Part shown: positions 1 through 64,000 of the stretch, one piece after another
How the letters are laid out: every line of letters starts with the position of its first letter
Numbering within the stretch: position 1 is the first letter of the stretch
Source: Alphaproteobacteria bacterium
Lineage (GTDB): Bacteria > Pseudomonadota > Alphaproteobacteria > UBA8366 > Aestuariispiraceae
NCBI GenBank assembly: GCA_030065235.1
Contig: JASJDC010000003.1
Coordinates: 186,001-250,000 of the forward strand
Length of the DNA: 64,000 nt
Direction of reading: 5' to 3'
Program-made: the position numbers and the translations under genes
The notes under the pieces: generated by a model
The model's database searches: none
Told to the model about the DNA's origin: nothing
The model's input: the letters and a program-made list of their open reading frames with translations, nothing else

Positions 1-445
1 CGATGCGGACGGAGAACGGCTCGGCGAGCGCGGTCATGAATTCGGCGTGGTGACCGGCCGCAAACGCCGCTGCGGCTGGTTCGATGCGGCGCTGGTCCGG
101 CAATCCTGCAAGGTCGGCGGCGTCGACGGGATCGCCTTCACCAAGCTGGACGTCCTGGACGGGTTCGCGCGGCTGAAGATCTGCATCGGCTATGACATTG
201 ACGGGAGGCGGTATGATTATCTTCCCGCGGCCGCTGGGCTTCAGGCGCGGGCCGAGCCGGTCTATGAGGAGATGGAAGGCTGGTCCGAAAGCACGCAAGG
301 CGCTCGTCGCTGGGCCGATCTCCCGGCGCAGGCGATCAAATATGTCCGCCGCGTCGAAGAGCTGATCGAGACTCCCGTCGCCTTGCTCTCCACCAGTCCG
401 GAACGGGAAGACACCATCCTGGTCCACGATCCGTTTGACGGCTAG
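1..445 (+). CDS. purA: Adenylosuccinate synthetase, C-terminal part (cut by window start)
   Basis: Joins IMP and aspartate using GTP in the first AMP-specific step of purine synthesis, in the cytoplasm. The reading frame is open from base 2 and gives about 147 residues before the stop. It contains the family's C-terminal block: [14 protein letters not shown], then TKLDVLDG and the [12 protein letters not shown] region, ending in an [16 protein letters not shown]-like tail. Family members are about 430 residues, so roughly two thirds of the gene lies outside the window. The first ATG in view is at base 47, but it is internal. No clear T-run terminator follows, only GC-rich sequence before the next gene at 672. 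Confidence 0.95.
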
Positions 446-671
446 CGGCCGGCTGCGCGCGCTTTCGCGCCGTTCCATCCGGCGCCGCGGCGGCGCGCTC
501 TGGCCTGAACGGACCTGAATCGTGCTAGCCTGACGGCACAGGGCTTGCTTCAGCGGTAAACCGGATGGTCAGGATATCGCGGGGCGCATCTTGCTTGGCC
601 GTCGAAACCGGCTTGGGCGCGCCGGTCAAGAGGCGAAAGGCTGGTCGCCCTGACGACTTCGGGAATGCTGA

Positions 672-2705
672 ATGGCGCTGAAGATATCAAGTGGCGAAGG
701 AGCACAACCGGCCGAACCGGCGCCGAGCGCGGCCGGTATGGTGTCGGTGAAGGACCGCTACGACATCAGCATGAATGCGCCGCTGCCGGCCTTTGATACG
801 CAGCCGGCCTTCGCCTACAAGGCGACGGCGCGCCGCGATAAACGCGATCTCATCGCCCTGATTTGCGATCCCAAACTGCCGCCGCGCATCGATCTGGTTC
901 CGACGATGCAACAGCTGGATCAGTCAGGGACGCTCCGGGTCGTCGACTGGGATATTGTGGACTGGGCCCCGGAAAACCGACGCTGTCCCGTGATCCTGTT
1001 CGAACGCCCGAAGGGCGGGCGTGTGTTCGCGTCCAAGACCCAATCGCGGGCGCCGATCAGCGAAGATATGGTGACGCGGAATTTCCTGCATAACGTGGCG
1101 CCGACGCTGCATGACCTGCATCTCTTGAACGAGACGCACCGCGCGATCCGTCCTGAGAATCTATTTTTCGCCGATGAGAAGGAGACCCAGATCGTCCTGG
1201 GCGAATGCCTGTCTGCACCGCCCGCGGTCATGCAGCCTTTGGTGTGCGAGACGATTGAGAATTGCCTGGCCGCGCCGGGCGGGCGCGGCGAGGGATCCAA
1301 GCATCATGACATGTACTCGCTGGGCGTCTGCATTCTGGCGCTGCTGACCGGCGAGTATCCCTGCCTCACGATGTTGGACGATCAGTTGATCCGCGACAAA
1401 TTCGCGCTCGGCTCTTACGCGGCGGTCGTGCAACAGCATCGCGTCTCGTTGACCATGATGGAAGTGCTGCGCGGTCTGTTGAACGATGACATGAACGAGC
1501 GTTGGACGATCGACGACCTGGCGTTGTGGATCAATGGTCGGCGCCTGTCGCCGAAACAGCAGGTCCTGCCTGGCAAGGCGACCCGTCCGTTTGTCGTGAA
1601 CGATCAGGAATATCAGACCGCACGGGAACTGGCCTATGGTTTCTGGCGGCATTGGGATCACGCCGCCGAACCGATTACCGACGGCTCGCTGGACGGATGG
1701 TTGCGCCGAAGCTTGGGCGACGAAGCGAAAATCGAGGCGATCAATCTGGCGAAAGCCGCCGGCGAGGCCGATCAGGACCGTCTGGTCGCACGCGCCATAA
1801 TCGGATTGGACCCGGGCGGGCCGATCCGGATGCGCGCCTTGTCCACAACGGCCGGCGGGATGGGGGCCTTTATCGGCGTCTACGCCGACGATGCAGAGGC
1901 GAGAAAACTATTCGCGCAGGTTGTCACGATGGGCCTGACCGGCTTTTGGATGGAACAGCAGCTCGTCACGCGGCCGGAGAATGTTGTCGCCGCGGCGCGG
2001 ATCGACAAGGCGCGCGCCACCTTGATCCGGGGCGGGCTCGGTTATGGGTTGGAGCGGGTGATCTATGATCTAAACGAGAACTACCCGTGCCGCTCGCCGA
2101 TCTTTGAGCGCGACTATGTGCCAACCTTGGAGCATCTGTTGCCGGCGCTGGAGCGCGCGGCCGAAGGGCAGGGCGAAACGATGCGCCGCCTGGCGGATCG
2201 CGACATCGCGGCTTTTGTGGGCTCGCATTTCCGTCGTGCGATCAGCGCCGAACTGCGCGATATGGACGCGCCGGACCCGGCGACACAGATCATCGGTCAG
2301 ATCCGTCTGCTTGGGATGGTGCAAGAGTCGGTCGGCCGCCAATTGACCCTCACGCAACTATGCCGGGTGGCGGCGCGCCTGTCGAAGCCGGCGGTAGACC
2401 GGTTCAATTCTCGCGAGTTGCGGAAGCGGGCGTTCACCCGCCTGGCGAAGGCGGTGAAGAGCGGCAATCTGTCGGCGATGTTGGAGATGATCGACAACCC
2501 GCGCGAGCTTGAGCTCGACAGACGCGCCTTCAAGCTTGCGACCAATGAATATACGAAATCGGTCGCCGACTCGCTCAATCTCGAGCGCGACATCGCAAAC
2601 CAGGATAAGATCGCGGGCAATATCGGCGGGCAGATCTCATCGGGTTTGGCGGGGCTCTTGGCCACCATGATCTTCGTCATCGCCGCTCTGGTGCGGTTGA
2701 TCTGA
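672..2705 (+). CDS. Membrane-anchored protein kinase-like protein (predicted pseudokinase)
   Basis: 677 residues. Around residues 155-162 the sequence HRAIRPEN aligns with the kinase catalytic loop HRDLKPEN, but the catalytic aspartate is alanine. The DFG position reads GEC, and no VAIK-type lysine is visible in the N-lobe. A DMYSLGV motif matches kinase subdomain IX. The protein therefore looks like a kinase fold without catalytic residues. Residues of about 310-650 are helical and unassigned, and a single hydrophobic helix at the extreme C-terminus (about 655-677) suggests a tail anchor with the rest in the cytoplasm. A membrane-protein gene follows after 25 bases, so the two are probably co-transcribed. 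The function is unknown; scaffolding or signalling is inference. Confidence 0.75.
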   Translation: MALKISSGEGAQPAEPAPSAAGMVSVKDRYDISMNAPLPAFDTQPAFAYKATARRDKRDLIALICDPKLPPRIDLVPTMQQLDQSGTLRVVDWDIVDWAPENRRCPVILFERPKGGRVFASKTQSRAPISEDMVTRNFLHNVAPTLHDLHLLNETHRAIRPENLFFADEKETQIVLGECLSAPPAVMQPLVCETIENCLAAPGGRGEGSKHHDMYSLGVCILALLTGEYPCLTMLDDQLIRDKFALGSYAAVVQQHRVSLTMMEVLRGLLNDDMNERWTIDDLALWINGRRLSPKQQVLPGKATRPFVVNDQEYQTARELAYGFWRHWDHAAEPITDGSLDGWLRRSLGDEAKIEAINLAKAAGEADQDRLVARAIIGLDPGGPIRMRALSTTAGGMGAFIGVYADDAEARKLFAQVVTMGLTGFWMEQQLVTRPENVVAAARIDKARATLIRGGLGYGLERVIYDLNENYPCRSPIFERDYVPTLEHLLPALERAAEGQGETMRRLADRDIAAFVGSHFRRAISAELRDMDAPDPATQIIGQIRLLGMVQESVGRQLTLTQLCRVAARLSKPAVDRFNSRELRKRAFTRLAKAVKSGNLSAMLEMIDNPRELELDRRAFKLATNEYTKSVADSLNLERDIANQDKIAGNIGGQISSGLAGLLATMIFVIAALVRLI

Positions 2706-2730
2706 CGGGGCGGGAAGGGCGAGAGCGGCG

Positions 2731-3411
2731 ATGGCGAAACCACCGGAAAAAGGCGCGAAGAAGGCGGCCGCCGCGAAATCCTCCGGCGGCGGTCGGTCGA
2801 AGCTGATCGCCTATATTCTGGCGCCGCCTGTCTTGTTCATCGCCTATCCGACCGTGATCCTGGCTTTGGGCGGGATGCTGCCGACGCTCGTCGCTTATAT
2901 CATCGATCAGCGGGGCGAGCGCTATGCGGCCCGGACGGTCGGCTATATGAACGTATCCGGCGTCTTGGTCGTGGCGATTGAAATGTGGGCTGGCGATCAC
3001 ACTTGGCGGAAAGCGCTCGACCTGCTCGCCGATCCGATCAATTGGCTCATCATGTTCGGAACCGCCGCCTTGGGCTGGGCGCTGTATTTCGCGTTGCCGC
3101 CGATGGTCAAAGCCTATCTTAAAGTCAGCAATGAATTGCGTATGAAGCAGTTTCGAAAAGAACAGGAACGGCTGATCAATGAGTGGGGCAAGAGCGTCGC
3201 CCGAAACGCGCCTGCGCGGCAGACCGCGAAGCCGAAGTCCGGCCAGGAAGGCGTCGCCGCAAGCCAAGCCGCCGCGGAAAGCGCTGCGCCGGTTGACCCC
3301 GAAACCGCAGAGTATGAGGCGTCGCTCTTGGCTTTGGTCGACGACACGCCCGCCAATGACGACACTCAGGTCGAAACGATGGACCAGATCGGCGAAAAGG
3401 TCGGCAATTAG
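2731..3411 (+). CDS. Conserved membrane protein of unknown function
   Basis: 226 residues. A basic, lysine- and alanine-rich N-terminus (1-23) precedes hydrophobic stretches at about 25-58, 70-88 and 104-128, giving two to four membrane segments. A charged helical region (about 130-155, rich in K, E and R) and a low-complexity acidic tail follow. I recognise no enzymatic motif. It lies 25 bases downstream of the pseudokinase gene on the same strand, and its stop codon overlaps the rpoH stop on the other strand (TTAG, 3408-3411). The likely role is as membrane partner of the upstream protein, inferred from position only. Confidence 0.65.
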   Translation: MAKPPEKGAKKAAAAKSSGGGRSKLIAYILAPPVLFIAYPTVILALGGMLPTLVAYIIDQRGERYAARTVGYMNVSGVLVVAIEMWAGDHTWRKALDLLADPINWLIMFGTAALGWALYFALPPMVKAYLKVSNELRMKQFRKEQERLINEWGKSVARNAPARQTAKPKSGQEGVAASQAAAESAAPVDPETAEYEASLLALVDDTPANDDTQVETMDQIGEKVGN

Positions 3412-4301
3412 GAGGCGGCCAGCGCCAGACGCTTCTCAACGGCGGCGTTGCGCATCGCCTTTTGCAGTTTCTCGAAGGCGCGCACCTCGATTTGTCGGAC
3501 CCGCTCGCGGCTGACGCCGAACTCCTTGCTTAGGTCCTCCAACGTCTTCGGATCTTCCTTCAGGCGCCGTTCGACCAGGATCCGACGCTCCCGGTCGTTC
3601 AGGGTCGTCAACGCATCCTCGAGCATTTCTCGGCGCAGCGACAGTTCCTGGGACTCGGCGAGCACCTGTTCTTGGCTATCGGAATCATCCTCCAACCAGT
3701 CCTGCCACTCGCCGTCGCCATCGGCCTTCAACGGCGCATTCAGCGAATTGTCGGTCCCCGCCAGTCGACGGTTCATGCTGATCACGTCTTGCTCGGGCAC
3801 CGACAGTTCGGTCGCGATATGGGTGACATGCTCCGGCGAGAGGTCGCCTTCGTCCAACGCCTTCAGCTTCGCCTTCATCCGGCGCAGGTTGAAGAACAGC
3901 TTTTTCTGGGCGGCGGTCGTGCCCATTTTCACCAGCGACCAGGAATGCAGGATATACTCCTGGATCGAAGCCCGGATCCACCACATGGCGTAGGTCGCCA
4001 GTCGGAAACCGCGGTCGGGATCGAACCGCTTCACCGCCTGCATCATGCCGACATTGCCTTCGGAGATCAGTTCCGCGACCGGCAGACCGTAGCCGCGATA
4101 GCCCATGGCGATTTTGGCGACAAGGCGCAGGTGGCTGGTGACCAGCTTGTGCGCCGCCTCGCGGTCGCCATTCTCCCGCCAGTCCTTGGCCAGCATGAAT
4201 TCCTCTTGCGGCTCAAGCATCGGGAATTTGCGGATTTCGTCCAGGTAGCGCTGAAGATTGCCCTCGGAACTGACGACAGGCACATTTCCGATATTGCTCA
4301 T
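3408..4301 (-). CDS. rpoH: RNA polymerase sigma factor RpoH (sigma-32)
   Basis: Directs RNA polymerase to heat-shock promoters. The 297 residues show region 1.2/2 (NLQRYLDEIRKFPML, then HLRLVAKIAMGYRGYGLP and FDPDRGFRLATYAMWWIRASIQEYI), an RpoH-box-like stretch (AAQKKLFFNLRR) and the region 4 helix-turn-helix (TLEDLSKEFGVSRERVRQIE). The length is normal for the family and the ATG at 4301 matches the family N-terminus. The gene faces left, away from rluD, and its 3' end overlaps the neighbouring gene by four bases. A possible extended -10 lies near 4399-4407. Alphaproteobacteria often carry more than one RpoH; only one is in view. Confidence 0.97.
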   Translation of the reverse strand: MSNIGNVPVVSSEGNLQRYLDEIRKFPMLEPQEEFMLAKDWRENGDREAAHKLVTSHLRLVAKIAMGYRGYGLPVAELISEGNVGMMQAVKRFDPDRGFRLATYAMWWIRASIQEYILHSWSLVKMGTTAAQKKLFFNLRRMKAKLKALDEGDLSPEHVTHIATELSVPEQDVISMNRRLAGTDNSLNAPLKADGDGEWQDWLEDDSDSQEQVLAESQELSLRREMLEDALTTLNDRERRILVERRLKEDPKTLEDLSKEFGVSRERVRQIEVRAFEKLQKAMRNAAVEKRLALAAS

Positions 4302-4398
4302 CTCTAACCTCCCGATCGATGCGTAACCCTGCAGTTCGGCCGTATTTGAAGCCGGAATGCGTTCACGCCCCTATTCACACTACCAGTATTAAGGCCCG

Positions 4399-4424
4399 AT
4401 TGTAGCAAAAATAAGGCGCAATCT
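4399..4424 (-). promoter_or_regulatory. Possible rpoH promoter (extended -10)
   Basis: Read on the minus strand, 4407-4399 is TGCTACAAT, an extended -10 resembling TGNTATAAT, about 100 bases before the rpoH start. A TTGAAA hexamer lies further upstream, but at 21 bases the spacer is too long for a normal -35. The call rests on the -10 alone. Confidence 0.3.
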
Positions 4425-4484
4425 GTTTCAATATACGCCGATCTGTTCCCGGCGGTTCAATAAATTGTGATCGCGAGGCGGCGG

Positions 4485-5468
4485 CTATTGGTGCGCATCA
4501 AGCGCCTGGATCAAAGCGGCGAGATCGCTTGGAACGGCGCTTTCATAGCGCACCGTCTCGCCATTGTCCGGCCGGCTGAAGCCAAGGCTGCGCGCATGCA
4601 GCGCTTGTCGGTTGAACCCGCTCACGGCGTCGCGCGCCCCCGGCCCCAAGGCGTTCAGCCGCGCCGGCGTCGCCCTTCCATAAACAGGGTCGCCGATCAG
4701 AGGATGGCCCAGATGGGTCATATGCACGCGGATCTGATGGGTCCGCCCGGTTTCCAGCCGGCAGGCGATTTGGCTGGCGGCGCCGTTCTGGAACAGATTT
4801 TCGGTTCGGTAGTTGGTGACCGCGCGCCGGCCCGCGCCGTCTTTCACCACGGCCATGCGCTTTCGGTCTTGCGGCGCGCGCCCGATCGCGGTCTCGATCC
4901 GGCCTTCCGGCGGATTCGGGACGCCATAGACCAGCGCCGTGTAGACACGGTGGATAGCGTGCGCCGCGAAGAGCTCAACCAGGGCGGCGTGCATGGCTTG
5001 GGTTTTGGCGACGACCAAGAGCCCGCTTGTATCCTTGTCGAGCCGATGGACGATTCCGGGCCGCCGCACGCCGCCTATTCCCTGCAGGCTGGGCCCGCAA
5101 TGGTGCAGGAGCGCGTTCACCAGCGTGCCGCTCGGATGGCCGGCGCCGGGATGCACGACGAGACCGGCGGGCTTATCGACGATCAGATAGGCGTCATCTT
5201 CGAAGACGACGTCCAGGGGGATCGCTTCCGGCGCCAATTCCATCTCTTCCGGGGGCGGCGGCTCCAGGGAGATTTCCTGGCCGCGCCGAAGCTTGCGCGC
5301 GGGATTGGCGATCAAGACGCCGTCGACCGTGACCGCGCCATCCAGGATCAGCCGTTTGAGCCGGCTGCGGGAATAGTCGGCGGCGTGGGCGGCCAGCCCT
5401 TGATCGAGGCGACGCCCATCTTGCGCCGCATCGACCTCGAAGGTAAGCCCTGCCGACGTCTCGGTCAC
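4485..5468 (-). CDS. rluD: Ribosomal large-subunit pseudouridine synthase, RluD family
   Basis: Converts uridines in the helix 69 region of 23S rRNA to pseudouridine. The N-terminus has an S4-like RNA-binding segment (GRRLDQGLAAH through ILDGAVTVDG). The catalytic motif GIVHRLDKDTSGLLVVAK carries the family aspartate, and the RTHQIRVHM motif follows. The frame is open further upstream, but I place the start at GTG 5468 (VTETSAGLTFEVD, 327 residues). That fits the family N-terminus and avoids overlapping the opposite-strand gene that starts at 5526. No strong ribosome binding site is visible. RluC or RluA specificity cannot be excluded from sequence alone. Confidence 0.92.
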   Translation of the reverse strand: MTETSAGLTFEVDAAQDGRRLDQGLAAHAADYSRSRLKRLILDGAVTVDGVLIANPARKLRRGQEISLEPPPPEEMELAPEAIPLDVVFEDDAYLIVDKPAGLVVHPGAGHPSGTLVNALLHHCGPSLQGIGGVRRPGIVHRLDKDTSGLLVVAKTQAMHAALVELFAAHAIHRVYTALVYGVPNPPEGRIETAIGRAPQDRKRMAVVKDGAGRRAVTNYRTENLFQNGAASQIACRLETGRTHQIRVHMTHLGHPLIGDPVYGRATPARLNALGPGARDAVSGFNRQALHARSLGFSRPDNGETVRYESAVPSDLAALIQALDAHQ

Positions 5469-5525
5469 GGCGCGCAATTTCGCTGGCTGCGTTCGGCGCC
5501 GTCTTTCCGCATGCAGGGGAACGCT

Positions 5526-5822
5526 ATGCAATTCATCAAAGCCGCCGTGATCGGCATGGGCGTGTTGATCCTGATCGGGCTTGGGCTTCTGGTCTACGGA
5601 TTCGCGACCCAGCTTGGCAAGCAGGCGGATGGCGTTCCGGCGCGCTACGATCGGTCCCACGACCTACCCGCCGACGCGTCGGTCCTGACGACCCATATCG
5701 ATGGCGGCCGCTTGATCATCGAAACACGTAGCGAGGGCGCAGGCCGCGTCTATTACCTCTACGACCTCGAGACCGGCGCGGCGCTCGGCCGTCTCGACAT
5801 AGCGCCGTCGGACGTGCGATAG
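5526..5822 (+). CDS. Small single-pass membrane protein
   Basis: 98 residues, starting MQFIKAAVIGMG. One hydrophobic helix spans about residues 5-28, followed by a soluble domain of about 70 residues with a YYLYDLETG segment near the end. The helix near the N-terminus suggests an inner-membrane anchor with the C-terminal part in the periplasm. It sits back to back with rluD, 57 bases apart, and ends 18 bases before the end of folE. Similar short proteins of unknown function occur in alphaproteobacteria. I cannot assign a function. Confidence 0.7.
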   Translation: MQFIKAAVIGMGVLILIGLGLLVYGFATQLGKQADGVPARYDRSHDLPADASVLTTHIDGGRLIIETRSEGAGRVYYLYDLETGAALGRLDIAPSDVR

Positions 5823-5840
5823 CGGCGCTCTTGATGGGCG

Positions 5841-6470
5841 CTATTGGCCGATCAGGCGCATGAACTCGCCGCGCGTTTTCGGGTCGGTCTTGAACTCGCC
5901 CAACAGTGAACTGGTGACCATGCTGACGCCTTGTTTATTGACGCCGCGGGTGGTCATGCATTCGTGCGCCGCATTGATCACGACCCCGACGCCCCGCGGT
6001 TGAAGCACGTCGTTCAGCGTGTTGGCGATCTGCGCCGTCATCTTCTCCTGAATCTGCAGGCGCTTGGCGTAGACCTCCAGAATGCGAGCCAGTTTGGAGA
6101 TGCCGACGACGCGCCGCTTCGGCAAATAGGCGATATGGGCGTGACCGATGATCGGGCGGATGTGATGTTCGCAATGGCTGTTGAACGGGATGTCCTTCAG
6201 GATCACCATCTCGTCATAGCCGTCGGTCTCTTCGAAGGTGCGCGACAGGATATCGACCGGATCTTCAAAATAGCCGGCGAAAAACTCATCCCAGGAGCGA
6301 ACCACACGATCCGGCGTATCAAGCAATCCCTCGCGGTCCGGGTCGTCCCCGGCATAGGCCAGCAGCGTCCGCACCGCCTGCAGCGCTTCCTCGCGCCCGG
6401 GGCGGCGTTCCTTGGCTGTTTCGCGCTCTTTATCCAATTGCTCCACCAGTTTCACAACCGCAGACGACAT
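5841..6470 (-). CDS. folE: GTP cyclohydrolase I
   Basis: Opens the guanine ring of GTP to give 7,8-dihydroneopterin triphosphate, the first step to folate and also to queuosine-type modifications. The 209 residues contain the zinc ligands C100 and H103 in SHCEHH and C171 in [10 protein letters not shown], with the family spacing. The GISKLARI and QEKMTAQIA blocks are also present. The ATG at 6470 has a good AGGAAAG ribosome binding site on the minus strand. It stands alone and is divergent from the nucleoside operon across a 386-base region. Confidence 0.97.
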
Positions 6471-6856
6471 TATCTTTCCTTTTCAGCCGGCGCGTTCCGG
6501 CGCTGTTTTTTAGCTTCCGCAGCCTGCAGGGCGGACATCCGGTTTTCGGCCGACCGACCCAATACCGCCAAAATAAATGGCGGTATCACGGCGCGGATGC
6601 AACTGATTACGCAGCGCGGCGTCGGCCGGACCATCGAATTCGTTGAGAAGGCGCGCGCGACCCCGCTTGGCGCCAAACGACCCAATTCGGTCGCAGGGTA
6701 GGCCATTAAGGTGAGAAAGGCCCCTCGCAATCATGGATTTTTGCGAATTCCGTTCCCTGAAATCGTTGCGCTGCGCTCTTGCGGAGGCTAGGGATTCGGG
6801 ATGCGGTGATTTTGCGTCGCCGATTCCTAACGAACCACTCTGAACAGGGGCTCATA
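6471..6856. other. Divergent intergenic region between folE and the nucleoside operon
   Basis: 386 bases holding both promoters. The clearest structure is an eight-base inverted repeat at 6562-6586. A ribosome binding site AGGGG sits just before the transporter start at 6857. A minus-strand frame of 86 codons (6470-6730) crosses the region, but its protein looks like nothing I know and it abuts folE, so I do not call it. I see no RNA gene or riboswitch. Confidence 0.5.
6562..6586. promoter_or_regulatory. Inverted repeat, candidate operator
   Basis: ATACCGCC at 6562-6569 is matched by its exact complement GGCGGTAT at 6579-6586, with the nine-base AT-rich spacer AAAATAAAT. It lies between divergent folE and the nucleoside-uptake operon, about 90 bases upstream of folE and 270 bases upstream of the transporter start. 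A dimeric repressor site is likelier than a terminator because no T-run follows on either strand. Confidence 0.4.
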
Positions 6857-7876
6857 ATGACAAACACTCAAGGCGTTTTCGCCAAAACCGCCATTCTGGG
6901 AGCGGCCGCCGCGATGGCGCTCGGCCTGGGCGCGGCCAGCGCTCAGGACTATTCCCCCGCCGTCGTCTTCGACATGGGCGGCAAGTTCGACAAATCCTTC
7001 AACCAAGGCGTCTATGACGGCGTCGAGCGGTTTAAGGAAGAAACCGGCGTCTCCTATCGCGAGTTCGAGGTCACCAACGAAACCCAGCGCGAGCAGGCGG
7101 TTCGCCGGATGGCGCAGCGAGGCGCGGACCCGGTTCTGGGCGTCGGGTTCGCACAGGCCGATGCGATTGGCAAAGTGGCGGCTGAATTCCCTGAGACCCG
7201 TTTCTCCCTGATCGACGGCGTCGTTGACGCGCCGAATGTTCAATCGATCGTCTTCAAGGAGCATGAGGGCTCTTTCCTGGTCGGCATGCTGGCGGCGATG
7301 AAGTCTGAAACCGGCAAGGTGGGCTTCGTCGGCGGCATGGATATTCCGCTGATCCGGAAATTCGCCTGCGGTTTCGAGCAGGGCGCGAAATACGTGAATG
7401 CGGGTACCGAGGTCATCCAGAACATGACCGGCTCGACTCCAGCGGCCTGGAACAACCCAGGACGCGGCGGGGAATTGGCCAAGGCGCAGTTCGACCGTGG
7501 CGTTGACGTGGTTTACGCGGCCGCGGGCGGTACTGGCGTCGGCGTGTATCAGGCGGCGAAAGACAACGGCAAATTCGCGATTGGCGTGGACAGCAACCAA
7601 AATTACCTCCAGCCGGGTACTATGCTGACCTCGATGCTGAAACGTGTCGATGTCGCCGCATACAACGTCTTCAACGACGCCCAGGCCGGTTCCTGGGAAC
7701 CGGGTTTCAAAGTCTTAGGGTTGGCGGAGAACGGCGTTGGCTGGGCGTTGGACGAGCACAATGAGGACCTGATCACCCCGGAGATGAAAGCGGCGGCCGA
7801 CCGGGCGCGCGATGACATCATCAACGGCACGATCACAGTACATGATTACATGTCCGACAACAGCTGCACCTACTAA
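6857..7876 (+). CDS. BMP-family ABC transporter substrate-binding protein (nucleosides)
   Basis: Periplasmic receptor of a nucleoside importer. The start at ATG 6857 has AGGGG upstream and gives 339 residues, beginning with a cleavable signal peptide (about 1-29, ending AASAQ) and no lipobox cysteine, unlike the Bmp/PnrA lipoproteins. The mature protein opens with FDMGGKFDKSFNQG, the family signature. AGGTGVGVYQAAKDNGKFAIGVDSNQ is the purine-nucleoside binding-protein block. It is the first gene of the operon with two permeases, an ATPase and nucleoside catabolic genes, and this context supports nucleosides as substrate. A stem-loop follows and may raise its expression over the downstream genes. 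Confidence 0.9.
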   Translation: MTNTQGVFAKTAILGAAAAMALGLGAASAQDYSPAVVFDMGGKFDKSFNQGVYDGVERFKEETGVSYREFEVTNETQREQAVRRMAQRGADPVLGVGFAQADAIGKVAAEFPETRFSLIDGVVDAPNVQSIVFKEHEGSFLVGMLAAMKSETGKVGFVGGMDIPLIRKFACGFEQGAKYVNAGTEVIQNMTGSTPAAWNNPGRGGELAKAQFDRGVDVVYAAAGGTGVGVYQAAKDNGKFAIGVDSNQNYLQPGTMLTSMLKRVDVAAYNVFNDAQAGSWEPGFKVLGLAENGVGWALDEHNEDLITPEMKAAADRARDDIINGTITVHDYMSDNSCTY

Positions 7877-7899
7877 AAGGGCGATTGAATAGCGGAATT

Positions 7900-7934
7900 G
7901 ACGGCGCGTCTCTCTCTGGCGAGGGCGCGCCGTC
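7900..7934 (+). terminator. Intra-operon stem-loop, possible partial terminator
   Basis: GACGGCGCG at 7900-7908 pairs exactly with CGCGCCGTC at 7926-7934, and TGTCTTTATT follows. It lies between the binding-protein gene and the ATPase gene. Such structures often attenuate transcription or protect the upstream mRNA, so that more binding protein is made than ATPase. The T-tract is broken, so termination is probably partial. Confidence 0.55.
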
Positions 7935-8006
7935 TGTCTTTATTCGAGAGGGAGGTTGGGCGCGCCGACTGGTCAGATTTGCGACGACGCGTCTCTTGGA
8001 ACAATC

Positions 8007-9587
8007 ATGAGTTCTTATGCTCTGAAACTCACGGGGATCAACAAGGCTTTCGGGCCGGTCCAGGCCAACAAGGACGTCTACCTGGCGGTCGCCAAGGGTG
8101 AGATTCACGGCGTCATCGGCGAGAACGGGGCCGGTAAGTCGACCCTGATGAGCATCCTGTATGGCTTTTACGAGGCCGACAGCGGGTCCATCGAAGTCGG
8201 CGGCGACGCCGTCCGGATCCGGAATTCCGACGACGCGATCGCACTTGGGATCGGCATGGTGCATCAGCATTTTATGCTGATTGACTCATTTACAGTGCTC
8301 GAAAATGTGATGCTGGGAGCGGAATCGGGACCGATGCTCGCGTCCAGCGAGGTCAAGGCTGAGGCCGAACTGCTGCGCCTCGAGCAGGAATACGGGCTGC
8401 ATGTCGATCTGAACGCCGAGGTCGGGGGGCTGCCGGTCGGCCAACAGCAGCGAATAGAAATCCTCAAGGCGCTCTATCGCGGCGCCGAAATCCTGATCCT
8501 GGACGAGCCGACCGGCGTTCTGACGCCGCAGGAAACCGACAAGCTTTTCGAAATCCTGCAGGCGCTCAAATCGCAGGGCGTTACAATCCTGCTTATCACG
8601 CATAAGTTGCGCGAGATTATGGCGGTCACTGACGGCGTGTCGGTGATGCGCGGGGGCGAGATGGTCGCCCACCGGCGCACCGCCGACACCAGCACCGAGG
8701 AACTGGCCGAATTGATGGTCGGGCGCAAAGTGCGCCTGGATGTCGACAAGGCCGCCCCGCATGTCGGCGAGACTCTGATCCAGGTCGATCATCTGATGGT
8801 CACCGACCATCGCGGCGTGGATCGGGTGAAAGATGTCAGCTTTACCGTCAATGCGGGCGAGATCGTCGGCGTCGCCGGCGTCTCCGGCAACGGCCAGAGT
8901 GAACTGTTGCAGGTTCTGGCCGGCATCGACGCGCCAAGTAAAGGCCGAGTCGTGCTGGTCGGCGTGACGGCGACGCCTGAAAGTCCGGGCGACCCGGCCC
9001 AGCGGCGTCGGCATGGCGTCGCCCACGTGCCCGAGGACCGGCATCGGTTGGGGCTGGTCGGTAAATTCGCGGCCCAGGAAACCGCCATCCTTGGGTATCA
9101 GGCGACCGATGCCGTGAATAAGGGTATGTTCCTCGATCTCGACGCGGTCCGCGAACAGACCGAGATGATGATGGCGGAATTCGACGTCAGGCCGCCCGAC
9201 CCGTCGCTGAAATCCGCAAATTTTTCCGGGGGCAACCAACAGAAACTGATCCTGGCGCGGGAAATGACCAAGGCGCCGAAAGTGCTGTTGGTTGGCCAGC
9301 CGACCCGTGGCGTTGATATCGGCGCCATCGAATTCATTCACAAGCAACTCGTCTCGATGCGCGAGGCGGGATGCGCCGTGTTGCTGGTCTCGGTGGAGTT
9401 GGACGAAATCCTGACCCTATCTGACCGCATCCTGGTAATGTGCGCGGGCGAGCTGGTAGGTGAAGTCCCGATTGAAGAGGCGGATGAGCGCACGATCGGG
9501 TTGATGATGACGGGCGTGCCGCGCGAGGAGGCGGCTAACGCCGCTGCGCCGGCCCCGGCGAGCCAAGAAGGGGAGGCGAGAGTATGA
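8007..9587 (+). CDS. Nucleoside ABC transporter ATP-binding protein (double ABC domain)
   Basis: 526 residues with two ATPase domains, like the sugar and nucleoside importers of the CUT2/BMP class. The first half has Walker [10 protein letters not shown], an unusual signature VGQQQRIE and Walker [11 protein letters not shown]. The second half has a degenerate Walker A ([10 protein letters not shown]), signature SGGNQQK and VGQPTRGVD in place of Walker B, so the second site is probably inactive. I chose ATG 8007 ([16 protein letters not shown]) over an upstream in-frame ATG at 7956 because a domain of this family starts there. Its stop overlaps the start of the next gene by four bases. Confidence 0.93.
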
Positions 9588-10702
9588 GCGCCCCGCATCG
9601 GGAACTGCCGACTTGGGTCGATATCGGCGTCACGCCGATCGTGAATATCTTCCTTGCGCTGATCGCAGCGGGCGTCGTCGTTCTGATCGTCGGCGAGAAT
9701 CCGATCGAGGCGGTTCAGGTGTTGGTGCGCGGGGCCATCGGCTATGACGAGGGGATCGGCTACACGCTCTATTATACGACCAACTTTATCTTCACCGGCC
9801 TTGCCGTGGCCGTCGCCTTTCATTGCGGCCTGTTCAATATCGGCGGCGAGGGCCAGGCCTATATCGGCGGTCTCGGACTGGCGCTGATGGCGTTGGCCTT
9901 TGACAGTATCCTGCCCGCCTTGCTGGTCATCCCTTTGACTATCGTCGGCGCTGCGGCCGCCGGCGCGGCCTGGGCCGCCGTCCCGGCCTATCTGCAAGCC
10001 TATCGCGGCAGCCATATCGTCATCACAACAATCATGTTCAACTTCATCGCCGCCGCCTTGATGGTCTATCTGTTGGTGAACGTGATGGGGCAGCCGGGGA
10101 ATATGTCGCCCGAGACCCGACCGTTCGCCGATGGCGTCAGCCTTCCCTTCATGCATGAGTTTCTCGGCCTATTCGGGATCGACATCACACGGACGCCGCT
10201 CAATCTCAGCATCGTCTGGGCTCTGCTCTGCTGCGTTTTCGTGTATTTCTTTATCTGGCGCACCCGCTGGGGCTACGCGGTGCGGACCGTGGGCAGCAAT
10301 GAGCCCGCCGCGGTTTATGGCGGCATCGATCCGAAAAAGACCATCTTCATGGCGATGTGCATATCCGGCGCTTTGGCGGGCTTCGTCGGCGTCAACGTCA
10401 TCCTGGGCGAACAGCACAGGCTGCTGCTGAACTTCGCCGCCGGCTACGGCTTCACCGGCATCGCCGTGGCCTTGATGGGACGGAACCATCCGTTCGGCAT
10501 CGTCCTGGCCAGCCTGCTTTTCGGCATGTTGTATCAAGGCGGGGCGGAGATCGCCTTTGAGATCCCGACCATCACGCGGGAAATGGTGACCGTGCTGCAG
10601 GGGCTGGTGATCCTGTTCTCAGGCGCGCTGGCCTATATGTCGCGGCCCTGGGTCGAGGCGGTCTATTTCGCCCTGACCCCAAGCAAGCAACAAGCCGCGT
10701 AG
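9584..10702 (+). CDS. Nucleoside ABC transporter permease (first subunit)
   Basis: 372 residues, strongly hydrophobic with about eight to ten membrane segments. It contains the branched-chain/nucleoside permease pattern FNIGGEGQAYIGGLG and the cytoplasmic loop AVRTVGSNEPAAVYGGI that contacts the ATPase. It belongs to the BPD_transp_2 group, like the Bacillus NupP type. The start ATG 9584 overlaps the ATPase stop (ATGA), which indicates translational coupling. It forms a heteromeric channel with the next gene product. Confidence 0.92.
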   Translation: MSAPHRELPTWVDIGVTPIVNIFLALIAAGVVVLIVGENPIEAVQVLVRGAIGYDEGIGYTLYYTTNFIFTGLAVAVAFHCGLFNIGGEGQAYIGGLGLALMALAFDSILPALLVIPLTIVGAAAAGAAWAAVPAYLQAYRGSHIVITTIMFNFIAAALMVYLLVNVMGQPGNMSPETRPFADGVSLPFMHEFLGLFGIDITRTPLNLSIVWALLCCVFVYFFIWRTRWGYAVRTVGSNEPAAVYGGIDPKKTIFMAMCISGALAGFVGVNVILGEQHRLLLNFAAGYGFTGIAVALMGRNHPFGIVLASLLFGMLYQGGAEIAFEIPTITREMVTVLQGLVILFSGALAYMSRPWVEAVYFALTPSKQQAA

Positions 10703-10716
10703 GTCGGGGGCGCGCT

Positions 10717-11691
10717 ATGGAAGACCTTTTTGTCCTCGTCCTGCGAACATTCGACGCGATGCTTCGGGTCGCGACGCCGCTGATTTTCTGCGCCATGGCC
10801 GGCCTGTTTTCGGAGCGCTCCGGCATTGTCGATATCGGGCTTGAGGGCAAAATGCTGGCGGGCGCCTTCGCCGCCGGCGCGATCGCGGCGGTCACCGGCA
10901 ACGCCTGGGCGGCGCTGCTGGTTGCGGTCATGGTGTCGATGTCTCTCGCTTTGGTGCATGGCTTCGCCTCGATCACCCATCGCGGCGACCAGGTGATCAG
11001 CGGCGTCGCCATCAACCTGTCGGTCGCCGGCCTGACGGTCGTTCTCGGAAACGCCTGGTTTCGGCAGGGCGGACAAACACCGACCTTGGGGGCGGAGGCG
11101 CGATTCATGCCGATCACCCTGCCGGGCGTGGAAACAATCGGCGCCATTCCGATTTTCGGGACGATTTACGCGGAATCGATCAGCGGTCACAGTCTGCTGG
11201 TCTATCTCGCCCTGGCCGCGGTGCCGCTGACCGCCTGGGTCGTGTACAAGACACGCTTTGGCCTGCGGCTGAGGGCGGTAGGCGAGAACCCGGCGGCGGT
11301 CGATACGGCGGGGATCTCCGTGACATGGCTCCGCTATCGCGCGGTGATGATCTGCGGCGCGTTGTGCGGTTTTGCAGGGACCTTTCTGGCGATCGGCCAG
11401 AACGCCAGCTTCGTGCGGGATATGTCGGCCGGTCAGGGCTATATCGCCCTGGCGGCGTTGATCTTCGGCAAGTGGCGGCCTTGGACCGCCTTCGGCGCAT
11501 GCCTGATTTTCGGCCTGCTGGACGCGGTGGCGATCCGTCTGCAAGGCGTCGAACTGCCCTTTATCGGCGAAGTGCCGGTGCAACTGATCCAGGCGCTGCC
11601 CTACATTCTGACTGTCGTGCTGTTGGCGGGCTTTATCGGCCGGGCAGTGGCGCCGAAGGCGATCGGCGTCCCCTACGTGAAAGAACGGTAA
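10717..11691 (+). CDS. Nucleoside ABC transporter permease (second subunit)
   Basis: 324 residues, hydrophobic, of the same permease superfamily as the preceding gene but shorter, like the NupQ type. Family features include SGIVDIGLEGKMLAGAF near residue 35 and the coupling loop LRAVGENPAAVDTAGI near residue 190. It starts 14 bases after the first permease and ends 12 bases before cdd. The pair with the two-domain ATPase and the BMP receptor completes a nucleoside importer. Confidence 0.92.
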   Translation: MEDLFVLVLRTFDAMLRVATPLIFCAMAGLFSERSGIVDIGLEGKMLAGAFAAGAIAAVTGNAWAALLVAVMVSMSLALVHGFASITHRGDQVISGVAINLSVAGLTVVLGNAWFRQGGQTPTLGAEARFMPITLPGVETIGAIPIFGTIYAESISGHSLLVYLALAAVPLTAWVVYKTRFGLRLRAVGENPAAVDTAGISVTWLRYRAVMICGALCGFAGTFLAIGQNASFVRDMSAGQGYIALAALIFGKWRPWTAFGACLIFGLLDAVAIRLQGVELPFIGEVPVQLIQALPYILTVVLLAGFIGRAVAPKAIGVPYVKER

Positions 11692-11703
11692 GGGGCGCGC
11701 GCG

Positions 11704-12096
11704 ATGGACGCCGATTTGCTGGATGCGGTGCGCGACGCTCTGGCCTACGCCTACGCGCCCTATTCGGGCTTTCCCGTCGCCGCCGCGTTGCGCGCGGCCA
11801 ACGGCAAGATCTATACCGGCGTCAATGTCGAAAACGCCAGCTATCCTGAAGGCGTCTGCGCCGAGACCAGCGCGATTTCCGCCATGGTGACGGATGGCGA
11901 AAGGTCGATCGTCGAGATCGCCGTCGCCGGCAGTGGCGACGACATCCTGACGCCGTGCGGCGGCTGCCGCCAGCGCTTGCGGGAATTCGCCCGCGCCGAG
12001 GTGGCGGTGCACGCCTGCGGTCCCGAAGGATGGCGGCAAAGCTTTGTCCTTGGCGATCTTCTACCCAACGCCTTCACGCCTGCGCATTTGAAATAG
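11704..12096 (+). CDS. cdd: Cytidine deaminase
   Basis: Deaminates cytidine and deoxycytidine to uridine and deoxyuridine. The 130 residues are those of the short tetrameric class. Zinc ligands are C52 with catalytic E54 in the VCAETSA motif and C85/C88 in PCGGCRQ. The substrate-binding block NVENASYPEG precedes them. In this operon it converts imported cytosine nucleosides to uracil nucleosides that DeoA or a related phosphorylase could cleave. Confidence 0.96.
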   Translation: MDADLLDAVRDALAYAYAPYSGFPVAAALRAANGKIYTGVNVENASYPEGVCAETSAISAMVTDGERSIVEIAVAGSGDDILTPCGGCRQRLREFARAEVAVHACGPEGWRQSFVLGDLLPNAFTPAHLK

Positions 12097-12104
12097 GGTC
12101 CGCC

Positions 12105-12920
12105 ATGACGCCGGAAGACGTAACCAAAGCCGTAGACGCCATCTCCAAGCGCACGGATGTCAGACCCACGGTCGGCGTTATTCTCGGCTCTGGGCTGGGT
12201 CCGCTCGCCGAGGATGTGGTCGATCCGATTGCTGTGGACTACGCCGATATCCCAGGCTTCCCGACTTTGACCGTCGCGGGCCATGCCGGCCGTCTATTAC
12301 TGGGGACAATCGCCGGTGTGTCGGTCGCCCTGATGCAAGGCCGCAAGCACTATTATGAAAAGGGCGACGCGCGGGCGATGAACCTGCCGCTGGCGACTCT
12401 GAAGGCGCTGGGCTGCGAGACGCTGCTCTTGAGCAACGCCTCCGGCGCTTTAGCGCAGAATCTCGGCCCGGGCGACATCGCCGTGATCGGCGACCATATC
12501 AATTATGTCGGCGTCAGCCCCCTGATCGGCGAGGATTATTTCGACGATAAATTCGTCGATATGGCGGAGGCCTATGATCCGGCGCTGCGTGCGATCCTGA
12601 TCCAAGCGGCGGAGAAACTGGGCTTTGCGCTGCCGGAGGCGGTCTACACCTATTTCGCAGGGCCGCAATTCGAGACGCCCGCCGAGATCCGCGCCGTCGC
12701 GGCGCTAGGCGGCGATCTGGTCGGCATGTCGACTGTCCCGGAAGCGATCTTCGCCCGCGCGTTGGGCATGCGGGCGGCGGCGCTCTCGGTCGTCACCAAC
12801 AAGGCGGCGGGGATGAGCGAGACCGCGCTGAGCCACGCGCAGACCCAGGAAAACGCCAAGCTCGGAACCGACAGGATGCGCCGGCTGGTCCACGCTTTTC
12901 TAGAGGCGTTGCCGGGATGA
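12105..12920 (+). CDS. punA: Purine nucleoside phosphorylase
   Basis: Phosphorolyses purine (deoxy)nucleosides to base and (deoxy)ribose 1-phosphate. The 271 residues match the trimeric PNP/XapA class: GVILGSGLG phosphate site, GRKHYYEKGD, LLSNASGAL, GDHINYVG, the TYFAGPQFETPAEIR purine-site block and LSVVTNKAAGM. The start is ATG 12105, eight bases after cdd, and the stop overlaps deoC by four bases. Xanthosine preference (XapA) against guanosine or inosine preference cannot be decided from sequence. The symbol is used in the general sense. Confidence 0.93.
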   Translation: MTPEDVTKAVDAISKRTDVRPTVGVILGSGLGPLAEDVVDPIAVDYADIPGFPTLTVAGHAGRLLLGTIAGVSVALMQGRKHYYEKGDARAMNLPLATLKALGCETLLLSNASGALAQNLGPGDIAVIGDHINYVGVSPLIGEDYFDDKFVDMAEAYDPALRAILIQAAEKLGFALPEAVYTYFAGPQFETPAEIRAVAALGGDLVGMSTVPEAIFARALGMRAAALSVVTNKAAGMSETALSHAQTQENAKLGTDRMRRLVHAFLEALPG

Positions 12921-13693
12921 GCCAGGCCGAGTTGAAGACTTTGGCTGCGCGGGCGCTGTCGATGCTGGACCTGACCAGCCTGAATGACGGCGATAGCGAG
13001 GCGGACATCGTCGCCCTCTGCGATAAGGCGAAGTCGCCCTTGGGACGCCCGGCCGCCGTTTGCGTCTGGCCGCGTTTCGTCGCCTTGGCGAAGTCCGAAC
13101 TGGCGGGAACAGGCGTCAAAGTAGCGGCCGTTGCGAATTTCCCCGACGGCGCCGCCGATATTGACCGCGCCGTCGCTGACACGGAGGAAATCGTTGCGGC
13201 GGGCGGTGACGAGGTCGATGTCGTCTTTCCCTATCGCGCCTTGATGGACGGCGACGCGGCGATCGGCGCCGCGTTGGTCGAAGCGGTGAAACAGGCCTGT
13301 GGCGATCGCGCGGCGCTAAAAGTGATTATTGAGAGCGGCGCGTTGAAGACCGACGCGCGGATCCGGCAGGCCAGCGACATCGCGCTCGAAGCCGGCGCCG
13401 ACTTCATCAAGACCTCCACCGGCAAGGTTCCGATCAACGCGACGCCGGCCGCGGCGAAGACCATGCTGGAAGCGATCAAGGCGCAGGGGCGCGGCGCCTT
13501 TAAGGCGGCCGGCGGCGTCCGTGATGCGAAAACGGCGGGCGCCTATCTGGCGATGGCCGACGATATTCTGGGGCCTGATTGGGCGACGCCGGAGACCTTT
13601 CGCTTCGGCGCCAGCGGCCTGCTGACAGACTTGCACGCGGTCTTGTCGGATCGCGCCGATTTAGGCGGCGACGCGGCTGCGTCGGACTACTGA
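12917..13693 (+). CDS. deoC: Deoxyribose-phosphate aldolase
   Basis: Cleaves 2-deoxyribose 5-phosphate to glyceraldehyde 3-phosphate and acetaldehyde. The 258 residues match the Escherichia coli-type enzyme in length. K165 in DFIKTSTGK is the Schiff-base lysine, and the lysine in FKAAGGVRD is the second active-site lysine. The DVVFPYRAL segment also fits. ATG overlaps the punA stop. The order punA-deoC-deoA-deoB gives a complete route from purine and pyrimidine deoxynucleosides to central metabolism. Confidence 0.96.
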
Positions 13694-13728
13694 CACGATT
13701 GGCTCAAGCGGGAGCGAGACCGGAAACC

Positions 13729-15057
13729 ATGGCGGACATGCTGCCTCAAGAGATCATTCGCAAAAAGCGTGATGCGCACACGCTTTCCGACGATGAGATC
13801 GGTTTCATGGTCCAGGGCATGGCTGACGGATCGGTCGGCGAGGGACAGATCGCGGCTTTCGGCATGGCGGTCTTCTTCAACGGCATGTCGATGCCGGAAC
13901 GGGTGGCGCTGACGCGCGCGATGATGCGGTCGGGCGAAGTGCTCGACTGGTCGGATGCGGATCTCGGCGGTCCGATCCTGGATAAGCATTCGACCGGCGG
14001 CGTCGGCGATAAGGTCAGCCTGATGCTGGCCCCGATCGTCGCTGCCTGCGGCGGTTTCGTGCCGATGATTTCCGGCCGCGGCCTTGGCCATACCGGCGGC
14101 ACGCTCGACAAGCTCGACTCGATCCCGGGCTACAACGCGACGCCGGAGATCGAGCTCTTTAAAAAGACCGTCGCCGACATCGGCTGCGCGATCATCGGCC
14201 AGACCTCGGACCTCGCGCCCGCCGACAAGCGTTTCTATGCGATCCGCGACATTACGGCGACGGTCGAAAGCGTGCCTTTGATCACAGCCTCGATCCTGTC
14301 CAAGAAACTGGCGGCCGGATTGGACGCGTTGGTGATGGATGTGAAAACCGGCACCGGCGCCTTCGCCAGCAGTTACGGCATGGCCAAGGAATTGGCGACC
14401 AGCATCGTGGAAGTGGCGCATGGCGCGTGCATGCCTACGACAGCGCTGATCACCGATATGAACCAGGTGCTCGGCGCCAGCGTAGGCAACGCATTGGAGG
14501 TGCGCGAGGCGGTGGACTATCTGACCGGGGCCCGACGCGAACCGCGTCTGCATGACGTCACGCTGGCGCTGGCCGGTGAAATGTTGGCGCTGGGCGGGTT
14601 AGCCGAGACGGCGGAGGCCGGACGTGGCAAAGCAGCGGCGGCGCTCGATTCCGGTCGGGCGGCCGAGCTGTTCGGTCGGATGACGGCGGCGCTGGGCGGG
14701 CCGACGGACTTCATGGAAAAAGCCGAGGCCTACCTGGCCGCGGCGCCGGTCGTGCGCGCTTGCCACGCGGATCAGGACGGCGTGGTGATCGGCATGGATG
14801 CGCGCGCGGTTGGTGTCGCCGTCGTCGCCTTGGGCGGCGGCCGGGTGCGGGTGGAGGATGACGTAGACCCGGCGGTCGGCCTGACCGACGTCGTTCAAAT
14901 CGGCGATACCGTGGACGCCGAGACGCCCTTGGCGATCGTGCATGCCCAAAGTGAGGGCGAGGCGGAAGCCGCTTGCGCCGCAATCAAAGCGGCGGTCAAA
15001 TTGGGCCGGGCCGACGACCAACGCTCTGCCGTGTTCGAACGGATTGCAAAATCCTGA
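13729..15057 (+). CDS. deoA: Thymidine phosphorylase
   Basis: Phosphorolyses thymidine and deoxyuridine to base and deoxyribose 1-phosphate. From ATG 13729 it is 442 residues, like the family. It has the N-terminal [15 protein letters not shown] block, the [24 protein letters not shown] phosphate-binding segment and [22 protein letters not shown] 13738 ([10 protein letters not shown]) is an alternative start. An upstream frame extension overlaps deoC and is rejected. The C-terminal alpha/beta domain is complete. Confidence 0.95.
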
Positions 15058-15137
15058 CCCGGGGCCCATGTCTGCGTCCCGGTTCGGAGCGGCTCAAATG
15101 CGAGCCAGGCTGAAGAGAGAACAAGACGGAAGCGATC

Positions 15138-16340
15138 ATGAAACGCGCAATTATCCTGGTGATGGATTCCTTCGGCATCGGCGCTGCGCCGGACGCCGCT
15201 GATTTCGGCGACGCCGGGTCGGACACGTTGGGTCATATCGCTGAGCGCCGGCCGACGCTCGCCTTGCCGAACTTGCAGCGCCTGGGGCTGGGTGAAGCCG
15301 CGCGGCTGGCCACCGGTCGTTTGCCGATTGGATTCAGCCCGGGCGCGGCGCGGGACGGCGCCTATGGCGCGGCGGCGGAAGTGAGCCACGGCAAGGACAC
15401 GCCGAGCGGTCATTGGGAGATCGCCGGTCTGCCGGTCGCCTTTGATTGGGGCTTCTTCCCCAAGACCGAACCAAGTTTCCCCGCCGATTTGATCGCCGAC
15501 TTCATCGAGAAGGCCGGCCTGCCGGGAATCCTCGGCGATAAACATGCGTCCGGCACCGAGATCATTGCAGAGCTTGGCGAAGAGCATATCCGGACCGGTA
15601 AACCGATCTGCTACACCTCCGCCGACAGCGTCTTTCAGATCGCGGCCCATGAGGCCCATTTCGGTCTCGAACGGCTTTATGAAATCTGCCTGATCGCCAA
15701 GGAATTGCTTGAGCCGTTGAATATCGGACGGGTGATCGCACGGCCTTTCATCGGCGCTGACGCCGGCTCGTTCGAGCGGACTTCAAACCGGCGCGACTAC
15801 ACGACCCCGCCGCACGGGGCCACGCTGTTGGACCGGGTGCAGAAGGCCGGCGGCGAGGTGATCAGCGTTGGTAAGATCGCCGATATTTTTGCGCATCAGG
15901 GGATCACGACGAAGATCAAGGCGCCCGAGAACGGCGCCCTGTTCGATGCGACCTTAGAGGCAATAGCTAAGGCCGGCGACGGGGCGTTGATCTTCACGAA
16001 TTTCGTAGATTTCGACATGGTCTACGGCCATCGCCGCAATGTCGACGGCTACGCCGATGCGCTGGAGGCCTTCGATGCGCGCTTGCCGGAATTGGAGGCG
16101 CGGCTGCAACCCGGCGATCTGGTGTTGATCACCGCCGATCATGGCTGCGATCCGACCTGGCCCGGCACCGACCACACCCGCGAACATGTGCCGGTGCTGT
16201 TCTTCGGGCCCGCCGCCGAAAAAGGATCGCTCGGCCTGCGCGATAGTTTCGCCGATATGGGCCAGACCATCGCCCAGCATCTGGACCTGACCCCGCTCGA
16301 CGCCGGCCGGTCCTGCTTTCCGCTGGACAAGGCGGCCTGA
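15138..16340 (+). CDS. deoB: Phosphopentomutase
   Basis: Converts (deoxy)ribose 1-phosphate to the 5-phosphate, linking the phosphorylases to DeoC. The 400 residues show the metal-binding alkaline-phosphatase-superfamily motifs: [13 protein letters not shown] at the N-terminus, [10 protein letters not shown] with the phosphorylated threonine, and [22 protein letters not shown] with metal ligands. It lies 80 bases after deoA, the longest gap inside the catabolic part of the operon, and one base before the next gene. Confidence 0.96.
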
Positions 16341-16341
16341 G

Positions 16342-17244
16342 ATGGTTGGGGGCGCGTCAAGCGCGAGTCCCGAACGGTTCGATTGGACCGGTACCGTCAC
16401 CGACGCCATGCGCGCGGCCTACGAACGCGACGGGTTCTTGGTGTTGGACGGGTTCGCCGACCCGGATGCCTGCGCGGCTCTCTCGGAACGTGTCGATGGG
16501 CTGATCGCCGAGGCGGCGGCGCCGGACAGTCCGACCGTGTTCGGCGACCATGCAGGCGATCGCTATTTCCTGGAAAGCGGCGACAAGATCCGCGTCTTTT
16601 TCGAACCCGATGCAGTGGATGCGGTCGGCCGGCCAAACCGGCCGATTGAACAGGCGTTGAACAAGATCGGCCATGCCATGCATGACCTCGATCCAGTCTT
16701 TGACCGGTTCTGCCGGGGCGAAAACTTCCGGGCTCTGAGCCAGGGCTTGGGTCTCGAGACGTCGGTATTGTTGCAATCTATGGTTATCTTCAAGCAGCCC
16801 GGCGTCGGCGCGGAAGTCGGCTGGCACCAAGACGCCACCTTCTTGCGAACCCAACCGCATTCGGTGACCGGCTATTGGCTGGCGCTGGAAGAGGCCAGTG
16901 TCGAGAATGGCTGTCTCTATGCGATCCCCGGCGGGCACAAGGGACCGCTGCGGCAATGGTTCGGGCGCGCCGGCGATCACGACGCACTGGAAATGCGCGA
17001 TCTTGATGACACGACGCTCAACGCCGACGCGGCGGTTCCGCTGGAGGCGGCGACCGGAACCCTGGTCGTGCTGCACGGTTTCCTGCCGCATATGTCGACG
17101 CCGAACCGGTCTGACCGGTCCCGCCGGGCGATGACGCTGCATACGGTCGATGGCGGTCTGCCCTATCCGTCGGATAATTGGCTGCAGCGTCCTGGACTTG
17201 GCGCGCCGCGCGGTTTCGGCCCCGAGGCGGCGGCGGCGTCATGA
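16342..17244 (+). CDS. Phytanoyl-CoA dioxygenase (PhyH) family oxygenase
   Basis: A predicted Fe(II)/2-oxoglutarate oxygenase of 300 residues. The iron ligands fit H162 and D164 (GWHQDATFL) and H250 (LHGFLPHMS). R261, eleven residues later, would bind 2-oxoglutarate, the same spacing as in PhyH. YWLALEEASVENGCLY and IPGGHKG resemble the PHYHD1 subgroup. Its start is one base after the deoB stop and its end overlaps the HAD gene by four bases, so it is translated as part of the nucleoside operon. The substrate is unknown; a nucleoside, base or sugar derivative is an inference from context only. Confidence 0.82.
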   Translation: MVGGASSASPERFDWTGTVTDAMRAAYERDGFLVLDGFADPDACAALSERVDGLIAEAAAPDSPTVFGDHAGDRYFLESGDKIRVFFEPDAVDAVGRPNRPIEQALNKIGHAMHDLDPVFDRFCRGENFRALSQGLGLETSVLLQSMVIFKQPGVGAEVGWHQDATFLRTQPHSVTGYWLALEEASVENGCLYAIPGGHKGPLRQWFGRAGDHDALEMRDLDDTTLNADAAVPLEAATGTLVVLHGFLPHMSTPNRSDRSRRAMTLHTVDGGLPYPSDNWLQRPGLGAPRGFGPEAAAAS

Positions 17245-17954
17245 TCCTGGATATCGGCTTCGACGCCGACGATACGCTCTGGCACACGGAAAGCTTGTTT
17301 CAAGAGACTCAGGCCCGGCTTGAGGATATTCTTGCGCAATATGCGCCGCGCGAGGAAGTCGAGGCGCGGCTGCACAAGACCGAGCTCGCGAATGTCCGCC
17401 TGTTCGGCTATGGAATCAAAGGCTTCACACTATCTCTGGTCGAAACGGCGATCGAAGTTTCCAACGGCCAAGTCAAAGCGTCCGAGATTCAAGAACTTCT
17501 GATGATGGGTAAGGCGATGCTGGATGCGCCCATCGACTTGATGCCCGGCGTGCATGCGGTGTTGGAGACATTGCGGGCGGAGCATCGCTTGTTTCTGATT
17601 ACCAAAGGCGATGTGTTGGACCAGACCAACAAGATCGATAAATCGGGCCTTGGTCTGTATTTCGACGCGCTAGAGGTGGTACAGGAGAAATCGGTCGAGT
17701 CCTACGCTGACCTTTTCGAGAAGCATAGCGTGCGCGCGCCTCACTTCCTGATGATCGGCAATTCGATCCCCTCCGATGTGCTGCCTGTGCTCGAGTTGGG
17801 CGGCTTTGGCGTTCATGTTCCTTACCACATCACCGCGGTCTTCGAGCGCGCCGATAACGACCCGGCCCATGACCGTTTTCACCGGCTTGATGCGCTGGCT
17901 GAACTGCCCGATTTGGTAGCTCAGCTGAAGGGCGCGCGGCGCCGCGCCAGTTGA
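17241..17954 (+). CDS. HAD-family hydrolase
   Basis: 237 residues. Motif I is FDADDTLWH with nucleophile D8 and acid/base D10. Motif II is ITKGD, and motif IV is MIGNSIPSD, with asparagine where many relatives have aspartate. A helical cap lies between motifs I and II. The start ATG 17241 overlaps the PhyH stop. The family includes nucleotidases and sugar-phosphate phosphatases, so a phosphatase acting on a nucleotide or pentose phosphate is plausible. This is the last gene of the operon, and a strong hairpin follows. Confidence 0.85.
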   Translation: MILDIGFDADDTLWHTESLFQETQARLEDILAQYAPREEVEARLHKTELANVRLFGYGIKGFTLSLVETAIEVSNGQVKASEIQELLMMGKAMLDAPIDLMPGVHAVLETLRAEHRLFLITKGDVLDQTNKIDKSGLGLYFDALEVVQEKSVESYADLFEKHSVRAPHFLMIGNSIPSDVLPVLELGGFGVHVPYHITAVFERADNDPAHDRFHRLDALAELPDLVAQLKGARRRAS

Positions 17955-17971
17955 TTGGGAAATAGGCATGG

Positions 17972-17992
17972 GCCCCGGATCATGTCCGGGGC
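17972..17992. repeat. Palindromic hairpin between convergent genes
   Basis: GCCCCGGA (17972-17979) and TCCGGGGC (17985-17992) pair perfectly around TCATG. It lies in the 53 bases between the converging HAD and acyl-CoA dehydrogenase genes. Hairpins of this CCCCGGA...TCCGGGG form occur as dispersed intergenic repeats in many alphaproteobacteria and probably act as bidirectional terminators or mRNA 3'-end stabilisers. Only one copy is seen here. Confidence 0.6.
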
Positions 17993-18007
17993 GACGATTG
18001 GATAGGC

Positions 18008-19810
18008 TTAGAAAGTGTTCGCGTCAGGGTAGGGCGGTTCGGCGCCGAATGCGCCTTCTTGCGCGTCGATCTGCGCCAAGGCGGTGAAGGCTTTCGGCAA
18101 TTCCCAGAAAAAGGTGTGGCGGCAGGCCGCCAGTTTGCCGGCGCGGAAATGGGCGTCCGATTGGTTCTCGACTACGGTCGCCTGCCAAAGCCAAATCCAC
18201 GCGAGCGTGATCCGGCCGAACGCCTCCATATAGGCCTGGGCCGGGGCCAGAGCCGCTTCCGGACCCAGCCTATCGCGGCGTTCGCCGATGGCGAGTGTCG
18301 CCGCGCGCAAAGCGCCCCAGGCGTCGAGCAGCGCGTCGGCTTCCGCTTTCAGTTCTTCCGGCGCGGACCGCGCCGTCTCGACGATGCGGCGGCCGAGCAC
18401 ATGCAGCGCCGCGCCATCTTCCATGACAGCCTTGCGTCCCAGCAGATCCAGCGCCTGGACGCCGTTGGTTCCCTCATGGATCGGGTTCAGCCGATTGTCG
18501 CGATAGAGTTGCTCGACCAGGAAGTCGCGGGTGTAGCCATAGCCGCCATGAATCTGGATCGCCGCATCATTCGCCCGCAAGGCGGCGTCGGAAAACCAGG
18601 CCTTTAGGATCGGCGTCAGCAACTCAAGCAACAGATGCGAGTCTCGCCGCTGTTTCGGATCCGGCGCCGTCGTTTTCTCATCGACGAGGCGGGCGCAAAA
18701 CAGCGCGAGCGCCAAGCCGCCTTCGGCGATCACCTTCTGTTCGATCAGCATGCGCCGAACATCCGGATGCACGATCAGCGGGACCGGGCCGGTTTTCGAG
18801 ACTTTCGCGTCGAGCGCGCGTCCCTGCCGCCGTTCGCGTGCGTAGGCCAGACTCTCCTGATAACCGGCATAGGCCAGCATCGCCGCGCCGGCCCCGACGC
18901 CGATCCGCGCCTCGTTCATCATATGGAACATTTGCGCGAGGCCCGTGTTCGGCGCGCCGACCAATTCGCCGATGCAGGCGTCGCTGTCGCCGAAACTCAG
19001 CGCCGTATTCACTGTCCCGCGATAGCCCATCTTGTGGTTCAGGCCAGTGAGCGTCACGTCGTTCGCCGCGCCGACCGCGCCCGCGTCATCGACTCGGTCG
19101 CGTGGGACAATAAACAGCGACAGGCCTTTCACGCCCTCCGGCGCGCCCTCGATCCGCGCCAACAGCATATGGATGATGGTCTCGGCCATGCCGTGATCGC
19201 CGCCGGAGGTCCACATTTTTGAGCCTTTGATCGCGTAGCGGCCGTCATCCAGCGGGACCGCCTTGGTCCGGACGTCGCTCAGTGACGAGCCCGCTTGCGG
19301 TTCGGACAAGGCCATGGTCCCGAAGAACCGTCCTTCCAGCATCGGCGGCAGGAAACGCCGCTTCTGATCCGCTGACCCATGGGCGGCGATCAGATTCGCG
19401 GCGGCGATCGTCAGGAATGGATAGGCGACCGTCGCGATATTCGCCGCCTGGAAATAGGCGAAGGCGGCCTGCGTGACGGTCCAGGGAAGCTGCAGCCCGC
19501 CGATCTCTTCGTCGTGATGCGCCGCGGCGAAGCCCGCGTCATGGAAAGCGGCGACGCCCTCTGCGATCTCCGGCGGCAGGCGCACGGCGCCGTCTTCCAA
19601 CAAGGGCTCCTCGCGGTCGCTCTTCTGCAGATGGTTGCGGAATTTCGCCCAGGCGATCGCCTCGGCCTGATCCAGGATCGCGTCATAGGCGGCGCGGTCT
19701 TGGCCTTCGAAGCGCGGACGCGCGGTCAAAGCCTCAAGCCCGATCAGGTCATAAAGGATAAAATCCAGATCGACGCGCTCGATCAGGCGCGGGGGGCCGT
19801 CCGACGTCAT
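18008..19810 (-). CDS. Acyl-CoA dehydrogenase (long, DmdC-like subgroup)
   Basis: FAD-dependent alpha,beta-desaturation of an acyl-CoA. From ATG 19810 (MTSDGPPRLIERVDL) it is 600 residues, longer than the 380-residue classical enzymes and like the DmdC/FadE-like subgroup with an extra C-terminal domain. FGTMALSEPQAGSSLSDV is the flavin-binding block, and QIHGGYGYTRDF and RDNRLNPIHEGTNGVQALDL are the C-terminal signatures. An upstream start would add 42 unrelated residues. The chain length of the substrate is unknown. It is divergent from the ferredoxin reductase gene. Confidence 0.9.
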   Translation of the reverse strand: MTSDGPPRLIERVDLDFILYDLIGLEALTARPRFEGQDRAAYDAILDQAEAIAWAKFRNHLQKSDREEPLLEDGAVRLPPEIAEGVAAFHDAGFAAAHHDEEIGGLQLPWTVTQAAFAYFQAANIATVAYPFLTIAAANLIAAHGSADQKRRFLPPMLEGRFFGTMALSEPQAGSSLSDVRTKAVPLDDGRYAIKGSKMWTSGGDHGMAETIIHMLLARIEGAPEGVKGLSLFIVPRDRVDDAGAVGAANDVTLTGLNHKMGYRGTVNTALSFGDSDACIGELVGAPNTGLAQMFHMMNEARIGVGAGAAMLAYAGYQESLAYARERRQGRALDAKVSKTGPVPLIVHPDVRRMLIEQKVIAEGGLALALFCARLVDEKTTAPDPKQRRDSHLLLELLTPILKAWFSDAALRANDAAIQIHGGYGYTRDFLVEQLYRDNRLNPIHEGTNGVQALDLLGRKAVMEDGAALHVLGRRIVETARSAPEELKAEADALLDAWGALRAATLAIGERRDRLGPEAALAPAQAYMEAFGRITLAWIWLWQATVVENQSDAHFRAGKLAACRHTFFWELPKAFTALAQIDAQEGAFGAEPPYPDANTF

Positions 19811-19992
19811 GATGAATGCGCTCCCTGACTGGGCCGGTTGGGCGCTAGGGTCCTCTTGAACAGATTGAGCCGCATCAATAGGGTCCGCCGATAAACCTGA
19901 TATAGCATATGTTAGACGGCGGGGTTGGCCGCGCATCCGCGTCCGTCCGCCTGGCTCCGCACGCCGTTGTGATAAGACAAAGGAAACCGTCG

Positions 19993-20823
19993 ATGCCGTC
20001 AGATCAAGTGCTGGATGTTCTGGTTCAAGGCCAACCCGCCGATTTCCCCGTTCCGTCGGGGGTCTATGCGGAAAGGGTGACCGCGGTCCAGCACTACACC
20101 GACCGGCTGTTCAAGTTCCGCATCACTCGCCCGGCGGCGCTGCGCTTCCGCTCGGGCGAGTTCGTGATGATCGGCCTGCCGAACGCGGAAAAGCCGGTGT
20201 TCCGCGCCTATTCGATCGCGAGCCCGTCGTGGGACGAGGAGTTGGAGTTTTTCTCGATCAAGGTGCCGAACGGGCCTCTGACCGAGCATCTTCAGAAGAT
20301 TCAGCCGGACGACACGATCCTGATGCGTAAGAAACCGGTCGGGACCCTGGTAAATGACGCGCTGATCCCCGGCAAGCGGCTCTATATGTTCTCGACCGGC
20401 ACCGGCATCGCGCCCTTCGCCTCGTTGGTCCGCGATCCCGAAACCTATGACAAATTCGAGGAAGTGATCCTGACCCATACCTGCCGAGAGGCGGCTGAGT
20501 TGAAATATGGCGAGGAGCTGTATGAGCTCTGCATGACCGACCCGCTGGTCGGTGAGTTCGCCAAGGGCCGGTTGCGGCACTACACCACGGTCACCCGCGA
20601 GCCTTTCGAACGGACGGACCGGATCACCACGCTCCTGCGCAACGGCAAACTGTTCGAGGATCTCGGCGTACCGCCGATCGATCCGGAATCCGATCGAGGC
20701 ATGATCTGCGGCTCCATGGCGATGCTGAACGAGACCAAGGGCATCCTCGAAGGCTTCGGCCTCGAAGAAGGCGCCAACAGCAAACCCGCGACCTACGTCG
20801 TCGAGCGCGCCTTCGTCGATTAG
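19993..20823 (+). CDS. fpr: Ferredoxin/flavodoxin-NADP reductase
   Basis: Transfers electrons between NADPH and ferredoxin or flavodoxin. ATG 19993 has AGGAAA just upstream and gives 276 residues. FRAYSIASPSWDEELEFFSIKVPNG is the FAD-binding RxYS segment, MFSTGTGIAPFASLVRDP is the NADP-binding segment, and the protein ends TYVVERAFVD as expected for bacterial Fpr. It is monocistronic. Its stop overlaps the stop of the convergent acyl-CoA synthetase gene (TTAG, 20820-20823). Confidence 0.94.
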   Translation: MPSDQVLDVLVQGQPADFPVPSGVYAERVTAVQHYTDRLFKFRITRPAALRFRSGEFVMIGLPNAEKPVFRAYSIASPSWDEELEFFSIKVPNGPLTEHLQKIQPDDTILMRKKPVGTLVNDALIPGKRLYMFSTGTGIAPFASLVRDPETYDKFEEVILTHTCREAAELKYGEELYELCMTDPLVGEFAKGRLRHYTTVTREPFERTDRITTLLRNGKLFEDLGVPPIDPESDRGMICGSMAMLNETKGILEGFGLEEGANSKPATYVVERAFVD

Positions 20824-22442
20824 CCGCCGCTCGCAACCCGTTCCCGCAATTCGCCTTTGCGCACCTTCCCGGTCGAGGTCTTGGGCAGCGGGCCGAAGAG
20901 GATGCAGGTCGGCGCTTTGAAATGCGCCAGCCGGTCTCGGCACCATTGAATGATCTCGGCTTCAGTCGCCTCGGCGCCGTCCTTCAGCGTGACGAAGGCG
21001 ACGGGGGTTTCGCCCCATTTCTCGTGCGGCGCCGCCACGATGGCGGCCTCCAGGACATCGGGATGCCGGAATAGCACGCCCTCGACCTCGAGCGAGGAGA
21101 TGTTTTCGCCGCCTGAGATGATGATGTCCTTCGACCGGTCGCGAAGTTCGACATAGCGGTCCGGGTGCAGCACGCCGAGATCGCCGGAATGGAACCAGCC
21201 GTCCTTGAAGGCGGCCTCCGTAGCGGCGGGGTTCTTCAGATAGCCCTTCATGATGGTATTGCCGCGCATCATGATCTCGCCCATCTGCGCGGCGTCGGCC
21301 TGGGTCGGCGTCATTCTTTCCGGGTCCAGGACCGTCATTTCTTCGAGCGTGTGATTGGGCACGCCCTGGCGTTTTTTCTTCTCCGCCTGTTCGGCGATCG
21401 GCAGGGCGTCCCAAGCCGGGTTCCATTCGCAGCCGCCGGCCGGTCCGTAGGTCTCTGTCAGGCCGTATTGGTGGGTAACGTTGAAATTCAGCGCCGCCAT
21501 CTTTTCCAGCACCGCCGCCGGCGGCGGCGCGCCCCCGACGGTGTAATGGACCGTGTGTTCGCTCTTGCGCCGTTGCTCCTCCGGCGCGTTGATCAGCATG
21601 GTCAGGATGACCGGCGCGCCGGACATATGGGTGACCTGATGCGCGTCGATCGCCTCAAAAATCGCTTTGGCGGACAGCGCCCGAAGGCAGACATGCAGTC
21701 CGGCCAATTTGGTGATCGCCCAGGTGTTGCCCCAGCCGTTGCAATGAAACATCGGCAGGGTCCAGAGATAGGTCGGCAGCGGATCGAGCCGGAACCCGAA
21801 TTGGTTGTTGATCCCGACCAGATAGGCGCCGCGATGGTGATAGACCACGCCTTTGGGATCGCCGGTCGTGCCGGACGTGTAGTTCAGCGCGATTGCCTGC
21901 CATTCGTCCTCGATCGGCGGCGGTGTGAAAGTCGGGTCCGCCGCCGCGATCAGAGACTCATAGTCCTGATCGCCGAATGGATCGGTCTCGCCCAAGAGCG
22001 CGTCTTGGTAGCTCAGCAGGATCGGTTTGTTTGTCGCCGTCTCCAATGCGGTTCTCGCCGTCGGAACCAGTTCCGGATCGACCAGGAAGACCTTGCTTTC
22101 CGCATGGTCGAGGATGAAGCCGACCGTCGGGCCGTCCAGCCGGGCGTTCACCGCGTTCAGAACGGCGCCGATCAGCGGAACGCCGAAATGACATTCCAGC
22201 AGTTGCGGCGTGTTCGGCGCCAGCACTGTCACCGTATCGCCGGGTCCGACGCCAAGCCTGTGCAGCGCGTGCGCCAAGCGATAGCAGCGATCGCGGAATT
22301 GGCGGTAGCTCCAGGTCCGGCCGGCATAGGCGACGGCGGGCCGGTCGGGAAAGACTCGCGCCGCCCAGCCAATGAAGCCGTTCGGCGTCAGTGGCGCATG
22401 GTTCGCCGGCCTCTTGTGCAGGCCTTCCTCATAGATTGACAT
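20820..22442 (-). CDS. Acyl-CoA synthetase (AMP-forming)
   Basis: Activates a carboxylic acid to its CoA thioester through an acyl-AMP. From ATG 22442 (MSIYEEGLHKRPANH) it is 540 residues. It shows the AMP-binding loop YTSGTTGDPKGVVYHHRG, the QYGLTETYGP motif, the FHSGDLGVLHPDRYVELRDR hinge region and the C-terminal lysine in TSTGKVRKGELR. It resembles the medium-chain or dimethylsulphoniopropionate-type DmdB/FadD-like ligases. Together with the DmdC-like dehydrogenase nearby it could handle short-chain acids, but this is inference. Confidence 0.92.
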   Translation of the reverse strand: MSIYEEGLHKRPANHAPLTPNGFIGWAARVFPDRPAVAYAGRTWSYRQFRDRCYRLAHALHRLGVGPGDTVTVLAPNTPQLLECHFGVPLIGAVLNAVNARLDGPTVGFILDHAESKVFLVDPELVPTARTALETATNKPILLSYQDALLGETDPFGDQDYESLIAAADPTFTPPPIEDEWQAIALNYTSGTTGDPKGVVYHHRGAYLVGINNQFGFRLDPLPTYLWTLPMFHCNGWGNTWAITKLAGLHVCLRALSAKAIFEAIDAHQVTHMSGAPVILTMLINAPEEQRRKSEHTVHYTVGGAPPPAAVLEKMAALNFNVTHQYGLTETYGPAGGCEWNPAWDALPIAEQAEKKKRQGVPNHTLEEMTVLDPERMTPTQADAAQMGEIMMRGNTIMKGYLKNPAATEAAFKDGWFHSGDLGVLHPDRYVELRDRSKDIIISGGENISSLEVEGVLFRHPDVLEAAIVAAPHEKWGETPVAFVTLKDGAEATEAEIIQWCRDRLAHFKAPTCILFGPLPKTSTGKVRKGELRERVASGG

Positions 22443-22527
22443 GACGCGGACTCCACCCTGTAGCGTTTTGCGGAATAGGGTGGCGGAGATCGCCGCAAAC
22501 GGCAATCTTGCTAAGTTTTGGGCGGCT

Positions 22528-22728
22528 CTAGCGCCGCAACGGGTCGGCCGCTTTGCCGCCGTTTCCTTCCGGCGGCCGCATCTGCATCAACTGCTGCAAC
22601 GCGCCGCGCCATCCATGCTCGCAGCAGACGGCGACAGCCGCGTCGTATCCCATTTCATGAACCAGACTGACGGCCATCTCCCGCTGGGCTTCTCCGTCAC
22701 GGGTAGCCTCGACTTCTTCGATCGGCAT
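22528..22728 (-). CDS. Small conserved-looking protein
   Basis: 66 residues from ATG 22728, preceded on the minus strand by a good GGAGA ribosome binding site. The sequence is charged at the N-terminus, then MGYDAAVAVCCEHGWRGAL, which reads like a compact helical domain. It has the codon use of its neighbours and sits between two leftward genes. I recognise no named family. A longer in-frame start at 22785 is possible but has no comparable ribosome binding site. Confidence 0.5.
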   Translation of the reverse strand: MPIEEVEATRDGEAQREMAVSLVHEMGYDAAVAVCCEHGWRGALQQLMQMRPPEGNGGKAADPLRR

Positions 22729-22805
22729 GACAGGTCTCCATCGATCCGTCCCCTGATCGAACCGCAGCAACCTCCATGCCAACAATCAGTGTTTCTCTGC
22801 ATGTG

Positions 22806-23780
22806 TTATCCGGGGGCGGCCGGTGGCGCGCCATAGCGCAGCCCCGGCGCGTCCAGAGCCTCAAGCCCTTCCGTCTCCTTCAGCAGCGCCAGGATTTGCG
22901 GCAGGATCGTCGCGATAGGGACGGCGGTGTTCACCGGGCCGCGATTCGTGCGCACGCCGGAAGCGGAATTCACGCCGATCGCCGCCAACCCGCCTCCTTG
23001 CAGTCGGATCGCCAGCGGCGCGCCGCTATCGCCGTTCTGAATCGTACAGCCATGCATCAGCAACGCACGATCTGACGTCGCGCCGGTGACGCCGCAACCC
23101 GACGTGAGAGAAATCGCATGCGCTCGGTCGCGCGGATAGCCAGCCAAGACCATGGCGTCGGGGGTGTCCCTCAGCCGCGAGACCCAGGCGTCGTTCACCG
23201 CAAACAGGCCCAAATAGCCCGCCTGGAGGCCGAGCGGCTCTTTCAGCACAATCAGCGCCCAGTCGTGGGCGTAATTATCTGGATGCGTCCATTTCGCGCC
23301 ATTGAAGTCGGGTGACGCGACAAGCCGCTCCGCCTTGGAAAAAGCCACGAATTCGCCGCGCTGATAGCCCGCGACGAAATAGACATTGTCGGGCCGGGCC
23401 CAACGTTGGGTGCGCCGGTCGTAGAAACAGTGCGCCGCCGTTACAGCCAGCCGCTCGCCGATCAGGGCGCCGGTGCAATGAGACCTTTGGCTGACGCCGG
23501 GCACGTTCACCCTTCCAATCGCGCTCCAGGGATAGCGGCTGGCGTCGGCGATCGTCCGATCCTGGGTCGAGCCCGACAGCGGTGCGACCGTTTCGTCAGG
23601 GCCGGTCTGAGCCATACCTGATGTAGCGGTCATGCTAGCAAGAGCGGTCGCCAAAGCGAACGATTGAAATGAATGGCGGCTGCGCGGTGTGGTCAAAGCC
23701 AAAATTCCGAATTTGTGGAAAGAGCGACGAACAATCTTCTCGGCTTCTCGATTACTCTGCGGCGAGGGGGTTGCGCGCAC
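22806..23780 (-). CDS. Secreted trypsin-like serine protease (S1 family)
   Basis: The chymotrypsin-fold triad is clear: H in VTAAHCFYD, D in YAHDWALIVL and S in CTIQNGDSGAPLA. An export signal is likely in the stretch FALATALASMTATSGMAQ. The frame opens with GTG at 23780, overlapping the end of paaX by 29 bases. A TTG at 23702 would give a more normal signal peptide, so the start is uncertain. The length, about 300 residues, fits secreted alphaproteobacterial S1 proteases. The substrate is unknown. Its position after paaX is probably not functional. Confidence 0.85.
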   Translation of the reverse strand: MRATPSPQSNREAEKIVRRSFHKFGILALTTPRSRHSFQSFALATALASMTATSGMAQTGPDETVAPLSGSTQDRTIADASRYPWSAIGRVNVPGVSQRSHCTGALIGERLAVTAAHCFYDRRTQRWARPDNVYFVAGYQRGEFVAFSKAERLVASPDFNGAKWTHPDNYAHDWALIVLKEPLGLQAGYLGLFAVNDAWVSRLRDTPDAMVLAGYPRDRAHAISLTSGCGVTGATSDRALLMHGCTIQNGDSGAPLAIRLQGGGLAAIGVNSASGVRTNRGPVNTAVPIATILPQILALLKETEGLEALDAPGLRYGAPPAAPG

Positions 23781-24705
23781 TCCTGTCAGGAATGCCGGCT
23801 AAACCGCCGAAGCGCCGCGCATAGAACGGCGCCAGAGCGCGGGGGGCGCTCTCCGTCTCGCTTGCGGCGAGGCGTTCGGCGACATGTGTCTGCGCGGCGT
23901 TTGTCAGGGCGCGATAAAGCGCCTCATAGGCCGCATGCGCTTCGGCGCCGCGCCAGTCCGTCGGCGCCAGGGCCTCCGGCAGTCCGGGATCTTTCAAGAC
24001 AATACGGCGATAGGCGTGGACCAGTAGGGTTCTGAGTTGAAAGGCGGCCTGAGGCGCGCCGGCGTAGCGGGTCGGCGCGGCGCAGAACGGATCGAACGCC
24101 GTCAGGAATCGGTCGTAGAGCGCGGCGATCTCCGCCATCGGCCAGGCCTCCGCGACGATCCGATGCAGCGCCTCAGGGTGGGTTCCGGCTTCCGGCGCCG
24201 CGGAGAGGATCGCGACCCGCCCATCCAGCCCCAATGCGTCGATCGAGGCCAGCGCTTGCGCGCGGTCCGGCGCCGGATGGGCCAAGAGGCCGGGCGATAG
24301 CGCGGCGAATCCTTGCCAGGCGAGTTCCCTGCGCAGCGCCTCGCGATCCTCGGGGTCTATCCCGCCTTCGCTCAAGACAAGCATCCAGTCAGGCGCCGTG
24401 CGATCCGGCGTCGAGGCGTAGATCCGCGCCTCCGCCGCCATGAATTGCCGCGCGGCGTCCGTGGTCAGAATGTAGCGGCTGCGGCGCCCTTCCTTGCGGA
24501 TCGTGAACATCGCCTCTTGCGTCAACCGGTACATCGAGGTCCTGACCACGCGCTCGCCAAATCCCATTGGATCGAGCAGATCAATCATCGCGCCGAGCAA
24601 GAAGTCGCCGCCGAGCGGGGCGATACTGTCGCCGCAGACCGTGACGATCAGCGACTTAGCCCGAATGTCGAGCCTTTCCGCCAGAGTCTGAAGCGCGTGA
24701 TCCAT
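23752..24705 (-). CDS. paaX: Phenylacetate-responsive transcriptional repressor PaaX
   Basis: 317 residues matching PaaX. It opens with a winged helix-turn-helix (RAKSLIVTVCGDSIAPLGGDFLLGAMIDLL, then ERVVRTSMYRLTQEAMFTIRKEGRRSRYILT), and the PaaX C-terminal regions follow. The family represses paa genes and is released by phenylacetyl-CoA. It is the last gene of the leftward paaG-paaI-paaK-paaX unit, 18 bases after paaK, so it would be autoregulated. The GATAC-N27-GTATC repeats in both paa promoter regions are its likely sites. Confidence 0.92.
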   Translation of the reverse strand: MDHALQTLAERLDIRAKSLIVTVCGDSIAPLGGDFLLGAMIDLLDPMGFGERVVRTSMYRLTQEAMFTIRKEGRRSRYILTTDAARQFMAAEARIYASTPDRTAPDWMLVLSEGGIDPEDREALRRELAWQGFAALSPGLLAHPAPDRAQALASIDALGLDGRVAILSAAPEAGTHPEALHRIVAEAWPMAEIAALYDRFLTAFDPFCAAPTRYAGAPQAAFQLRTLLVHAYRRIVLKDPGLPEALAPTDWRGAEAHAAYEALYRALTNAAQTHVAERLAASETESAPRALAPFYARRFGGLAGIPDRSARNPLAAE

Positions 24706-24723
24706 GATCGTTCACGCCCCCTG

Positions 24724-26031
24724 CTAAAGGGTCCGGTTGTCGATCACGCGGCGGGCCTTGCCGAGGCTGCGCTCGATCGCGCCGGGTTCCTGGACCTGAA
24801 CCGACGCTGTGACTCCGATCAAATCCTTAATCCGTTCGGCAAGGTCCCGGCCGGCGATCACCCGCGCCGCATCCGCAACCGACCCGTCCCGCGCCTCGAC
24901 TCGCACCAGCATCGAGTCCAGCGGGCCCTCGCGGAACACCTCGATCTGGTAGTGCGGCGCCAGTGTTGGCTCTTTCAGGATCAATTCCTCGATCTGCGAG
25001 GGGAAGACATTGACGCCGCGGATGATCAGCATGTCGTCGCTGCGGCCCGTCACCTTCTCCATTCGCCGCATGCTGCGGGCAGTGCCAGGCAGCAGCCGGG
25101 TCAGGTCGCGCGTCCGGTAGCGGACCATCGGCAAGGCTTCCTTCGCCAGGGTGGTGAAGACAAGCTCGCCGAACGCGCCGTCCGGCAAGACGGCCCCGGT
25201 TTCGGGATCGATGATCTCCGGATAGAACCAGTCCTCCCAGATATGAAGGCCGTCCTTGCTTTCGATACATTCCATACTGACGCCGGGCCCGACAATTTCG
25301 CTCAAGCCGTAAATGTCGACCGCCTGCATGCCGGTGCGGTCTTCTATCTCGCCCCGCATCGCGTCGGTCCAGGGCTCCGCGCCGAATATCCCGACCTCGA
25401 GCGAACATTCCTCCCGGCTCAGGCCCTGCCGATCCATCTCATCGGCGAGGGCCAGCATATAGCTGGGCGTGACCATGATGATGGTCGGCCGGAAATCCCG
25501 GATCAGTTGCACCTGTTTCTCGGTCTGGCCGCCGGACATCGGGATCACCGTGGCGCCCAGCTTCTCGGCCCCGTAATGCGCGCCTAGCCCGCCAGTGAAC
25601 AGACCATACCCGTAGCTGACATGAACAAGGTCGTCAGGCGTCCCGCCGGCCGCGCGCAGCGACCGCGCCATCGCATTGGACCATACATCAATGTCCTTTT
25701 GCGTGTAGGCGACAACGGTGGGTTTGCCAGTCGTGCCGCTGCTGGCGTGCAGCCGGACCACATCATGCACCGGCGTCGCGATCATATCGAACGGATAATT
25801 CTGGCGCAGATCGTCCTTAGTCGTGAAGGGGAACCTCGCCAAGTCAGACAGGTCGGTCAGATCGTCGGGGTGCACGCCCGCCGCATTGAATTTGGCGCGA
25901 TAGTGCGGCACGTTCTGATAGGCCGCGCTCAGCGTTTGTTTCAGCCGAGCGAGCTGCAGGGCGGCGATCTCATCCCGGCTGGCGATTTCGATTGGGTCGA
26001 GACTGTCGCGCGGGGCTTTTGCGAGTGTCAT
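24724..26031 (-). CDS. paaK: Phenylacetate-CoA ligase
   Basis: Makes phenylacetyl-CoA from phenylacetate, ATP and CoA; this product is also the inducer released to PaaX. ATG 26031 gives 435 residues, the family length. ASSGTTGKPTVVAYTQKD is the phosphate-binding loop, DIYGLSEIVGPGV the adenine-site block, and YRTRDLTR and TGRSDDMLIIRGVNVFPSQIE the hinge and C-terminal domain signatures. It lies 25 bases after paaI. Confidence 0.96.
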   Translation of the reverse strand: MTLAKAPRDSLDPIEIASRDEIAALQLARLKQTLSAAYQNVPHYRAKFNAAGVHPDDLTDLSDLARFPFTTKDDLRQNYPFDMIATPVHDVVRLHASSGTTGKPTVVAYTQKDIDVWSNAMARSLRAAGGTPDDLVHVSYGYGLFTGGLGAHYGAEKLGATVIPMSGGQTEKQVQLIRDFRPTIIMVTPSYMLALADEMDRQGLSREECSLEVGIFGAEPWTDAMRGEIEDRTGMQAVDIYGLSEIVGPGVSMECIESKDGLHIWEDWFYPEIIDPETGAVLPDGAFGELVFTTLAKEALPMVRYRTRDLTRLLPGTARSMRRMEKVTGRSDDMLIIRGVNVFPSQIEELILKEPTLAPHYQIEVFREGPLDSMLVRVEARDGSVADAARVIAGRDLAERIKDLIGVTASVQVQEPGAIERSLGKARRVIDNRTL

Positions 26032-26056
26032 GGCGTCGCTCTGCTTCTGGGTCCGC

Positions 26057-26515
26057 TCAGGCTTGCGGATAGGCGGGGTCGATCTGGTCGCCAATTGTGC
26101 GCGAACGGCCCCGGAACAGCGCGATCCGCACGCCATCCTGATTGACCACCGTCACGTCATAGACGCCGCTGCGCCCGCGCGCGTAGGTCTCTTCGCAGGT
26201 CGCGGTCAATCGGTCGCCGAGCCGTCCCGGATTGACGAAATCGACATCGCAGCTTTGTGCGACCGTCAATCGGTTCCCGCTGTTGCAGGCGGCGGCGAAG
26301 GCGCTATCGGCGAGCGTGAAGGCGAGACCGCCATGCAAAATGCCGAAGCCATTCACCATATCCTCGCGAACGGTCATGGTCATCACCGCGCGGCCCGGCG
26401 CGACCTCGGCCAACACAATTCCCAGCATGGCGCTGGCCTTGTCATCGGCGAACATCTTGGCCGCAGCCGCTTCGGCCGCCTGCTGCGGCGTGTGTCTGGG
26501 TTCGGACGCCGCCAT
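26057..26515 (-). CDS. paaI: PaaI-type hotdog-fold thioesterase
   Basis: Hydrolyses stalled ring-hydroxylated or epoxidised phenylacetyl-CoA derivatives to rescue CoA. ATG 26515 gives 152 residues. NGFGILHGGLAFTLADSAFA is the hotdog active-site segment with the family HGG and conserved aspartate. It starts four bases after the paaG stop and belongs to the same unit. An upstream in-frame extension of 35 residues lies inside paaG and is rejected. Confidence 0.93.
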   Translation of the reverse strand: MAASEPRHTPQQAAEAAAAKMFADDKASAMLGIVLAEVAPGRAVMTMTVREDMVNGFGILHGGLAFTLADSAFAAACNSGNRLTVAQSCDVDFVNPGRLGDRLTATCEETYARGRSGVYDVTVVNQDGVRIALFRGRSRTIGDQIDPAYPQA

Positions 26516-26519
26516 CGGC

Positions 26520-27326
26520 TCAGGCGCCCGTAAACCGGGCTGCGCGTTTCTCGATGAAGGCCTGCACGCCCTCCCGATAATCCGCCGTACGACCGGCGAC
26601 CCGTTGCAGGTCGCGTTCAAGGTCGAGTTGATCGGCGAAATCGTTGGTCATGCTGGCGTTCATCGCCTGTTTGATCAGCGCCAAGCCCTTGGTCGGCTGG
26701 GTCGCCAGATGCGCCGCCAATTTGCGCGCCTCCGGCATCAGCTCCGCATCCGGCAGGCGTTTCCAGATCAGGCCCCATTCTTCAGCTTGCTCCGACGAGA
26801 TTTTGTCGCCCAGCATCGCCATGCCCAGCGCGCGCTGCCAGCCGACCAGCCGGGGCAGGGTCCAGGTGCCGCCGCTGTCCGGGATCAGACCGATCTTGCA
26901 AAAGGCCTGGATGAAGCTGGCGCTCTCGCCGGCCAGCACCAAATCGCAGGCCAGGGCGATATTGCATCCGGCCCCGGCCGCAACGCCGTTCACTGCTGCG
27001 ATCACCGGTTTCTCCATCGCTCGAAGAGACCGCACCAGGGGGTTGTAGTGCGCATCGAGCGTTTCTCCCAAGTCCGGCGCGTCGTCGGCCCCGCTCATTA
27101 CGCGGTCGCTCAAATCTTGGCCGGCGCAAAAACCGCGCCCGGCGCCGGTTAGGGTCACCGCCCGGACGGTGTCGTCGCCGGCGATCTGTTTAAGCGCCGC
27201 GCGCAGCTCGCGATGCATCATCGTGTTGAAACTGTTGAGCTTATCCGGTCGGTTGAGGGTGATTTCCGCCACGCCGGCCTCAACCGTCACAGTAATTGTC
27301 TCGAACGCGTCGCCGTCGCTCGCCAT
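26520..27326 (-). CDS. paaG: 1,2-epoxyphenylacetyl-CoA isomerase
   Basis: Crotonase-family enzyme that isomerises the ring epoxide to oxepin-CoA. The 268 residues contain AGRGFCAGQDLSDR and NGVAAGAGCNIALACDLVLA (oxyanion hole), followed by FIQAFCKIGLIPDSGGTWTLPRLVG, close to PaaG/PaaB of known clusters. PaaF, the other crotonase of the pathway, lacks the AGQDL-type block, so I prefer PaaG. It is the first gene of the leftward unit, and a TTGTCA-N17-TATCAC promoter lies 43-71 bases upstream. Confidence 0.92.
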   Translation of the reverse strand: MASDGDAFETITVTVEAGVAEITLNRPDKLNSFNTMMHRELRAALKQIAGDDTVRAVTLTGAGRGFCAGQDLSDRVMSGADDAPDLGETLDAHYNPLVRSLRAMEKPVIAAVNGVAAGAGCNIALACDLVLAGESASFIQAFCKIGLIPDSGGTWTLPRLVGWQRALGMAMLGDKISSEQAEEWGLIWKRLPDAELMPEARKLAAHLATQPTKGLALIKQAMNASMTNDFADQLDLERDLQRVAGRTADYREGVQAFIEKRAARFTGA

Positions 27327-27368
27327 GCTTTCTTCCCCGATCCGCTGCGCTGGTCTGTTCTTCTAAAA

Positions 27369-27397
27369 GTGATACAAGATTGGACGATCTTTGACAA
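27369..27397 (-). promoter_or_regulatory. Promoter of the paaG-paaI-paaK-paaX unit
   Basis: On the minus strand TTGTCA (27397-27392), a 17-base spacer and TATCAC (27374-27369) form a good sigma-70-type promoter pointing at paaG. The -10 overlaps the left arm of the putative PaaX operator, so a bound repressor would block RNA polymerase. A TTGACA on the plus strand at 27391-27396 may serve paaN, though its -10 is not obvious. Confidence 0.6.
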
Positions 27398-27407
27398 TTT
27401 TGGTATC
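27371..27407. promoter_or_regulatory. Candidate PaaX operator, paaG/paaN divergent region
   Basis: GATAC (27371-27375) and GTATC (27403-27407) are inverted copies with starts 32 bases apart, about three helix turns. The left arm extends to TGATACAAGA, identical to the left arm of a second site upstream of paaA that has exactly the same spacing. Recurrence in just the two paa promoter regions is the main evidence. I do not claim a match to a published PaaX consensus. Confidence 0.6.
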
Positions 27408-27460
27408 GCTTTGCTGGAAGTCCGCCGCCAGTGCGGACGATCCAGCGAGAGGAAATCCCC

Positions 27461-29170
27461 ATGACCGCGTCCGCCGCCGAGACCCTGTTCGAAACCCATA
27501 AGGCGCAGCTCGACGGGGCCCTGTCGGCGATTCGGTCGCGCGGCTATTGGTCCGCCTTCCCGGAAAGCCCGAGCAAGAGGGTCTATGGCGAGACGGCGGC
27601 GGCGGATGGGTTGGCCGCCTTTGAGGCGATGAAGGGCGCGCCCTTCGAGCTGTCAGGCCATCCGGGCGCCGGGATGCGGGTAGGCGGTGAGGTTTCGCCA
27701 TATGGACCCGCGCTCGGCGTTTCTTATCCTGCGGCGACGGTCGATGCAGTCTTGGCGGCGGCAACGGCGGCGTTGCCGGCCTGGCGCGACGCGGGGGTGA
27801 AAGCGCGGACCGGCGTCTGCCTGGAAATCCTTAAGCGCATCAACGCGCAGAGCTTCACTTTCGCCCACACGGTGATGCACACGACCGGCCAGAGCTTCGT
27901 CATGGCCTTTCAAGCGGGCGGTCCGCACGCTCAGGATCGTGGGCTTGAAGCGATCGCCTACGCCTATGACGCGATGGCCGCGACGCCAGAGCATGTGCGC
28001 TGGGAGAAGCCGCAGGGCAAGAACCCGCCGCTGGTCATCGACAAGTATTTCAAGACGGTCCCGCGCGGCGTCGCCGCCGTGATCGGCGTCTCGACCTTCC
28101 CGACCTGGAACGGTTTTCCCGGCCTGTTCGCCAGTCTGGTCACCGGCAATCCGGTGGTGGTGAAGCCGCATCCGGCGGCCATTCTGCCGCTCGCCCTGAC
28201 CGTGCGGATCGCGCGCGGCGTTCTGGCCGAAGCCGGCTTCGACCCAAATCTGGTCACGCTTCTGGTCGATGACGCCGACGACCCGATCGCCAAAGATCTG
28301 TGCACCCGGCCCGAGGTGAGAATCGTCGATTTCACCGGCGGCGGCGCCTTCGGGAATTGGCTGGAAGAAAACTGCCCGCAGGCGCAAGTCTATACCGAGA
28401 AATCCGGCGTCAATGCGGTGGTGATCGACGATTTCGCCGATCTGAAAGGCATGGCGCGCAATCTCAGCTACACATTCTCGCTCTATAGCGGCCAGATGTG
28501 TACGACGCCGCAGAATGTCTTTATTCCGAAATCAGGGATCAAGACCGCCGACGGCGTCATGAGTTTCGACGCGGTGGCGGCGGCCCTGGCGGCCTCGGTG
28601 GACAAGTTCCTGTCGGACCCGGACCGCGCCTTCGCCGTGCTGGGGGCGATCCAATCCAAGGCGACGCTGGATCGGGTGGAGAAGGCTGCCGCGCTTGGCC
28701 GGACAGTGCGCCGGAGCGCCGCCCTGACCCATCCCGATTTTCCCGACGCGGTCGTACGCACGCCCGCGATGATCGCGCTCGACGCCGAGGCCGACCGCGA
28801 GACCTACGGCGCCGAGTGTTTTGGGCCCGTCACCTTTCTCATCGCGACCGAGGATACAGGGGACAGTCTCGCCCGGTTGCGGGAGACGGTTGCGGAAGGC
28901 GGCGCCATCACCGCCGCGCTCTATGCCGACGACGCAGCCGTGATCGAGCGCGCGCGCGCCGTGTGTGAAGAGGTTGGCGTCGCGCTCAGCGTCAATTTGA
29001 CGGGCGGCTTGTTCGTCAATCAGTCGGCGGCCTTTAGCGACTTCCATGCGACCGGCGCGAATCCCGCGGCCAATGCGGCGCTGACCGACGCCGCCTTCGT
29101 CGCCAACCGGTTCCGGGTGATCGAGACCCGCATTCCGGTCGACGAAGAACCCGCGGAGACGGCGGCGTGA
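27461..29170 (+). CDS. paaN: PaaN-type ring-opened semialdehyde dehydrogenase
   Basis: Oxidises the ring-cleaved CoA semialdehyde of the phenylacetate pathway. ATG 27461 follows GAGAGGAAAT and gives 569 residues. The catalytic cysteine lies in [14 protein letters not shown], with [15 protein letters not shown] and the aldehyde dehydrogenase NAD-binding region before it. There is no C-terminal MaoC hydratase domain as in PaaZ, so a separate hydratase must open the oxepin ring; none is in the window. The last codon region overlaps the paaY start (GTGA). Confidence 0.9.
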
Positions 29171-29796
29171 GTCCGGCGGACCCGCGTCTGGGACCTCAGG
29201 TCTATGAGATCGACGGGCTGGTCCCGGTCATCCACCCGACAGCCTTCGTACATCCGACGGCGGTGTTGATCGGCGACGCCATTGTCGGGCCGAACTGCTA
29301 TGTCGGACCCTGCGCCAGCATGCGCGGCGATTTCGGGCGGCTGATCCTGGAAGAGGGCGCCAACCTGCAGGACAATTGCACGATGCACGGTTTTCCTGGG
29401 ACCGACACGGTGGTCGAGATCGACGGCCATATCGGCCATGGCGCGATCCTGCATGGCTGCCGGATCGGCCGAAACGCGCTGGTCGGGATGAATGCGGTGA
29501 TCATGGACGGCGCGGTGATCGGGCCGGACTGCATCGTCGCCGCCATGGCCTTTGTCCGCGCCGGCCAGAGTTTCGAGCCGCGCAGCCTCATCGCCGGCCT
29601 GCCGGCCAAAGTGATGCGCGAAGTCAGCGACGAGGAACTGGCCTGGAAACAGGAAGGCACGCAAGCCTACCAGACCCTCGCCCGCCGATCCCGCGCCACG
29701 CTGCGCCCCGCGACGTCGCTTACGGAACCGGAACCCGACCGTCCCCGCATCACCAACCAAGACGTGAAGCCGCTTTACCAGACCAAGGAAGGGTAG
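29167..29796 (+). CDS. paaY: PaaY hexapeptide-repeat thioesterase
   Basis: 209 residues of a left-handed beta helix in the gamma-carbonic anhydrase superfamily. Repeats such as [26 protein letters not shown] and [22 protein letters not shown] are visible, with metal-site histidines in MHGFPG, HIGHG and ILHG. In phenylacetate pathways PaaY hydrolyses a toxic ring-hydroxylated CoA ester. The start is GTG 29167, overlapping the paaN stop. The C-terminal 40 residues are polar and less conserved. It closes the paaN-paaY unit. Confidence 0.9.
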
Positions 29797-29842
29797 GGTC
29801 GACGGACGCCTTTGCTATGCCATCCATATTAGCAGCGCTGAT

Positions 29843-29875
29843 CTTGGCGCTCCGTTGCTCTTGGGGTGCGCCAAG
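29843..29875. terminator. Possible bidirectional stem-loop
   Basis: CTTGGCGC (29843-29850) pairs with GCGCCAAG (29868-29875) around a 17-base loop, between the converging paaY and exporter genes. No clear T-run follows on either strand, so efficiency is doubtful. Confidence 0.35.
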
Positions 29876-29898
29876 CGGGTTCCGTTGCGTTTCTTGCT

Positions 29899-30840
29899 TT
29901 ACCCTTTTGGCGGCGTGACCCTCTGCGCCGATCGGATTAGAACGCCAGAGGATATCAGTCCCGCCGCCACGACCAAGGCCATACCGACCCAAGTCTCCAC
30001 GGTCGGAATTTCGGTGAAGAGGATCAGGCCCCATAGCGCCGCAAACACGACATAGCTGTAATCTACGGTCGCCATCATTTGCGGGGCGCCGGTCTGATAG
30101 GCGCGCGCGACTCCAAGAAAGAACCCAGCCGACAAGACGCCCAAGAATCCCATCAAGGCCCAGTCCGTGAGATCCATGGAGCGCCAATGCTCAAACAGGA
30201 ATGGGTACTCGGATCGCAATGCGTCGCCTACATCAATCAATAGGAATGCAACCGATCCAATCACCCCGGTTAAAAGGAACGCGACATGCAGGTTCAGGGC
30301 TAAGGACACAGGATTTTCGGAGCGACATTTGTTTCGTGTTAGCACCATCGCCAGTGAATAGGTGAAGGCCGCCATGAGCGGCAGGAAGATCGCCATGGAA
30401 AAACCGTCTGCGCCCGGTCTCAGTATCACAGCGACGCCGACGAACCCGAGCGCCACGCCAAGCCACTGTGTTCGCGTCACCCGTTCACCCAAGAACAGCG
30501 CTGACAAGACCGTTGTCCAGATAGGATTTGTATAGACGGCTGTTGCAGCGATGGCTAAGTCGAGCAAGGGAAGCGACGCGTAAAAGGCGAGCCAGGTGAA
30601 GATTAGAAGCGCGCTTCTTAAGACAATCCAGTACGAAACGCGAAGCAGCGGGGCGTCCTTGGTGGCGTATAGAAGGGCAGCCAGGCAGGCGGCTGCAAAG
30701 ACAGAGCGCGCTGCAAATACTTGCCAAATTGTAAGGTCGCTGCTGACGAGCTTTACCATCGCGTCGGCAAAAGACATCGCAAGAACCGACAGGGTCAATG
30801 TCACGGCGGCGCTCGCGTTCCGACCAAGTAGAGGCGTCAT
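29899..30840 (-). CDS. EamA/DMT-family transporter
   Basis: 313 residues with about ten membrane helices arranged as two EamA repeats (first half to about 140, second from about 150). TNPIWTTVLSALFLGERVTRTQWLGVALGFVGV is the typical end of the first repeat. A GAGAGG ribosome binding site precedes ATG 30840. The family exports small metabolites. By eye its base composition is lower in GC and its codon use differs from flanking paa genes, and it faces the other way, so it was probably inserted between paaY and paaA. A phenylacetate link is possible but unsupported. Confidence 0.88.
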   Translation of the reverse strand: MTPLLGRNASAAVTLTLSVLAMSFADAMVKLVSSDLTIWQVFAARSVFAAACLAALLYATKDAPLLRVSYWIVLRSALLIFTWLAFYASLPLLDLAIAATAVYTNPIWTTVLSALFLGERVTRTQWLGVALGFVGVAVILRPGADGFSMAIFLPLMAAFTYSLAMVLTRNKCRSENPVSLALNLHVAFLLTGVIGSVAFLLIDVGDALRSEYPFLFEHWRSMDLTDWALMGFLGVLSAGFFLGVARAYQTGAPQMMATVDYSYVVFAALWGLILFTEIPTVETWVGMALVVAAGLISSGVLIRSAQRVTPPKG

Positions 30841-30994
30841 ACAACCTCTCTCACGATCCTTACGGCTGGTCAGCGTGGGGAACTTGGTAAGGCGGTGCGT
30901 CCAAGCTTTTGCACGCGGGTCGGATCATCCGATCGAAAAAAGGCCTGCTCAAGCGGTTCAAATGCGGGGAAGACTAATCCGGGCGCGCAAATAT

Positions 30995-31031
30995 GATACA
31001 AGAATCGCATTGAAATGCGAAAAACTGTATC
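30995..31031. promoter_or_regulatory. Candidate PaaX operator upstream of paaA
   Basis: GATAC (30995-30999) and GTATC (31027-31031) repeat the spacing of the paaG/paaN site exactly, and TGATACAAGA (30994-31003) is identical in both. The right arm sits between the -35 and -10 of the paaA promoter. The full arms here, TGATACA and TGTATCA, are perfect complements. Confidence 0.62.
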
Positions 31032-31038
31032 ATATCAT
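31010..31038 (+). promoter_or_regulatory. paaA promoter
   Basis: TTGAAA (31010-31015), a 17-base spacer and TATCAT (31033-31038) form a good sigma-70-type promoter. The paaA start is 96 bases after the -10. It overlaps the candidate operator. Confidence 0.6.
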
Positions 31039-31133
31039 GCGGAACAAAGAGGCGAAGAGCCCGAGTTTGGGGACGGAATGGCGTGCCGCGCGCGGCCGGT
31101 GGGCTGCGCTGCGGTGGCTTTTGGAGATTCGGC

Positions 31134-32132
31134 ATGAGCGATGCGACGTTGGACAGTAAGGGGGGCGCTGGTCCGGCGGTCGCGGACGATCCGAAACGGC
31201 GGGCGGCCTTCGATGCGCGGGTGGCGGCGGAAGGCAAGGTCGAGCCGCGTGACTGGATGCCGGAGCAATATCGCAAGACGCTGATCCGGCAAATCTCGCA
31301 GCACGCGCACTCGGAATATGTCGGCATGCTGCCGGAAGGCAATTGGGTGACCCGCGCGCCGACGCTGCGGCGCAAGGCGGTGCTGCTGGCCAAGATTCAG
31401 GATGAGGCGGGGCACGCCCTCTACCTCTATGGCGCGGCGGAGACGATGGGCGTCAGCCGCGCGGAGATGCTGGACGCGCTGCATGAGGGCAAGGCGAAAT
31501 ATTCCTCGATCTTCAACTACCCGACCCTGACCTGGGCCGATGTCGCGGCGATCGGCTGGCTGGTCGATGGCGCGGCGATCGTCAATCAAGTGGCGCTGCA
31601 GCGTTGTTCCTACGGGCCCTACGCTCGGGCCATGGTGCGGATCTGCAAGGAAGAGAGTTTCCACCAGCGCCAGGGCTATGAAGCGATGATGGCGCTGGCC
31701 CAGGGGTCGCCGGACCAGAAGAAGATGGCGCAGGACTCGCTCAACCGCTGGTGGTGGCCTTCGCTGATGATGTTCGGCCCCAGCGACCGCGACAGCCCGC
31801 ACTCGGCCCAGAATATGGCCTGGAAAATCAAGCGCGAGTCGAACGACGATCTGCGCCAGCGCTTTGTCGATATGACCGTGCCGCAGGCGGATTATCTTGG
31901 GCTGACTATGCCGGACCCGGATCTAAAGTGGAACGAAGAACGCGGCCATTACGATTTCGGCGAAATCGATTGGGACGAGTTCTGGCGCGTCGTCAAAGGG
32001 AACGGCGTCTGCAACCGGGAACGGCTCCAGGCCCGCCGCGACGCGCATGACAAGGGCGCCTGGGTCCGCGAGGCGGCCGTGGCGCATGCGGAGAAGCGCG
32101 CTGCACGCAGCTTGGCGCAAGCGGCGGAATAG
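31134..32132 (+). CDS. paaA: Phenylacetyl-CoA epoxidase catalytic subunit PaaA
   Basis: Di-iron monooxygenase subunit that forms the 1,2-epoxide of phenylacetyl-CoA. ATG 31134 has TTGGAGA upstream and gives 332 residues. Iron ligand motifs are the ExxH pairs in [12 protein letters not shown] and [29 protein letters not shown] and [16 protein letters not shown] are family blocks. It heads paaABCDE and carries the inserted exporter on its upstream side. Confidence 0.97.
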
Positions 32133-32162
32133 CGCCGTACTAGGACAGCGAGGTAGACTGCG

Positions 32163-32450
32163 ATGGCTTCAAGCGATTGGCCGCTTTGGGAAGTGTTCGT
32201 CCGCAGCCGCGCCGGGCTGAACCATAAACATTGCGGCAGCCTGCACGCGCCGGATGCGGAAATGGCGATCCAGAACGCGCGAGATGTCTATACGCGGCGC
32301 GGTGAAGGCGTCAGCATCTGGGTCGTGAAATCATCGGAGATCACCGCCGCCGATCCGGATGATAAGGACCAGCTTTACGATCCTGCCGACACAAAGGTCT
32401 ATCGCCATCCGACCTTCTACACGGTCCCGGACGAGGTCGATCATCTCTGA
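32163..32450 (+). CDS. paaB: Phenylacetyl-CoA epoxidase subunit PaaB
   Basis: 95 residues. WPLWEVFVRSRAGLNHKHCGSLHAPD and ALQNARDVYTRRGEG-like sequence match PaaB, a small structural subunit that joins PaaAC heterodimers. It lies 30 bases after paaA and 39 before paaC. The length is normal. Confidence 0.95.
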   Translation: MASSDWPLWEVFVRSRAGLNHKHCGSLHAPDAEMAIQNARDVYTRRGEGVSIWVVKSSEITAADPDDKDQLYDPADTKVYRHPTFYTVPDEVDHL

Positions 32451-32489
32451 TTCTCGCGCCTCCCAGACCTTAACAACGCGAACCGCCCC

Positions 32490-33248
32490 ATGAACCAGGA
32501 CCAGCATGTCGATTATCTCCTCCGGCTCGGTGACAACGCGCTGATCCTGGGGCATCGTCTGAGCGAATGGTGCGGCCATGCGCCGATCCTGGAAGAGGAT
32601 ATCGCGTTGACCAATGTCGCGCTGGACCTGATCGGCCAGGCGCGCATGTTGTTGACCCAAGCCGGCGCGGTTGAGGGCAAGGGTCGGGACGAAGATGCAC
32701 TGGCCTTCGGCCGCGATGTTTTGGATTGGCGCAATGTGCTGCTGGTCGAGCAGCCCAACGGCGATTTCGCCGATACGATCGCGCGGCAATTCCTATTCGA
32801 TATCTGGAACCATCAGGTCTTTTCCACGCTGCTCGGCTCGACCGATGCGGAACTGGCCGCCATCGCCGCCAAGGCGGTGAAGGAAATCGCTTATCACAAG
32901 CGGCATTCCAGCGAATGGCTGATCCGGCTGGGCGACGGCACGGAGGAGAGCCGGGCGCGCATGATCCGCGCATTGGATGTGCATTGGGGCTTCGTCGAGG
33001 AGTTGTTTACGCCCGACGCCGTCGATCAGGCTGCGTTTGAGGCGGGAATCGGTCCCGATCTGGCGGCGCTGCGCCCGGAATGGGACGCGGCGGTCGCGGC
33101 GGTGCTGGACGAGGCGGGGCTCGAGCGGCCGGAGGTCGGCTGGGCGGTCCATGGCGGCAAGACGGACGGCCATCATAGCGAGCATCTGGGCTTCATCCTG
33201 GCGGAGCTGCAATTCATGCAGCGCGCCTATCCGGGCCTGGCCTGGTAG
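32490..33248 (+). CDS. paaC: Phenylacetyl-CoA epoxidase structural subunit PaaC
   Basis: 252 residues of ferritin-like helices, related to PaaA but serving as its structural partner. LRLGDNALILGHRLSEWCGHAPILEEDIAL opens the protein, ARQFLFDIWNHQVF and KEIAYHKRHSSEWLIRLGDGTEES follow, all PaaC blocks. It lies 14 bases before paaD. Confidence 0.96.
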   Translation: MNQDQHVDYLLRLGDNALILGHRLSEWCGHAPILEEDIALTNVALDLIGQARMLLTQAGAVEGKGRDEDALAFGRDVLDWRNVLLVEQPNGDFADTIARQFLFDIWNHQVFSTLLGSTDAELAAIAAKAVKEIAYHKRHSSEWLIRLGDGTEESRARMIRALDVHWGFVEELFTPDAVDQAAFEAGIGPDLAALRPEWDAAVAAVLDEAGLERPEVGWAVHGGKTDGHHSEHLGFILAELQFMQRAYPGLAW

Positions 33249-33262
33249 TCACGGGTTGCGCC

Positions 33263-33805
33263 ATGGGACAGACGGTTCACAACCTGGGATCGATCGAGCC
33301 GCCAAACGGCGCGGCAGCGGAAGCGGCGCGGGTCCGCCGGCTGTTACAGGATGTGACCGATCCGGAGATCCCGGTCCTGACCATTGGCGACCTGGGACTG
33401 ATCCGCGACATCGCGGTTCAGGGGGATTTCGTCACGGTGACGATCACCCCGACCTATAGCGGCTGTCCGGCGATGCTGACCATCGAGATTGATATCCGCG
33501 ACCGGCTGTTGCGTGCGGGCTTCACCGAGGTGCGGGTCGAGACGGTTCTGGCCCCGGCCTGGACCACCGATTGGCTGAGCGAAGACGGCCGCCGCAAGCT
33601 GCGGGACTATGGAATCGCGCCGCCGGCGAAAGGCGCGGATGCAGCAGGAAAAGCCGCTCTGTTTGGCGAGGGTCCGAAGGTCGCCTGTCCGCTTTGCGGC
33701 GCGGCCGACACCGAAAGGGTCAGCGAGTTCGGCTCGACCGCTTGCAAGGCGCTTTATCGCTGCCGGTCCTGCGCCGAGATGTTCGATTATTTCAAGTGTA
33801 TCTGA
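33263..33805 (+). CDS. paaD: PaaD, MIP18/DUF59 assembly protein of the epoxidase
   Basis: 180 residues. The N-terminal half is a DUF59 domain (VTDPEIPVLTIGDLGLIRDI and PTYSGCPAM with the conserved cysteine). The C-terminus carries a zinc-ribbon-like set of cysteines (CPLCGAADTERVSEFGST, then CRSC). PaaD is needed to mature the epoxidase metal centres. It lies 24 bases before paaE. Confidence 0.94.
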   Translation: MGQTVHNLGSIEPPNGAAAEAARVRRLLQDVTDPEIPVLTIGDLGLIRDIAVQGDFVTVTITPTYSGCPAMLTIEIDIRDRLLRAGFTEVRVETVLAPAWTTDWLSEDGRRKLRDYGIAPPAKGADAAGKAALFGEGPKVACPLCGAADTERVSEFGSTACKALYRCRSCAEMFDYFKCI

Positions 33806-33829
33806 CCGGTCTGGTGGAAGAAGCGGAGT

Positions 33830-34918
33830 ATGGTGAAATTTCACGACCTGACCGTCGCCGATATCCGGGCCGAGACCGATGAGAGCGTGTCGATCGCTTT
33901 CGCCGTGCCGGAGGCTCTGAAAGACGCCTACTCCTTCACGCCCGGGCAATTTCTGACTCTGCGCGCCGAGGTCGGTGGCGAGGATATAAGGCGCTCCTAT
34001 TCGATCTGCAGCGGGGTGAACGACAACGAGCTGCGCGTCGCGGTGAAGCGCGTCGGCGGCGGCCGTTTTTCAGGCTTCGCCAACAGCGCCGTCGCAGCCG
34101 GCGATGTCTTGCAGGTCATGACGCCGGACGGTCGTTTCACCCTGGCGCCCGATCCCGCGCTCAATGGGCGTCACGTTGTGGCCTTCGCGGCGGGCAGCGG
34201 AATCACGCCGATTATGTCGATCGTGAAGTCTCTGCTGGAGGATGAGCCCGAGACGACGGTGACCCTGTTCTACGGCAACCGCACGGTCGGCGGCGTGATC
34301 TTCCGCGACGCGCTGGAGGCGCTGAAAGACCGCTTCACAAAGCGCTTCACCCTGGTGCATCTGCTCAGCGGCGAGCGCCAGGAAGCGCCGTTGCTGAACG
34401 GCAGGCTGGATGGCGAGAAGGCGGCGACGCTGCTGCGGGTGCTTGTCCCGGAAGAGGCGGACGCCTACCTGATCTGCGGTCCCGGCACGATGGTCGAAGA
34501 TATCCGCGCCGCCCTGCGCGCCCAAGGCGTGGCGGAAGGGAAAATCCGTTTCGAACTGTTCACGCCCGCGGAGGGCGTCGCGTTGGCGTCTGTCGCGCCG
34601 TCCGACGCCGGTGCGGTCCCGGCCGAGGCCGGCGAGACCGCCAGGGTCGCCGTCCTGATTGACGGCGTGCGCACCGAGTTCGACCTGCCGTTCAACGGTC
34701 CCTGCGTCTTGGAAGGCGCCGAGGCGGCGGGAGCCGATGCGCCCTTTTCCTGCAAGGGCGGGGTCTGCGCCACCTGCCGGGCGCGCGTTCTTCAGGGCGC
34801 GGTCGAGATGGCGCAGAACTATGCGTTGTTGGAGGATGAGGTGGCGCAGGGCTTCGTGCTCACCTGCCAGAGCCGCCCGACCAGCAAGACCCTCGTCTTG
34901 GATTACGACGCCGTCTGA
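33830..34918 (+). CDS. paaE: Phenylacetyl-CoA epoxidase reductase PaaE
   Basis: Feeds electrons from NADPH to PaaA. The 362 residues hold an FAD domain (RRSYSICSG), an NAD(P) domain (AAGSGITPIMSIVKSLL, then YLICGPGTMVEDI) and a C-terminal plant-type [2Fe-2S] ferredoxin domain with cysteines in SCKGGVCATCRAR and LTCQSRP. It ends the paaABCDE unit. Its last 16 bases overlap the end of the convergent hydrolase gene. Confidence 0.96.
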   Translation: MVKFHDLTVADIRAETDESVSIAFAVPEALKDAYSFTPGQFLTLRAEVGGEDIRRSYSICSGVNDNELRVAVKRVGGGRFSGFANSAVAAGDVLQVMTPDGRFTLAPDPALNGRHVVAFAAGSGITPIMSIVKSLLEDEPETTVTLFYGNRTVGGVIFRDALEALKDRFTKRFTLVHLLSGERQEAPLLNGRLDGEKAATLLRVLVPEEADAYLICGPGTMVEDIRAALRAQGVAEGKIRFELFTPAEGVALASVAPSDAGAVPAEAGETARVAVLIDGVRTEFDLPFNGPCVLEGAEAAGADAPFSCKGGVCATCRARVLQGAVEMAQNYALLEDEVAQGFVLTCQSRPTSKTLVLDYDAV

Positions 34919-35850
34919 CGCTGTTTGTCGAAGAAATCGACAATCGTCTGGATGCAGAATTCGAAGATCTCGTCGCGCTCCTGCAACGGTTCATGCTGTG
35001 CGTTGGCGATGTGATAGACCTCCATCTTGGGTTGGGTCGCGGCGATCCGGTCATGGGCTCTGGAATCCACCACCTTGTCGTTCATACTGCTGAGCACCAG
35101 GACGGGAACCTCGGTCTGGACCTGCTGCGCCGTGCAAGCCAGCCGGTCGATGCTAAGCAACGCCTCATGCACCCATCCGATGGTCGGACCGCCGGTCGCC
35201 AGCTCGGGCGCCCGCTTGAGGCGTTGATGCATCCGGTCGAAGCGCGCCTTGTCGGTCGTCAGGACATTGCCCTTGAACTTCTGATCTGCCGAGCGGTAGT
35301 CGCCCATGCCCGGCGCGTAGCGGGTGCTGAATCCGAAGGTCGATGCGGCCCGGCCAACGGCGTGGATCAGGCGGCGGGTGAGTTTCGGGATCGTCAGGTC
35401 CCACATGGGCGCGGAGAAGGCGGCGGCGCGCCAATCCCAAGCCTCGCCGCGCTCCAACAAATAGCGCATGCCGACATGCCCGCCCATGGAGTGTCCGAGC
35501 AGGAACAGCCGCGCTGGGTTCAGCGGCCGCACCGCTTGCGCCATGAACGCGTCCACATCGTCGAGATAGTCCGAAAAGCGGCGTATATGGCCGCGATGCG
35601 GATGTCTGGACGGCCGTGTAGACCTCCCCTGACCGCGCCAGTCGAAGGTGGCGACCGTGTAACCCGCCGCGGTCAGGCGTTCGGTCACCTCCCCGTATTT
35701 CTCACAGAACTCGGTTCTGCCATGCAGGATCACCACAACGTCGCGGACCCTGTCAGAGGGGGCCGCATCGGCTTCAGGATTGAACAGCTGACCGTAGAGC
35801 GTCACACCGCGCGGGGCATGCACCCAGATTTCTTGCATCTCGGTTGGCAT
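34903..35850 (-). CDS. Alpha/beta hydrolase (lysophospholipase-like)
   Basis: About 315 residues from ATG 35850 (MPTEMQEIWVHAP). The frame extends upstream to a TTG at 35886. HGRTEFCEKYGEVTERL and FDWRGQGRST are typical of monoglyceride lipase or PldB-like hydrolases, and LLGHSMGGHVG holds the nucleophile serine. Aspartate and histidine of the triad are likely in SMNDKVVDSR and NAQHEPLQE. No signal peptide is visible. It is convergent with paaE, and I see no link with phenylacetate. Confidence 0.88.
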   Translation of the reverse strand: MPTEMQEIWVHAPRGVTLYGQLFNPEADAAPSDRVRDVVVILHGRTEFCEKYGEVTERLTAAGYTVATFDWRGQGRSTRPSRHPHRGHIRRFSDYLDDVDAFMAQAVRPLNPARLFLLGHSMGGHVGMRYLLERGEAWDWRAAAFSAPMWDLTIPKLTRRLIHAVGRAASTFGFSTRYAPGMGDYRSADQKFKGNVLTTDKARFDRMHQRLKRAPELATGGPTIGWVHEALLSIDRLACTAQQVQTEVPVLVLSSMNDKVVDSRAHDRIAATQPKMEVYHIANAQHEPLQERDEIFEFCIQTIVDFFDKQRQTAS

Positions 35851-35915
35851 GGGGCCGTCATTGCGCCAATCCGAGCCGACCGTCAAATCTAAGCAGTCGC
35901 GTTACGCAACGCTTG

Positions 35916-36491
35916 TCAGCGAGCCAACACCGCCTCGATCGCCTGAACCATCCGCGGCGAGTCCGGTTTGACCGCCGTTGCGAAGCCGCTGACTGGCGCG
36001 CCGTTCCGGTCGATCAGAATCTTGTGGAAGTTCCAGCGCGGCCGCGCTTCTGAACCCAGCTCCGCCTTGGCCCAGCGGTAGAACGGGTGCGCTTGGGCGC
36101 CGCTCACCACTTGGCGCTCGGTCATCGGAAAATCGATGCCGTAGTTGGTCTCGCAGAATTCCTGGATTTGCTCTGACGTGCCGGGCTCCTGGCGGCCGAA
36201 ATCGTTGCTTGGCACCCCGAGAACGACGAGGCCTTGATCCCGATATTGATCATAGAGCGCTTGCAGCGCGCGGTATTGCGGCGTGAATCCGCAAAAGGAT
36301 GCCGTGTTGACGACCAACACGGCCTTTCCGGCGAAGTCCGACATCGGCATTGGGTCGCCCTCGATGCTGATAAAATCGAACTGATGCGCGCTGCTTGAAC
36401 TGGCGGACGCACGCCAGCTTTGAGCGACCATCAGAGCGATCGCGGCGATCGACAGCGCTGCGACCGTTCCGGCGAACCGTGCGAAATGCAT
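35916..36491 (-). CDS. Glutathione peroxidase family protein with N-terminal export signal
   Basis: 191 residues. The peroxidatic cysteine is in NTASFCGFTPQY, the catalytic glutamine region is EPGTSEQIQEFCETNYGIDFPM, and tryptophan lies in RWNFHKILIDRNG. An N-terminal hydrophobic stretch (about 5-28) suggests export or membrane anchoring, so it probably detoxifies peroxides in the periplasm. The resolving route (thioredoxin or glutathione) is not clear. It lies upstream of the hydrolase on the same strand. Confidence 0.92.
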   Translation of the reverse strand: MHFARFAGTVAALSIAAIALMVAQSWRASASSSSAHQFDFISIEGDPMPMSDFAGKAVLVVNTASFCGFTPQYRALQALYDQYRDQGLVVLGVPSNDFGRQEPGTSEQIQEFCETNYGIDFPMTERQVVSGAQAHPFYRWAKAELGSEARPRWNFHKILIDRNGAPVSGFATAVKPDSPRMVQAIEAVLAR

Positions 36492-36643
36492 AGGCTTTCT
36501 CCCGAATTCTTCTGATTATCATACGGGCTGAGCGCGGAATTGGTTTCGAAAAGGAACCGGGCTGCAGAACGCGTCGCTCTTGCGCGCCGCCCGGCGGCCG
36601 CCTACTTGTCTGAGCGTCCTATCGCCTCAACGCCGGAGCTGAA

Positions 36644-36712
36644 ATGGCCTTCGTCATCATTCCCGAGTTTCGTGTCGGAGAAGACCAGATCCCCAGCGGC
36701 CTTAAGGCCTGA
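36644..36712 (+). CDS. Possible 22-residue leader peptide upstream of the methyltransferase gene
   Basis: ATG 36644 has GGAG nine bases upstream and opens a 22-codon frame (MAFVIIPEFRVGED...) ending at TGA 36710-36712. It is in the same frame as the methyltransferase gene that starts six bases later. The last codons include the perfect palindrome GGCCTTAAGGCC (36698-36709). It may be a leader peptide giving translational coupling or a remnant of a lost gene. Very short frames can be chance. Confidence 0.3.
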   Translation: MAFVIIPEFRVGEDQIPSGLKA

Positions 36713-36718
36713 TCCGCG

Positions 36719-37309
36719 ATGGTCGATTGGGAGGCGCGGTTCCAAGCCCGCAACACGCCTTGGGAACGGGAAGGGCTGAATCCGGCCTTTGTCGACTGGT
36801 TCAATGGCGGGTATTTCGAGGATGGTCTGGTCTATGTGCCCGGCTGCGGCCGGTCGCCGGAACTCGGCGCCTTGGCCGCGCGCGGACCGGCGATCGGCGT
36901 TGATCTCGCGCCCAGCGCCATCGCTCATCAAGAGGCGGAACTGGCGGCGATCCCCGATCCGCATCCGGCCAGCGTCGCGATCCTGCATGATGTGCTGACC
37001 TGGACGCCGGGCCCGGACTTAGGGGCCCAAGTCGATGCGGTCTATGAGCAGACCTGCCTCTGCGCCCTGCCGCCTGAATTGCGCGAAGACTACGAGGCGC
37101 GGATTGCCGAAATTCTCCGTCCGGGCGGACCGTTGCTGATCCTGTTCATGCAGCGCGCGAGTGACGGCGGACCGCCTTTCCATTGCGGCCTGGACGAGAT
37201 GCGGACGTTGTTTTCCACTGACCGCTGGGACTGGACCGACGACCCGCCCCGCCGCAGCGACCATTCCCCCGGCATTTTCGAACTGGGCTACCGACTAATC
37301 CGGCGGTGA
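36719..37309 (+). CDS. TPMT-family S-adenosylmethionine methyltransferase
   Basis: 196 residues. DWEARFQARNTPWEREGLNP and VYVPGCGRSPELGALAARG are the thiopurine/thiol methyltransferase family blocks. GVDLAPSAI is the SAM site, and YEQTCLCALPPELREDYEARI is the typical post-motif. Bacterial members methylate thiols, tellurite, selenium compounds or halides, so the substrate here is open. The start at ATG 36719 matches the family. A YciI gene follows after 30 bases on the same strand. Confidence 0.88.
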   Translation: MVDWEARFQARNTPWEREGLNPAFVDWFNGGYFEDGLVYVPGCGRSPELGALAARGPAIGVDLAPSAIAHQEAELAAIPDPHPASVAILHDVLTWTPGPDLGAQVDAVYEQTCLCALPPELREDYEARIAEILRPGGPLLILFMQRASDGGPPFHCGLDEMRTLFSTDRWDWTDDPPRRSDHSPGIFELGYRLIRR

Positions 37310-37339
37310 TCCACCGACCCCCAAAGAAAGGAAGACCCG

Positions 37340-37633
37340 ATGCCCATGCTGATTGACTGCAAAGACAAGCCCGGCCATCTGCAGCTTCGGCTCGACACGC
37401 GAGAGCGCCACCTCGCCTATCTCGACAAGCACAAGGCCAAGCTGATGGCCGGCGGAGCGGTGCTGGACCAAGAGGGTCATCCCAAAGGAAGCGTATTGAT
37501 TGTCGATACGGATGACGTCGCCGAGGCCCAGGCGCTCGCCGATGGCGATCCCTACGCCCAAGCCGGCCTGTTCGACAGCGTGACGATCACGCCCTGGCGG
37601 ATGGTCTATTTCAATTTCGAGAACCGTCTCTAG
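37340..37633 (+). CDS. YciI family protein
   Basis: 97 residues with the YciI ferredoxin-like fold pattern: an N-terminal strand, RERHLAYLDKHKAKLMAGGAVLD, then DTDDVAEAQALADGDPYAQAGLFDSVTITPWR. The histidine-aspartate pair of the family (H in RERHLAYL and D in ADGDPY) is kept. The role is unknown; members are small enzymes or dehalogenase-like proteins. AAAGGAAG is a good ribosome binding site. Confidence 0.9.
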   Translation: MPMLIDCKDKPGHLQLRLDTRERHLAYLDKHKAKLMAGGAVLDQEGHPKGSVLIVDTDDVAEAQALADGDPYAQAGLFDSVTITPWRMVYFNFENRL

Positions 37634-37730
37634 CCTCTCGCCCATCCAGTCGCGGTCCAAGCCCCTTGCTATCGCGGCGCCCGCTGGCGACAGTCCGGGT
37701 AGCGCGCTCTAGGGCAGGGAGACCCGCATC

Positions 37731-39419
37731 ATGAAGGCTCAGAACCATCCCGGCGGGACCTTGCGCAACGGCGGGCGAATCCTGGTGGACGCGCTGCGCG
37801 GCCATGGGGTCACCCATCTTTTCGGAGTGCCCGGCGAGAGTTATCTGGCCGTCCTCGACGCGCTGCACGACACGCCGGAAATCCGTTTCATCAATGCGCG
37901 CCAGGAGGGCGGTGCGGCGATGATGGCCGACGCCTGGGGCAAGATGACTGGTGAGCCGGGCGTCGCCATCGTCACGCGCGGGCCGGGCGCCACCAACGCG
38001 GCGTCTGGCGTGCATGTCGCCTTTCAGGACTCGACGCCGATGATCCTGCTGATCGGTCAGGTCGGCCGCGCCATGGTCGAGCGCGAGGCCTTCCAGGAGA
38101 TCGACTATCGCCGCATGTTCGGGCAGATGGCGAAATGGGTGGCCCAGATCGATGCGGCGGAGCGGATCCCCGAATTCCTCAATCGGGCATTCCATACGGC
38201 GACCTCCAGTCGGCCCGGTCCGGTCGTTCTGGCTTTACCGGAGGACATGCTGACCGAAAGCGCCGAAGCCGTCGATCTTGGCCGCTACAGCCGATTGCAA
38301 GCCCATCCAGGGCCCGGCGACATGGCGGCGCTGCGGGCGATGATGGTGAAAGCGGAACGGCCCTTGGCGATCGTCGGCGGCGGCGGGTGGTCGGCGGACG
38401 CGTCCGAGGCGCTGAGACGGTTCGCAGAGGCGAACGGGCTGCCGGTCGCCGTCTCGTTCCGCTGTCAGGATTACTTCGACAACGCCCATCCGAATTATGC
38501 CGGGCATGTCGGCATCGGGATCGACCCGGGCCTGGCGGCCTATGTGAAGAACAGCGATCTGGTGATCGTCATCGGCGCGCGTTTGGGGGAGATGACGAGC
38601 AGCGGCTACAGCCTATTCGACATCCCAAGACCAAGACAGCGTCTTGTGCATGTCTATCCCGACGCATCGGAGATCAACCGGGTCTATGACGCCGATCTCG
38701 GCATCGTCGCGTCCTCGCCGGCTTTTCTTGACGCGGCGGCGGCGATGGACTCTGTGGATGGCGGCGCCGATGCCGACCATGTCGCGGCCCTGCATGACGG
38801 CTACCAGAGTTTCTCGACGTCGGGGCCGCAGCCGGGCGCTGTGAATATGGGCGAGATAGTCGCTTTCCTGGATGCGCAGTTGGGCCCGGAAGCGATCTAT
38901 TGCAACGGCGCAGGCAACTACACGATTTGGCTGCATCGTTATCGCCGCTATCGGCGCTATCGCACCTGTCTGGCCCCGACATCGGGGTCGATGGGCTATG
39001 GGCCGCCGGCGGCGGTCGCCGGCGCGCTGGCCAATCCGGGAACGCCTGTCGTCTGTTTCGCCGGCGACGGCTGTTTCATGATGACCTGTCAGGAGCTGAC
39101 GACCGCCGTGCAATACGGTCTGCCGATCCTCTATGTGGTCGTGAATAACGGCATGTATGGGACGATCCGCATGCACCAGGAGCGGGAATATCCGGCGCGG
39201 GAAAGCGGCACCGCCCTCGTGAATCCCGATTTCGCGGCTTTCGCACGGGCCTGCGGCGCCCATGGCGAGATCGTCGAGAGGACCGAGGATTTCGCGCCTG
39301 CTTTCGAGCGCGCCCGAGCTACAGGCGGTCCGGCCTTGATCGAGGTCCGGATCGACCCGGAAGCCCTGACCCCCGCCGCCACCCTCAGCGGGACGCGAGA
39401 GGCGGCGCTCAGTCGCTAG
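37731..39419 (+). CDS. Thiamine pyrophosphate-dependent enzyme (acetolactate synthase-like)
   Basis: 562 residues. E59 in ARQEGGAAMMADAWGK is the catalytic glutamate that activates TPP. The C-terminal TPP site has PTSGSMGYG, AGDGCFMM and NNGMYGT. The three domains are in the order of acetolactate synthase, glyoxylate carboligase and benzoylformate decarboxylase. No isolated ilvH-like partner follows, so it is probably a catabolic decarboxylase or ligase, not the biosynthetic IlvB. A tyrosine-arginine run (HRYRRYRRYR, coded at 38934-38963) is unusual. It is convergent with mnmC, overlapping by 11 bases. Confidence 0.88.
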   Translation: MKAQNHPGGTLRNGGRILVDALRGHGVTHLFGVPGESYLAVLDALHDTPEIRFINARQEGGAAMMADAWGKMTGEPGVAIVTRGPGATNAASGVHVAFQDSTPMILLIGQVGRAMVEREAFQEIDYRRMFGQMAKWVAQIDAAERIPEFLNRAFHTATSSRPGPVVLALPEDMLTESAEAVDLGRYSRLQAHPGPGDMAALRAMMVKAERPLAIVGGGGWSADASEALRRFAEANGLPVAVSFRCQDYFDNAHPNYAGHVGIGIDPGLAAYVKNSDLVIVIGARLGEMTSSGYSLFDIPRPRQRLVHVYPDASEINRVYDADLGIVASSPAFLDAAAAMDSVDGGADADHVAALHDGYQSFSTSGPQPGAVNMGEIVAFLDAQLGPEAIYCNGAGNYTIWLHRYRRYRRYRTCLAPTSGSMGYGPPAAVAGALANPGTPVVCFAGDGCFMMTCQELTTAVQYGLPILYVVVNNGMYGTIRMHQEREYPARESGTALVNPDFAAFARACGAHGEIVERTEDFAPAFERARATGGPALIEVRIDPEALTPAATLSGTREAALSR

Positions 39420-41370
39420 CACTCGCGCCGCGTTTCAGGGCGCGGATCAGAAATCTTCCGGGATGGAGGGCGGCGATCACGTCGTCTTCGAGCACCTGCG
39501 GCAGGCCGAGCATCTGACGCGCCAGGACTTCGGCGAGAAGCGGCGCGGTGAGATAGCCGCGCGCGCCCAATCCGGTGAGGACAGATAGGCCGGTTTGATA
39601 GGGCGCTGGCGGATAGTCTTCCCAATGACGTCCCTGGCGCAGGCCGGCATAGGCGGTCCGGTAGGCTTCGGCGTCGGGCAGCCCGCCGACGATCGGCAGC
39701 CGATCCGGCGTCGTGGCGCGAAGGCCGACCCAACCGAGATTGGCGGGATCGATCGGCTCCGGCGCCTGGTCGAGCCCCGACGCTTCGGCGTAATTCTGCG
39801 CGTAGGCCGCATGCTCCGCGTCCCGCCAGCCCCGCCAGACTTCATCCTGCAAATCGGGCCAAGGGCTGAAGCTGGAGCCGATGATCCGCGTGGGGCTGGA
39901 CGCCGAGAGGATCGGCGAAGCGTAGCCGTCATAGCTCAAAGCGCCGTGATCTGGGCCTGAAGGATCAGCCGCGACCCGGCTGACCTGACCGCGCGCGGGC
40001 CGTATCTCGAGCCAGGGCGCGCGCAACAAGTGACCTGTCCAGGCCCCCGCTGCGAAAACGACCGCGTCGCCATCCCAGCATTGCTGTCCGTCCTGGCCGA
40101 TGAGGCGCCAGGTCCCGTCCGCACCGCGCCGCCAATCCGTGATCCGTCCGACCCTTGGCGTGAGCCTGCTTCGGGTGCGTAGGGCGCTCTGAACAGCGTC
40201 GGTTTTGACGGCGCCGGCCCTTGGATAGAGCAGGAATCCGCGCTCGTCCCGCGTTAGAAAGGATGTCGGCCAGGAAAGCGCGTAGACCAGAGCCTCGTGC
40301 CGCGCCGCGTCCTTGCCGTCGGGCGGCGCGCAGGCCACTCCACGCGGTTCGAGCCAGACCGGTTCATCTTCTTGCAGCGCGTCATAGAAGCGGGTGGCGT
40401 ATAGCAAGGCCGCCGCCTGCAGCCGGCCGCCGGGCGTCGCGGCGGCGGGCAAGCGCGGCGCCAGCATCGCCACCCCGCCAAGCGGCGAGCCCAAGTCGGG
40501 GGCCAAACTGAACAGACTGGGCTCTGCGCCATGGCGGCGCAGCGCGTCGGCCAGGCATAGCCCGGCGACGCCGCCGCCAATCACCGCGATTCGGGTTGGC
40601 CGATTTGATGCCGGTGGGTCGCTCCAGGGCGCGCCTGAGGACGTTTGGGGCGGCTTCTCGCTCAAGCGGGCGAGCAGCCGTTCCCGCTTGTCCGCGAACC
40701 CGGGCGCCTTGCGAACCTCGAACCCGGCCGCCTGCAGGCCGCGTTTCACGGCGCCGGCGGCGGTATAGGTCGCGGCGACCGCGCCGGGCGTGGAGAGGGC
40801 GGCGATCCTTCGGAACAGGCTTTCGGTCCAGAAATCAGGATTTCGGCTGGGCGCGAACCCGTCCAGATACCAGGCGTCGACCCCGTCGCCGGCTGACCAA
40901 TCGGCCAGCATTTCTTCTCCGGGCCCAAAGAGCAGCGTCAGGCGGACCCGGCCGTGGTCGAAGGACAGGGGGTGCGCCCCTTGATGGCGCGGCGGGTACA
41001 GCGCAATAAGCGCCGCCGAAAGATCCTGAAGCTCGGGATAGAGCGCGTGCGCCTGCGCGAGTTCGGCGGCGTCGACAGGGAAGCCCTCAACGGAGACATA
41101 GTCGAGTGTGGCGTCAGGCGGAGCGGTCTCACGCCAGAGACGCCAGGTGAGCAGGAAATTCAGCCCCAGGCCGAAGCCAGTCTCAGCAAGGGCGAAATGC
41201 GTCTTGCGCGTCCAAATGTCCGGTGCGCCGATCCCGCGCAGGAACACCGCTTCGCCTTCCGCGACGGCCCCGGCTTTGGACGCGTAGCCGTCCGCAAACA
41301 GATCTGATCGCGGACCGCGCGGGTCTGCGAGATTGAGGGCTGGGCGGGGTAGGCGCGGCCATGGCGACAT
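39409..41370 (-). CDS. mnmC: tRNA 5-methylaminomethyl-2-thiouridine biosynthesis bifunctional protein MnmC
   Basis: Finishes mnm5s2U34 in tRNA wobble positions. The N-terminal methyltransferase half (about 1-240) shows LAETGFGLGLNFLLTWRLW, WYLDGFAPSRNPDFW and VAATYTAAGAVKRGL. The C-terminal FAD oxidase half begins with IAVIGGGVAGLCLADALRRHG at about 258 and ends GLGARGYLTAPLLAEVLA. 653 residues is full length, with both activities predicted. It is monocistronic and convergent with the TPP enzyme gene. Confidence 0.95.
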   Translation of the reverse strand: MSPWPRLPRPALNLADPRGPRSDLFADGYASKAGAVAEGEAVFLRGIGAPDIWTRKTHFALAETGFGLGLNFLLTWRLWRETAPPDATLDYVSVEGFPVDAAELAQAHALYPELQDLSAALIALYPPRHQGAHPLSFDHGRVRLTLLFGPGEEMLADWSAGDGVDAWYLDGFAPSRNPDFWTESLFRRIAALSTPGAVAATYTAAGAVKRGLQAAGFEVRKAPGFADKRERLLARLSEKPPQTSSGAPWSDPPASNRPTRIAVIGGGVAGLCLADALRRHGAEPSLFSLAPDLGSPLGGVAMLAPRLPAAATPGGRLQAAALLYATRFYDALQEDEPVWLEPRGVACAPPDGKDAARHEALVYALSWPTSFLTRDERGFLLYPRAGAVKTDAVQSALRTRSRLTPRVGRITDWRRGADGTWRLIGQDGQQCWDGDAVVFAAGAWTGHLLRAPWLEIRPARGQVSRVAADPSGPDHGALSYDGYASPILSASSPTRIIGSSFSPWPDLQDEVWRGWRDAEHAAYAQNYAEASGLDQAPEPIDPANLGWVGLRATTPDRLPIVGGLPDAEAYRTAYAGLRQGRHWEDYPPAPYQTGLSVLTGLGARGYLTAPLLAEVLARQMLGLPQVLEDDVIAALHPGRFLIRALKRGASASD

Positions 41371-41423
41371 ATCCCTCTATAGGCTGCGGCGCCGCGCCGG
41401 GAAACCGTGTGCGTCCAAGCCGT

Positions 41424-41792
41424 TCAGTCGGCTTTAACGTAGAGGCGGGATTCGATATCGAGGATCAATTCGTTCAGTTCGGCGGTCTTGAGTTTCGCCG
41501 CCTCGACCTTGCCGCGGAGGACCGCTTCCTCGGAGTCCGCTTCCATTGATTCCTGCGAGCGCCCTTCCAGCAGCCAGGGCGCGGTGACGTTCAGGACGCC
41601 GGCCATCATCGTGATCTGATTGGCGCGCGGCTCCCGCTCGCCTTTTTCCCACGCGCGGACCGTCTTTGACGTTAGGCCGAGATGACGCGCCAAATCTTCG
41701 GCTGTCAGGTTGACGCCTTTCCGCGCGATTCTGATGCGCGCGCCCAATTGCTCCTGCGCCAGCGCGTCGGCGCGTTTCAGCTCATGCGGCAT
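41424..41792 (-). CDS. XRE-family helix-turn-helix regulator
   Basis: 122 residues. The helix-turn-helix covers about residues 20-75 (LTAEDLARHLGLTSKTVRAWEKGEREP, then PWLLEG). A helical tail (ESMEADSEEAVLRGKVEAAKLKTAELNELILDIE) resembles a short coiled coil and may serve dimerisation. It stands alone between mnmC and the hydroxypyruvate isomerase-like gene. The target is unknown. Similar small regulators occur next to many alphaproteobacterial operons. Confidence 0.85.
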   Translation of the reverse strand: MPHELKRADALAQEQLGARIRIARKGVNLTAEDLARHLGLTSKTVRAWEKGEREPRANQITMMAGVLNVTAPWLLEGRSQESMEADSEEAVLRGKVEAAKLKTAELNELILDIESRLYVKAD

Positions 41793-41869
41793 GGTCGTGT
41801 CTTCCTTGTATAGTCAATAGGATCTCACCTTCGACGCGCGGACAATAAGACTTATGAATGAAGCCTTTG

Positions 41870-42643
41870 TTAAAGCGCTGTGATCCCGTATTGCGCGGCC
41901 CAACCGAGACCCTCTTCGGTTTGCCCCTCGGGGCGGTACTCGCAGCCGACCCAGCCTCGATAGCCCAGCGAATCCAACAGCCCCAGCATATGGTGGATAT
42001 TGACCTCCCCGAGATCCGGCTCATGGCGGTCGGGAACGCCGGCGATTTGCACATGCTCAGTCGCGTGGAACAGGTCCCGTGTCCGAGTGCTGATATCGCC
42101 TTCGGTGATCTGCAGGTGATAGAGGTCGAGCTGCAGCCGCACCCGGTTCGACCCGACCGCCTCGATCGTGTCCATCGCCTGTGCGGTGGTGTTCAGGAAA
42201 TAGCCGGGAACGTCGCGATGGTTGATCGGCTCGATACAGAGCGTGACGTCGGCGCGCTCGGCCTCCCGCGCCGCGCGTTTCAGATTGGCGATATAGACCG
42301 GCTGCTCAGCGCCGTGTTCGGTCAGGCCCGCCATCACATGCAGCCGCGGCGTTTTCAGCGCGGCGGCGTACTTCAAGGCCTGCGCCAACGCCGCCTCGAA
42401 ATCCGACTCCCGTCCCTTTAGGGCCGCCAAGCCCCGCTCGCCGCGCGTCCAGTCGCCGGGCGGCAGGTTGAACAGGGCTTGATCGACGCCGGCCGCCTCT
42501 CGGACGCGCGCCAGGTCCCCCGGATCGTGATCATAGGGAAAGAGGAATTCGACGCCCTGGAAGCCATAGGCCGCCGCCGCCGCGAACCGGTCGAGAAAGG
42601 GCTGTTCGGTGAACATCATGCTCAGATTGGCGGCGAGTTTCAC
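41870..42643 (-). CDS. hyi: Hydroxypyruvate isomerase-like TIM-barrel protein
   Basis: 257 residues from GTG 42643; a TTG three bases upstream is also possible. VKLAANLSMMFTEQPFLDRF opens it, with LCIEPINHRDVPGYFLNTTAQA and LQLDLYHLQITEGDIS as the metal and substrate blocks of the Hyi/OtnI family, and CEYRPEG at the end. The reaction is interconversion of hydroxypyruvate and tartronate semialdehyde, or the related 2-oxo-tetronate isomerisation. It follows the DNA ligase by eight bases on the same strand, which is probably accidental. Confidence 0.88.
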   Translation of the reverse strand: MKLAANLSMMFTEQPFLDRFAAAAAYGFQGVEFLFPYDHDPGDLARVREAAGVDQALFNLPPGDWTRGERGLAALKGRESDFEAALAQALKYAAALKTPRLHVMAGLTEHGAEQPVYIANLKRAAREAERADVTLCIEPINHRDVPGYFLNTTAQAMDTIEAVGSNRVRLQLDLYHLQITEGDISTRTRDLFHATEHVQIAGVPDRHEPDLGEVNIHHMLGLLDSLGYRGWVGCEYRPEGQTEEGLGWAAQYGITAL

Positions 42644-42651
42644 CAATGACT

Positions 42652-44259
42652 TTACTCTACCAGCGCCATCAGGGATTCAATCCGGTCCGCCTCCGCGTGT
42701 GGCTTGTCCCAGCGGATCCGGTGAATACGAGGAAAGCGCATGGCAACGCCGGATTTGTGCCTCTTCGAGCGGTGAATGGAATCGAAGGCGACCTCAAGCA
42801 CCAGCCCCGGTTCGACAGCGCGCACGGGGCCGAACCGTTCTGTGCTGTGCGCGCGCACCCATTTGTCCAGTTTTTTCAGTTCCTCGTCGGTGAAGCCGGA
42901 ATAGGCCTTGCCGACCGGCGCCAGCTCCCATTCATCCGCCGTGTCGCCCTGGGCCGGGCGCCAGCACCCGAATGTATAATCCGAATAATAGCTGGAGCGG
43001 CGGCCATGGCCGCGCTGGGCGTACATCAGGACGCAATCCGCCGTGAACGGGTCGCGTTTCCATTTGAACCAAGGGCCTTTGGGACGGCCGGCGAGATAGG
43101 CGCTGTCGCGCCGTTTCAGCATCAGCCCCTCGATTCCGGCGCCGCGCAATGACTGGCGCTGTTCGGTCAGATCCGCCCAGTCTTCAAATGGAACCAGCGG
43201 CGACAGATCGAAACGCCCCGGTTGCGTTCGCTCCCACAATGTCTCAAGCCGCGCGCGGCGTTGATCGAAGGGCAGGGCGCGCAGATCCTCGCCGCCTTCG
43301 AACAGAATGTCATAGGCGCGGATATGCGCCGGATGGTCGGTCAGCATCTTCTTGCCGACCTTCTTACGGCCCAGCCGCTGTTGCAGCGCGTTGAAACTCT
43401 GCACCACGCCGTCGACCATGATCAGCAATTCGCCGTCGAGCGTCGCGTCGAACTGCGCGTAATCCAGGATATCTGGGAAGGCGGCGCCGATATCCTCGCC
43501 GGTCCGGGTATAGAGCGCGCCCTCGCCCGGTTTGGCGGTGAGTTGCACCCGTACGCCGTCCCATTTCCATTCCGCCGCGAAGTCGCCGGGATCGAGGCGG
43601 TCTAGGGTCTCTTCTTCCAACGGGTTGGCCAGCATCATTGGGCGGAAGGCGAGGTGAGACTTGACCTCCGGCTTTGGACCGCGGCCCTCCAGCCAGGCGA
43701 ACAACTCTGTGTAAGGCGGCGTCAGCCCAAACCAGAGTTCCTCCAACGCGCCGACATCGACTCGGCCCAATTCGGCGGCGGCGGTGCGCGCGAGCCTTGC
43801 GCTGACCCCGACCCGCATGCCGCCCATCCCAAGCTTGAGAAGCGCGAACCGGCTGGAGGGCGTAAGCGCATCCATCCAGCGTTCGATCAGCGCCGGCGCT
43901 TCCTTTCTTTTCACCGCTGTCATCTGGTCGACAGCGGCGGAAAGCGAAAGGTCGTTGGGGTGCGCGGCCTCGGCGTCGGCGTCGGCCTTTTCCGGCCAAA
44001 TCAGCGACGCTGTCTCCGCCAGATCGCCGACGAAATCGTAGGACAGCCTGAACAGCAGAGGATCGACCCGGCTTTCGATCAGGCCTCGGACCATGGACGG
44101 CGTCACATTCTTCAAGTCCAGGTCGCCGGTCAGCGACGCCAAGGCCCAGCCGCGGTCCGGATCGGGCGTCTCTTCGAAGTAGCGGCGCAGGATCGCCAAT
44201 TTGCCGTTCCGGGCGCTGGTATAGACCAACGCCTCCAACAGATCGGCATAGGCTCTCAT
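42652..44259 (-). CDS. ATP-dependent DNA ligase
   Basis: 535 residues from ATG 44259, overlapping the exonuclease stop (ATGA). The adenylation motif is EWKWDGVRVQL with the catalytic lysine, followed by TLDGELL, EGLMLKRRDSAYL, PWFKWKRD and an OB-fold domain. An alpha-helical N-terminal domain of about 200 residues precedes it. This is the ligase of the ligase-associated exonuclease pair, distinct from LigA (NAD-dependent) and LigD. The frame stays open far upstream through the exonuclease gene, but that extension is not coding. Confidence 0.94.
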   Translation of the reverse strand: MRAYADLLEALVYTSARNGKLAILRRYFEETPDPDRGWALASLTGDLDLKNVTPSMVRGLIESRVDPLLFRLSYDFVGDLAETASLIWPEKADADAEAAHPNDLSLSAAVDQMTAVKRKEAPALIERWMDALTPSSRFALLKLGMGGMRVGVSARLARTAAAELGRVDVGALEELWFGLTPPYTELFAWLEGRGPKPEVKSHLAFRPMMLANPLEEETLDRLDPGDFAAEWKWDGVRVQLTAKPGEGALYTRTGEDIGAAFPDILDYAQFDATLDGELLIMVDGVVQSFNALQQRLGRKKVGKKMLTDHPAHIRAYDILFEGGEDLRALPFDQRRARLETLWERTQPGRFDLSPLVPFEDWADLTEQRQSLRGAGIEGLMLKRRDSAYLAGRPKGPWFKWKRDPFTADCVLMYAQRGHGRRSSYYSDYTFGCWRPAQGDTADEWELAPVGKAYSGFTDEELKKLDKWVRAHSTERFGPVRAVEPGLVLEVAFDSIHRSKRHKSGVAMRFPRIHRIRWDKPHAEADRIESLMALVE

Positions 44260-45275
44260 TGGCCTTCTTCCTCGAACCCCGCGACCGACAGCGCCTCGGC
44301 GTCGAGCCCATAGAGCCGCGCTTGATGCACCAACGCCTCTTCGCGGCCGTGGGTGACCCAGATCGTCTCCGCCTCGACATCGCGGATGGTCGCGGTCAGT
44401 TCGTCCCAGTCGGCGTGATCGCTCAGCACCAACGGCAGTTCCACGCCGCTCTGCTTGGCGCGCTGGCGCACGGTCATCCAGCCCGACGCGAAGGCGGCGA
44501 CCGCGTCGCCGAAGCGCCGCGACCAGGCGCCCCGCAGCGCGGAGGGCGGGCAGAGCACGATCTCGCCGCCAAAGTCGCGCCGCGCACCCTTGCCTGTTTC
44601 GACATCTTCCAGCGGGCCAAGATCGACGCCGAGTTCCTGATACAGATCGCACAGCCCGCGCATGGCGCCATGCAAATGGATTGGCCGGTCGTAGCCCGCC
44701 TCGCGCAACAGTTTGATCACCCGCTGCGCCTTGCCCAGCGCATAGGCGCCGACCAGATGCGCCCGATCCGGAAAGGTCTCGAGCGAGCGGATCAGCTTGC
44801 CGATCTCGCCGGCGCTCTCGGGGTGACGAAAGACCGGCAGGCCGAAAGTCGCCTCGGTCACATAAAGATCGCAGGGAACCGTCTCGAACTCGGCGCAGGT
44901 CGGATCGCGCCGGCGCTTGTAGTCCCCGGAGACCACGACCCGGCCCTGATCGGTGTCGATCACTGCTTGCGCGCTGCCCAGAACATGACCGGCGGGAACC
45001 AGCCGCACGCGCGCGTCGCCAATGGTCACGGTCTCGCCATAGCCGGCCGCCTGCCCGCCCTTTTTGGCGATCGCTCCGAAGCGGCTTTGCATGATCGCCA
45101 GCGTCTCGCGCGTCGCCAGCACGTGACCGTTTCCGGGGCGCGCGTGGTCCGCATGGCCGTGGGTGATCACGGCGCGATGGACTGGGCGGTGCGGGTCGAT
45201 GAAAAACCCGCCGGGCGCGCAATAGAGTCCTTCCGGGCGGATCTGTAGGATCGATTTCGGACCGGATTTCGCCAT
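44256..45275 (-). CDS. Ligase-associated DNA exonuclease (metallo-beta-lactamase/beta-CASP-like)
   Basis: 339 residues. ITHGHADHARPGNGHVLAT is the HxHxDH metal site, VVSGDYKRRRDPTCAEFE contains a further metal ligand, and LVLSDHADWDELTATI with WVTHGREEALVHQA are later motifs. The family is always next to an ATP-dependent ligase and is linked to DNA repair. The usual helicase (Lhr-like) and phosphatase genes of the four-gene set are absent here. It is divergent from the epimerase gene with a long palindrome between them. Confidence 0.93.
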   Translation of the reverse strand: MAKSGPKSILQIRPEGLYCAPGGFFIDPHRPVHRAVITHGHADHARPGNGHVLATRETLAIMQSRFGAIAKKGGQAAGYGETVTIGDARVRLVPAGHVLGSAQAVIDTDQGRVVVSGDYKRRRDPTCAEFETVPCDLYVTEATFGLPVFRHPESAGEIGKLIRSLETFPDRAHLVGAYALGKAQRVIKLLREAGYDRPIHLHGAMRGLCDLYQELGVDLGPLEDVETGKGARRDFGGEIVLCPPSALRGAWSRRFGDAVAAFASGWMTVRQRAKQSGVELPLVLSDHADWDELTATIRDVEAETIWVTHGREEALVHQARLYGLDAEALSVAGFEEEGQ

Positions 45276-45354
45276 CGCTCGGCGCGTCTTCCTTTCCTCG
45301 CCTTTACGGCCCTGGGCGCGATCTGGCCATCAAGTCCGAATCCGCGCAGGAGAG

Positions 45355-45383
45355 ACAAACGCGCTGATGCCCAGCGCGTTTGT
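45355..45383. promoter_or_regulatory. Perfect 12-base inverted repeat in a divergent promoter region
   Basis: ACAAACGCGCTG (45355-45366) and CAGCGCGTTTGT (45372-45383) are exact complements around ATGCC. The site is 80 bases upstream of the exonuclease start and 30 bases upstream of the sugar-epimerase start. There is no T-run on either side, so an operator for one or both genes, or a stable 5' hairpin, is likelier than a terminator. The bases do not resemble a LexA box. Confidence 0.5.
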
Positions 45384-45412
45384 GAGGGTAGACCGGCGCG
45401 AGGATCGGGTCC

Positions 45413-46426
45413 ATGTCCGTATCGCCTTCGGACCAGGTGTCAGGAAAGGTCATGCTGTCGCCGACCGCGCGTCGCGTGGTGGTGACCGGCGGCGCCGGAT
45501 TTTTGGGATCGCATCTCTGTCGCGCTCTGCTGGCCCGCGGCGACGAGGTGCTCTGCGTCGACAATTTCTTTACCGGCCGCCGGGCGTTGGTCGCCGATTT
45601 GCTCGACGATCCGCGCTTCGAACTGCACAGGCACGACGTCACCTTCCCGCTCTATGTCGAATGCGACGAGGTGTATAACCTCGCTTGTCCGGCCTCGCCG
45701 ATCCATTACCAGCGCGACCCGGTGCAAACGACCAAGACCAGCGTCGTCGGCGCGATCAACATGCTCGGCCTGTCGAAACGCTGCGGCGCCCGGTTCTTTC
45801 AGGCCTCCACAAGCGAAGTCTATGGCGATCCGCAGGTCCATCCGCAGGCCGAGGACTATACCGGCAACGTCACCTCAATCGGGCCGCGGGCCTGCTACGA
45901 TGAAGGCAAACGCTGCGCCGAGACGCTGAGTTTCGATTATGCGCGTCAGCACCGAGTCGATGTGCGTCTGGCGCGGATCTTCAACACATATGGCCCGAAC
46001 ATGCATCCCGATGACGGCCGGGTCGTGTCCAACTTCATCATCCAGGCTTTGAAGGGCGATGCGATCACCCTGTTCGGCGATGGGCTTCAGACCCGATCCT
46101 TTTGCTATGTCGACGATATGATCGATGGTTTTGTCCGCTTTATGACAGCGCCGCCGGACGCGAGCGGGAGCGCGATCGGCTACGGTCCGCTGAATCTCGG
46201 CAATCCGCATGAGATCACCGTCAAAGAGCTGGCGGAGACGGTGATCGACATGACCGGCAGCCGGTCCGACCTCTCCTACCGCCCGTTGCCGCAGGATGAC
46301 CCGACGCGCCGTTGTCCGGATATTTCGAAAGCCGAGGCTCTGATCGGCTGGCGACCCTCAACGGCGTTGCGCGACGGCTTGCAGAGGACCATCGACTATT
46401 TCGACGCCTATCTGCTCAACGTCTAG
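45413..46426 (+). CDS. UDP-glucuronate decarboxylase-like SDR enzyme
   Basis: 337 residues, extended short-chain dehydrogenase. [19 protein letters not shown] is the NAD site, DNFFTGRR and [18 protein letters not shown] are the UDP-xylose synthase blocks, the catalytic tyrosine and lysine sit in [12 protein letters not shown], and [22 protein letters not shown] follows. The likely product is UDP-xylose for surface polysaccharide. GAGG precedes ATG 45413, and ATG 45452 is a shorter alternative. A putative glycosyltransferase lies next to it on the other strand. Confidence 0.88.
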
Positions 46427-46445
46427 CGGCGGAAATACGCTGAGA

Positions 46446-47351
46446 CTAGGGGGCGGTCAGCAGACCGGTCTCTTCCATGATGGGCCCGGTGCGCTCGACA
46501 AAGCGCGACAGGAGGTGAAGCTGACGGTCCCGCAGATGTGGGGCGAGCAACAGTTTCAGGTTCAGGTCCAGACGTTTGCCGCGTACTGAAAAGGAGACCG
46601 GCCCATCCTTGTGTCGGGCACCCGCCGAGGTCGCATGGACAAGCACCGTTGGATCGTCATCGGTCAGCGCGACGCCGTCGAGAAGCGCGCCATGCGCGTT
46701 CCATTCCCTTGTGTCGAGCAGCCTCAGTTTCTTCGGCTTGCGGTGGGCCAGGGCGTTGAAGCTGTTCTGTTCGAAGAGCAGCCAGACCGGCTGCTTCAGA
46801 GTCAGCTTTCGCCAACGCCGCGCCGCTTCCATATCCGTGCAGACGATCACGCCGGTGTTGAGATAGGGCTGCCGGCCGTCGAGGCCGAACCGGTCCAGCA
46901 TCGGTCGAAACGGGGCGATGTCGCGCCCGCGCTCGGCCCATTCGGCGATGAAATCATTGAGCGCGCCGCCGCTGACATCCGGACACACCGCCCAACAGAC
47001 GCCGCCCTGGACCATGTCGATGGCGAGTGCGTCGAGCGCGCGCGCGAAAGGTTTGATCGGCATGATGTCGGCGTCGATCCAGACGAAGCCCGGGGTGCGC
47101 GGGTCGGCCGCTTCGACATAGTCGCCCATCGCCGCTTTCGCATACCAAGGGTGATCGAATTCCTCGAGGAAGGCCGGCTTAGGCAAAAGCAGTCCGAGCG
47201 CATCAAGAAAGCGTCGCGCCGCCGGCGTAAAGCCGAAATCGCAGACCGCAAACTCGGCTGTCGGATCGACCTGCCGCGCGCCTTCGAGCAGCATAAACAG
47301 ATTGCCGAGCAGCTTGTCGTCGGCTCCGGTGATGAGTCTCAGATCGGCCAT
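46446..47351 (-). CDS. Predicted nucleotide-sugar glycosyltransferase (GT-A fold)
   Basis: 301 residues from ATG 47351, with AAGAGA upstream. Further in-frame starts lie at 47369 and 47396. WIDADI at about residues 91-96 supplies a DxD metal motif, and LNTGVIVCTDMEAARRW is like family 8-type enzymes. No signal peptide or membrane helix is seen. It is convergent with the UDP-xylose-like gene, so a shared role in surface sugars is plausible but not shown. The acceptor is unknown. Confidence 0.6.
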   Translation of the reverse strand: MADLRLITGADDKLLGNLFMLLEGARQVDPTAEFAVCDFGFTPAARRFLDALGLLLPKPAFLEEFDHPWYAKAAMGDYVEAADPRTPGFVWIDADIMPIKPFARALDALAIDMVQGGVCWAVCPDVSGGALNDFIAEWAERGRDIAPFRPMLDRFGLDGRQPYLNTGVIVCTDMEAARRWRKLTLKQPVWLLFEQNSFNALAHRKPKKLRLLDTREWNAHGALLDGVALTDDDPTVLVHATSAGARHKDGPVSFSVRGKRLDLNLKLLLAPHLRDRQLHLLSRFVERTGPIMEETGLLTAP

Positions 47352-47478
47352 GGGCGTTCTCTTGGCCATCCGCCGCCGCGGCTCGCGCCGCGACATGAAA
47401 ACGGCGCCGCAGTGGATCGTGTCCCCAACGGCGCCGACATGTCATTACGGCGGATGCGCCCGCCGGCGGGCGTCGCCG

Positions 47479-47829
47479 TCAGGCCGCATTTTTGCCGGAC
47501 GATCCTTCGCTGGACGCACGTCGATAGGCGACCTTGCAATGCGCGTCGCAATAGGGTTTGCCGGGGACCGCTGTTTCGCCGCAGAAGCGGAATTCCGGCT
47601 GGCCCGGATGGCCGATGGGCCACTGGCAGGTGCGTTCCAACCGATTGAGATCAAGCGGCGCTTCCTGGCGTTTGACCGGCTGCGGTCGCGAGGACAGTCC
47701 GAGGCGATGCGCTTTGCCAATGACCGCGTTGCGCGTGACGCCGCCGAGCTTTTCGGCGATCTGGCGGGCCGTATAGCCATTTCGCCAGAGGCCCTTTAGG
47801 GTTTCCACCCGTTCTTCAGTCCAATCCAT
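47479..47829 (-). CDS. gcrA: GcrA cell cycle regulator (short form)
   Basis: 116 residues. The N-terminal DNA-binding domain is WTEERVETLKGLWRNGYTARQIAEKLGGVTRNAVIGKAHRLGL, and the C-terminal sigma-70-binding domain is TCQWPIGHPGQPEFRFCGETAVPGKPYCDAHC. GcrA binds sigma-70 and activates promoters with CcrM-methylated GANTC. Caulobacter GcrA is about 170 residues; here the linker is only about 20 residues. It is read leftward from a region with a DnaA box and GANTC sites. Confidence 0.93.
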   Translation of the reverse strand: MDWTEERVETLKGLWRNGYTARQIAEKLGGVTRNAVIGKAHRLGLSSRPQPVKRQEAPLDLNRLERTCQWPIGHPGQPEFRFCGETAVPGKPYCDAHCKVAYRRASSEGSSGKNAA

Positions 47830-47985
47830 GGCGGGTTACCCCCTTCGCTTCCGTGCTGTAAACTATATATCGTATGTATTTCGACGTTTGACGGCCCATC
47901 CACAACATAGCCGATATTACCGTACATGTTGTGTTCCCCTCTGATACGCACACAATATTATGGGTTTTTAGCGCAGGCAAGGAGC

Positions 47986-47990
47986 GATTC
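47986..47990. promoter_or_regulatory. GANTC (CcrM) site upstream of gcrA
   Basis: GATTC at 47986-47990, with a second at 48076-48080. CcrM methylates the adenine in GANTC, and GcrA reads that state. The sites are about 155 and 245 bases upstream of the gcrA start. Two sites in 95 bases is more than expected by chance but not strong. Confidence 0.4.
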
Positions 47991-48004
47991 GGCTTGGCGC
48001 AGGG

Positions 48005-48013
48005 TTATCCACA
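48005..48013 (+). promoter_or_regulatory. DnaA box upstream of gcrA
   Basis: TTATCCACA is a perfect match to the DnaA box consensus. It is 176 bases upstream of the gcrA start. In Caulobacter DnaA activates gcrA expression, and the same logic would fit here. A weaker relative, CCATCCACA, lies at about 47896-47904. The 47860-48060 region is AT-rich. One perfect box is too few to call an origin. Confidence 0.5.
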
Positions 48014-48147
48014 ACTCTTTTTCAACAATGCATTAAATATATCTAATATGAAGATGTGACAGGTGATTGTTGACCGATTCGCCCGTAATGAACCCGCGCT
48101 TAGGCGGGATCGGCTCAACGTCTGCGCGCCGGATTGTTGGAGCCGGC

Positions 48148-48435
48148 TTAGAAATGGCTCGTGTGATCGGCGACTTGGCCGAGAGAGGGCCAGTCCGGCC
48201 GCGTCGCCACATCGCGGCATCCGCAGCCCGAGCAGCGCATCTTTGCGCCGATTTCCGGCACGGGAAACTGCGGTCCCAACTCGGCGATCAAGCGCGCAAC
48301 CGCAATCGTTGCGTTGTGGCCGCAACGATTGCACCAACAGAAGACGCCAACGCCGCGGTCGCTCAATTCGCCCAGGGTCGTGGCGGGCAAGGCCGCGTCC
48401 CGTTGTTTCATCGCCTCGTGTTTGATCCCGCCCAT
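48148..48435 (-). CDS. Small zinc-ribbon-like protein
   Basis: 95 residues from ATG 48435. Two cysteine pairs, CWCNRCGHN and CSGCGCRD about 35 residues apart, should bind one zinc ion, and the C-terminal segment reads DVATRPDWPS. Similar proteins of unknown function occur near cell-cycle and regulator genes in alphaproteobacteria. A GAGG ribosome binding site precedes the start. An in-frame upstream start at 48468 is possible. Confidence 0.7.
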   Translation of the reverse strand: MGGIKHEAMKQRDAALPATTLGELSDRGVGVFCWCNRCGHNATIAVARLIAELGPQFPVPEIGAKMRCSGCGCRDVATRPDWPSLGQVADHTSHF

Positions 48436-48539
48436 GGCGCGCCTCACCCTTGCTCTCGTCCTATCCAAGGCATAATGTTCTTATTTTGTTCTGTAAATGG
48501 ATAAATGGAGTCGCCTGCGCCCGGACCGGACGCCAAGCG

Positions 48540-48884
48540 CTAGGAAGTCAGAGGCCGCAAGCGTTTCGGACTGTCGAAAAACGCCAACGCGTCGGACAAG
48601 GAGCGGCTCTTGCTCAGGATTCGCCGGCCGCTCAGCACCAGATATTCGAATCCCTTCGCCTCGCGGCGCTTGGCGACGGCGAAAACCGGCGTCTCGAAAC
48701 TGCTGCGGAACATGGAGAAGACGGCGACCGGGCCATGCTGGTCGACTGCATAGTCGCGCCATTCGCCAGTGGCGACGCGCTTGGAATAGACCTGCAGAAG
48801 CGTCCGCAACTCGACCCTGTCGAAGACCACCTTGTGCTTCCGGCGGCGCCGACGGACGTCGGCCAGATCGATCAGATTGCTCAT
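48540..48884 (-). CDS. DUF2794 family protein
   Basis: 114 residues from ATG 48884. VFDRVELRTLLQVYSKRVATGEWRDYAVDQHG and AVFSMFRSS match the alphaproteobacterial DUF2794 proteins, whose function is unknown. The protein is basic and soluble, with no motif for catalysis. It sits upstream of the zinc-ribbon gene on the same strand, 104 bases away, so co-transcription is possible. An in-frame ATG at 48929 would add 15 residues that do not resemble the family. Confidence 0.88.
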   Translation of the reverse strand: MSNLIDLADVRRRRRKHKVVFDRVELRTLLQVYSKRVATGEWRDYAVDQHGPVAVFSMFRSSFETPVFAVAKRREAKGFEYLVLSGRRILSKSRSLSDALAFFDSPKRLRPLTS

Positions 48885-49053
48885 ACGCGGCGCGCAATCC
48901 CCTGTTCGCATCGGGTCCAAGACAAACACGCAGCCGATCCCGGCGGCTGCGCGCGGACAGTCTTAAAACTGTAACCTGATCGCAGGCGAACGGGGAAGGC
49001 TTTTTTCGCGCGCCGAGGACCAACCAACCAGCGCCCGGCATATGCGCCTGACG

Positions 49054-49428
49054 TTAGTTGACGGGCTGAGCGCCGTCGCCATAGGGATCCGGCGAATTGT
49101 AGCACGTTGTGTCCGCAAGGCTGCGGTAGCAATAGACCGGTTTTTCGATCACGCCCTGATCATAGGGTCGGCACAAAGGACCGCCGTCGATGGATTGCCG
49201 CGGCGTGCTGCAATCTTTGCCGGTGAACAGACTGGCGATAATATCGGTCGGCAGTTTCTGGGTGCTGATCGTGGTCGAGGTCGCTGCAGCCATCGCCGCG
49301 AATTGTGGTTCCACCCCGCTGCAGCCGCTGAGCGCGAAACAGATGCAGGCCGCCGCAGTCAGCCGCCGCGCGGCGGGGCGGCGCCGGCGGGCGTCTTTCG
49401 AAAGCGGCTTCGTCGCGCGCGGCGTCAT
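49054..49428 (-). CDS. Predicted lipoprotein
   Basis: 124 residues from ATG 49428. A basic N-terminus with KDARRRRPAARR and a hydrophobic segment ends in ALSGC, a lipobox, so it is probably a lipoprotein. The mature part is short with cysteine pairs (DCSTP, PLCRPYD, VYCYRSLADTTCYNSPDPY) and the conserved YRSLADTTCY string, which recurs in alphaproteobacterial small lipoproteins. The function is unknown. Confidence 0.75.
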   Translation of the reverse strand: MTPRATKPLSKDARRRRPAARRLTAAACICFALSGCSGVEPQFAAMAAATSTTISTQKLPTDIIASLFTGKDCSTPRQSIDGGPLCRPYDQGVIEKPVYCYRSLADTTCYNSPDPYGDGAQPVN

Positions 49429-49761
49429 TCCTGTTGATCTCCATCTCGCGGAGGCGGCTATACACACGCCATCGGCCTCAAGCCTAGCACAATGCGTGCC
49501 ATCGGTCTGCGCCCGTCGCCCTGTCGGCCGTGAACCGGGCTTGACCTGTTCGCTCAGAATTGGCCCCGCATGAGTTGCGGCGGCGGCCCAAGGGCCGTAA
49601 ATAGAGCCCCGATCCGGCGGAGGGCGGGCTGCGTCTGCTCCTCTTCTTGAAATGCGCGATCAAGACGCACACGTGACGGCACGGCCGCGTGCGAGAAAAG
49701 CGTCGCATGAACGCCGGCCCCGCGCAGCGCCGCGCACCGTCTGATATTGAGGACTTTGGTT
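49429..49761. other. Divergent intergenic region
   Basis: 333 bases between the lipoprotein gene and the YfgM-like gene. It should hold both promoters. I see no RNA gene, repeat or clear terminator. A TTGAGGA Shine-Dalgarno-like stretch lies at the right end near 49747. Confidence 0.4.
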
Positions 49762-50406
49762 TTGGCCGAAATCTTTCGCGAAATCGATGAGGAGCTTCAG
49801 CAAGAAAAGCTGAAGGAACGCTGGAAGGCCTATGGCAAATACGCCATAGGCGGCGCGGTGCTGATCGTCGCTGTCGCCATCGGTGTGAATGTCTGGTTGA
49901 GCAACCAGCGCGCGGCGCAGCAAGCGGCCGCTGACGCGTTTACGGCCGCTCAGTTGTTGTCCGAAAAAGCGAACTACGCTGAGGCGGAACGCGCCTTTGC
50001 GGAATTGGCGAGGGAAGCGCCTGGGGCCTATCCGGTGCTTGCGCGGTTCCAGAAGGCGGCGGTCCGCGGCCAGGGCGGCGACCGCGCCGGCGCGGGCGAG
50101 GAATATGAGGCGATCGCCCAGGATTCGGCTGTGGCGCCTTTGTTCCAGGAACTGGCCTTGCTGTTGATGGCGATGCAGACCGCCGACATCGCAGACCCGG
50201 ACGCGCTGATCGATCGGCTGACGCCGATCGCCGGCGCCGGCAAGCCGTGGCGCTACAGCGCCCTGGAGGTCATCGCGGCTCTTCATTTGCGCAAGGGCGA
50301 CGACTCGGCGGCGCGGGCCAGCCTGACCCAGATCAGCGATGCGCTTGACGCCCCGGCGGGAGCGCGGGCTCGAGCCGCCGAACTGCTGCAGAGCCTGCCG
50401 GAATAG
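49762..50406 (+). CDS. YfgM-like tetratricopeptide membrane protein
   Basis: About 214 residues. An N-terminal cytoplasmic stretch AEIFREIDEELQQEKLKERWKAYGK precedes a membrane helix (about 29-48) and periplasmic TPR-like helices. It belongs to the YfgM/DUF2133 group that works with SecYEG and periplasmic chaperones. I place the start at TTG 49762, giving the family N-terminus, with TTGAGGA about ten bases upstream. It is the first gene of the unit with bamB and der, the order known from many proteobacteria. Confidence 0.85.
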   Translation: MAEIFREIDEELQQEKLKERWKAYGKYAIGGAVLIVAVAIGVNVWLSNQRAAQQAAADAFTAAQLLSEKANYAEAERAFAELAREAPGAYPVLARFQKAAVRGQGGDRAGAGEEYEAIAQDSAVAPLFQELALLLMAMQTADIADPDALIDRLTPIAGAGKPWRYSALEVIAALHLRKGDDSAARASLTQISDALDAPAGARARAAELLQSLPE

Positions 50407-50414
50407 AGACGATT

Positions 50415-51737
50415 ATGGCCTGGTTTCGACGGCTCTTGATCGTGGCCGCCGCCGCATCCGCCTTGGCCGGGTGCGAAAACTGGTTCGGCGAAACCGAGGC
50501 GCCGCCGTTGCCCGGCGCCCGGATCGCCGTCATGTTGGAGGAAGGCGTCGTCGAGCCGGACCCGCGCCTGGCGGATTTGGACGTGCGCCTGCCGCCGCCT
50601 TATCTGAACACAGACTGGCCCCAGGCCGGTGGCTATGCCGATCACGCCATGCACCACCTGATGGTCGGTGAAAATCTGGAACAAGTCTGGGATATCTCGA
50701 TCGGCGAAGGCTCCGACGGCGGCAACCGTATTCTCAATACGCCCATTGTCGCCAACGGCAAGGTCGTCACCAAAGACAGCGAATTCATCGTTCGCGCCTT
50801 CGACGCCGAAACCGGCGGTCTGATCTGGGAGTTCGATCCCGGCGTGCCCGAGGAGGACGAGGACGCCTTTGGCGGCGGCGTCGCCTATCATGACGGCCGG
50901 ATTTTCTTGAGCACCGGGTACGCGCAATTGATCGCCGTCGACGCCAAGGACGGCGTCGAATTGTGGCGCGCCGCGCTGCCAGGGCCGATGCGGGCGGCGC
51001 CGACCGCCGCGGACATGGCTGTGCTGGCGATCACGATCGACAACCAAACCTCGGCTTTCAATCCGGTGACCGGCGAGCGGCTTTGGGTCCATTCCGGTTT
51101 TGCGGAGACCGCCGGCTTGCTGGGCGGCGCCAGCCCGGCGATCGACGGCCCTTTGGCGATCGTGCCCTATTCGTCGGGAGAGGTCTTCGGCCTTCGGCTC
51201 GGTACGGGGCGGCCGGTCTGGTCCGATTCCCTGACCTCGATCCGTCGTGCGGACGCTCTGTCAGCGCTGGCCGACATTCGCGGACTGCCGGTGATCGATC
51301 GCGGCCTGGTGTTGGCGGTGAGCCACGCAGGCCGGACAGTGGCGCTTGACGCGCGGAGCGGTCAAAGGGTCTGGGACCTTCGTGTCGGCGGACGGCAGAG
51401 CCCTTGGGTGGCCGGCGAGTTTATCTATCTGCTGACCACGGAAGGCAATTTGCTGGCGGTGACCCGGCGGGGCGGCCGTGTGAAATGGGTCGTGTCGGTC
51501 CCGATCTGGGAAGACGCGGAAGACCGGACCGACGCGATCGCCTGGGTTGGCCCGGTATTGGCGGGCGATCGTTTGATCTTGGGCAATTCGCTCGGCGAGT
51601 TGGTGTCTGTTTCGCCCTATACCGGCGAGGCGCTGGGCGGCGTCGATGTCGGCGATCCGATCCTGACCACGCCGATTGTCGCCAATGGCACTTTGTATGT
51701 GCAGACGGACGATGGACGCCTGATCGCCTTTCGCTAG
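50415..51737 (+). CDS. bamB: Outer membrane protein assembly factor BamB
   Basis: 440 residues. A lipoprotein signal (AASALAGC, about 13-20) leads into an eight-bladed PQQ-repeat beta propeller, with repeat blades such as RAFDAETGGLIWEFDPG, AVDAKDGVELWRAALPG and ALDARSGQRVWDLRVGG. BamB supports BamA in inserting outer-membrane proteins. It starts eight bases after the YfgM-like gene and is followed by der after 66 bases. Confidence 0.93.
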   Translation: MAWFRRLLIVAAAASALAGCENWFGETEAPPLPGARIAVMLEEGVVEPDPRLADLDVRLPPPYLNTDWPQAGGYADHAMHHLMVGENLEQVWDISIGEGSDGGNRILNTPIVANGKVVTKDSEFIVRAFDAETGGLIWEFDPGVPEEDEDAFGGGVAYHDGRIFLSTGYAQLIAVDAKDGVELWRAALPGPMRAAPTAADMAVLAITIDNQTSAFNPVTGERLWVHSGFAETAGLLGGASPAIDGPLAIVPYSSGEVFGLRLGTGRPVWSDSLTSIRRADALSALADIRGLPVIDRGLVLAVSHAGRTVALDARSGQRVWDLRVGGRQSPWVAGEFIYLLTTEGNLLAVTRRGGRVKWVVSVPIWEDAEDRTDAIAWVGPVLAGDRLILGNSLGELVSVSPYTGEALGGVDVGDPILTTPIVANGTLYVQTDDGRLIAFR

Positions 51738-51803
51738 GCGCCGAGGCCCGCCGACGTCAGACGCAAACTGCGCGCAGCGCGCGCCTAAGGAAATGACCTC
51801 GAC

Positions 51804-53273
51804 ATGTCAGGTTTTACGGTCGCCATCATCGGTCGCCCCAATGTCGGGAAATCGACTCTGTTCAATCGCCTGGTCGGCAAACGGCTCGCCATTGTCGACG
51901 ACACGCCGGGGGTGACCCGCGACCGGCGCGAAGGCGACGCTAAGCTCGGCGACCTGCGCTTTCGCATCGTCGATACCGCCGGGCTGGAGGATGCGCAGGA
52001 CGACAGTCTGGCGGGTCGCATGCGGCGGCAGACCGATCTGGCCTTGGCGGAAGCCGATCTGGCGTTGTTCCTGATCGACGCCCGCGCCGGGGTCACGCCG
52101 CTGGACGAGTATTTCGCCGATGTCCTGCGCCGCAGCGACACGCCGGTGCGCCTGATCGCCAACAAATGCGAAGGCGCGGCCGGGTTGCCCGGGCTGCATG
52201 AGAGTTACCGGCTCGGGCTGAAGGAGCCGACCGCGATTTCGGCGGAGCATGGCGAGGGGCTGGCCGATCTCTATCAGATCGTCGCCGAGGCGATGGCCGA
52301 TTGGCGGGAACGCGTAGCCGCCGAGAGTGATTGGGACGAGGCGGCGTCGGAACCGGAACTGGGCGAAACGCTCGACCCGGAGGCGCTCGAACGGGCGCTC
52401 GAGGCGGACCGCCCGCCGCCGCGCATGAAATTGACCATCGTCGGCCGTCCGAATGTCGGCAAGTCGACCCTTGTCAACCGCTTGCTCGGCGAAGAACGGC
52501 TGTTGACCGGGCCGGAGGCGGGCGTGACCCGAGACTCGATCGCGGTCGATTGGAGTTGGCGCGGCCGTGACATGCAGCTGGTCGACACCGCCGGCATGCG
52601 GCGGAAGGCGCGGGTCAGCGCCAAGGTCGAACGGTTGAGCGCCGCCGACACGCGGCGCGCGATCCAGTTCTCCCATGTCGTCGTTCTTTTGCTGGACGCC
52701 CAGGATATGCTGGAGAAGCAGGACCTGACTATCGCGCGCCAAGTGTTGGAGGAGGGCCGGGCGCTCGTCGTCGCCGCCAACAAATGGGATGTCGTCGAGG
52801 ACAAGGCGGCGGCCTTGCAGAAGCTGAAAGACCGGCTGCAGACCTCGTTGCCGCAGGCCAAGGGCGCGCCGGTCGTCACCCTGTCGGCGAAGACTGGCGA
52901 CAAGCTGAACAAGCTGCTGGACGCGTCGGTGAAGGCCTACGATTTGTGGAATACGCGCATTCCGACCGGGCCGCTAAATAAATGGCTGGCGGATGTGACA
53001 GAGGCGCACCCGCCGCCTTTGGCGCGCGGCCGTCGCATTCGGCTGCGCTACGCGACCCAAGCCAAGACACGGCCGCCGACCTTTGTGATCTTCGCTTCGA
53101 TGCCCGAAACCTTGCCGGATAGCTATAATCGCTACCTTGTCAACGCGCTGCGGGAGGATTTCAATCTTCCCGGCGTTCCCTTGCGTCTCTTGATCCGGCG
53201 CGGCGCCAACCCCTACGCGCCCGACGACAAGGGGCGCGGCGCGCCTGGGAAAACAGGACGCAGGCGGCGCTGA
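51804..53273 (+). CDS. der: Ribosome biogenesis GTPase Der (EngA)
   Basis: 489 residues with two GTPase domains in tandem: [10 protein letters not shown] at about 10-19 and again at about 213-222, DTAGLED and DTAGMRR as the G3 motifs, and NKCEG and NKWDVVED as the G4 motifs. A KH-like C-terminal domain ends [14 protein letters not shown]. It acts in 50S ribosomal subunit assembly. AAGGAAATGACC precedes ATG 51804. The family length is normal, and the acidic linker between the G domains is typical. Confidence 0.97.
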
Positions 53274-53301
53274 TCGATGGGTGGAGAGTGAGCGGAGCGC
53301 C

Positions 53302-53709
53302 ATGATGAAACTCAAGACCCTCTGTCTGTTGAGCCTCCTGGCGTTGGCCGGGTGCGCTGGCCAGTCCGCCAACCCGCTCGCGTTTTTGTCCCAGGGCGAT
53401 CCGGAATTCGATGGGGTTTGGGTCGGCGAAATCCGTTTTGGCGTCGGTTCCGAGAGCTGCCCGCGCCGCGCCGGTTTACGGGCGGAGATCGCCAATGGCT
53501 CCATTGGCGGCCAAATTCGGTGGGATGGCCGACCTGGTCGGTTTTCGGGCGTGATCCAGGACGGCGTGCTGAAGAATGCGGCATTCGAGCGGGGCAGCCG
53601 GGACTTCGCAGACGTCACCGGCGCTTTCACCGAACGCGAGGCGGAGGGCGAATGGCGCTCACCCCGATGCAGCGGAACCTGGAGCATGCGGAAGACCCGC
53701 GATCTTTGA
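53302..53709 (+). CDS. Small predicted lipoprotein
   Basis: 135 residues from ATG 53302, with GGAG upstream. The signal peptide KTLCLLSLLALAGC has a clear lipobox. The mature part has a WVGEIRFG strand pattern and a paired cysteine (SCPRRAG and RCSGTW), suggesting a small beta-rich domain. I cannot name it. It follows der by 28 bases and is probably the last gene of the unit, with a hairpin after it. Confidence 0.75.
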   Translation: MMKLKTLCLLSLLALAGCAGQSANPLAFLSQGDPEFDGVWVGEIRFGVGSESCPRRAGLRAEIANGSIGGQIRWDGRPGRFSGVIQDGVLKNAAFERGSRDFADVTGAFTEREAEGEWRSPRCSGTWSMRKTRDL

Positions 53710-53731
53710 AACGACTGACGCCCAAAATGAC

Positions 53732-53754
53732 AAAGGGCCGCCGAAGCGACCCTT
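53732..53754. terminator. Hairpin between the lipoprotein gene and rpmG
   Basis: AAGGGCCGC pairs with GCGACCCTT around CGAA, with one mismatch, at about 53733-53753. A-rich sequence before it and TTAATC after it could give weak T-tracts in both directions. It lies between the converging lipoprotein gene and rpmG. Confidence 0.5.
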
Positions 53755-53799
53755 AATCAACATGCGCCCCCCACGGAAACGCAGCCGGCGCGGGGCCGG

Positions 53800-53967
53800 T
53801 TACTTCATTTTCGATTCCTTGAACAGCACATGCTTGCGAACGACAGGATCGTATTTCCGCATTTCCAGTTTCTCAGTCAGCGTGCGCGGGTTCTTCTTCT
53901 TGACATAGAAGAAACCGGTATCCGCGGTGCTCACCATTTTGACCTGAAGGGTCGCGGGTTTCGCCAT
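53800..53967 (-). CDS. rpmG: 50S ribosomal protein L33
   Basis: 55 residues, translated on the minus strand as [14 protein letters not shown] and ending [35 protein letters not shown] is the L33 signature. There are no cysteines, so it is the zinc-free (C-minus) form. It is too short for many gene finders but is clearly real. It follows the topA-rnr block on the same strand, as in other alphaproteobacteria, 172 bases after the Nudix gene. Confidence 0.97.
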
Positions 53968-54139
53968 TGCTTCGTCCTTTCGACGCGCGCGCCAATTGCG
54001 CAGCGCGGGTTGTGTCCGGTTCGCGCCGAGCGGCGAGACGCCAGCCTGCGCGGAATTTGGCGCAATCTAGTCAGCGCGCGGCTCAAGTCAAGCGCCGTGT
54101 TCGCCCTGGAAGCAAGGGTCTCGACCGAGCTGCAATCGA

Positions 54140-54895
54140 CTAGCGGTCGACGAAATCCGCCTCCCATTGCGGCGGGTCTCCAGGCCGATCCTCGATCGTG
54201 GCGAAGCGGTCGCCGACACGTGTGAAGCGGGGGATAGGCCGATCCTTGGGCTGATGCGGCGTCGGCGCGCCGGGGTTCTGACCGGCGGCCCAGATCGCGA
54301 CAGCGCGCGACAGGACGAAGCGGGTGACATGGGCCATCGGAAAAGTCGCCGCCGCCATATCGGCGCGGACCCAGCCGACCTCCTCTAGCTCGCCGGTCGA
54401 GACCGGGTCGCCGCGCAGGTCCGCGCCGTCGGCGAGGAAGAACCGGCTGTCAAAGCGAATCGGACTGCTTGGCGGAGTCGTGGCGCGGGCGAAGAAGTCC
54501 AGCCTCTCCGCCAGAGGCCGCAGGCCTTGAGCCTCAAAGGCCGCGTGCGCCGGCGTCGCCTGGCGGCGCGATCGCGCGGGCGCGCCCGGCGCGCCATAGA
54601 AAGCCCCTGTCTCCTCCCAAGTCTCGCGGATGGCGGCCCAGACCAGGGCGCCGCGGCGGTCCGGCGGCGCGTGTCGCGCCAGCGATCGCGCCGTCTCTGG
54701 ATCAAGCCTCAGGTCAGCGCCGTCTTCAGCATCCGCAGGCTCCACCGCGCCGCTGGGAAAGACCCAAAATCCGGGCATGAATTTCATGTCCGCGTGCCGG
54801 CGGCCCATCAGCACCTGTGGCGATTCCGGCGGCCCTTGGCATAGGATCAGACTGGCCGCGTCCTTCGGTTCGGCGGCGGTTTCGGTGCGCGGCAA
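54140..54895 (-). CDS. Nudix hydrolase
   Basis: 251 residues from TTG 54895, three bases after the S41 protease gene. A Nudix box is split by an insertion: GAVEPAD precedes it and AAIRETWEETGAFYG carries the REXXEE core. An N-terminal substrate region with LMGRRHADMKFMPGFWVFPSG is similar to NUDT19/RPP-type enzymes that act on CoA esters. The precise substrate is unknown. The start codon is a weak point. Confidence 0.85.
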   Translation of the reverse strand: MPRTETAAEPKDAASLILCQGPPESPQVLMGRRHADMKFMPGFWVFPSGAVEPADAEDGADLRLDPETARSLARHAPPDRRGALVWAAIRETWEETGAFYGAPGAPARSRRQATPAHAAFEAQGLRPLAERLDFFARATTPPSSPIRFDSRFFLADGADLRGDPVSTGELEEVGWVRADMAAATFPMAHVTRFVLSRAVAIWAAGQNPGAPTPHQPKDRPIPRFTRVGDRFATIEDRPGDPPQWEADFVDR

Positions 54896-54898
54896 GAT

Positions 54899-56476
54899 CT
54901 ACAAGGCCGGCGGAGAAGAGAGGGCGATCGCCGTCTCATAGAGAGACGGATCGGCCAGGATGCGGGCGGCCACTTCCTCATCGATCCCGGCGTCATAGCC
55001 GTTCGGCCGCCACGGGCAGAGAGTGGCCGCGTGTTCGCTCGCCGCTGCGTCGTTCGGGCCGATGCGCCGGCGCAGCGCCAGATTGTGCAGCGTCGTAGCG
55101 GGGTCCTCGATCAGCACATGCTCGATCAAAGCGTCGATATCGACCGTCGCTTGGGTGCAGACCGTGGGCATCACCCCGGCGGACTGAAGCGCGTACCCGC
55201 TGGGCGCCAGAAGCCGAGCCCAGGTCAGGATCAGTTCGCCGTCATTGGGCAGGCCCAGCACCGTCTGAACGCTGCCCTTGCCAAAGGTTGAGGCGCCGAT
55301 CACCACCGCCCGTCCTCGGTCCTGCAACGCCGCCGCCAGGACTTCCGCCGCCGAGGCGGTCGCGCCGTCCACTAACACGGCCAGCGGCAGTCCGACGCTG
55401 ATATCTCCGGGCTGGGCCGAAAACTCCTGAAAGCTGCGCGGATTGCGGCCGTCGGTGGAGGAGACCTCGCCGTCATCCAGGAAAAGATCGGCGACATCCA
55501 CAGCCCGGTCCAACAGGCCGCCCGGATTGCCGCGCAGATCCAGGATCAGGCCGGTCGGCCGCTCTAGGCCGCGTTCCTGCGCCTGGGTCATCGCCTGGCT
55601 GACAGCCTCGGCGACGCGCAGCGCGGTGCGGTCGTTGAAAGCAGTGATCCGAATCAAGGCGGCGTCACCGCGCGGCGCGTAGAACACCGTGTCGGGAATG
55701 ATCTTCGTGCGGCCGACCGTCACGACAATCGGTTCCGGCAGTCCGTCGCGGCGCAGCGACAGGACGACGGGCTTGTCGACCGGCCCGCGCAACATGCGGA
55801 TCACGCGCCGCAGCGTCGCGCCGGCGACCTGCTTTCCATCGATTCCGACGATCAGATCGTTGGTGTGGACGCCTGCGGCCTGGGCCGGCTTGTCTTGTTC
55901 GACGCCGATGACCCGCGCGCCTTCGGGATGTTCGGCGACTGTCACGCCGATCCCGCCGAACCCTTCTCGAGACTCCCGGTTGGCGCGCGCGTCGTCAGCG
56001 CCGGCGTAGCGCGAATAGCGGTCCAGCAAGCCGGTCATGGCCCCGAAAAGCGTGTCGTAAATCTCCTCTCCGTCAGCCTGACGGAAGGCGTCGTTGCGGT
56101 TCCGCAGTTGGTCTAACAAGTCCGACGCGCTCCCAGCCCAGCCCGCCGGGTCTCGGGTTTTCGGCATTGGCGCGGCGGCGATTTCGACATCGTTGACCGA
56201 GAGGCGCAGAACGCCCCCCGCCTCCGCATCGAAAGCAAGCGATGGGTCAATCTCGCCGGCCGCCTCCAGCGCCGCCAGGGTCAGCGCCTCAAGGTTCGGT
56301 TTTTCGATAAAATTATCCTCGATGTCGCGCAGCACGGTCGCGAACATCTCGCGCGTCATGGCCTTGAAGGCCGCCGGCTCCTCCGCCGGCGGCGGCGCGG
56401 CGGCGCATCCGGCGACGACGATTGTCGCCGCGCATAGCGGGGTCCGCGCCCATCGGATCATGCGAAACGGAGTCAC
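54899..56476 (-). CDS. S41 family C-terminal processing protease, lipoprotein
   Basis: 525 residues. GTG 56476 has a good GGGAG Shine-Dalgarno; ATG 56461 is an alternative. A lipobox VVAGC lies near the N-terminus. A PDZ domain (GFGGIGVTVAEHPEGARV and DLIVGIDGKQVAGAT) precedes the protease core. The catalytic serine is in DGATASAAEVLAAAL and lysine in STFGKGSVQTV. It is a periplasmic processing enzyme lying between rnr and the Nudix gene. Confidence 0.9.
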   Translation of the reverse strand: MTPFRMIRWARTPLCAATIVVAGCAAAPPPAEEPAAFKAMTREMFATVLRDIEDNFIEKPNLEALTLAALEAAGEIDPSLAFDAEAGGVLRLSVNDVEIAAAPMPKTRDPAGWAGSASDLLDQLRNRNDAFRQADGEEIYDTLFGAMTGLLDRYSRYAGADDARANRESREGFGGIGVTVAEHPEGARVIGVEQDKPAQAAGVHTNDLIVGIDGKQVAGATLRRVIRMLRGPVDKPVVLSLRRDGLPEPIVVTVGRTKIIPDTVFYAPRGDAALIRITAFNDRTALRVAEAVSQAMTQAQERGLERPTGLILDLRGNPGGLLDRAVDVADLFLDDGEVSSTDGRNPRSFQEFSAQPGDISVGLPLAVLVDGATASAAEVLAAALQDRGRAVVIGASTFGKGSVQTVLGLPNDGELILTWARLLAPSGYALQSAGVMPTVCTQATVDIDALIEHVLIEDPATTLHNLALRRRIGPNDAAASEHAATLCPWRPNGYDAGIDEEVAARILADPSLYETAIALSSPPAL

Positions 56477-56517
56477 ATTCAGGCTCCCATTGGGTTCGCT
56501 GGCGCCGGCGGTCGACG

Positions 56518-58809
56518 CTAGCGTCGGCGTATGCGTCCGCCGCCGACCTTCGGGCGTCGCGGCCCTTTTCGCATCCCGCCGCGTCGGCTCGACCGGCCGG
56601 CGTTCTTTGGCGCGGGTCGACCGCCTTCGAGAATTTCAAACGCCATGCCGCCGGTCAACGGATTCGCTTCGACCAGCTTCACGCGGACCCGATCGCCCAA
56701 CGTGAAGGCCTGCCGCGTCTCCTGACCGACGAGACATTGATGCGCCTCGTCATGGTCATAGCGGTCCCAGGGCAGGGTGCTGACCGGCGCCAGCCCGTCA
56801 GCGCCAGTTTCCTCGAGGGTCACGAACAGGCCGAAACGCTGCACACCGGAAATGCGGCCGTCGAACGCGGCCCCCACCCGGTCGCTCAAGAAGGCGGTGA
56901 CATAACGATCCATCGCGTCGCGCTCTGCCGAAATGGCCCGCCGTTCGGTCGCCGATATCAGCTCCGCCGTTTCGTCGAATGCCTCGATCTCGGCCTTGGA
57001 CAGGCCGCCTTCGCCCAGCCGGCAGGCGCCGATCAGCGCGCGATGCACCAGCAGGTCGGAATAGCGGCGGATCGGCGAGGTGAAGTGGCAATAGCGCCGC
57101 AGCGCCAAGCCGAAATGACCCGCGTTTTCCGACCGGTAGCAGGCCTGGGACTGCGCCCGCAGCACGATGTCCGAAACGATCTGGCCCTTGCCGGCCTCGG
57201 CCGCTTGATCGAGCAGGCCGGTCAGCAGCCGCGGCTGGATCACGGCGCCCTTCGCCATCGGCAGGCCCATGGCCTCGAGGCTCTGCCGCAGGGCCTCGAC
57301 CTTGTCCATCGGCGGAGGTTCGTGGATGCGGTACATGATCGGCGGCTGGCCGCCCCGTTGTTTCGCCTCGAGCGCTTCGGCCGCGGCGACGTTGGCCGCG
57401 ATCATGAACTCCTCGATCAGCCGGTGGCTGTCGAGCCGGGGGCGCGGCTTGATGGTCGCCACATGGCCGTCCTCGCCCAGCGTCACCTTGCGTTCCGGCA
57501 GATCGAGTTCGAGCGTGCCGCGTTTCTCCCGCGCCGCCAGAAGAGCCGTGTAGGCCTGATAAAGCGGACGAATGACGGGCTCCAGCAGCGGTTCGGTCGT
57601 CTCATCCGGTTGCCCGTCCTGGGCGTCCTGAACCTGCTCGTAGGTAAGGCGCGCGGCGGACCGCATCAGGCCGCGCGTGAAGCGATGCGCAACTAGATGG
57701 CCGTGTCGGTCGAGGGTCATATGGGCGGCCAGACAGGCGCGGTTCTCGTTCGGCCGCAGCGAGCAGAGATCGTTCGACAGCCGCTCCGGCAACATCGGCA
57801 CGACCCGGTCTGGAAAATAGACCGAATTGCCGCGCAGCCGCGCCGCTTTGTCCAAGGCGCCGTCGGCCTTCACATATTCCGCCACATCGGCGATGGCGAC
57901 GATCAGCCGGAAGCCGCCGGGATTCTTGGGATCGGGATCGCTTTCCGCCCAGACCGCGTCGTCAAAATCGCGCGCGTCGGCCCCATCGATCGTCACCAGG
58001 GGAATGGCGCGCAAATCCTCGCGCGCGCCGAGATTGGGGACCGCGCCGGCCTCGGCTTCGGCCAGGGCCGCTTCCGGAAAGGCGACGGGAATGGCGTTCT
58101 TGTGAATGGCGATCAGGGAGAAGGCGCGCGGATCGTCGGCGCGTCCGATCACCTCGATCGCTTCCGCCTCGCGATCGCCCCGCCGCGTGGGCAGGGGGCG
58201 CGCCAGCACAAGATCGCCTTCGCTGAGATGCTCGGGCGGCCGGACCAGCGTGTAGGTGCGATCCTGCTTGCGGTCGACCGACTGAAGCGCCCAGACCGGT
58301 CCGCCCTTATGCTTGCCGGTCTTGGTGATGGCGCCGAGGACCTTGTCCGGTCCGGACTTCAATATACGGATCGGGAAGGCCTCGTATCGGCCGGCGCCGC
58401 GCCGCTCCAGCCGCGCCAGAACCCGGTCGCCGGGCTTGGCCGGCTCGGACCGGCGTCCGGCCTCGCCCATCACGATTTCCGCTGTGATCTCGGCATGCGG
58501 CCCGGTCGGTTTGGCGAGCAGGGCGCCGTCCTCATCATAGGCGTCGTCGACCTGGATGACCGCGACCTCCGGCAGGGCGCCGGACGGGGCCAATCTCCTT
58601 TTGCGGCCGCGATCGATCAGGCCTTCATCCTCAATCTCGCGCAACAGCGCTTTCAAATCCGCGCGTCGGTCGCCCTTGATCTGGAAGGCGCGGGCGATCT
58701 CGCGTTTGCCGACCGGCGTCGGGCTTTCGCGGATATAGTCCAGCACTTCTTGCTTGCTGGGCATCGGCGCGTCGCGCGCCGAGGTTCTGGGAGAGGGGCG
58801 TTTGGCCAA
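56518..58809 (-). CDS. rnr: Ribonuclease R
   Basis: 763 residues. The N-terminal winged-helix and cold-shock domains lead to the RNB core with DGADARDFDDAVWAES at about 275-290, which holds the catalytic aspartates. A C-terminal S1 domain ends in a basic tail rich in R and K. It degrades structured RNA 3' to 5'. The start is TTG 58809 with GAGGCGG upstream, or ATG 58764. It lies 14 bases after topA. Confidence 0.96.
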   Translation of the reverse strand: MAKRPSPRTSARDAPMPSKQEVLDYIRESPTPVGKREIARAFQIKGDRRADLKALLREIEDEGLIDRGRKRRLAPSGALPEVAVIQVDDAYDEDGALLAKPTGPHAEITAEIVMGEAGRRSEPAKPGDRVLARLERRGAGRYEAFPIRILKSGPDKVLGAITKTGKHKGGPVWALQSVDRKQDRTYTLVRPPEHLSEGDLVLARPLPTRRGDREAEAIEVIGRADDPRAFSLIAIHKNAIPVAFPEAALAEAEAGAVPNLGAREDLRAIPLVTIDGADARDFDDAVWAESDPDPKNPGGFRLIVAIADVAEYVKADGALDKAARLRGNSVYFPDRVVPMLPERLSNDLCSLRPNENRACLAAHMTLDRHGHLVAHRFTRGLMRSAARLTYEQVQDAQDGQPDETTEPLLEPVIRPLYQAYTALLAAREKRGTLELDLPERKVTLGEDGHVATIKPRPRLDSHRLIEEFMIAANVAAAEALEAKQRGGQPPIMYRIHEPPPMDKVEALRQSLEAMGLPMAKGAVIQPRLLTGLLDQAAEAGKGQIVSDIVLRAQSQACYRSENAGHFGLALRRYCHFTSPIRRYSDLLVHRALIGACRLGEGGLSKAEIEAFDETAELISATERRAISAERDAMDRYVTAFLSDRVGAAFDGRISGVQRFGLFVTLEETGADGLAPVSTLPWDRYDHDEAHQCLVGQETRQAFTLGDRVRVKLVEANPLTGGMAFEILEGGRPAPKNAGRSSRRGGMRKGPRRPKVGGGRIRRR

Positions 58810-58823
58810 GGCGTGGGTCCGCC

Positions 58824-61496
58824 TCAGCTTTTCCGCGCGGCTGCTTTCTTCGCGCCCGCCTTCTTCGCCCGACCGGCCTTCGCTTTCTTGGCGCCTGATT
58901 TTTTGGCCCCCGATTTTTTGGCGCCGGCTTTCTTGGCGGGGGCCTTTTTCGCCGCCGCTTTCTTGGCGGCCTTTTCCTCCAACAGCCGCAGCGCCTCGTC
59001 GAGCGTCACCGAGTCCGGATCGACGTCACGCGGGATCGAGGCGTAAAGCGTTCCATGCTTCACGAAGGGACCGAACCGGCCCTTGCCCTGGGTGATCTTC
59101 TTGCCGTCCCTGGGGTGGAGACCCACCTCGCGGCTGGCGCTCGATTTCGCCTTTTCGCCCGCTTGCGCGATGACCTCGACTGCGCGGTTCATGCCGATGG
59201 TCAAGACATCGTCATCGGCGGGAATGTTCACATAGGCCGTCCCATGTCTAAGAAACGGGCCATAGCGTCCGATCCCGGCGACGATCATCTGCTTCGTCTC
59301 TGGATGTTCGCCGATATCGCGGGGCAGGGCCAGCAGACGCAGTGCGATATCCAGATCGATCTCCGCCGGCGACATTTTCTTCAGCAGCGAGACGCGCTTG
59401 GGTTTCGGCGGCGCCTTTTTCCCTTTTTCCTTGGGCAGTTGTTCGCCGATCTGGACATAGAGGCCGTAAGGACCCTTCCGCAGCGTGATCGCCTCGCCGG
59501 TTTCCGGGTCCGCGCCGAGGGGTTTGGGATACTCGGTCTCCGCGTCTTCCGGGCTTTCGCCCAGTTGCCGCGTGTAGCGGCAGTCCGGGTAGTTGGAGCA
59601 AGCGATGAAAGCGCCGTAGCGCCCGAAATTCAGGCTCAATCGGCCGCCGTCGCAAATCGGGCAGACCCGCGCCGCTTCGGTGTCGCCATTCTCATCGGCC
59701 TTGAAGAAATGCGGCCCCAACTCCCGATCGACGGTCTCGCGCACGTCGACCGGGCTCAACTCCATCGTCTTTTCGATGATCCGATGAAAATTCTCCCAGA
59801 AGTCGCGGAGCACTTTCTTATATTCGAGACGTCCGCCGGAGATGTCGTCGAGTTGCTCTTCCAGATCTGCGGTAAACCCGTATTCGAAATAGCGGTCGAA
59901 GAAGCTGGACAGGAAGGCCGTCACCAGCCGGCCGCGATCTTCCGGCACGAAGCGCTTCTTCTCCAACACGACATAGTCGCGGTCCTGCAGCACTTTAAGA
60001 ATGCTCGCATAGGTGGAGGGTCGGCCGATCCCCAGCTCTTCCATCTTTTTCACCAGGCTCGCCTCGGTATAGCGCGGCGGCGGTTGGGTGAAGTGTTGTT
60101 CGGGGTGCAGCGCCTTCAGGATCGACGGCTGGCCTTCCTCCATGTTCGGCAGCCGGCCTTCACTGTCTTCGTCACCAGGACCCGCTGGCTTGTCGTCGAT
60201 ATCCTCGAAATAAAGTTTCAAGAAGCCGTCGAATTTGACCACAGAGCCGTTGGCGCGGAACACCGCGTTGGCGTCGGTCGATTCCAGATCGACCGCGACC
60301 CGGTCGATCACCGCGCTGGCCATCTGCGAGGCCATGGTGCGCCTCCAGACCAATTCATACAGCCGGAATTGGTCCGGCTCCAGCGACCGGCGCAGCGTGT
60401 CGGGCGTTCGTGAGAGATCGGTTGGCCTAACCGCTTCGTGCGCTTCCTGGGCGTTTTTCGCCTTGGTCTTGTAGACGCGCGGCGATGTCGGCAGATAGGC
60501 GTCGCCGAAGACGGCGCCGATCGTGCGCCGGGCGCCGGCGATGGCCTCGCCGCTCAAGACCGTGCTGTCGGTCCGCATATAGGTGATCAGCCCGACGGTC
60601 TCGCCGCCCAGATCGATTCCTTCATACAGCCGTTGCGCGATCCGCATCGTGTGGGTCGCGCCGAAGCCGAGCTTGCGGCTGGCCTCCTGCTGTAGGGTCG
60701 AGGTTGTGAAGGGCGGGGCCGGGTTCCGGTTCTGGGTCTTCCGCTCGACCTTGCGCACCGTATAGGACTGGTTCTCAGCGGCCTGCACGGCCTTGTCCGC
60801 CGCCCCCTTGTCGCCGAGCCCATGCTTGTCGAGTTTCTCGCCAAACAGATGCGTCAGCCGCGCTTTGAAGGCGTCGCCGTCCTGCGTCACCATATCGGCG
60901 TGCAGCGACCAATATTCGCGCGGGATGAAAGCCTCGATCTCGGCCTCGCGTTCGCAAATCAGGCGCAGCGCGACGGATTGCACGCGGCCCGCCGACTTGG
61001 CGCCCGGCAATTTCCGCCACAACACTGGCGACAGGGTGAAACCGACCAGATAATCCAACGCCCGGCGCGCGAGATAGGCTTCGATCAGTTCGACATTCAG
61101 ATCGCGCGGTTGGGCGATGGCGTCCAGCACCGCCTTCTTCGTGACTTCGTTGAAGACCACGCGTGAGACGTCGAGGCCGTTCAGCGCCTTGCGCCGTTCT
61201 AATTCCTCCTGGACGTGCCAGGATATCGCCTCGCCCTCGCGATCCGGGTCGGTCGCCAGATACAGCTTGTCCGCGCCCTTGATCGCTTTGGCGATCGCGT
61301 CGATCTGTTTCTTGCCGCGCTCGTCGACCTGCCAGCGCATCGAGAAATCGTCATCGGGCAGGACCGAGCCGTCCTTGGGGGGCAAATCCCGGACATGACC
61401 GAAGCTGGCGAGCACGTCGAACGCGCCGCCAAGATACTTGTTGATCGTCTTCGCTTTCGCCGGTGATTCGACTACGACGACGCTTCTTCCCGACAT
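58824..61496 (-). CDS. topA: DNA topoisomerase I
   Basis: 890 residues, relaxing negative supercoils. The TOPRIM domain starts VVVESPAKAKTINKYLG, with DPDREGEAISWHVQEEL at about 83-99. Y306 in GLITYMRTDS is the catalytic tyrosine. One zinc finger is seen (CPICDGGRLSL...CSNYPDC), followed by a repeat-rich C-terminal domain and a lysine/alanine tail. It is the first gene of a leftward unit with rnr. ATG 61496 matches the family. Confidence 0.97.
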   Translation of the reverse strand: MSGRSVVVVESPAKAKTINKYLGGAFDVLASFGHVRDLPPKDGSVLPDDDFSMRWQVDERGKKQIDAIAKAIKGADKLYLATDPDREGEAISWHVQEELERRKALNGLDVSRVVFNEVTKKAVLDAIAQPRDLNVELIEAYLARRALDYLVGFTLSPVLWRKLPGAKSAGRVQSVALRLICEREAEIEAFIPREYWSLHADMVTQDGDAFKARLTHLFGEKLDKHGLGDKGAADKAVQAAENQSYTVRKVERKTQNRNPAPPFTTSTLQQEASRKLGFGATHTMRIAQRLYEGIDLGGETVGLITYMRTDSTVLSGEAIAGARRTIGAVFGDAYLPTSPRVYKTKAKNAQEAHEAVRPTDLSRTPDTLRRSLEPDQFRLYELVWRRTMASQMASAVIDRVAVDLESTDANAVFRANGSVVKFDGFLKLYFEDIDDKPAGPGDEDSEGRLPNMEEGQPSILKALHPEQHFTQPPPRYTEASLVKKMEELGIGRPSTYASILKVLQDRDYVVLEKKRFVPEDRGRLVTAFLSSFFDRYFEYGFTADLEEQLDDISGGRLEYKKVLRDFWENFHRIIEKTMELSPVDVRETVDRELGPHFFKADENGDTEAARVCPICDGGRLSLNFGRYGAFIACSNYPDCRYTRQLGESPEDAETEYPKPLGADPETGEAITLRKGPYGLYVQIGEQLPKEKGKKAPPKPKRVSLLKKMSPAEIDLDIALRLLALPRDIGEHPETKQMIVAGIGRYGPFLRHGTAYVNIPADDDVLTIGMNRAVEVIAQAGEKAKSSASREVGLHPRDGKKITQGKGRFGPFVKHGTLYASIPRDVDPDSVTLDEALRLLEEKAAKKAAAKKAPAKKAGAKKSGAKKSGAKKAKAGRAKKAGAKKAAARKS

Positions 61497-61716
61497 GCCT
61501 TTTCCAATACAGATTCGCCAAACCGTGAAAACCAGGCGCGGCGCACCCTTGGAATTCCGCGATTTCCGCCGTCACGCCGGTCATTTGGAAGGGTCGAGCC
61601 CGCCCGTGCTGATGACGGTTTTCTCCGTCAAACATCGCGACCGGCAGCGCGCGTAACTCGCACAGCGTTTCGCGTTTCGTCAACCGATCTGCTGAAAGAT
61701 GGGAGCCCGGGACGGG

Positions 61717-61736
61717 AAAAAAAGGGCGCGCCCGTC
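61717..61736 (-). terminator. Probable terminator downstream of the DUF2336 gene
   Basis: On the minus strand GGGCGCGCCC (61733-61724) is followed by seven T (61723-61717), the layout of an intrinsic terminator, and larger stems can form with GACGGG and CCCGTC. It lies 34 bases after the DUF2336 stop, so that gene and topA are probably separate units. Confidence 0.5.
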
Positions 61737-61769
61737 TCATTTCGCACCGTTCCGCCGGACGCGACCGGC

Positions 61770-62837
61770 TTAGTGCTTCGTCGCCGTGCTTGACGCCCCA
61801 AGCCAGTTTGAGAAGACCAAACGCGCTCCCGACAAATCCAGAGCCTTGAAGAATGCGTTGACCTTCGCGAGCTCTCCCGATTGCGCCATGTCATCCATGA
61901 CGCGACCGCCCTTGCAGCGCTCTAAAAGGCCGTGAAACTGCTCCAGCGACATGTCGAAAGCGCGGCACGCGAGCGCCATGGATAAGACGCCGTCTCGATT
62001 CACCGCGGCGCGCACCTCTTGTTGTGAGACGCCGGCGAGGATGGCGATCGCGAGCTGAAACCCGGATTCGCCGCCCGATTCCGCCGCCCCGATCAAGCGC
62101 TGCGCGTGACCGCGTCCGCCCTGATCGGCCCATTCGACGCCGCCGCCCTGTTCTTCCTGAATGCGATTGATCGCGACACTGACCGCGTCTTCCAGAACCG
62201 CGCCGTCAATGTCGAAATTCGTTTCAATATGCGCGCGTAGAGCCGCCCCAACCCAGGCGTACATCGTCTTGGCCACCCCCGCGCCAATCCCGTCGCGGTT
62301 CAGGATGGGCTCGCACAGCTCTTCCTCCGAGATCGAGCGGATGACAGATTTCGCCATGCTGTCCGCCGAAAAATTGGCGCCCGGGCTGCGCAGGACCTGG
62401 ATCAGCACCTCGCGATCGCCGGTATCGATTAGAGCGTCGACGACACGGGCCGACAATTCCGGCCGTTTCGTAATCGCCATCTGGTGCCCGCGCCCGTGGC
62501 TGCGGATGACGTCGAGCATAAGCTCATCGCTGATTTGCACCGAACGCACCAGAACCGGGTAGGCGACATTCACGACATCGTTCGCCAGGAAGACCAGCAG
62601 ATCCTCCGGGACGTCGCGCCGGTCCGCCAGATAGTCAGCGATATAGCGGCGAATCTGCACTTCAACCTTGTCGATCAGCTTGCGCAGAATATCGAAGGTC
62701 AGGCGCAGTTCTTCGTCGGTCAGATCGGCGCGCGCATCCAAGCACATTTTGGCGATCGATGCGGCTAGCCCGCCTTTTCCATCGATGGCGCGTCTATGCG
62801 CCAGCTTCAGAAGTTGTTCGAATGACGCCTTGTTCAT
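61770..62837 (-). CDS. DUF2336 family protein
   Basis: 355 residues from ATG 62837, or 363 from GTG 62861. The helix-rich protein has LTDEELRLTFDILRKLIDKVEVQIRRYIADYLADR and FLANDVVNVAYPVLVRS, typical of DUF2336, an alphaproteobacterial family of HEAT-like repeats of unknown function. It lies between dprA and topA, two genes that are usually close, with a 452-base gap on its dprA side. I see no membrane segment. Confidence 0.88.
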   Translation of the reverse strand: MNKASFEQLLKLAHRRAIDGKGGLAASIAKMCLDARADLTDEELRLTFDILRKLIDKVEVQIRRYIADYLADRRDVPEDLLVFLANDVVNVAYPVLVRSVQISDELMLDVIRSHGRGHQMAITKRPELSARVVDALIDTGDREVLIQVLRSPGANFSADSMAKSVIRSISEEELCEPILNRDGIGAGVAKTMYAWVGAALRAHIETNFDIDGAVLEDAVSVAINRIQEEQGGGVEWADQGGRGHAQRLIGAAESGGESGFQLAIAILAGVSQQEVRAAVNRDGVLSMALACRAFDMSLEQFHGLLERCKGGRVMDDMAQSGELAKVNAFFKALDLSGARLVFSNWLGASSTATKH

Positions 62838-63289
62838 CTTAGGCGAACCGACTTTCCGCACATCGTTTCTGACGACTCATTCTGCAGGCGCGTGCGCGAC
62901 GCGCGGTCAACACGGTCCGATTCGGGCCGTCTGGCGTATGGTTCGCCCGGTGATAGCGATACAGAAGCAATTCTCATACCAAGGTCATTCAAAATGATGA
63001 GGCACCTTAGGCGCTTTCGTTGTGCGTCGATAGAGCCTGTTCTGTACGTCTAGGCCAAAACCCAAAACAAACCCTTAACAGAACAAAGGTCTCTCGATCC
63101 GGGCTTTCAAAAGAACGTTGCCCGCCGGTAAACGCTCCGCAGTCTAGAACCAGTCTCATCGTCGGAACCTATGGTGCGGTGCGGAATCCGTCCAGAATTG
63201 ATCGGCGAATTATCGGACGGTTTTTCGCTGAATTTTAGCGGACCGGCAAAGCGCCCCAGCGTATTCTATGCCGGTCTCCGCCTGTCTGG
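62838..63289. other. Long intergenic region
   Basis: 452 bases between the dprA stop and the DUF2336 start. It must contain the DUF2336 promoter. The stretch 62990-63130 is AT-richer than its surroundings. No RNA gene, repeat array or convincing small frame is visible. A plus-strand frame at 63171-63458 runs antisense into dprA and looks accidental. Confidence 0.4.
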
Positions 63290-64000
63290 TCATCTTAGGG
63301 ACACGACGCCGCCCGGTCCGCGCTGGGCGAGGCCGGCCAGTTCGAGTTCGAGAATAACGCACAGCGCGACGCTTGGAGAAACGCCGACCGTGCGACAGAA
63401 GGCGTCGAGTGCGACCGGCGTATGGCTAAGGCCTTCCAAGATCGGACGGCGGGCCTGATCGATGTCCGCCTCGGTCGCGGCGATCGGTCCAGACTCGAAT
63501 AGATCGCGATTTTCGAAGGCTCCTGCGCCGACCGACGGCCGAATTTCATCCAGAACGTCCTGCGCGTTCTGGATAAGCGTCGCGCCTTGGCGAATCAGCC
63601 CGTTTCCGCCGGCGCTGCGCGGATCCGCCGGCGCGCCTGGAACGGCGAAGACTTGCCGTCCTTGTTCGTTCGCCGTCCGCGCGGTGATCAACGTCCCCGA
63701 CCGCGCTTTCGCCTCGATCACGACGACGCCGAGCGACAGGCCGGAAATGATGCGGTTCCGTTTCGGAAAGTGTCGCGCAATGGGCTTCATGCCTGGCGGC
63801 TCTTCAGACAGGGCCGCGCCCCGCGCTGCGATTTCTCCGTACAGGTTCTGATTTTCGGGTGGGAAAACGGCGTCCACTCCGCCAGCCATCACGGCGACCG
63901 TGCCGGTATCCAGCGCACCGGCATGCGCCGCCGCGTCGATCCCGCGCGCCATGCCGGAGACGATGGAAAAGCCGGCGGCGCCCAAGTCCCGAGCGATCTT
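63290..64000 (-). CDS. dprA: DNA processing protein DprA (cut by window end)
   Basis: About 236 residues of the C-terminal part. The frame remains open to base 64000, so the start lies outside. FSIVSGMARGIDAAAHAGAL, MAGGVDAVFPPEN and HFPKRNRIISGLS are the Rossmann-like DprA blocks, and the last 60 residues form a winged helix. DprA loads RecA on incoming single-stranded DNA. The neighbouring topA is the usual partner in alphaproteobacteria. Confidence 0.96.
   Translation of the reverse strand, partial: KIARDLGAAGFSIVSGMARGIDAAAHAGALDTGTVAVMAGGVDAVFPPENQNLYGEIAARGAALSEEPPGMKPIARHFPKRNRIISGLSLGVVVIEAKARSGTLITARTANEQGRQVFAVPGAPADPRSAGGNGLIRQGATLIQNAQDVLDEIRPSVGAGAFENRDLFESGPIAATEADIDQARRPILEGLSHTPVALDAFCRTVGVSPSVALCVILELELAGLAQRGPGGVVSLR

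Follow-up and report, generated by a model that had tools for sequence, protein, structure and literature searches.

What controls the phenylacetate (paa) genes in this 64-kb stretch of DNA (the window), and is the inverted repeat between the divergent genes paaG and paaN part of the answer? The element, TGATACAAGATTGGACGATCTTTGACAATTTTGGTATCG, occupies 39 bp at 27370-27408 in the paaG/paaN intergenic region and has the form TGATAC-N27-GTATCG. Sequence comparison indicates, with high confidence, that it is an operator of the phenylacetate repressor PaaX, as an earlier note on this DNA had proposed: its motif, spacing and place fit the E. coli site, one PaaX lies in the adjoining gene row, and the site recurs in the family. 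PaaX operators of this kind are an ordinary example of a switch already known from E. coli. The features of the region are as follows.

23752-24705, minus strand: paaX, a repressor of 317 aa, the last recognised paa gene of the row paaG-paaI-paaK-paaX
24724-26136, minus strand: paaK, phenylacetate-CoA ligase (family match from residue 50; the true start is probably downstream of the ORF start)
26057-26620, minus strand: open reading frame with the paaI thioesterase (match from residue 64; start codon uncertain)
26520-27326, minus strand: paaG, isomerase
27369-27397, minus strand: putative paaG promoter TTGTCA-N17-TATCAC (-35 at 27397-27392, -10 at 27374-27369; 9 of 12 matches)
27370-27408, no strand: predicted PaaX operator O(G/N), TGATAC-N27-GTATCG (arms 27370-27375 and 27403-27408)
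27461-29170, plus strand: paaN (TIGR02288)
29167-29796, plus strand: paaY (TIGR02287, 316.7 bits, just below the cut-off of 319.6)
29899-30840, minus strand: EamA transporter gene, between paaY and paaA, its start about 150 bases from O(A)
30994-31032, no strand: predicted PaaX operator O(A), a perfect TGATAC-N27-GTATCA upstream of paaA (arms 30994-30999 and 31027-31032)
31010-31038, plus strand: putative paaA promoter TTGAAA-N17-TATCAT (-35 at 31010-31015, -10 at 31033-31038; 10 of 12 matches)
31134-32132, plus strand: paaA
32163-32450, plus strand: paaB
32490-34918, plus strand: paaC, paaD and paaE

The arms that had been described are where they were said to be, GATAC at 27371-27375 and GTATC at 27403-27407, 32 bases apart from start to start with a 27-base spacer. 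The match is one base longer on each side (27370-27408) than the earlier coordinates (27371-27407). The left arm, TGATACAAGA, is repeated exactly at 30994-31003 before paaA, where a GTATC arm follows at equal spacing. This twin, O(A), lies at 30994-31032, about 100 bases ahead of the paaA start codon (31134). Among the four arms of the two sites there is a single mismatch: the right arm of O(G/N) ends on its outer side in G and not A.

Both sites coincide with likely promoters of the genes they would control. The minus-strand paaG promoter is present as previously read, its -10 overlapping the left arm of O(G/N); all of it but base 27369 falls within the operator, and reading the left arm outward gives the -10. 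At paaA the -35 is inside O(A) and the -10 adjoins the right arm. We infer both promoters from their hexamers and spacing. A stricter promoter scan, which accepts a -10 only if its last base is T, reported the paaA promoter and omitted the paaG one. PaaX on either operator would be expected to block RNA polymerase. O(A) also holds a minus-strand promoter match (TTCGCA-N17-TATCAT, 31021-30993), and the EamA transporter gene might be under the same repressor as paaA.

The proposed regulator is encoded in the row that the site at the paaG promoter would control, as the note had it, and adjacency suggests that paaG-I-K-X forms one transcript. The protein is recognised by the three Pfam families PaaX (PF07848, 58.5 bits against a gathering cut-off of 24.8), PaaX_M (PF20803, 33.5 against 24) and PaaX_C (PF08223, 81.7 against 22), and is the sole PaaX_C protein that we found in the genome. 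Its score against the NCBIfam equivalog TIGR02277 is 224.8 bits, under the cut-off of 264.55, a threshold that 24 of 38 matching genomes pass in our class sample (387 genomes searched). Its identity thus rests on the Pfam families, on gene context and on the match of residues 5-302 to PDB 8A39, named repressor of phenylacetic acid degradation, which we take to be the E. coli protein. Just beyond paaX lies a minus-strand open reading frame of 324 aa (22806-23780) that matches no NCBIfam family at E 1e-10.

How closely does this arrangement resemble the known systems? A 2022 review (PMC9493321) gives TGATTC-N27-GAATCA as the E. coli site and phenylacetyl-CoA as the inducer. The genome of E. coli K-12 carries TGATTC-N27-GAATCG before paaA and an imperfect site with a gap of 28 before paaZ. 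The present sites share with those of E. coli the inverted 6-bp arms, the 27-base spacer, the position upstream of paaA, a PaaX-family repressor and the association with paa genes. Both O(G/N) and O(A) have TGATWC arms around N27 and lie on promoters of paa catabolic genes. They differ from the E. coli operators in one base per arm, TGATAC here and TGATTC there. Unlike in E. coli, one site stands in a paaG/paaN divergent region, paaX belongs to the row paaG-I-K-X, and two sites were found genome-wide. For Pseudomonas sp. Y2 (del Peso-Santos 2006), PMC9493321 describes a PaaX site similar to that of E. coli, so that this likeness is by description and not letter by letter.

The note had named the same pattern at many unrelated places as grounds for giving up the idea. 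A scan of the whole genome (4,179,190 bases in 19 contigs) revealed no such spread and no convincing third site. GATAC-N27-GTATC occurs at two places in 4.18 Mb, the paa promoters of O(G/N) and O(A). With the gap allowed to vary from 22 to 32 there are 10 places (5 for the reversed control pattern), so the count at gap 27 is modest in itself: eight places over the other ten gaps make about one per gap unsurprising. The telling point is that both gap-27 places sit in paa promoters. Four places genome-wide carry the longer TGATAC-N27-GTATCA with one mismatch or none, two of them being O(G/N) and O(A); the reversed control has one.

Two scoring schemes agree. A half-site matrix made from 35 sites outside the window finds nothing above 8 bits in the 64-kb window other than the two predicted operators (43.2 and 33.3 bits). 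Profile R1, which uses sequence only and was trained on 19 gap-27 sites, all from other genomes, picks out the same two and nothing else genome-wide at E <= 10, on both strands each (E 3.4e-4 and 8.0e-3), with all 65 first-look candidates scored. Nothing above 8 bits by the half-site matrix was found at the two other one-mismatch places (C2:427 and C14:70985) or at six of the eight other GATAC places (L001-L004, L129, L130; the other two are on C18), and we treated the places so scored as chance. The expectation that paaH and paaJ would carry the site was not borne out: within 1.5 kb on either side of three paaJ-like and four paaH-like genes (L117-L123), the best paaJ-like one being on contig C6 with 70% identity to E. 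coli PaaJ, the half-site matrix had no match. The phenylacetate regulon of this organism would thus be narrowed to two promoters.

To see how far the site extends beyond this genome, we collected up to 20 kb around PaaX from 80 genomes, namely every one with a PaaX match in our family (8), class (35 more) and phylum (37 more) samples. With the window and E. coli K-12 these make 82 loci, in which paa genes were mapped by tblastn; all counts over the 82 include the window, and related genomes among them are not independent. An open search for inverted 5-mers and 6-mers at any gap from 6 to 45, with no motif assumed, was made in 420 upstream regions, after an initial search of whole loci had been swamped by conserved codons. 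GATAC at gap 27 came top among 5-mer arms (13 loci, against a mean of 0.28 at other gaps) and TGATAC at gap 27 among 6-mer arms (8 loci, mean 0.21). Allowing for the E. coli letter, 33 of the 82 loci have TGATWC at gap 26-28 with one mismatch or none; 40 permuted arms gave a mean of 1.1 and a maximum of 4. The gaps peak at 27 (20 loci), with 28 in 10 loci and 26 in 6. The long 27-base spacing of E. coli PaaX is thus found in another class of the same phylum.

Recurrence among close relatives concerns the same promoters. Across 14 family genomes, with 150 first-look candidates scored in each of six of them, R1 finds at least 20 places at E <= 10; at least 16 of these, in at least nine genomes, are ahead of paaA or paaG, five of the 16 being training sites that match by construction. 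Sites at these two genes are thereby present in at least eight of the 13 family genomes other than this one, and among the R1 matches listed the 14 best (E <= 0.16) all stand before paaA or paaG. Of the remaining four places, those in G004 (E 0.29) and G001 (E 1.1) had no neighbouring paa gene, and G003 has the other two (E 7.9 and 9.4). A weak site precedes the paaG homologue of another genome, G009 (L139:4002-4048, G009:C1; R1 E 1.6), where neither protein nor family search found a PaaX; for this weak site the regulator may be lost, missed or elsewhere. In 43 genomes of the order, exact TGATAC-N27-GTATCA occurs at 11 places in eight genomes, and the reversed control at none. Seven of the 11 are at paa promoters. 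For the other four (L019, L022, L126, L128), tblastn over the stretch examined detected no paa gene, which means that an exact match does not by itself prove a paa site; with the half-site matrix those in L126 and L128 score 19.1 and 25.9.

No TGATWC pair at gap 26-28 was found in the regions examined of 49 of the 82 loci: 31 of these have Ser or Asn in the PaaX recognition helix, 11 more show no paaA, paaG, paaN or paaZ gene, and seven have neither feature. In these sequences, then, presence of the TGATWC site follows the recognition helix. Where a bulky residue (F/Y/L/Q/H) precedes the conserved RL of PaaX, 32 of 50 loci have the site; where Ser or Asn does, one of 32. With a paaA, paaG, paaN or paaZ gene in view the figures become 25/32 and 1/28, the lone Ser/Asn case (L115, gap 28, upstream of paaJ, one mismatch) looking weak. 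Under the same restriction, clustering by PaaX identity leaves the site in 13 of 15 non-Ser clusters against 1 of 17 Ser clusters at 60%, and in 8 of 10 against 1 of 12 at 50%. This is an association along one branch and not repeated covariation, because all non-Ser proteins except one fall into a single clade (51/52, support 0.83).

If the Ser-class proteins do not read TGATWC, they may read something else at the same distance. The paaA promoters of seven Ser-class loci, part of those later counted, have TGTTAC-type arms about 27 apart, and from them we chose the motif TGTNAC. At gap 27 with at most one mismatch it occurs in 15 of the 30 Ser-class loci and 1 of the 52 non-Ser loci. In the Ser class any other gap from 15 to 40 gives at most two loci, as do 60 permuted arms at gap 27. 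Pairs of the form TGTNAC-N27-GTNACA stand before paaA in L045, L052, L070, L072, L086-L092, L095, L107, L111 and L114. Three of these 15 sites are without mismatch, and nine of the 15 loci come from one tight group, with 7 of 19 clusters represented at 70% identity. The narrower TGTKAC, which was tried first, had given 5/30 Ser-class and 2/52 non-Ser loci at gap 26-28. The second arm type is best regarded as a lead.

We consider it fairly likely, from these counts, that the 27-base gap is the lasting signature of how PaaX recognises DNA and that the recognition helix determines the arm. Proteins of a clade in which the residue before the conserved Arg-Leu is mostly bulky (F/Y/L/Q) would read TGATWC, and those with Ser at this position (for example xxVRTAMSRL) would read TGTNAC at an equal gap in paaA promoters. 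The change of arm may have been a single event with many passenger changes, because the non-Ser class is one clade. If true, this would be a natural switch of PaaX specificity at constant geometry, in which the letters change and the geometry is kept. The Ser-class operator may be new: we found no account of it in the literature searched, which leaves out most subscription journals, and among the matches listed for the main text of a study of pathway distribution (PMC13186573) the terms 'binding site', 'operator' and 'promoter' do not appear. Two arm types with one spacing also offer a concrete way into how PaaX reads DNA, the 2022 review stating that no PaaX-operator complex had a known structure (PMC9493321).

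Could another regulator of the same genes, such as a TetR-type PaaR or a global regulator, bind these boxes while PaaX acts elsewhere? Other proteobacteria are known to use PaaR-type regulation (PMC2770484), and some genomes are reported to have PaaX and PaaR together (PMC13186573). The operators of Burkholderia cenocepacia PaaR are likewise repressor sites, at the paaA, paaZ and paaH promoters, but each is a contiguous 15-bp inverted repeat around ACCGACCGGTCGGT. A box of that kind with at most three mismatches is missing from both paa promoter regions (27327-27460 and 30841-31133), and we rejected a PaaR operator here; elsewhere in the window the same search gives 15 matches, of which 27157-27170 lies inside paaG. 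For any regulator other than PaaX, moreover, it would be odd that the TGATWC site tracks the PaaX recognition helix as it does (25/32 bulky against 1/28 Ser/Asn), and we hold this explanation to be very improbable. We give still less credit to the idea that the arms are in part -10 hexamers (TATCAY read outward) that happen to lie 27 apart at two promoters. Promoter selection can indeed keep one arm: at paaG the -10 TATCAC comes from GTATCA read outward, and at paaA a TATCAT match adjoins the right arm. Yet chance leaves unexplained why there is a second arm, why the gap hardly varies, and why 33 of 82 loci carry the pair when permuted arms reach four at most. A PaaX operator is favoured by several findings together: the sequence as such, how rarely it occurs in the genome, its return at the same promoters of relatives, its near-total confinement to one PaaX clade, and the E. 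coli spacing.

Compatible with a PaaX operator are two ways of occupying it, by one dimer spanning both arms or by two cooperating dimers on one face, each arm being a complete box with its own dimer. A symmetrised profile of 21 gap-27 sites, O(G/N) and O(A) included, shows besides TGATAC mostly A or G at -3, A or T at -2, a purine at 0, A at 7 and 8, A or T at 10 and T at 11. Positions 13-20, in the middle of the spacer, carry at most 0.18 bit each and are not conserved over these sites. Each half thus looks like a box of about 15 bases (-3 to 12) with a passive mid-spacer. From centre to centre the arms are separated by 33 bp, roughly three B-DNA turns at 10.5 bp per turn, and therefore both boxes face the same side. 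A half profile of this length is long for a single winged helix and speaks for two dimers, whereas the nearly fixed gap (26-28) is what one rigid dimer would need; we regard two dimers as possible, though somewhat doubtful.

By analogy with E. coli, PaaX would bind its operators here, repress, and be released by phenylacetyl-CoA. In the circuit that we propose, it would bind two inverted TGATAC boxes with centres 33 bp apart on one helix face and cover the promoter between and under them. Occupancy of O(G/N) would shut both paaG-I-K-X and the divergent paaN-Y, and the perfect copy O(A) would shut paaA-E. Once PaaK activates phenylacetate, the resulting phenylacetyl-CoA would bind PaaX and release it. 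The circuit would also limit its own repressor, because paaX sits in the row that PaaX would repress. O(A) has in addition an inner palindrome, CGCATT-GA-AATGCG at 31006-31019, whose centre is at most half a base from that of the operator.
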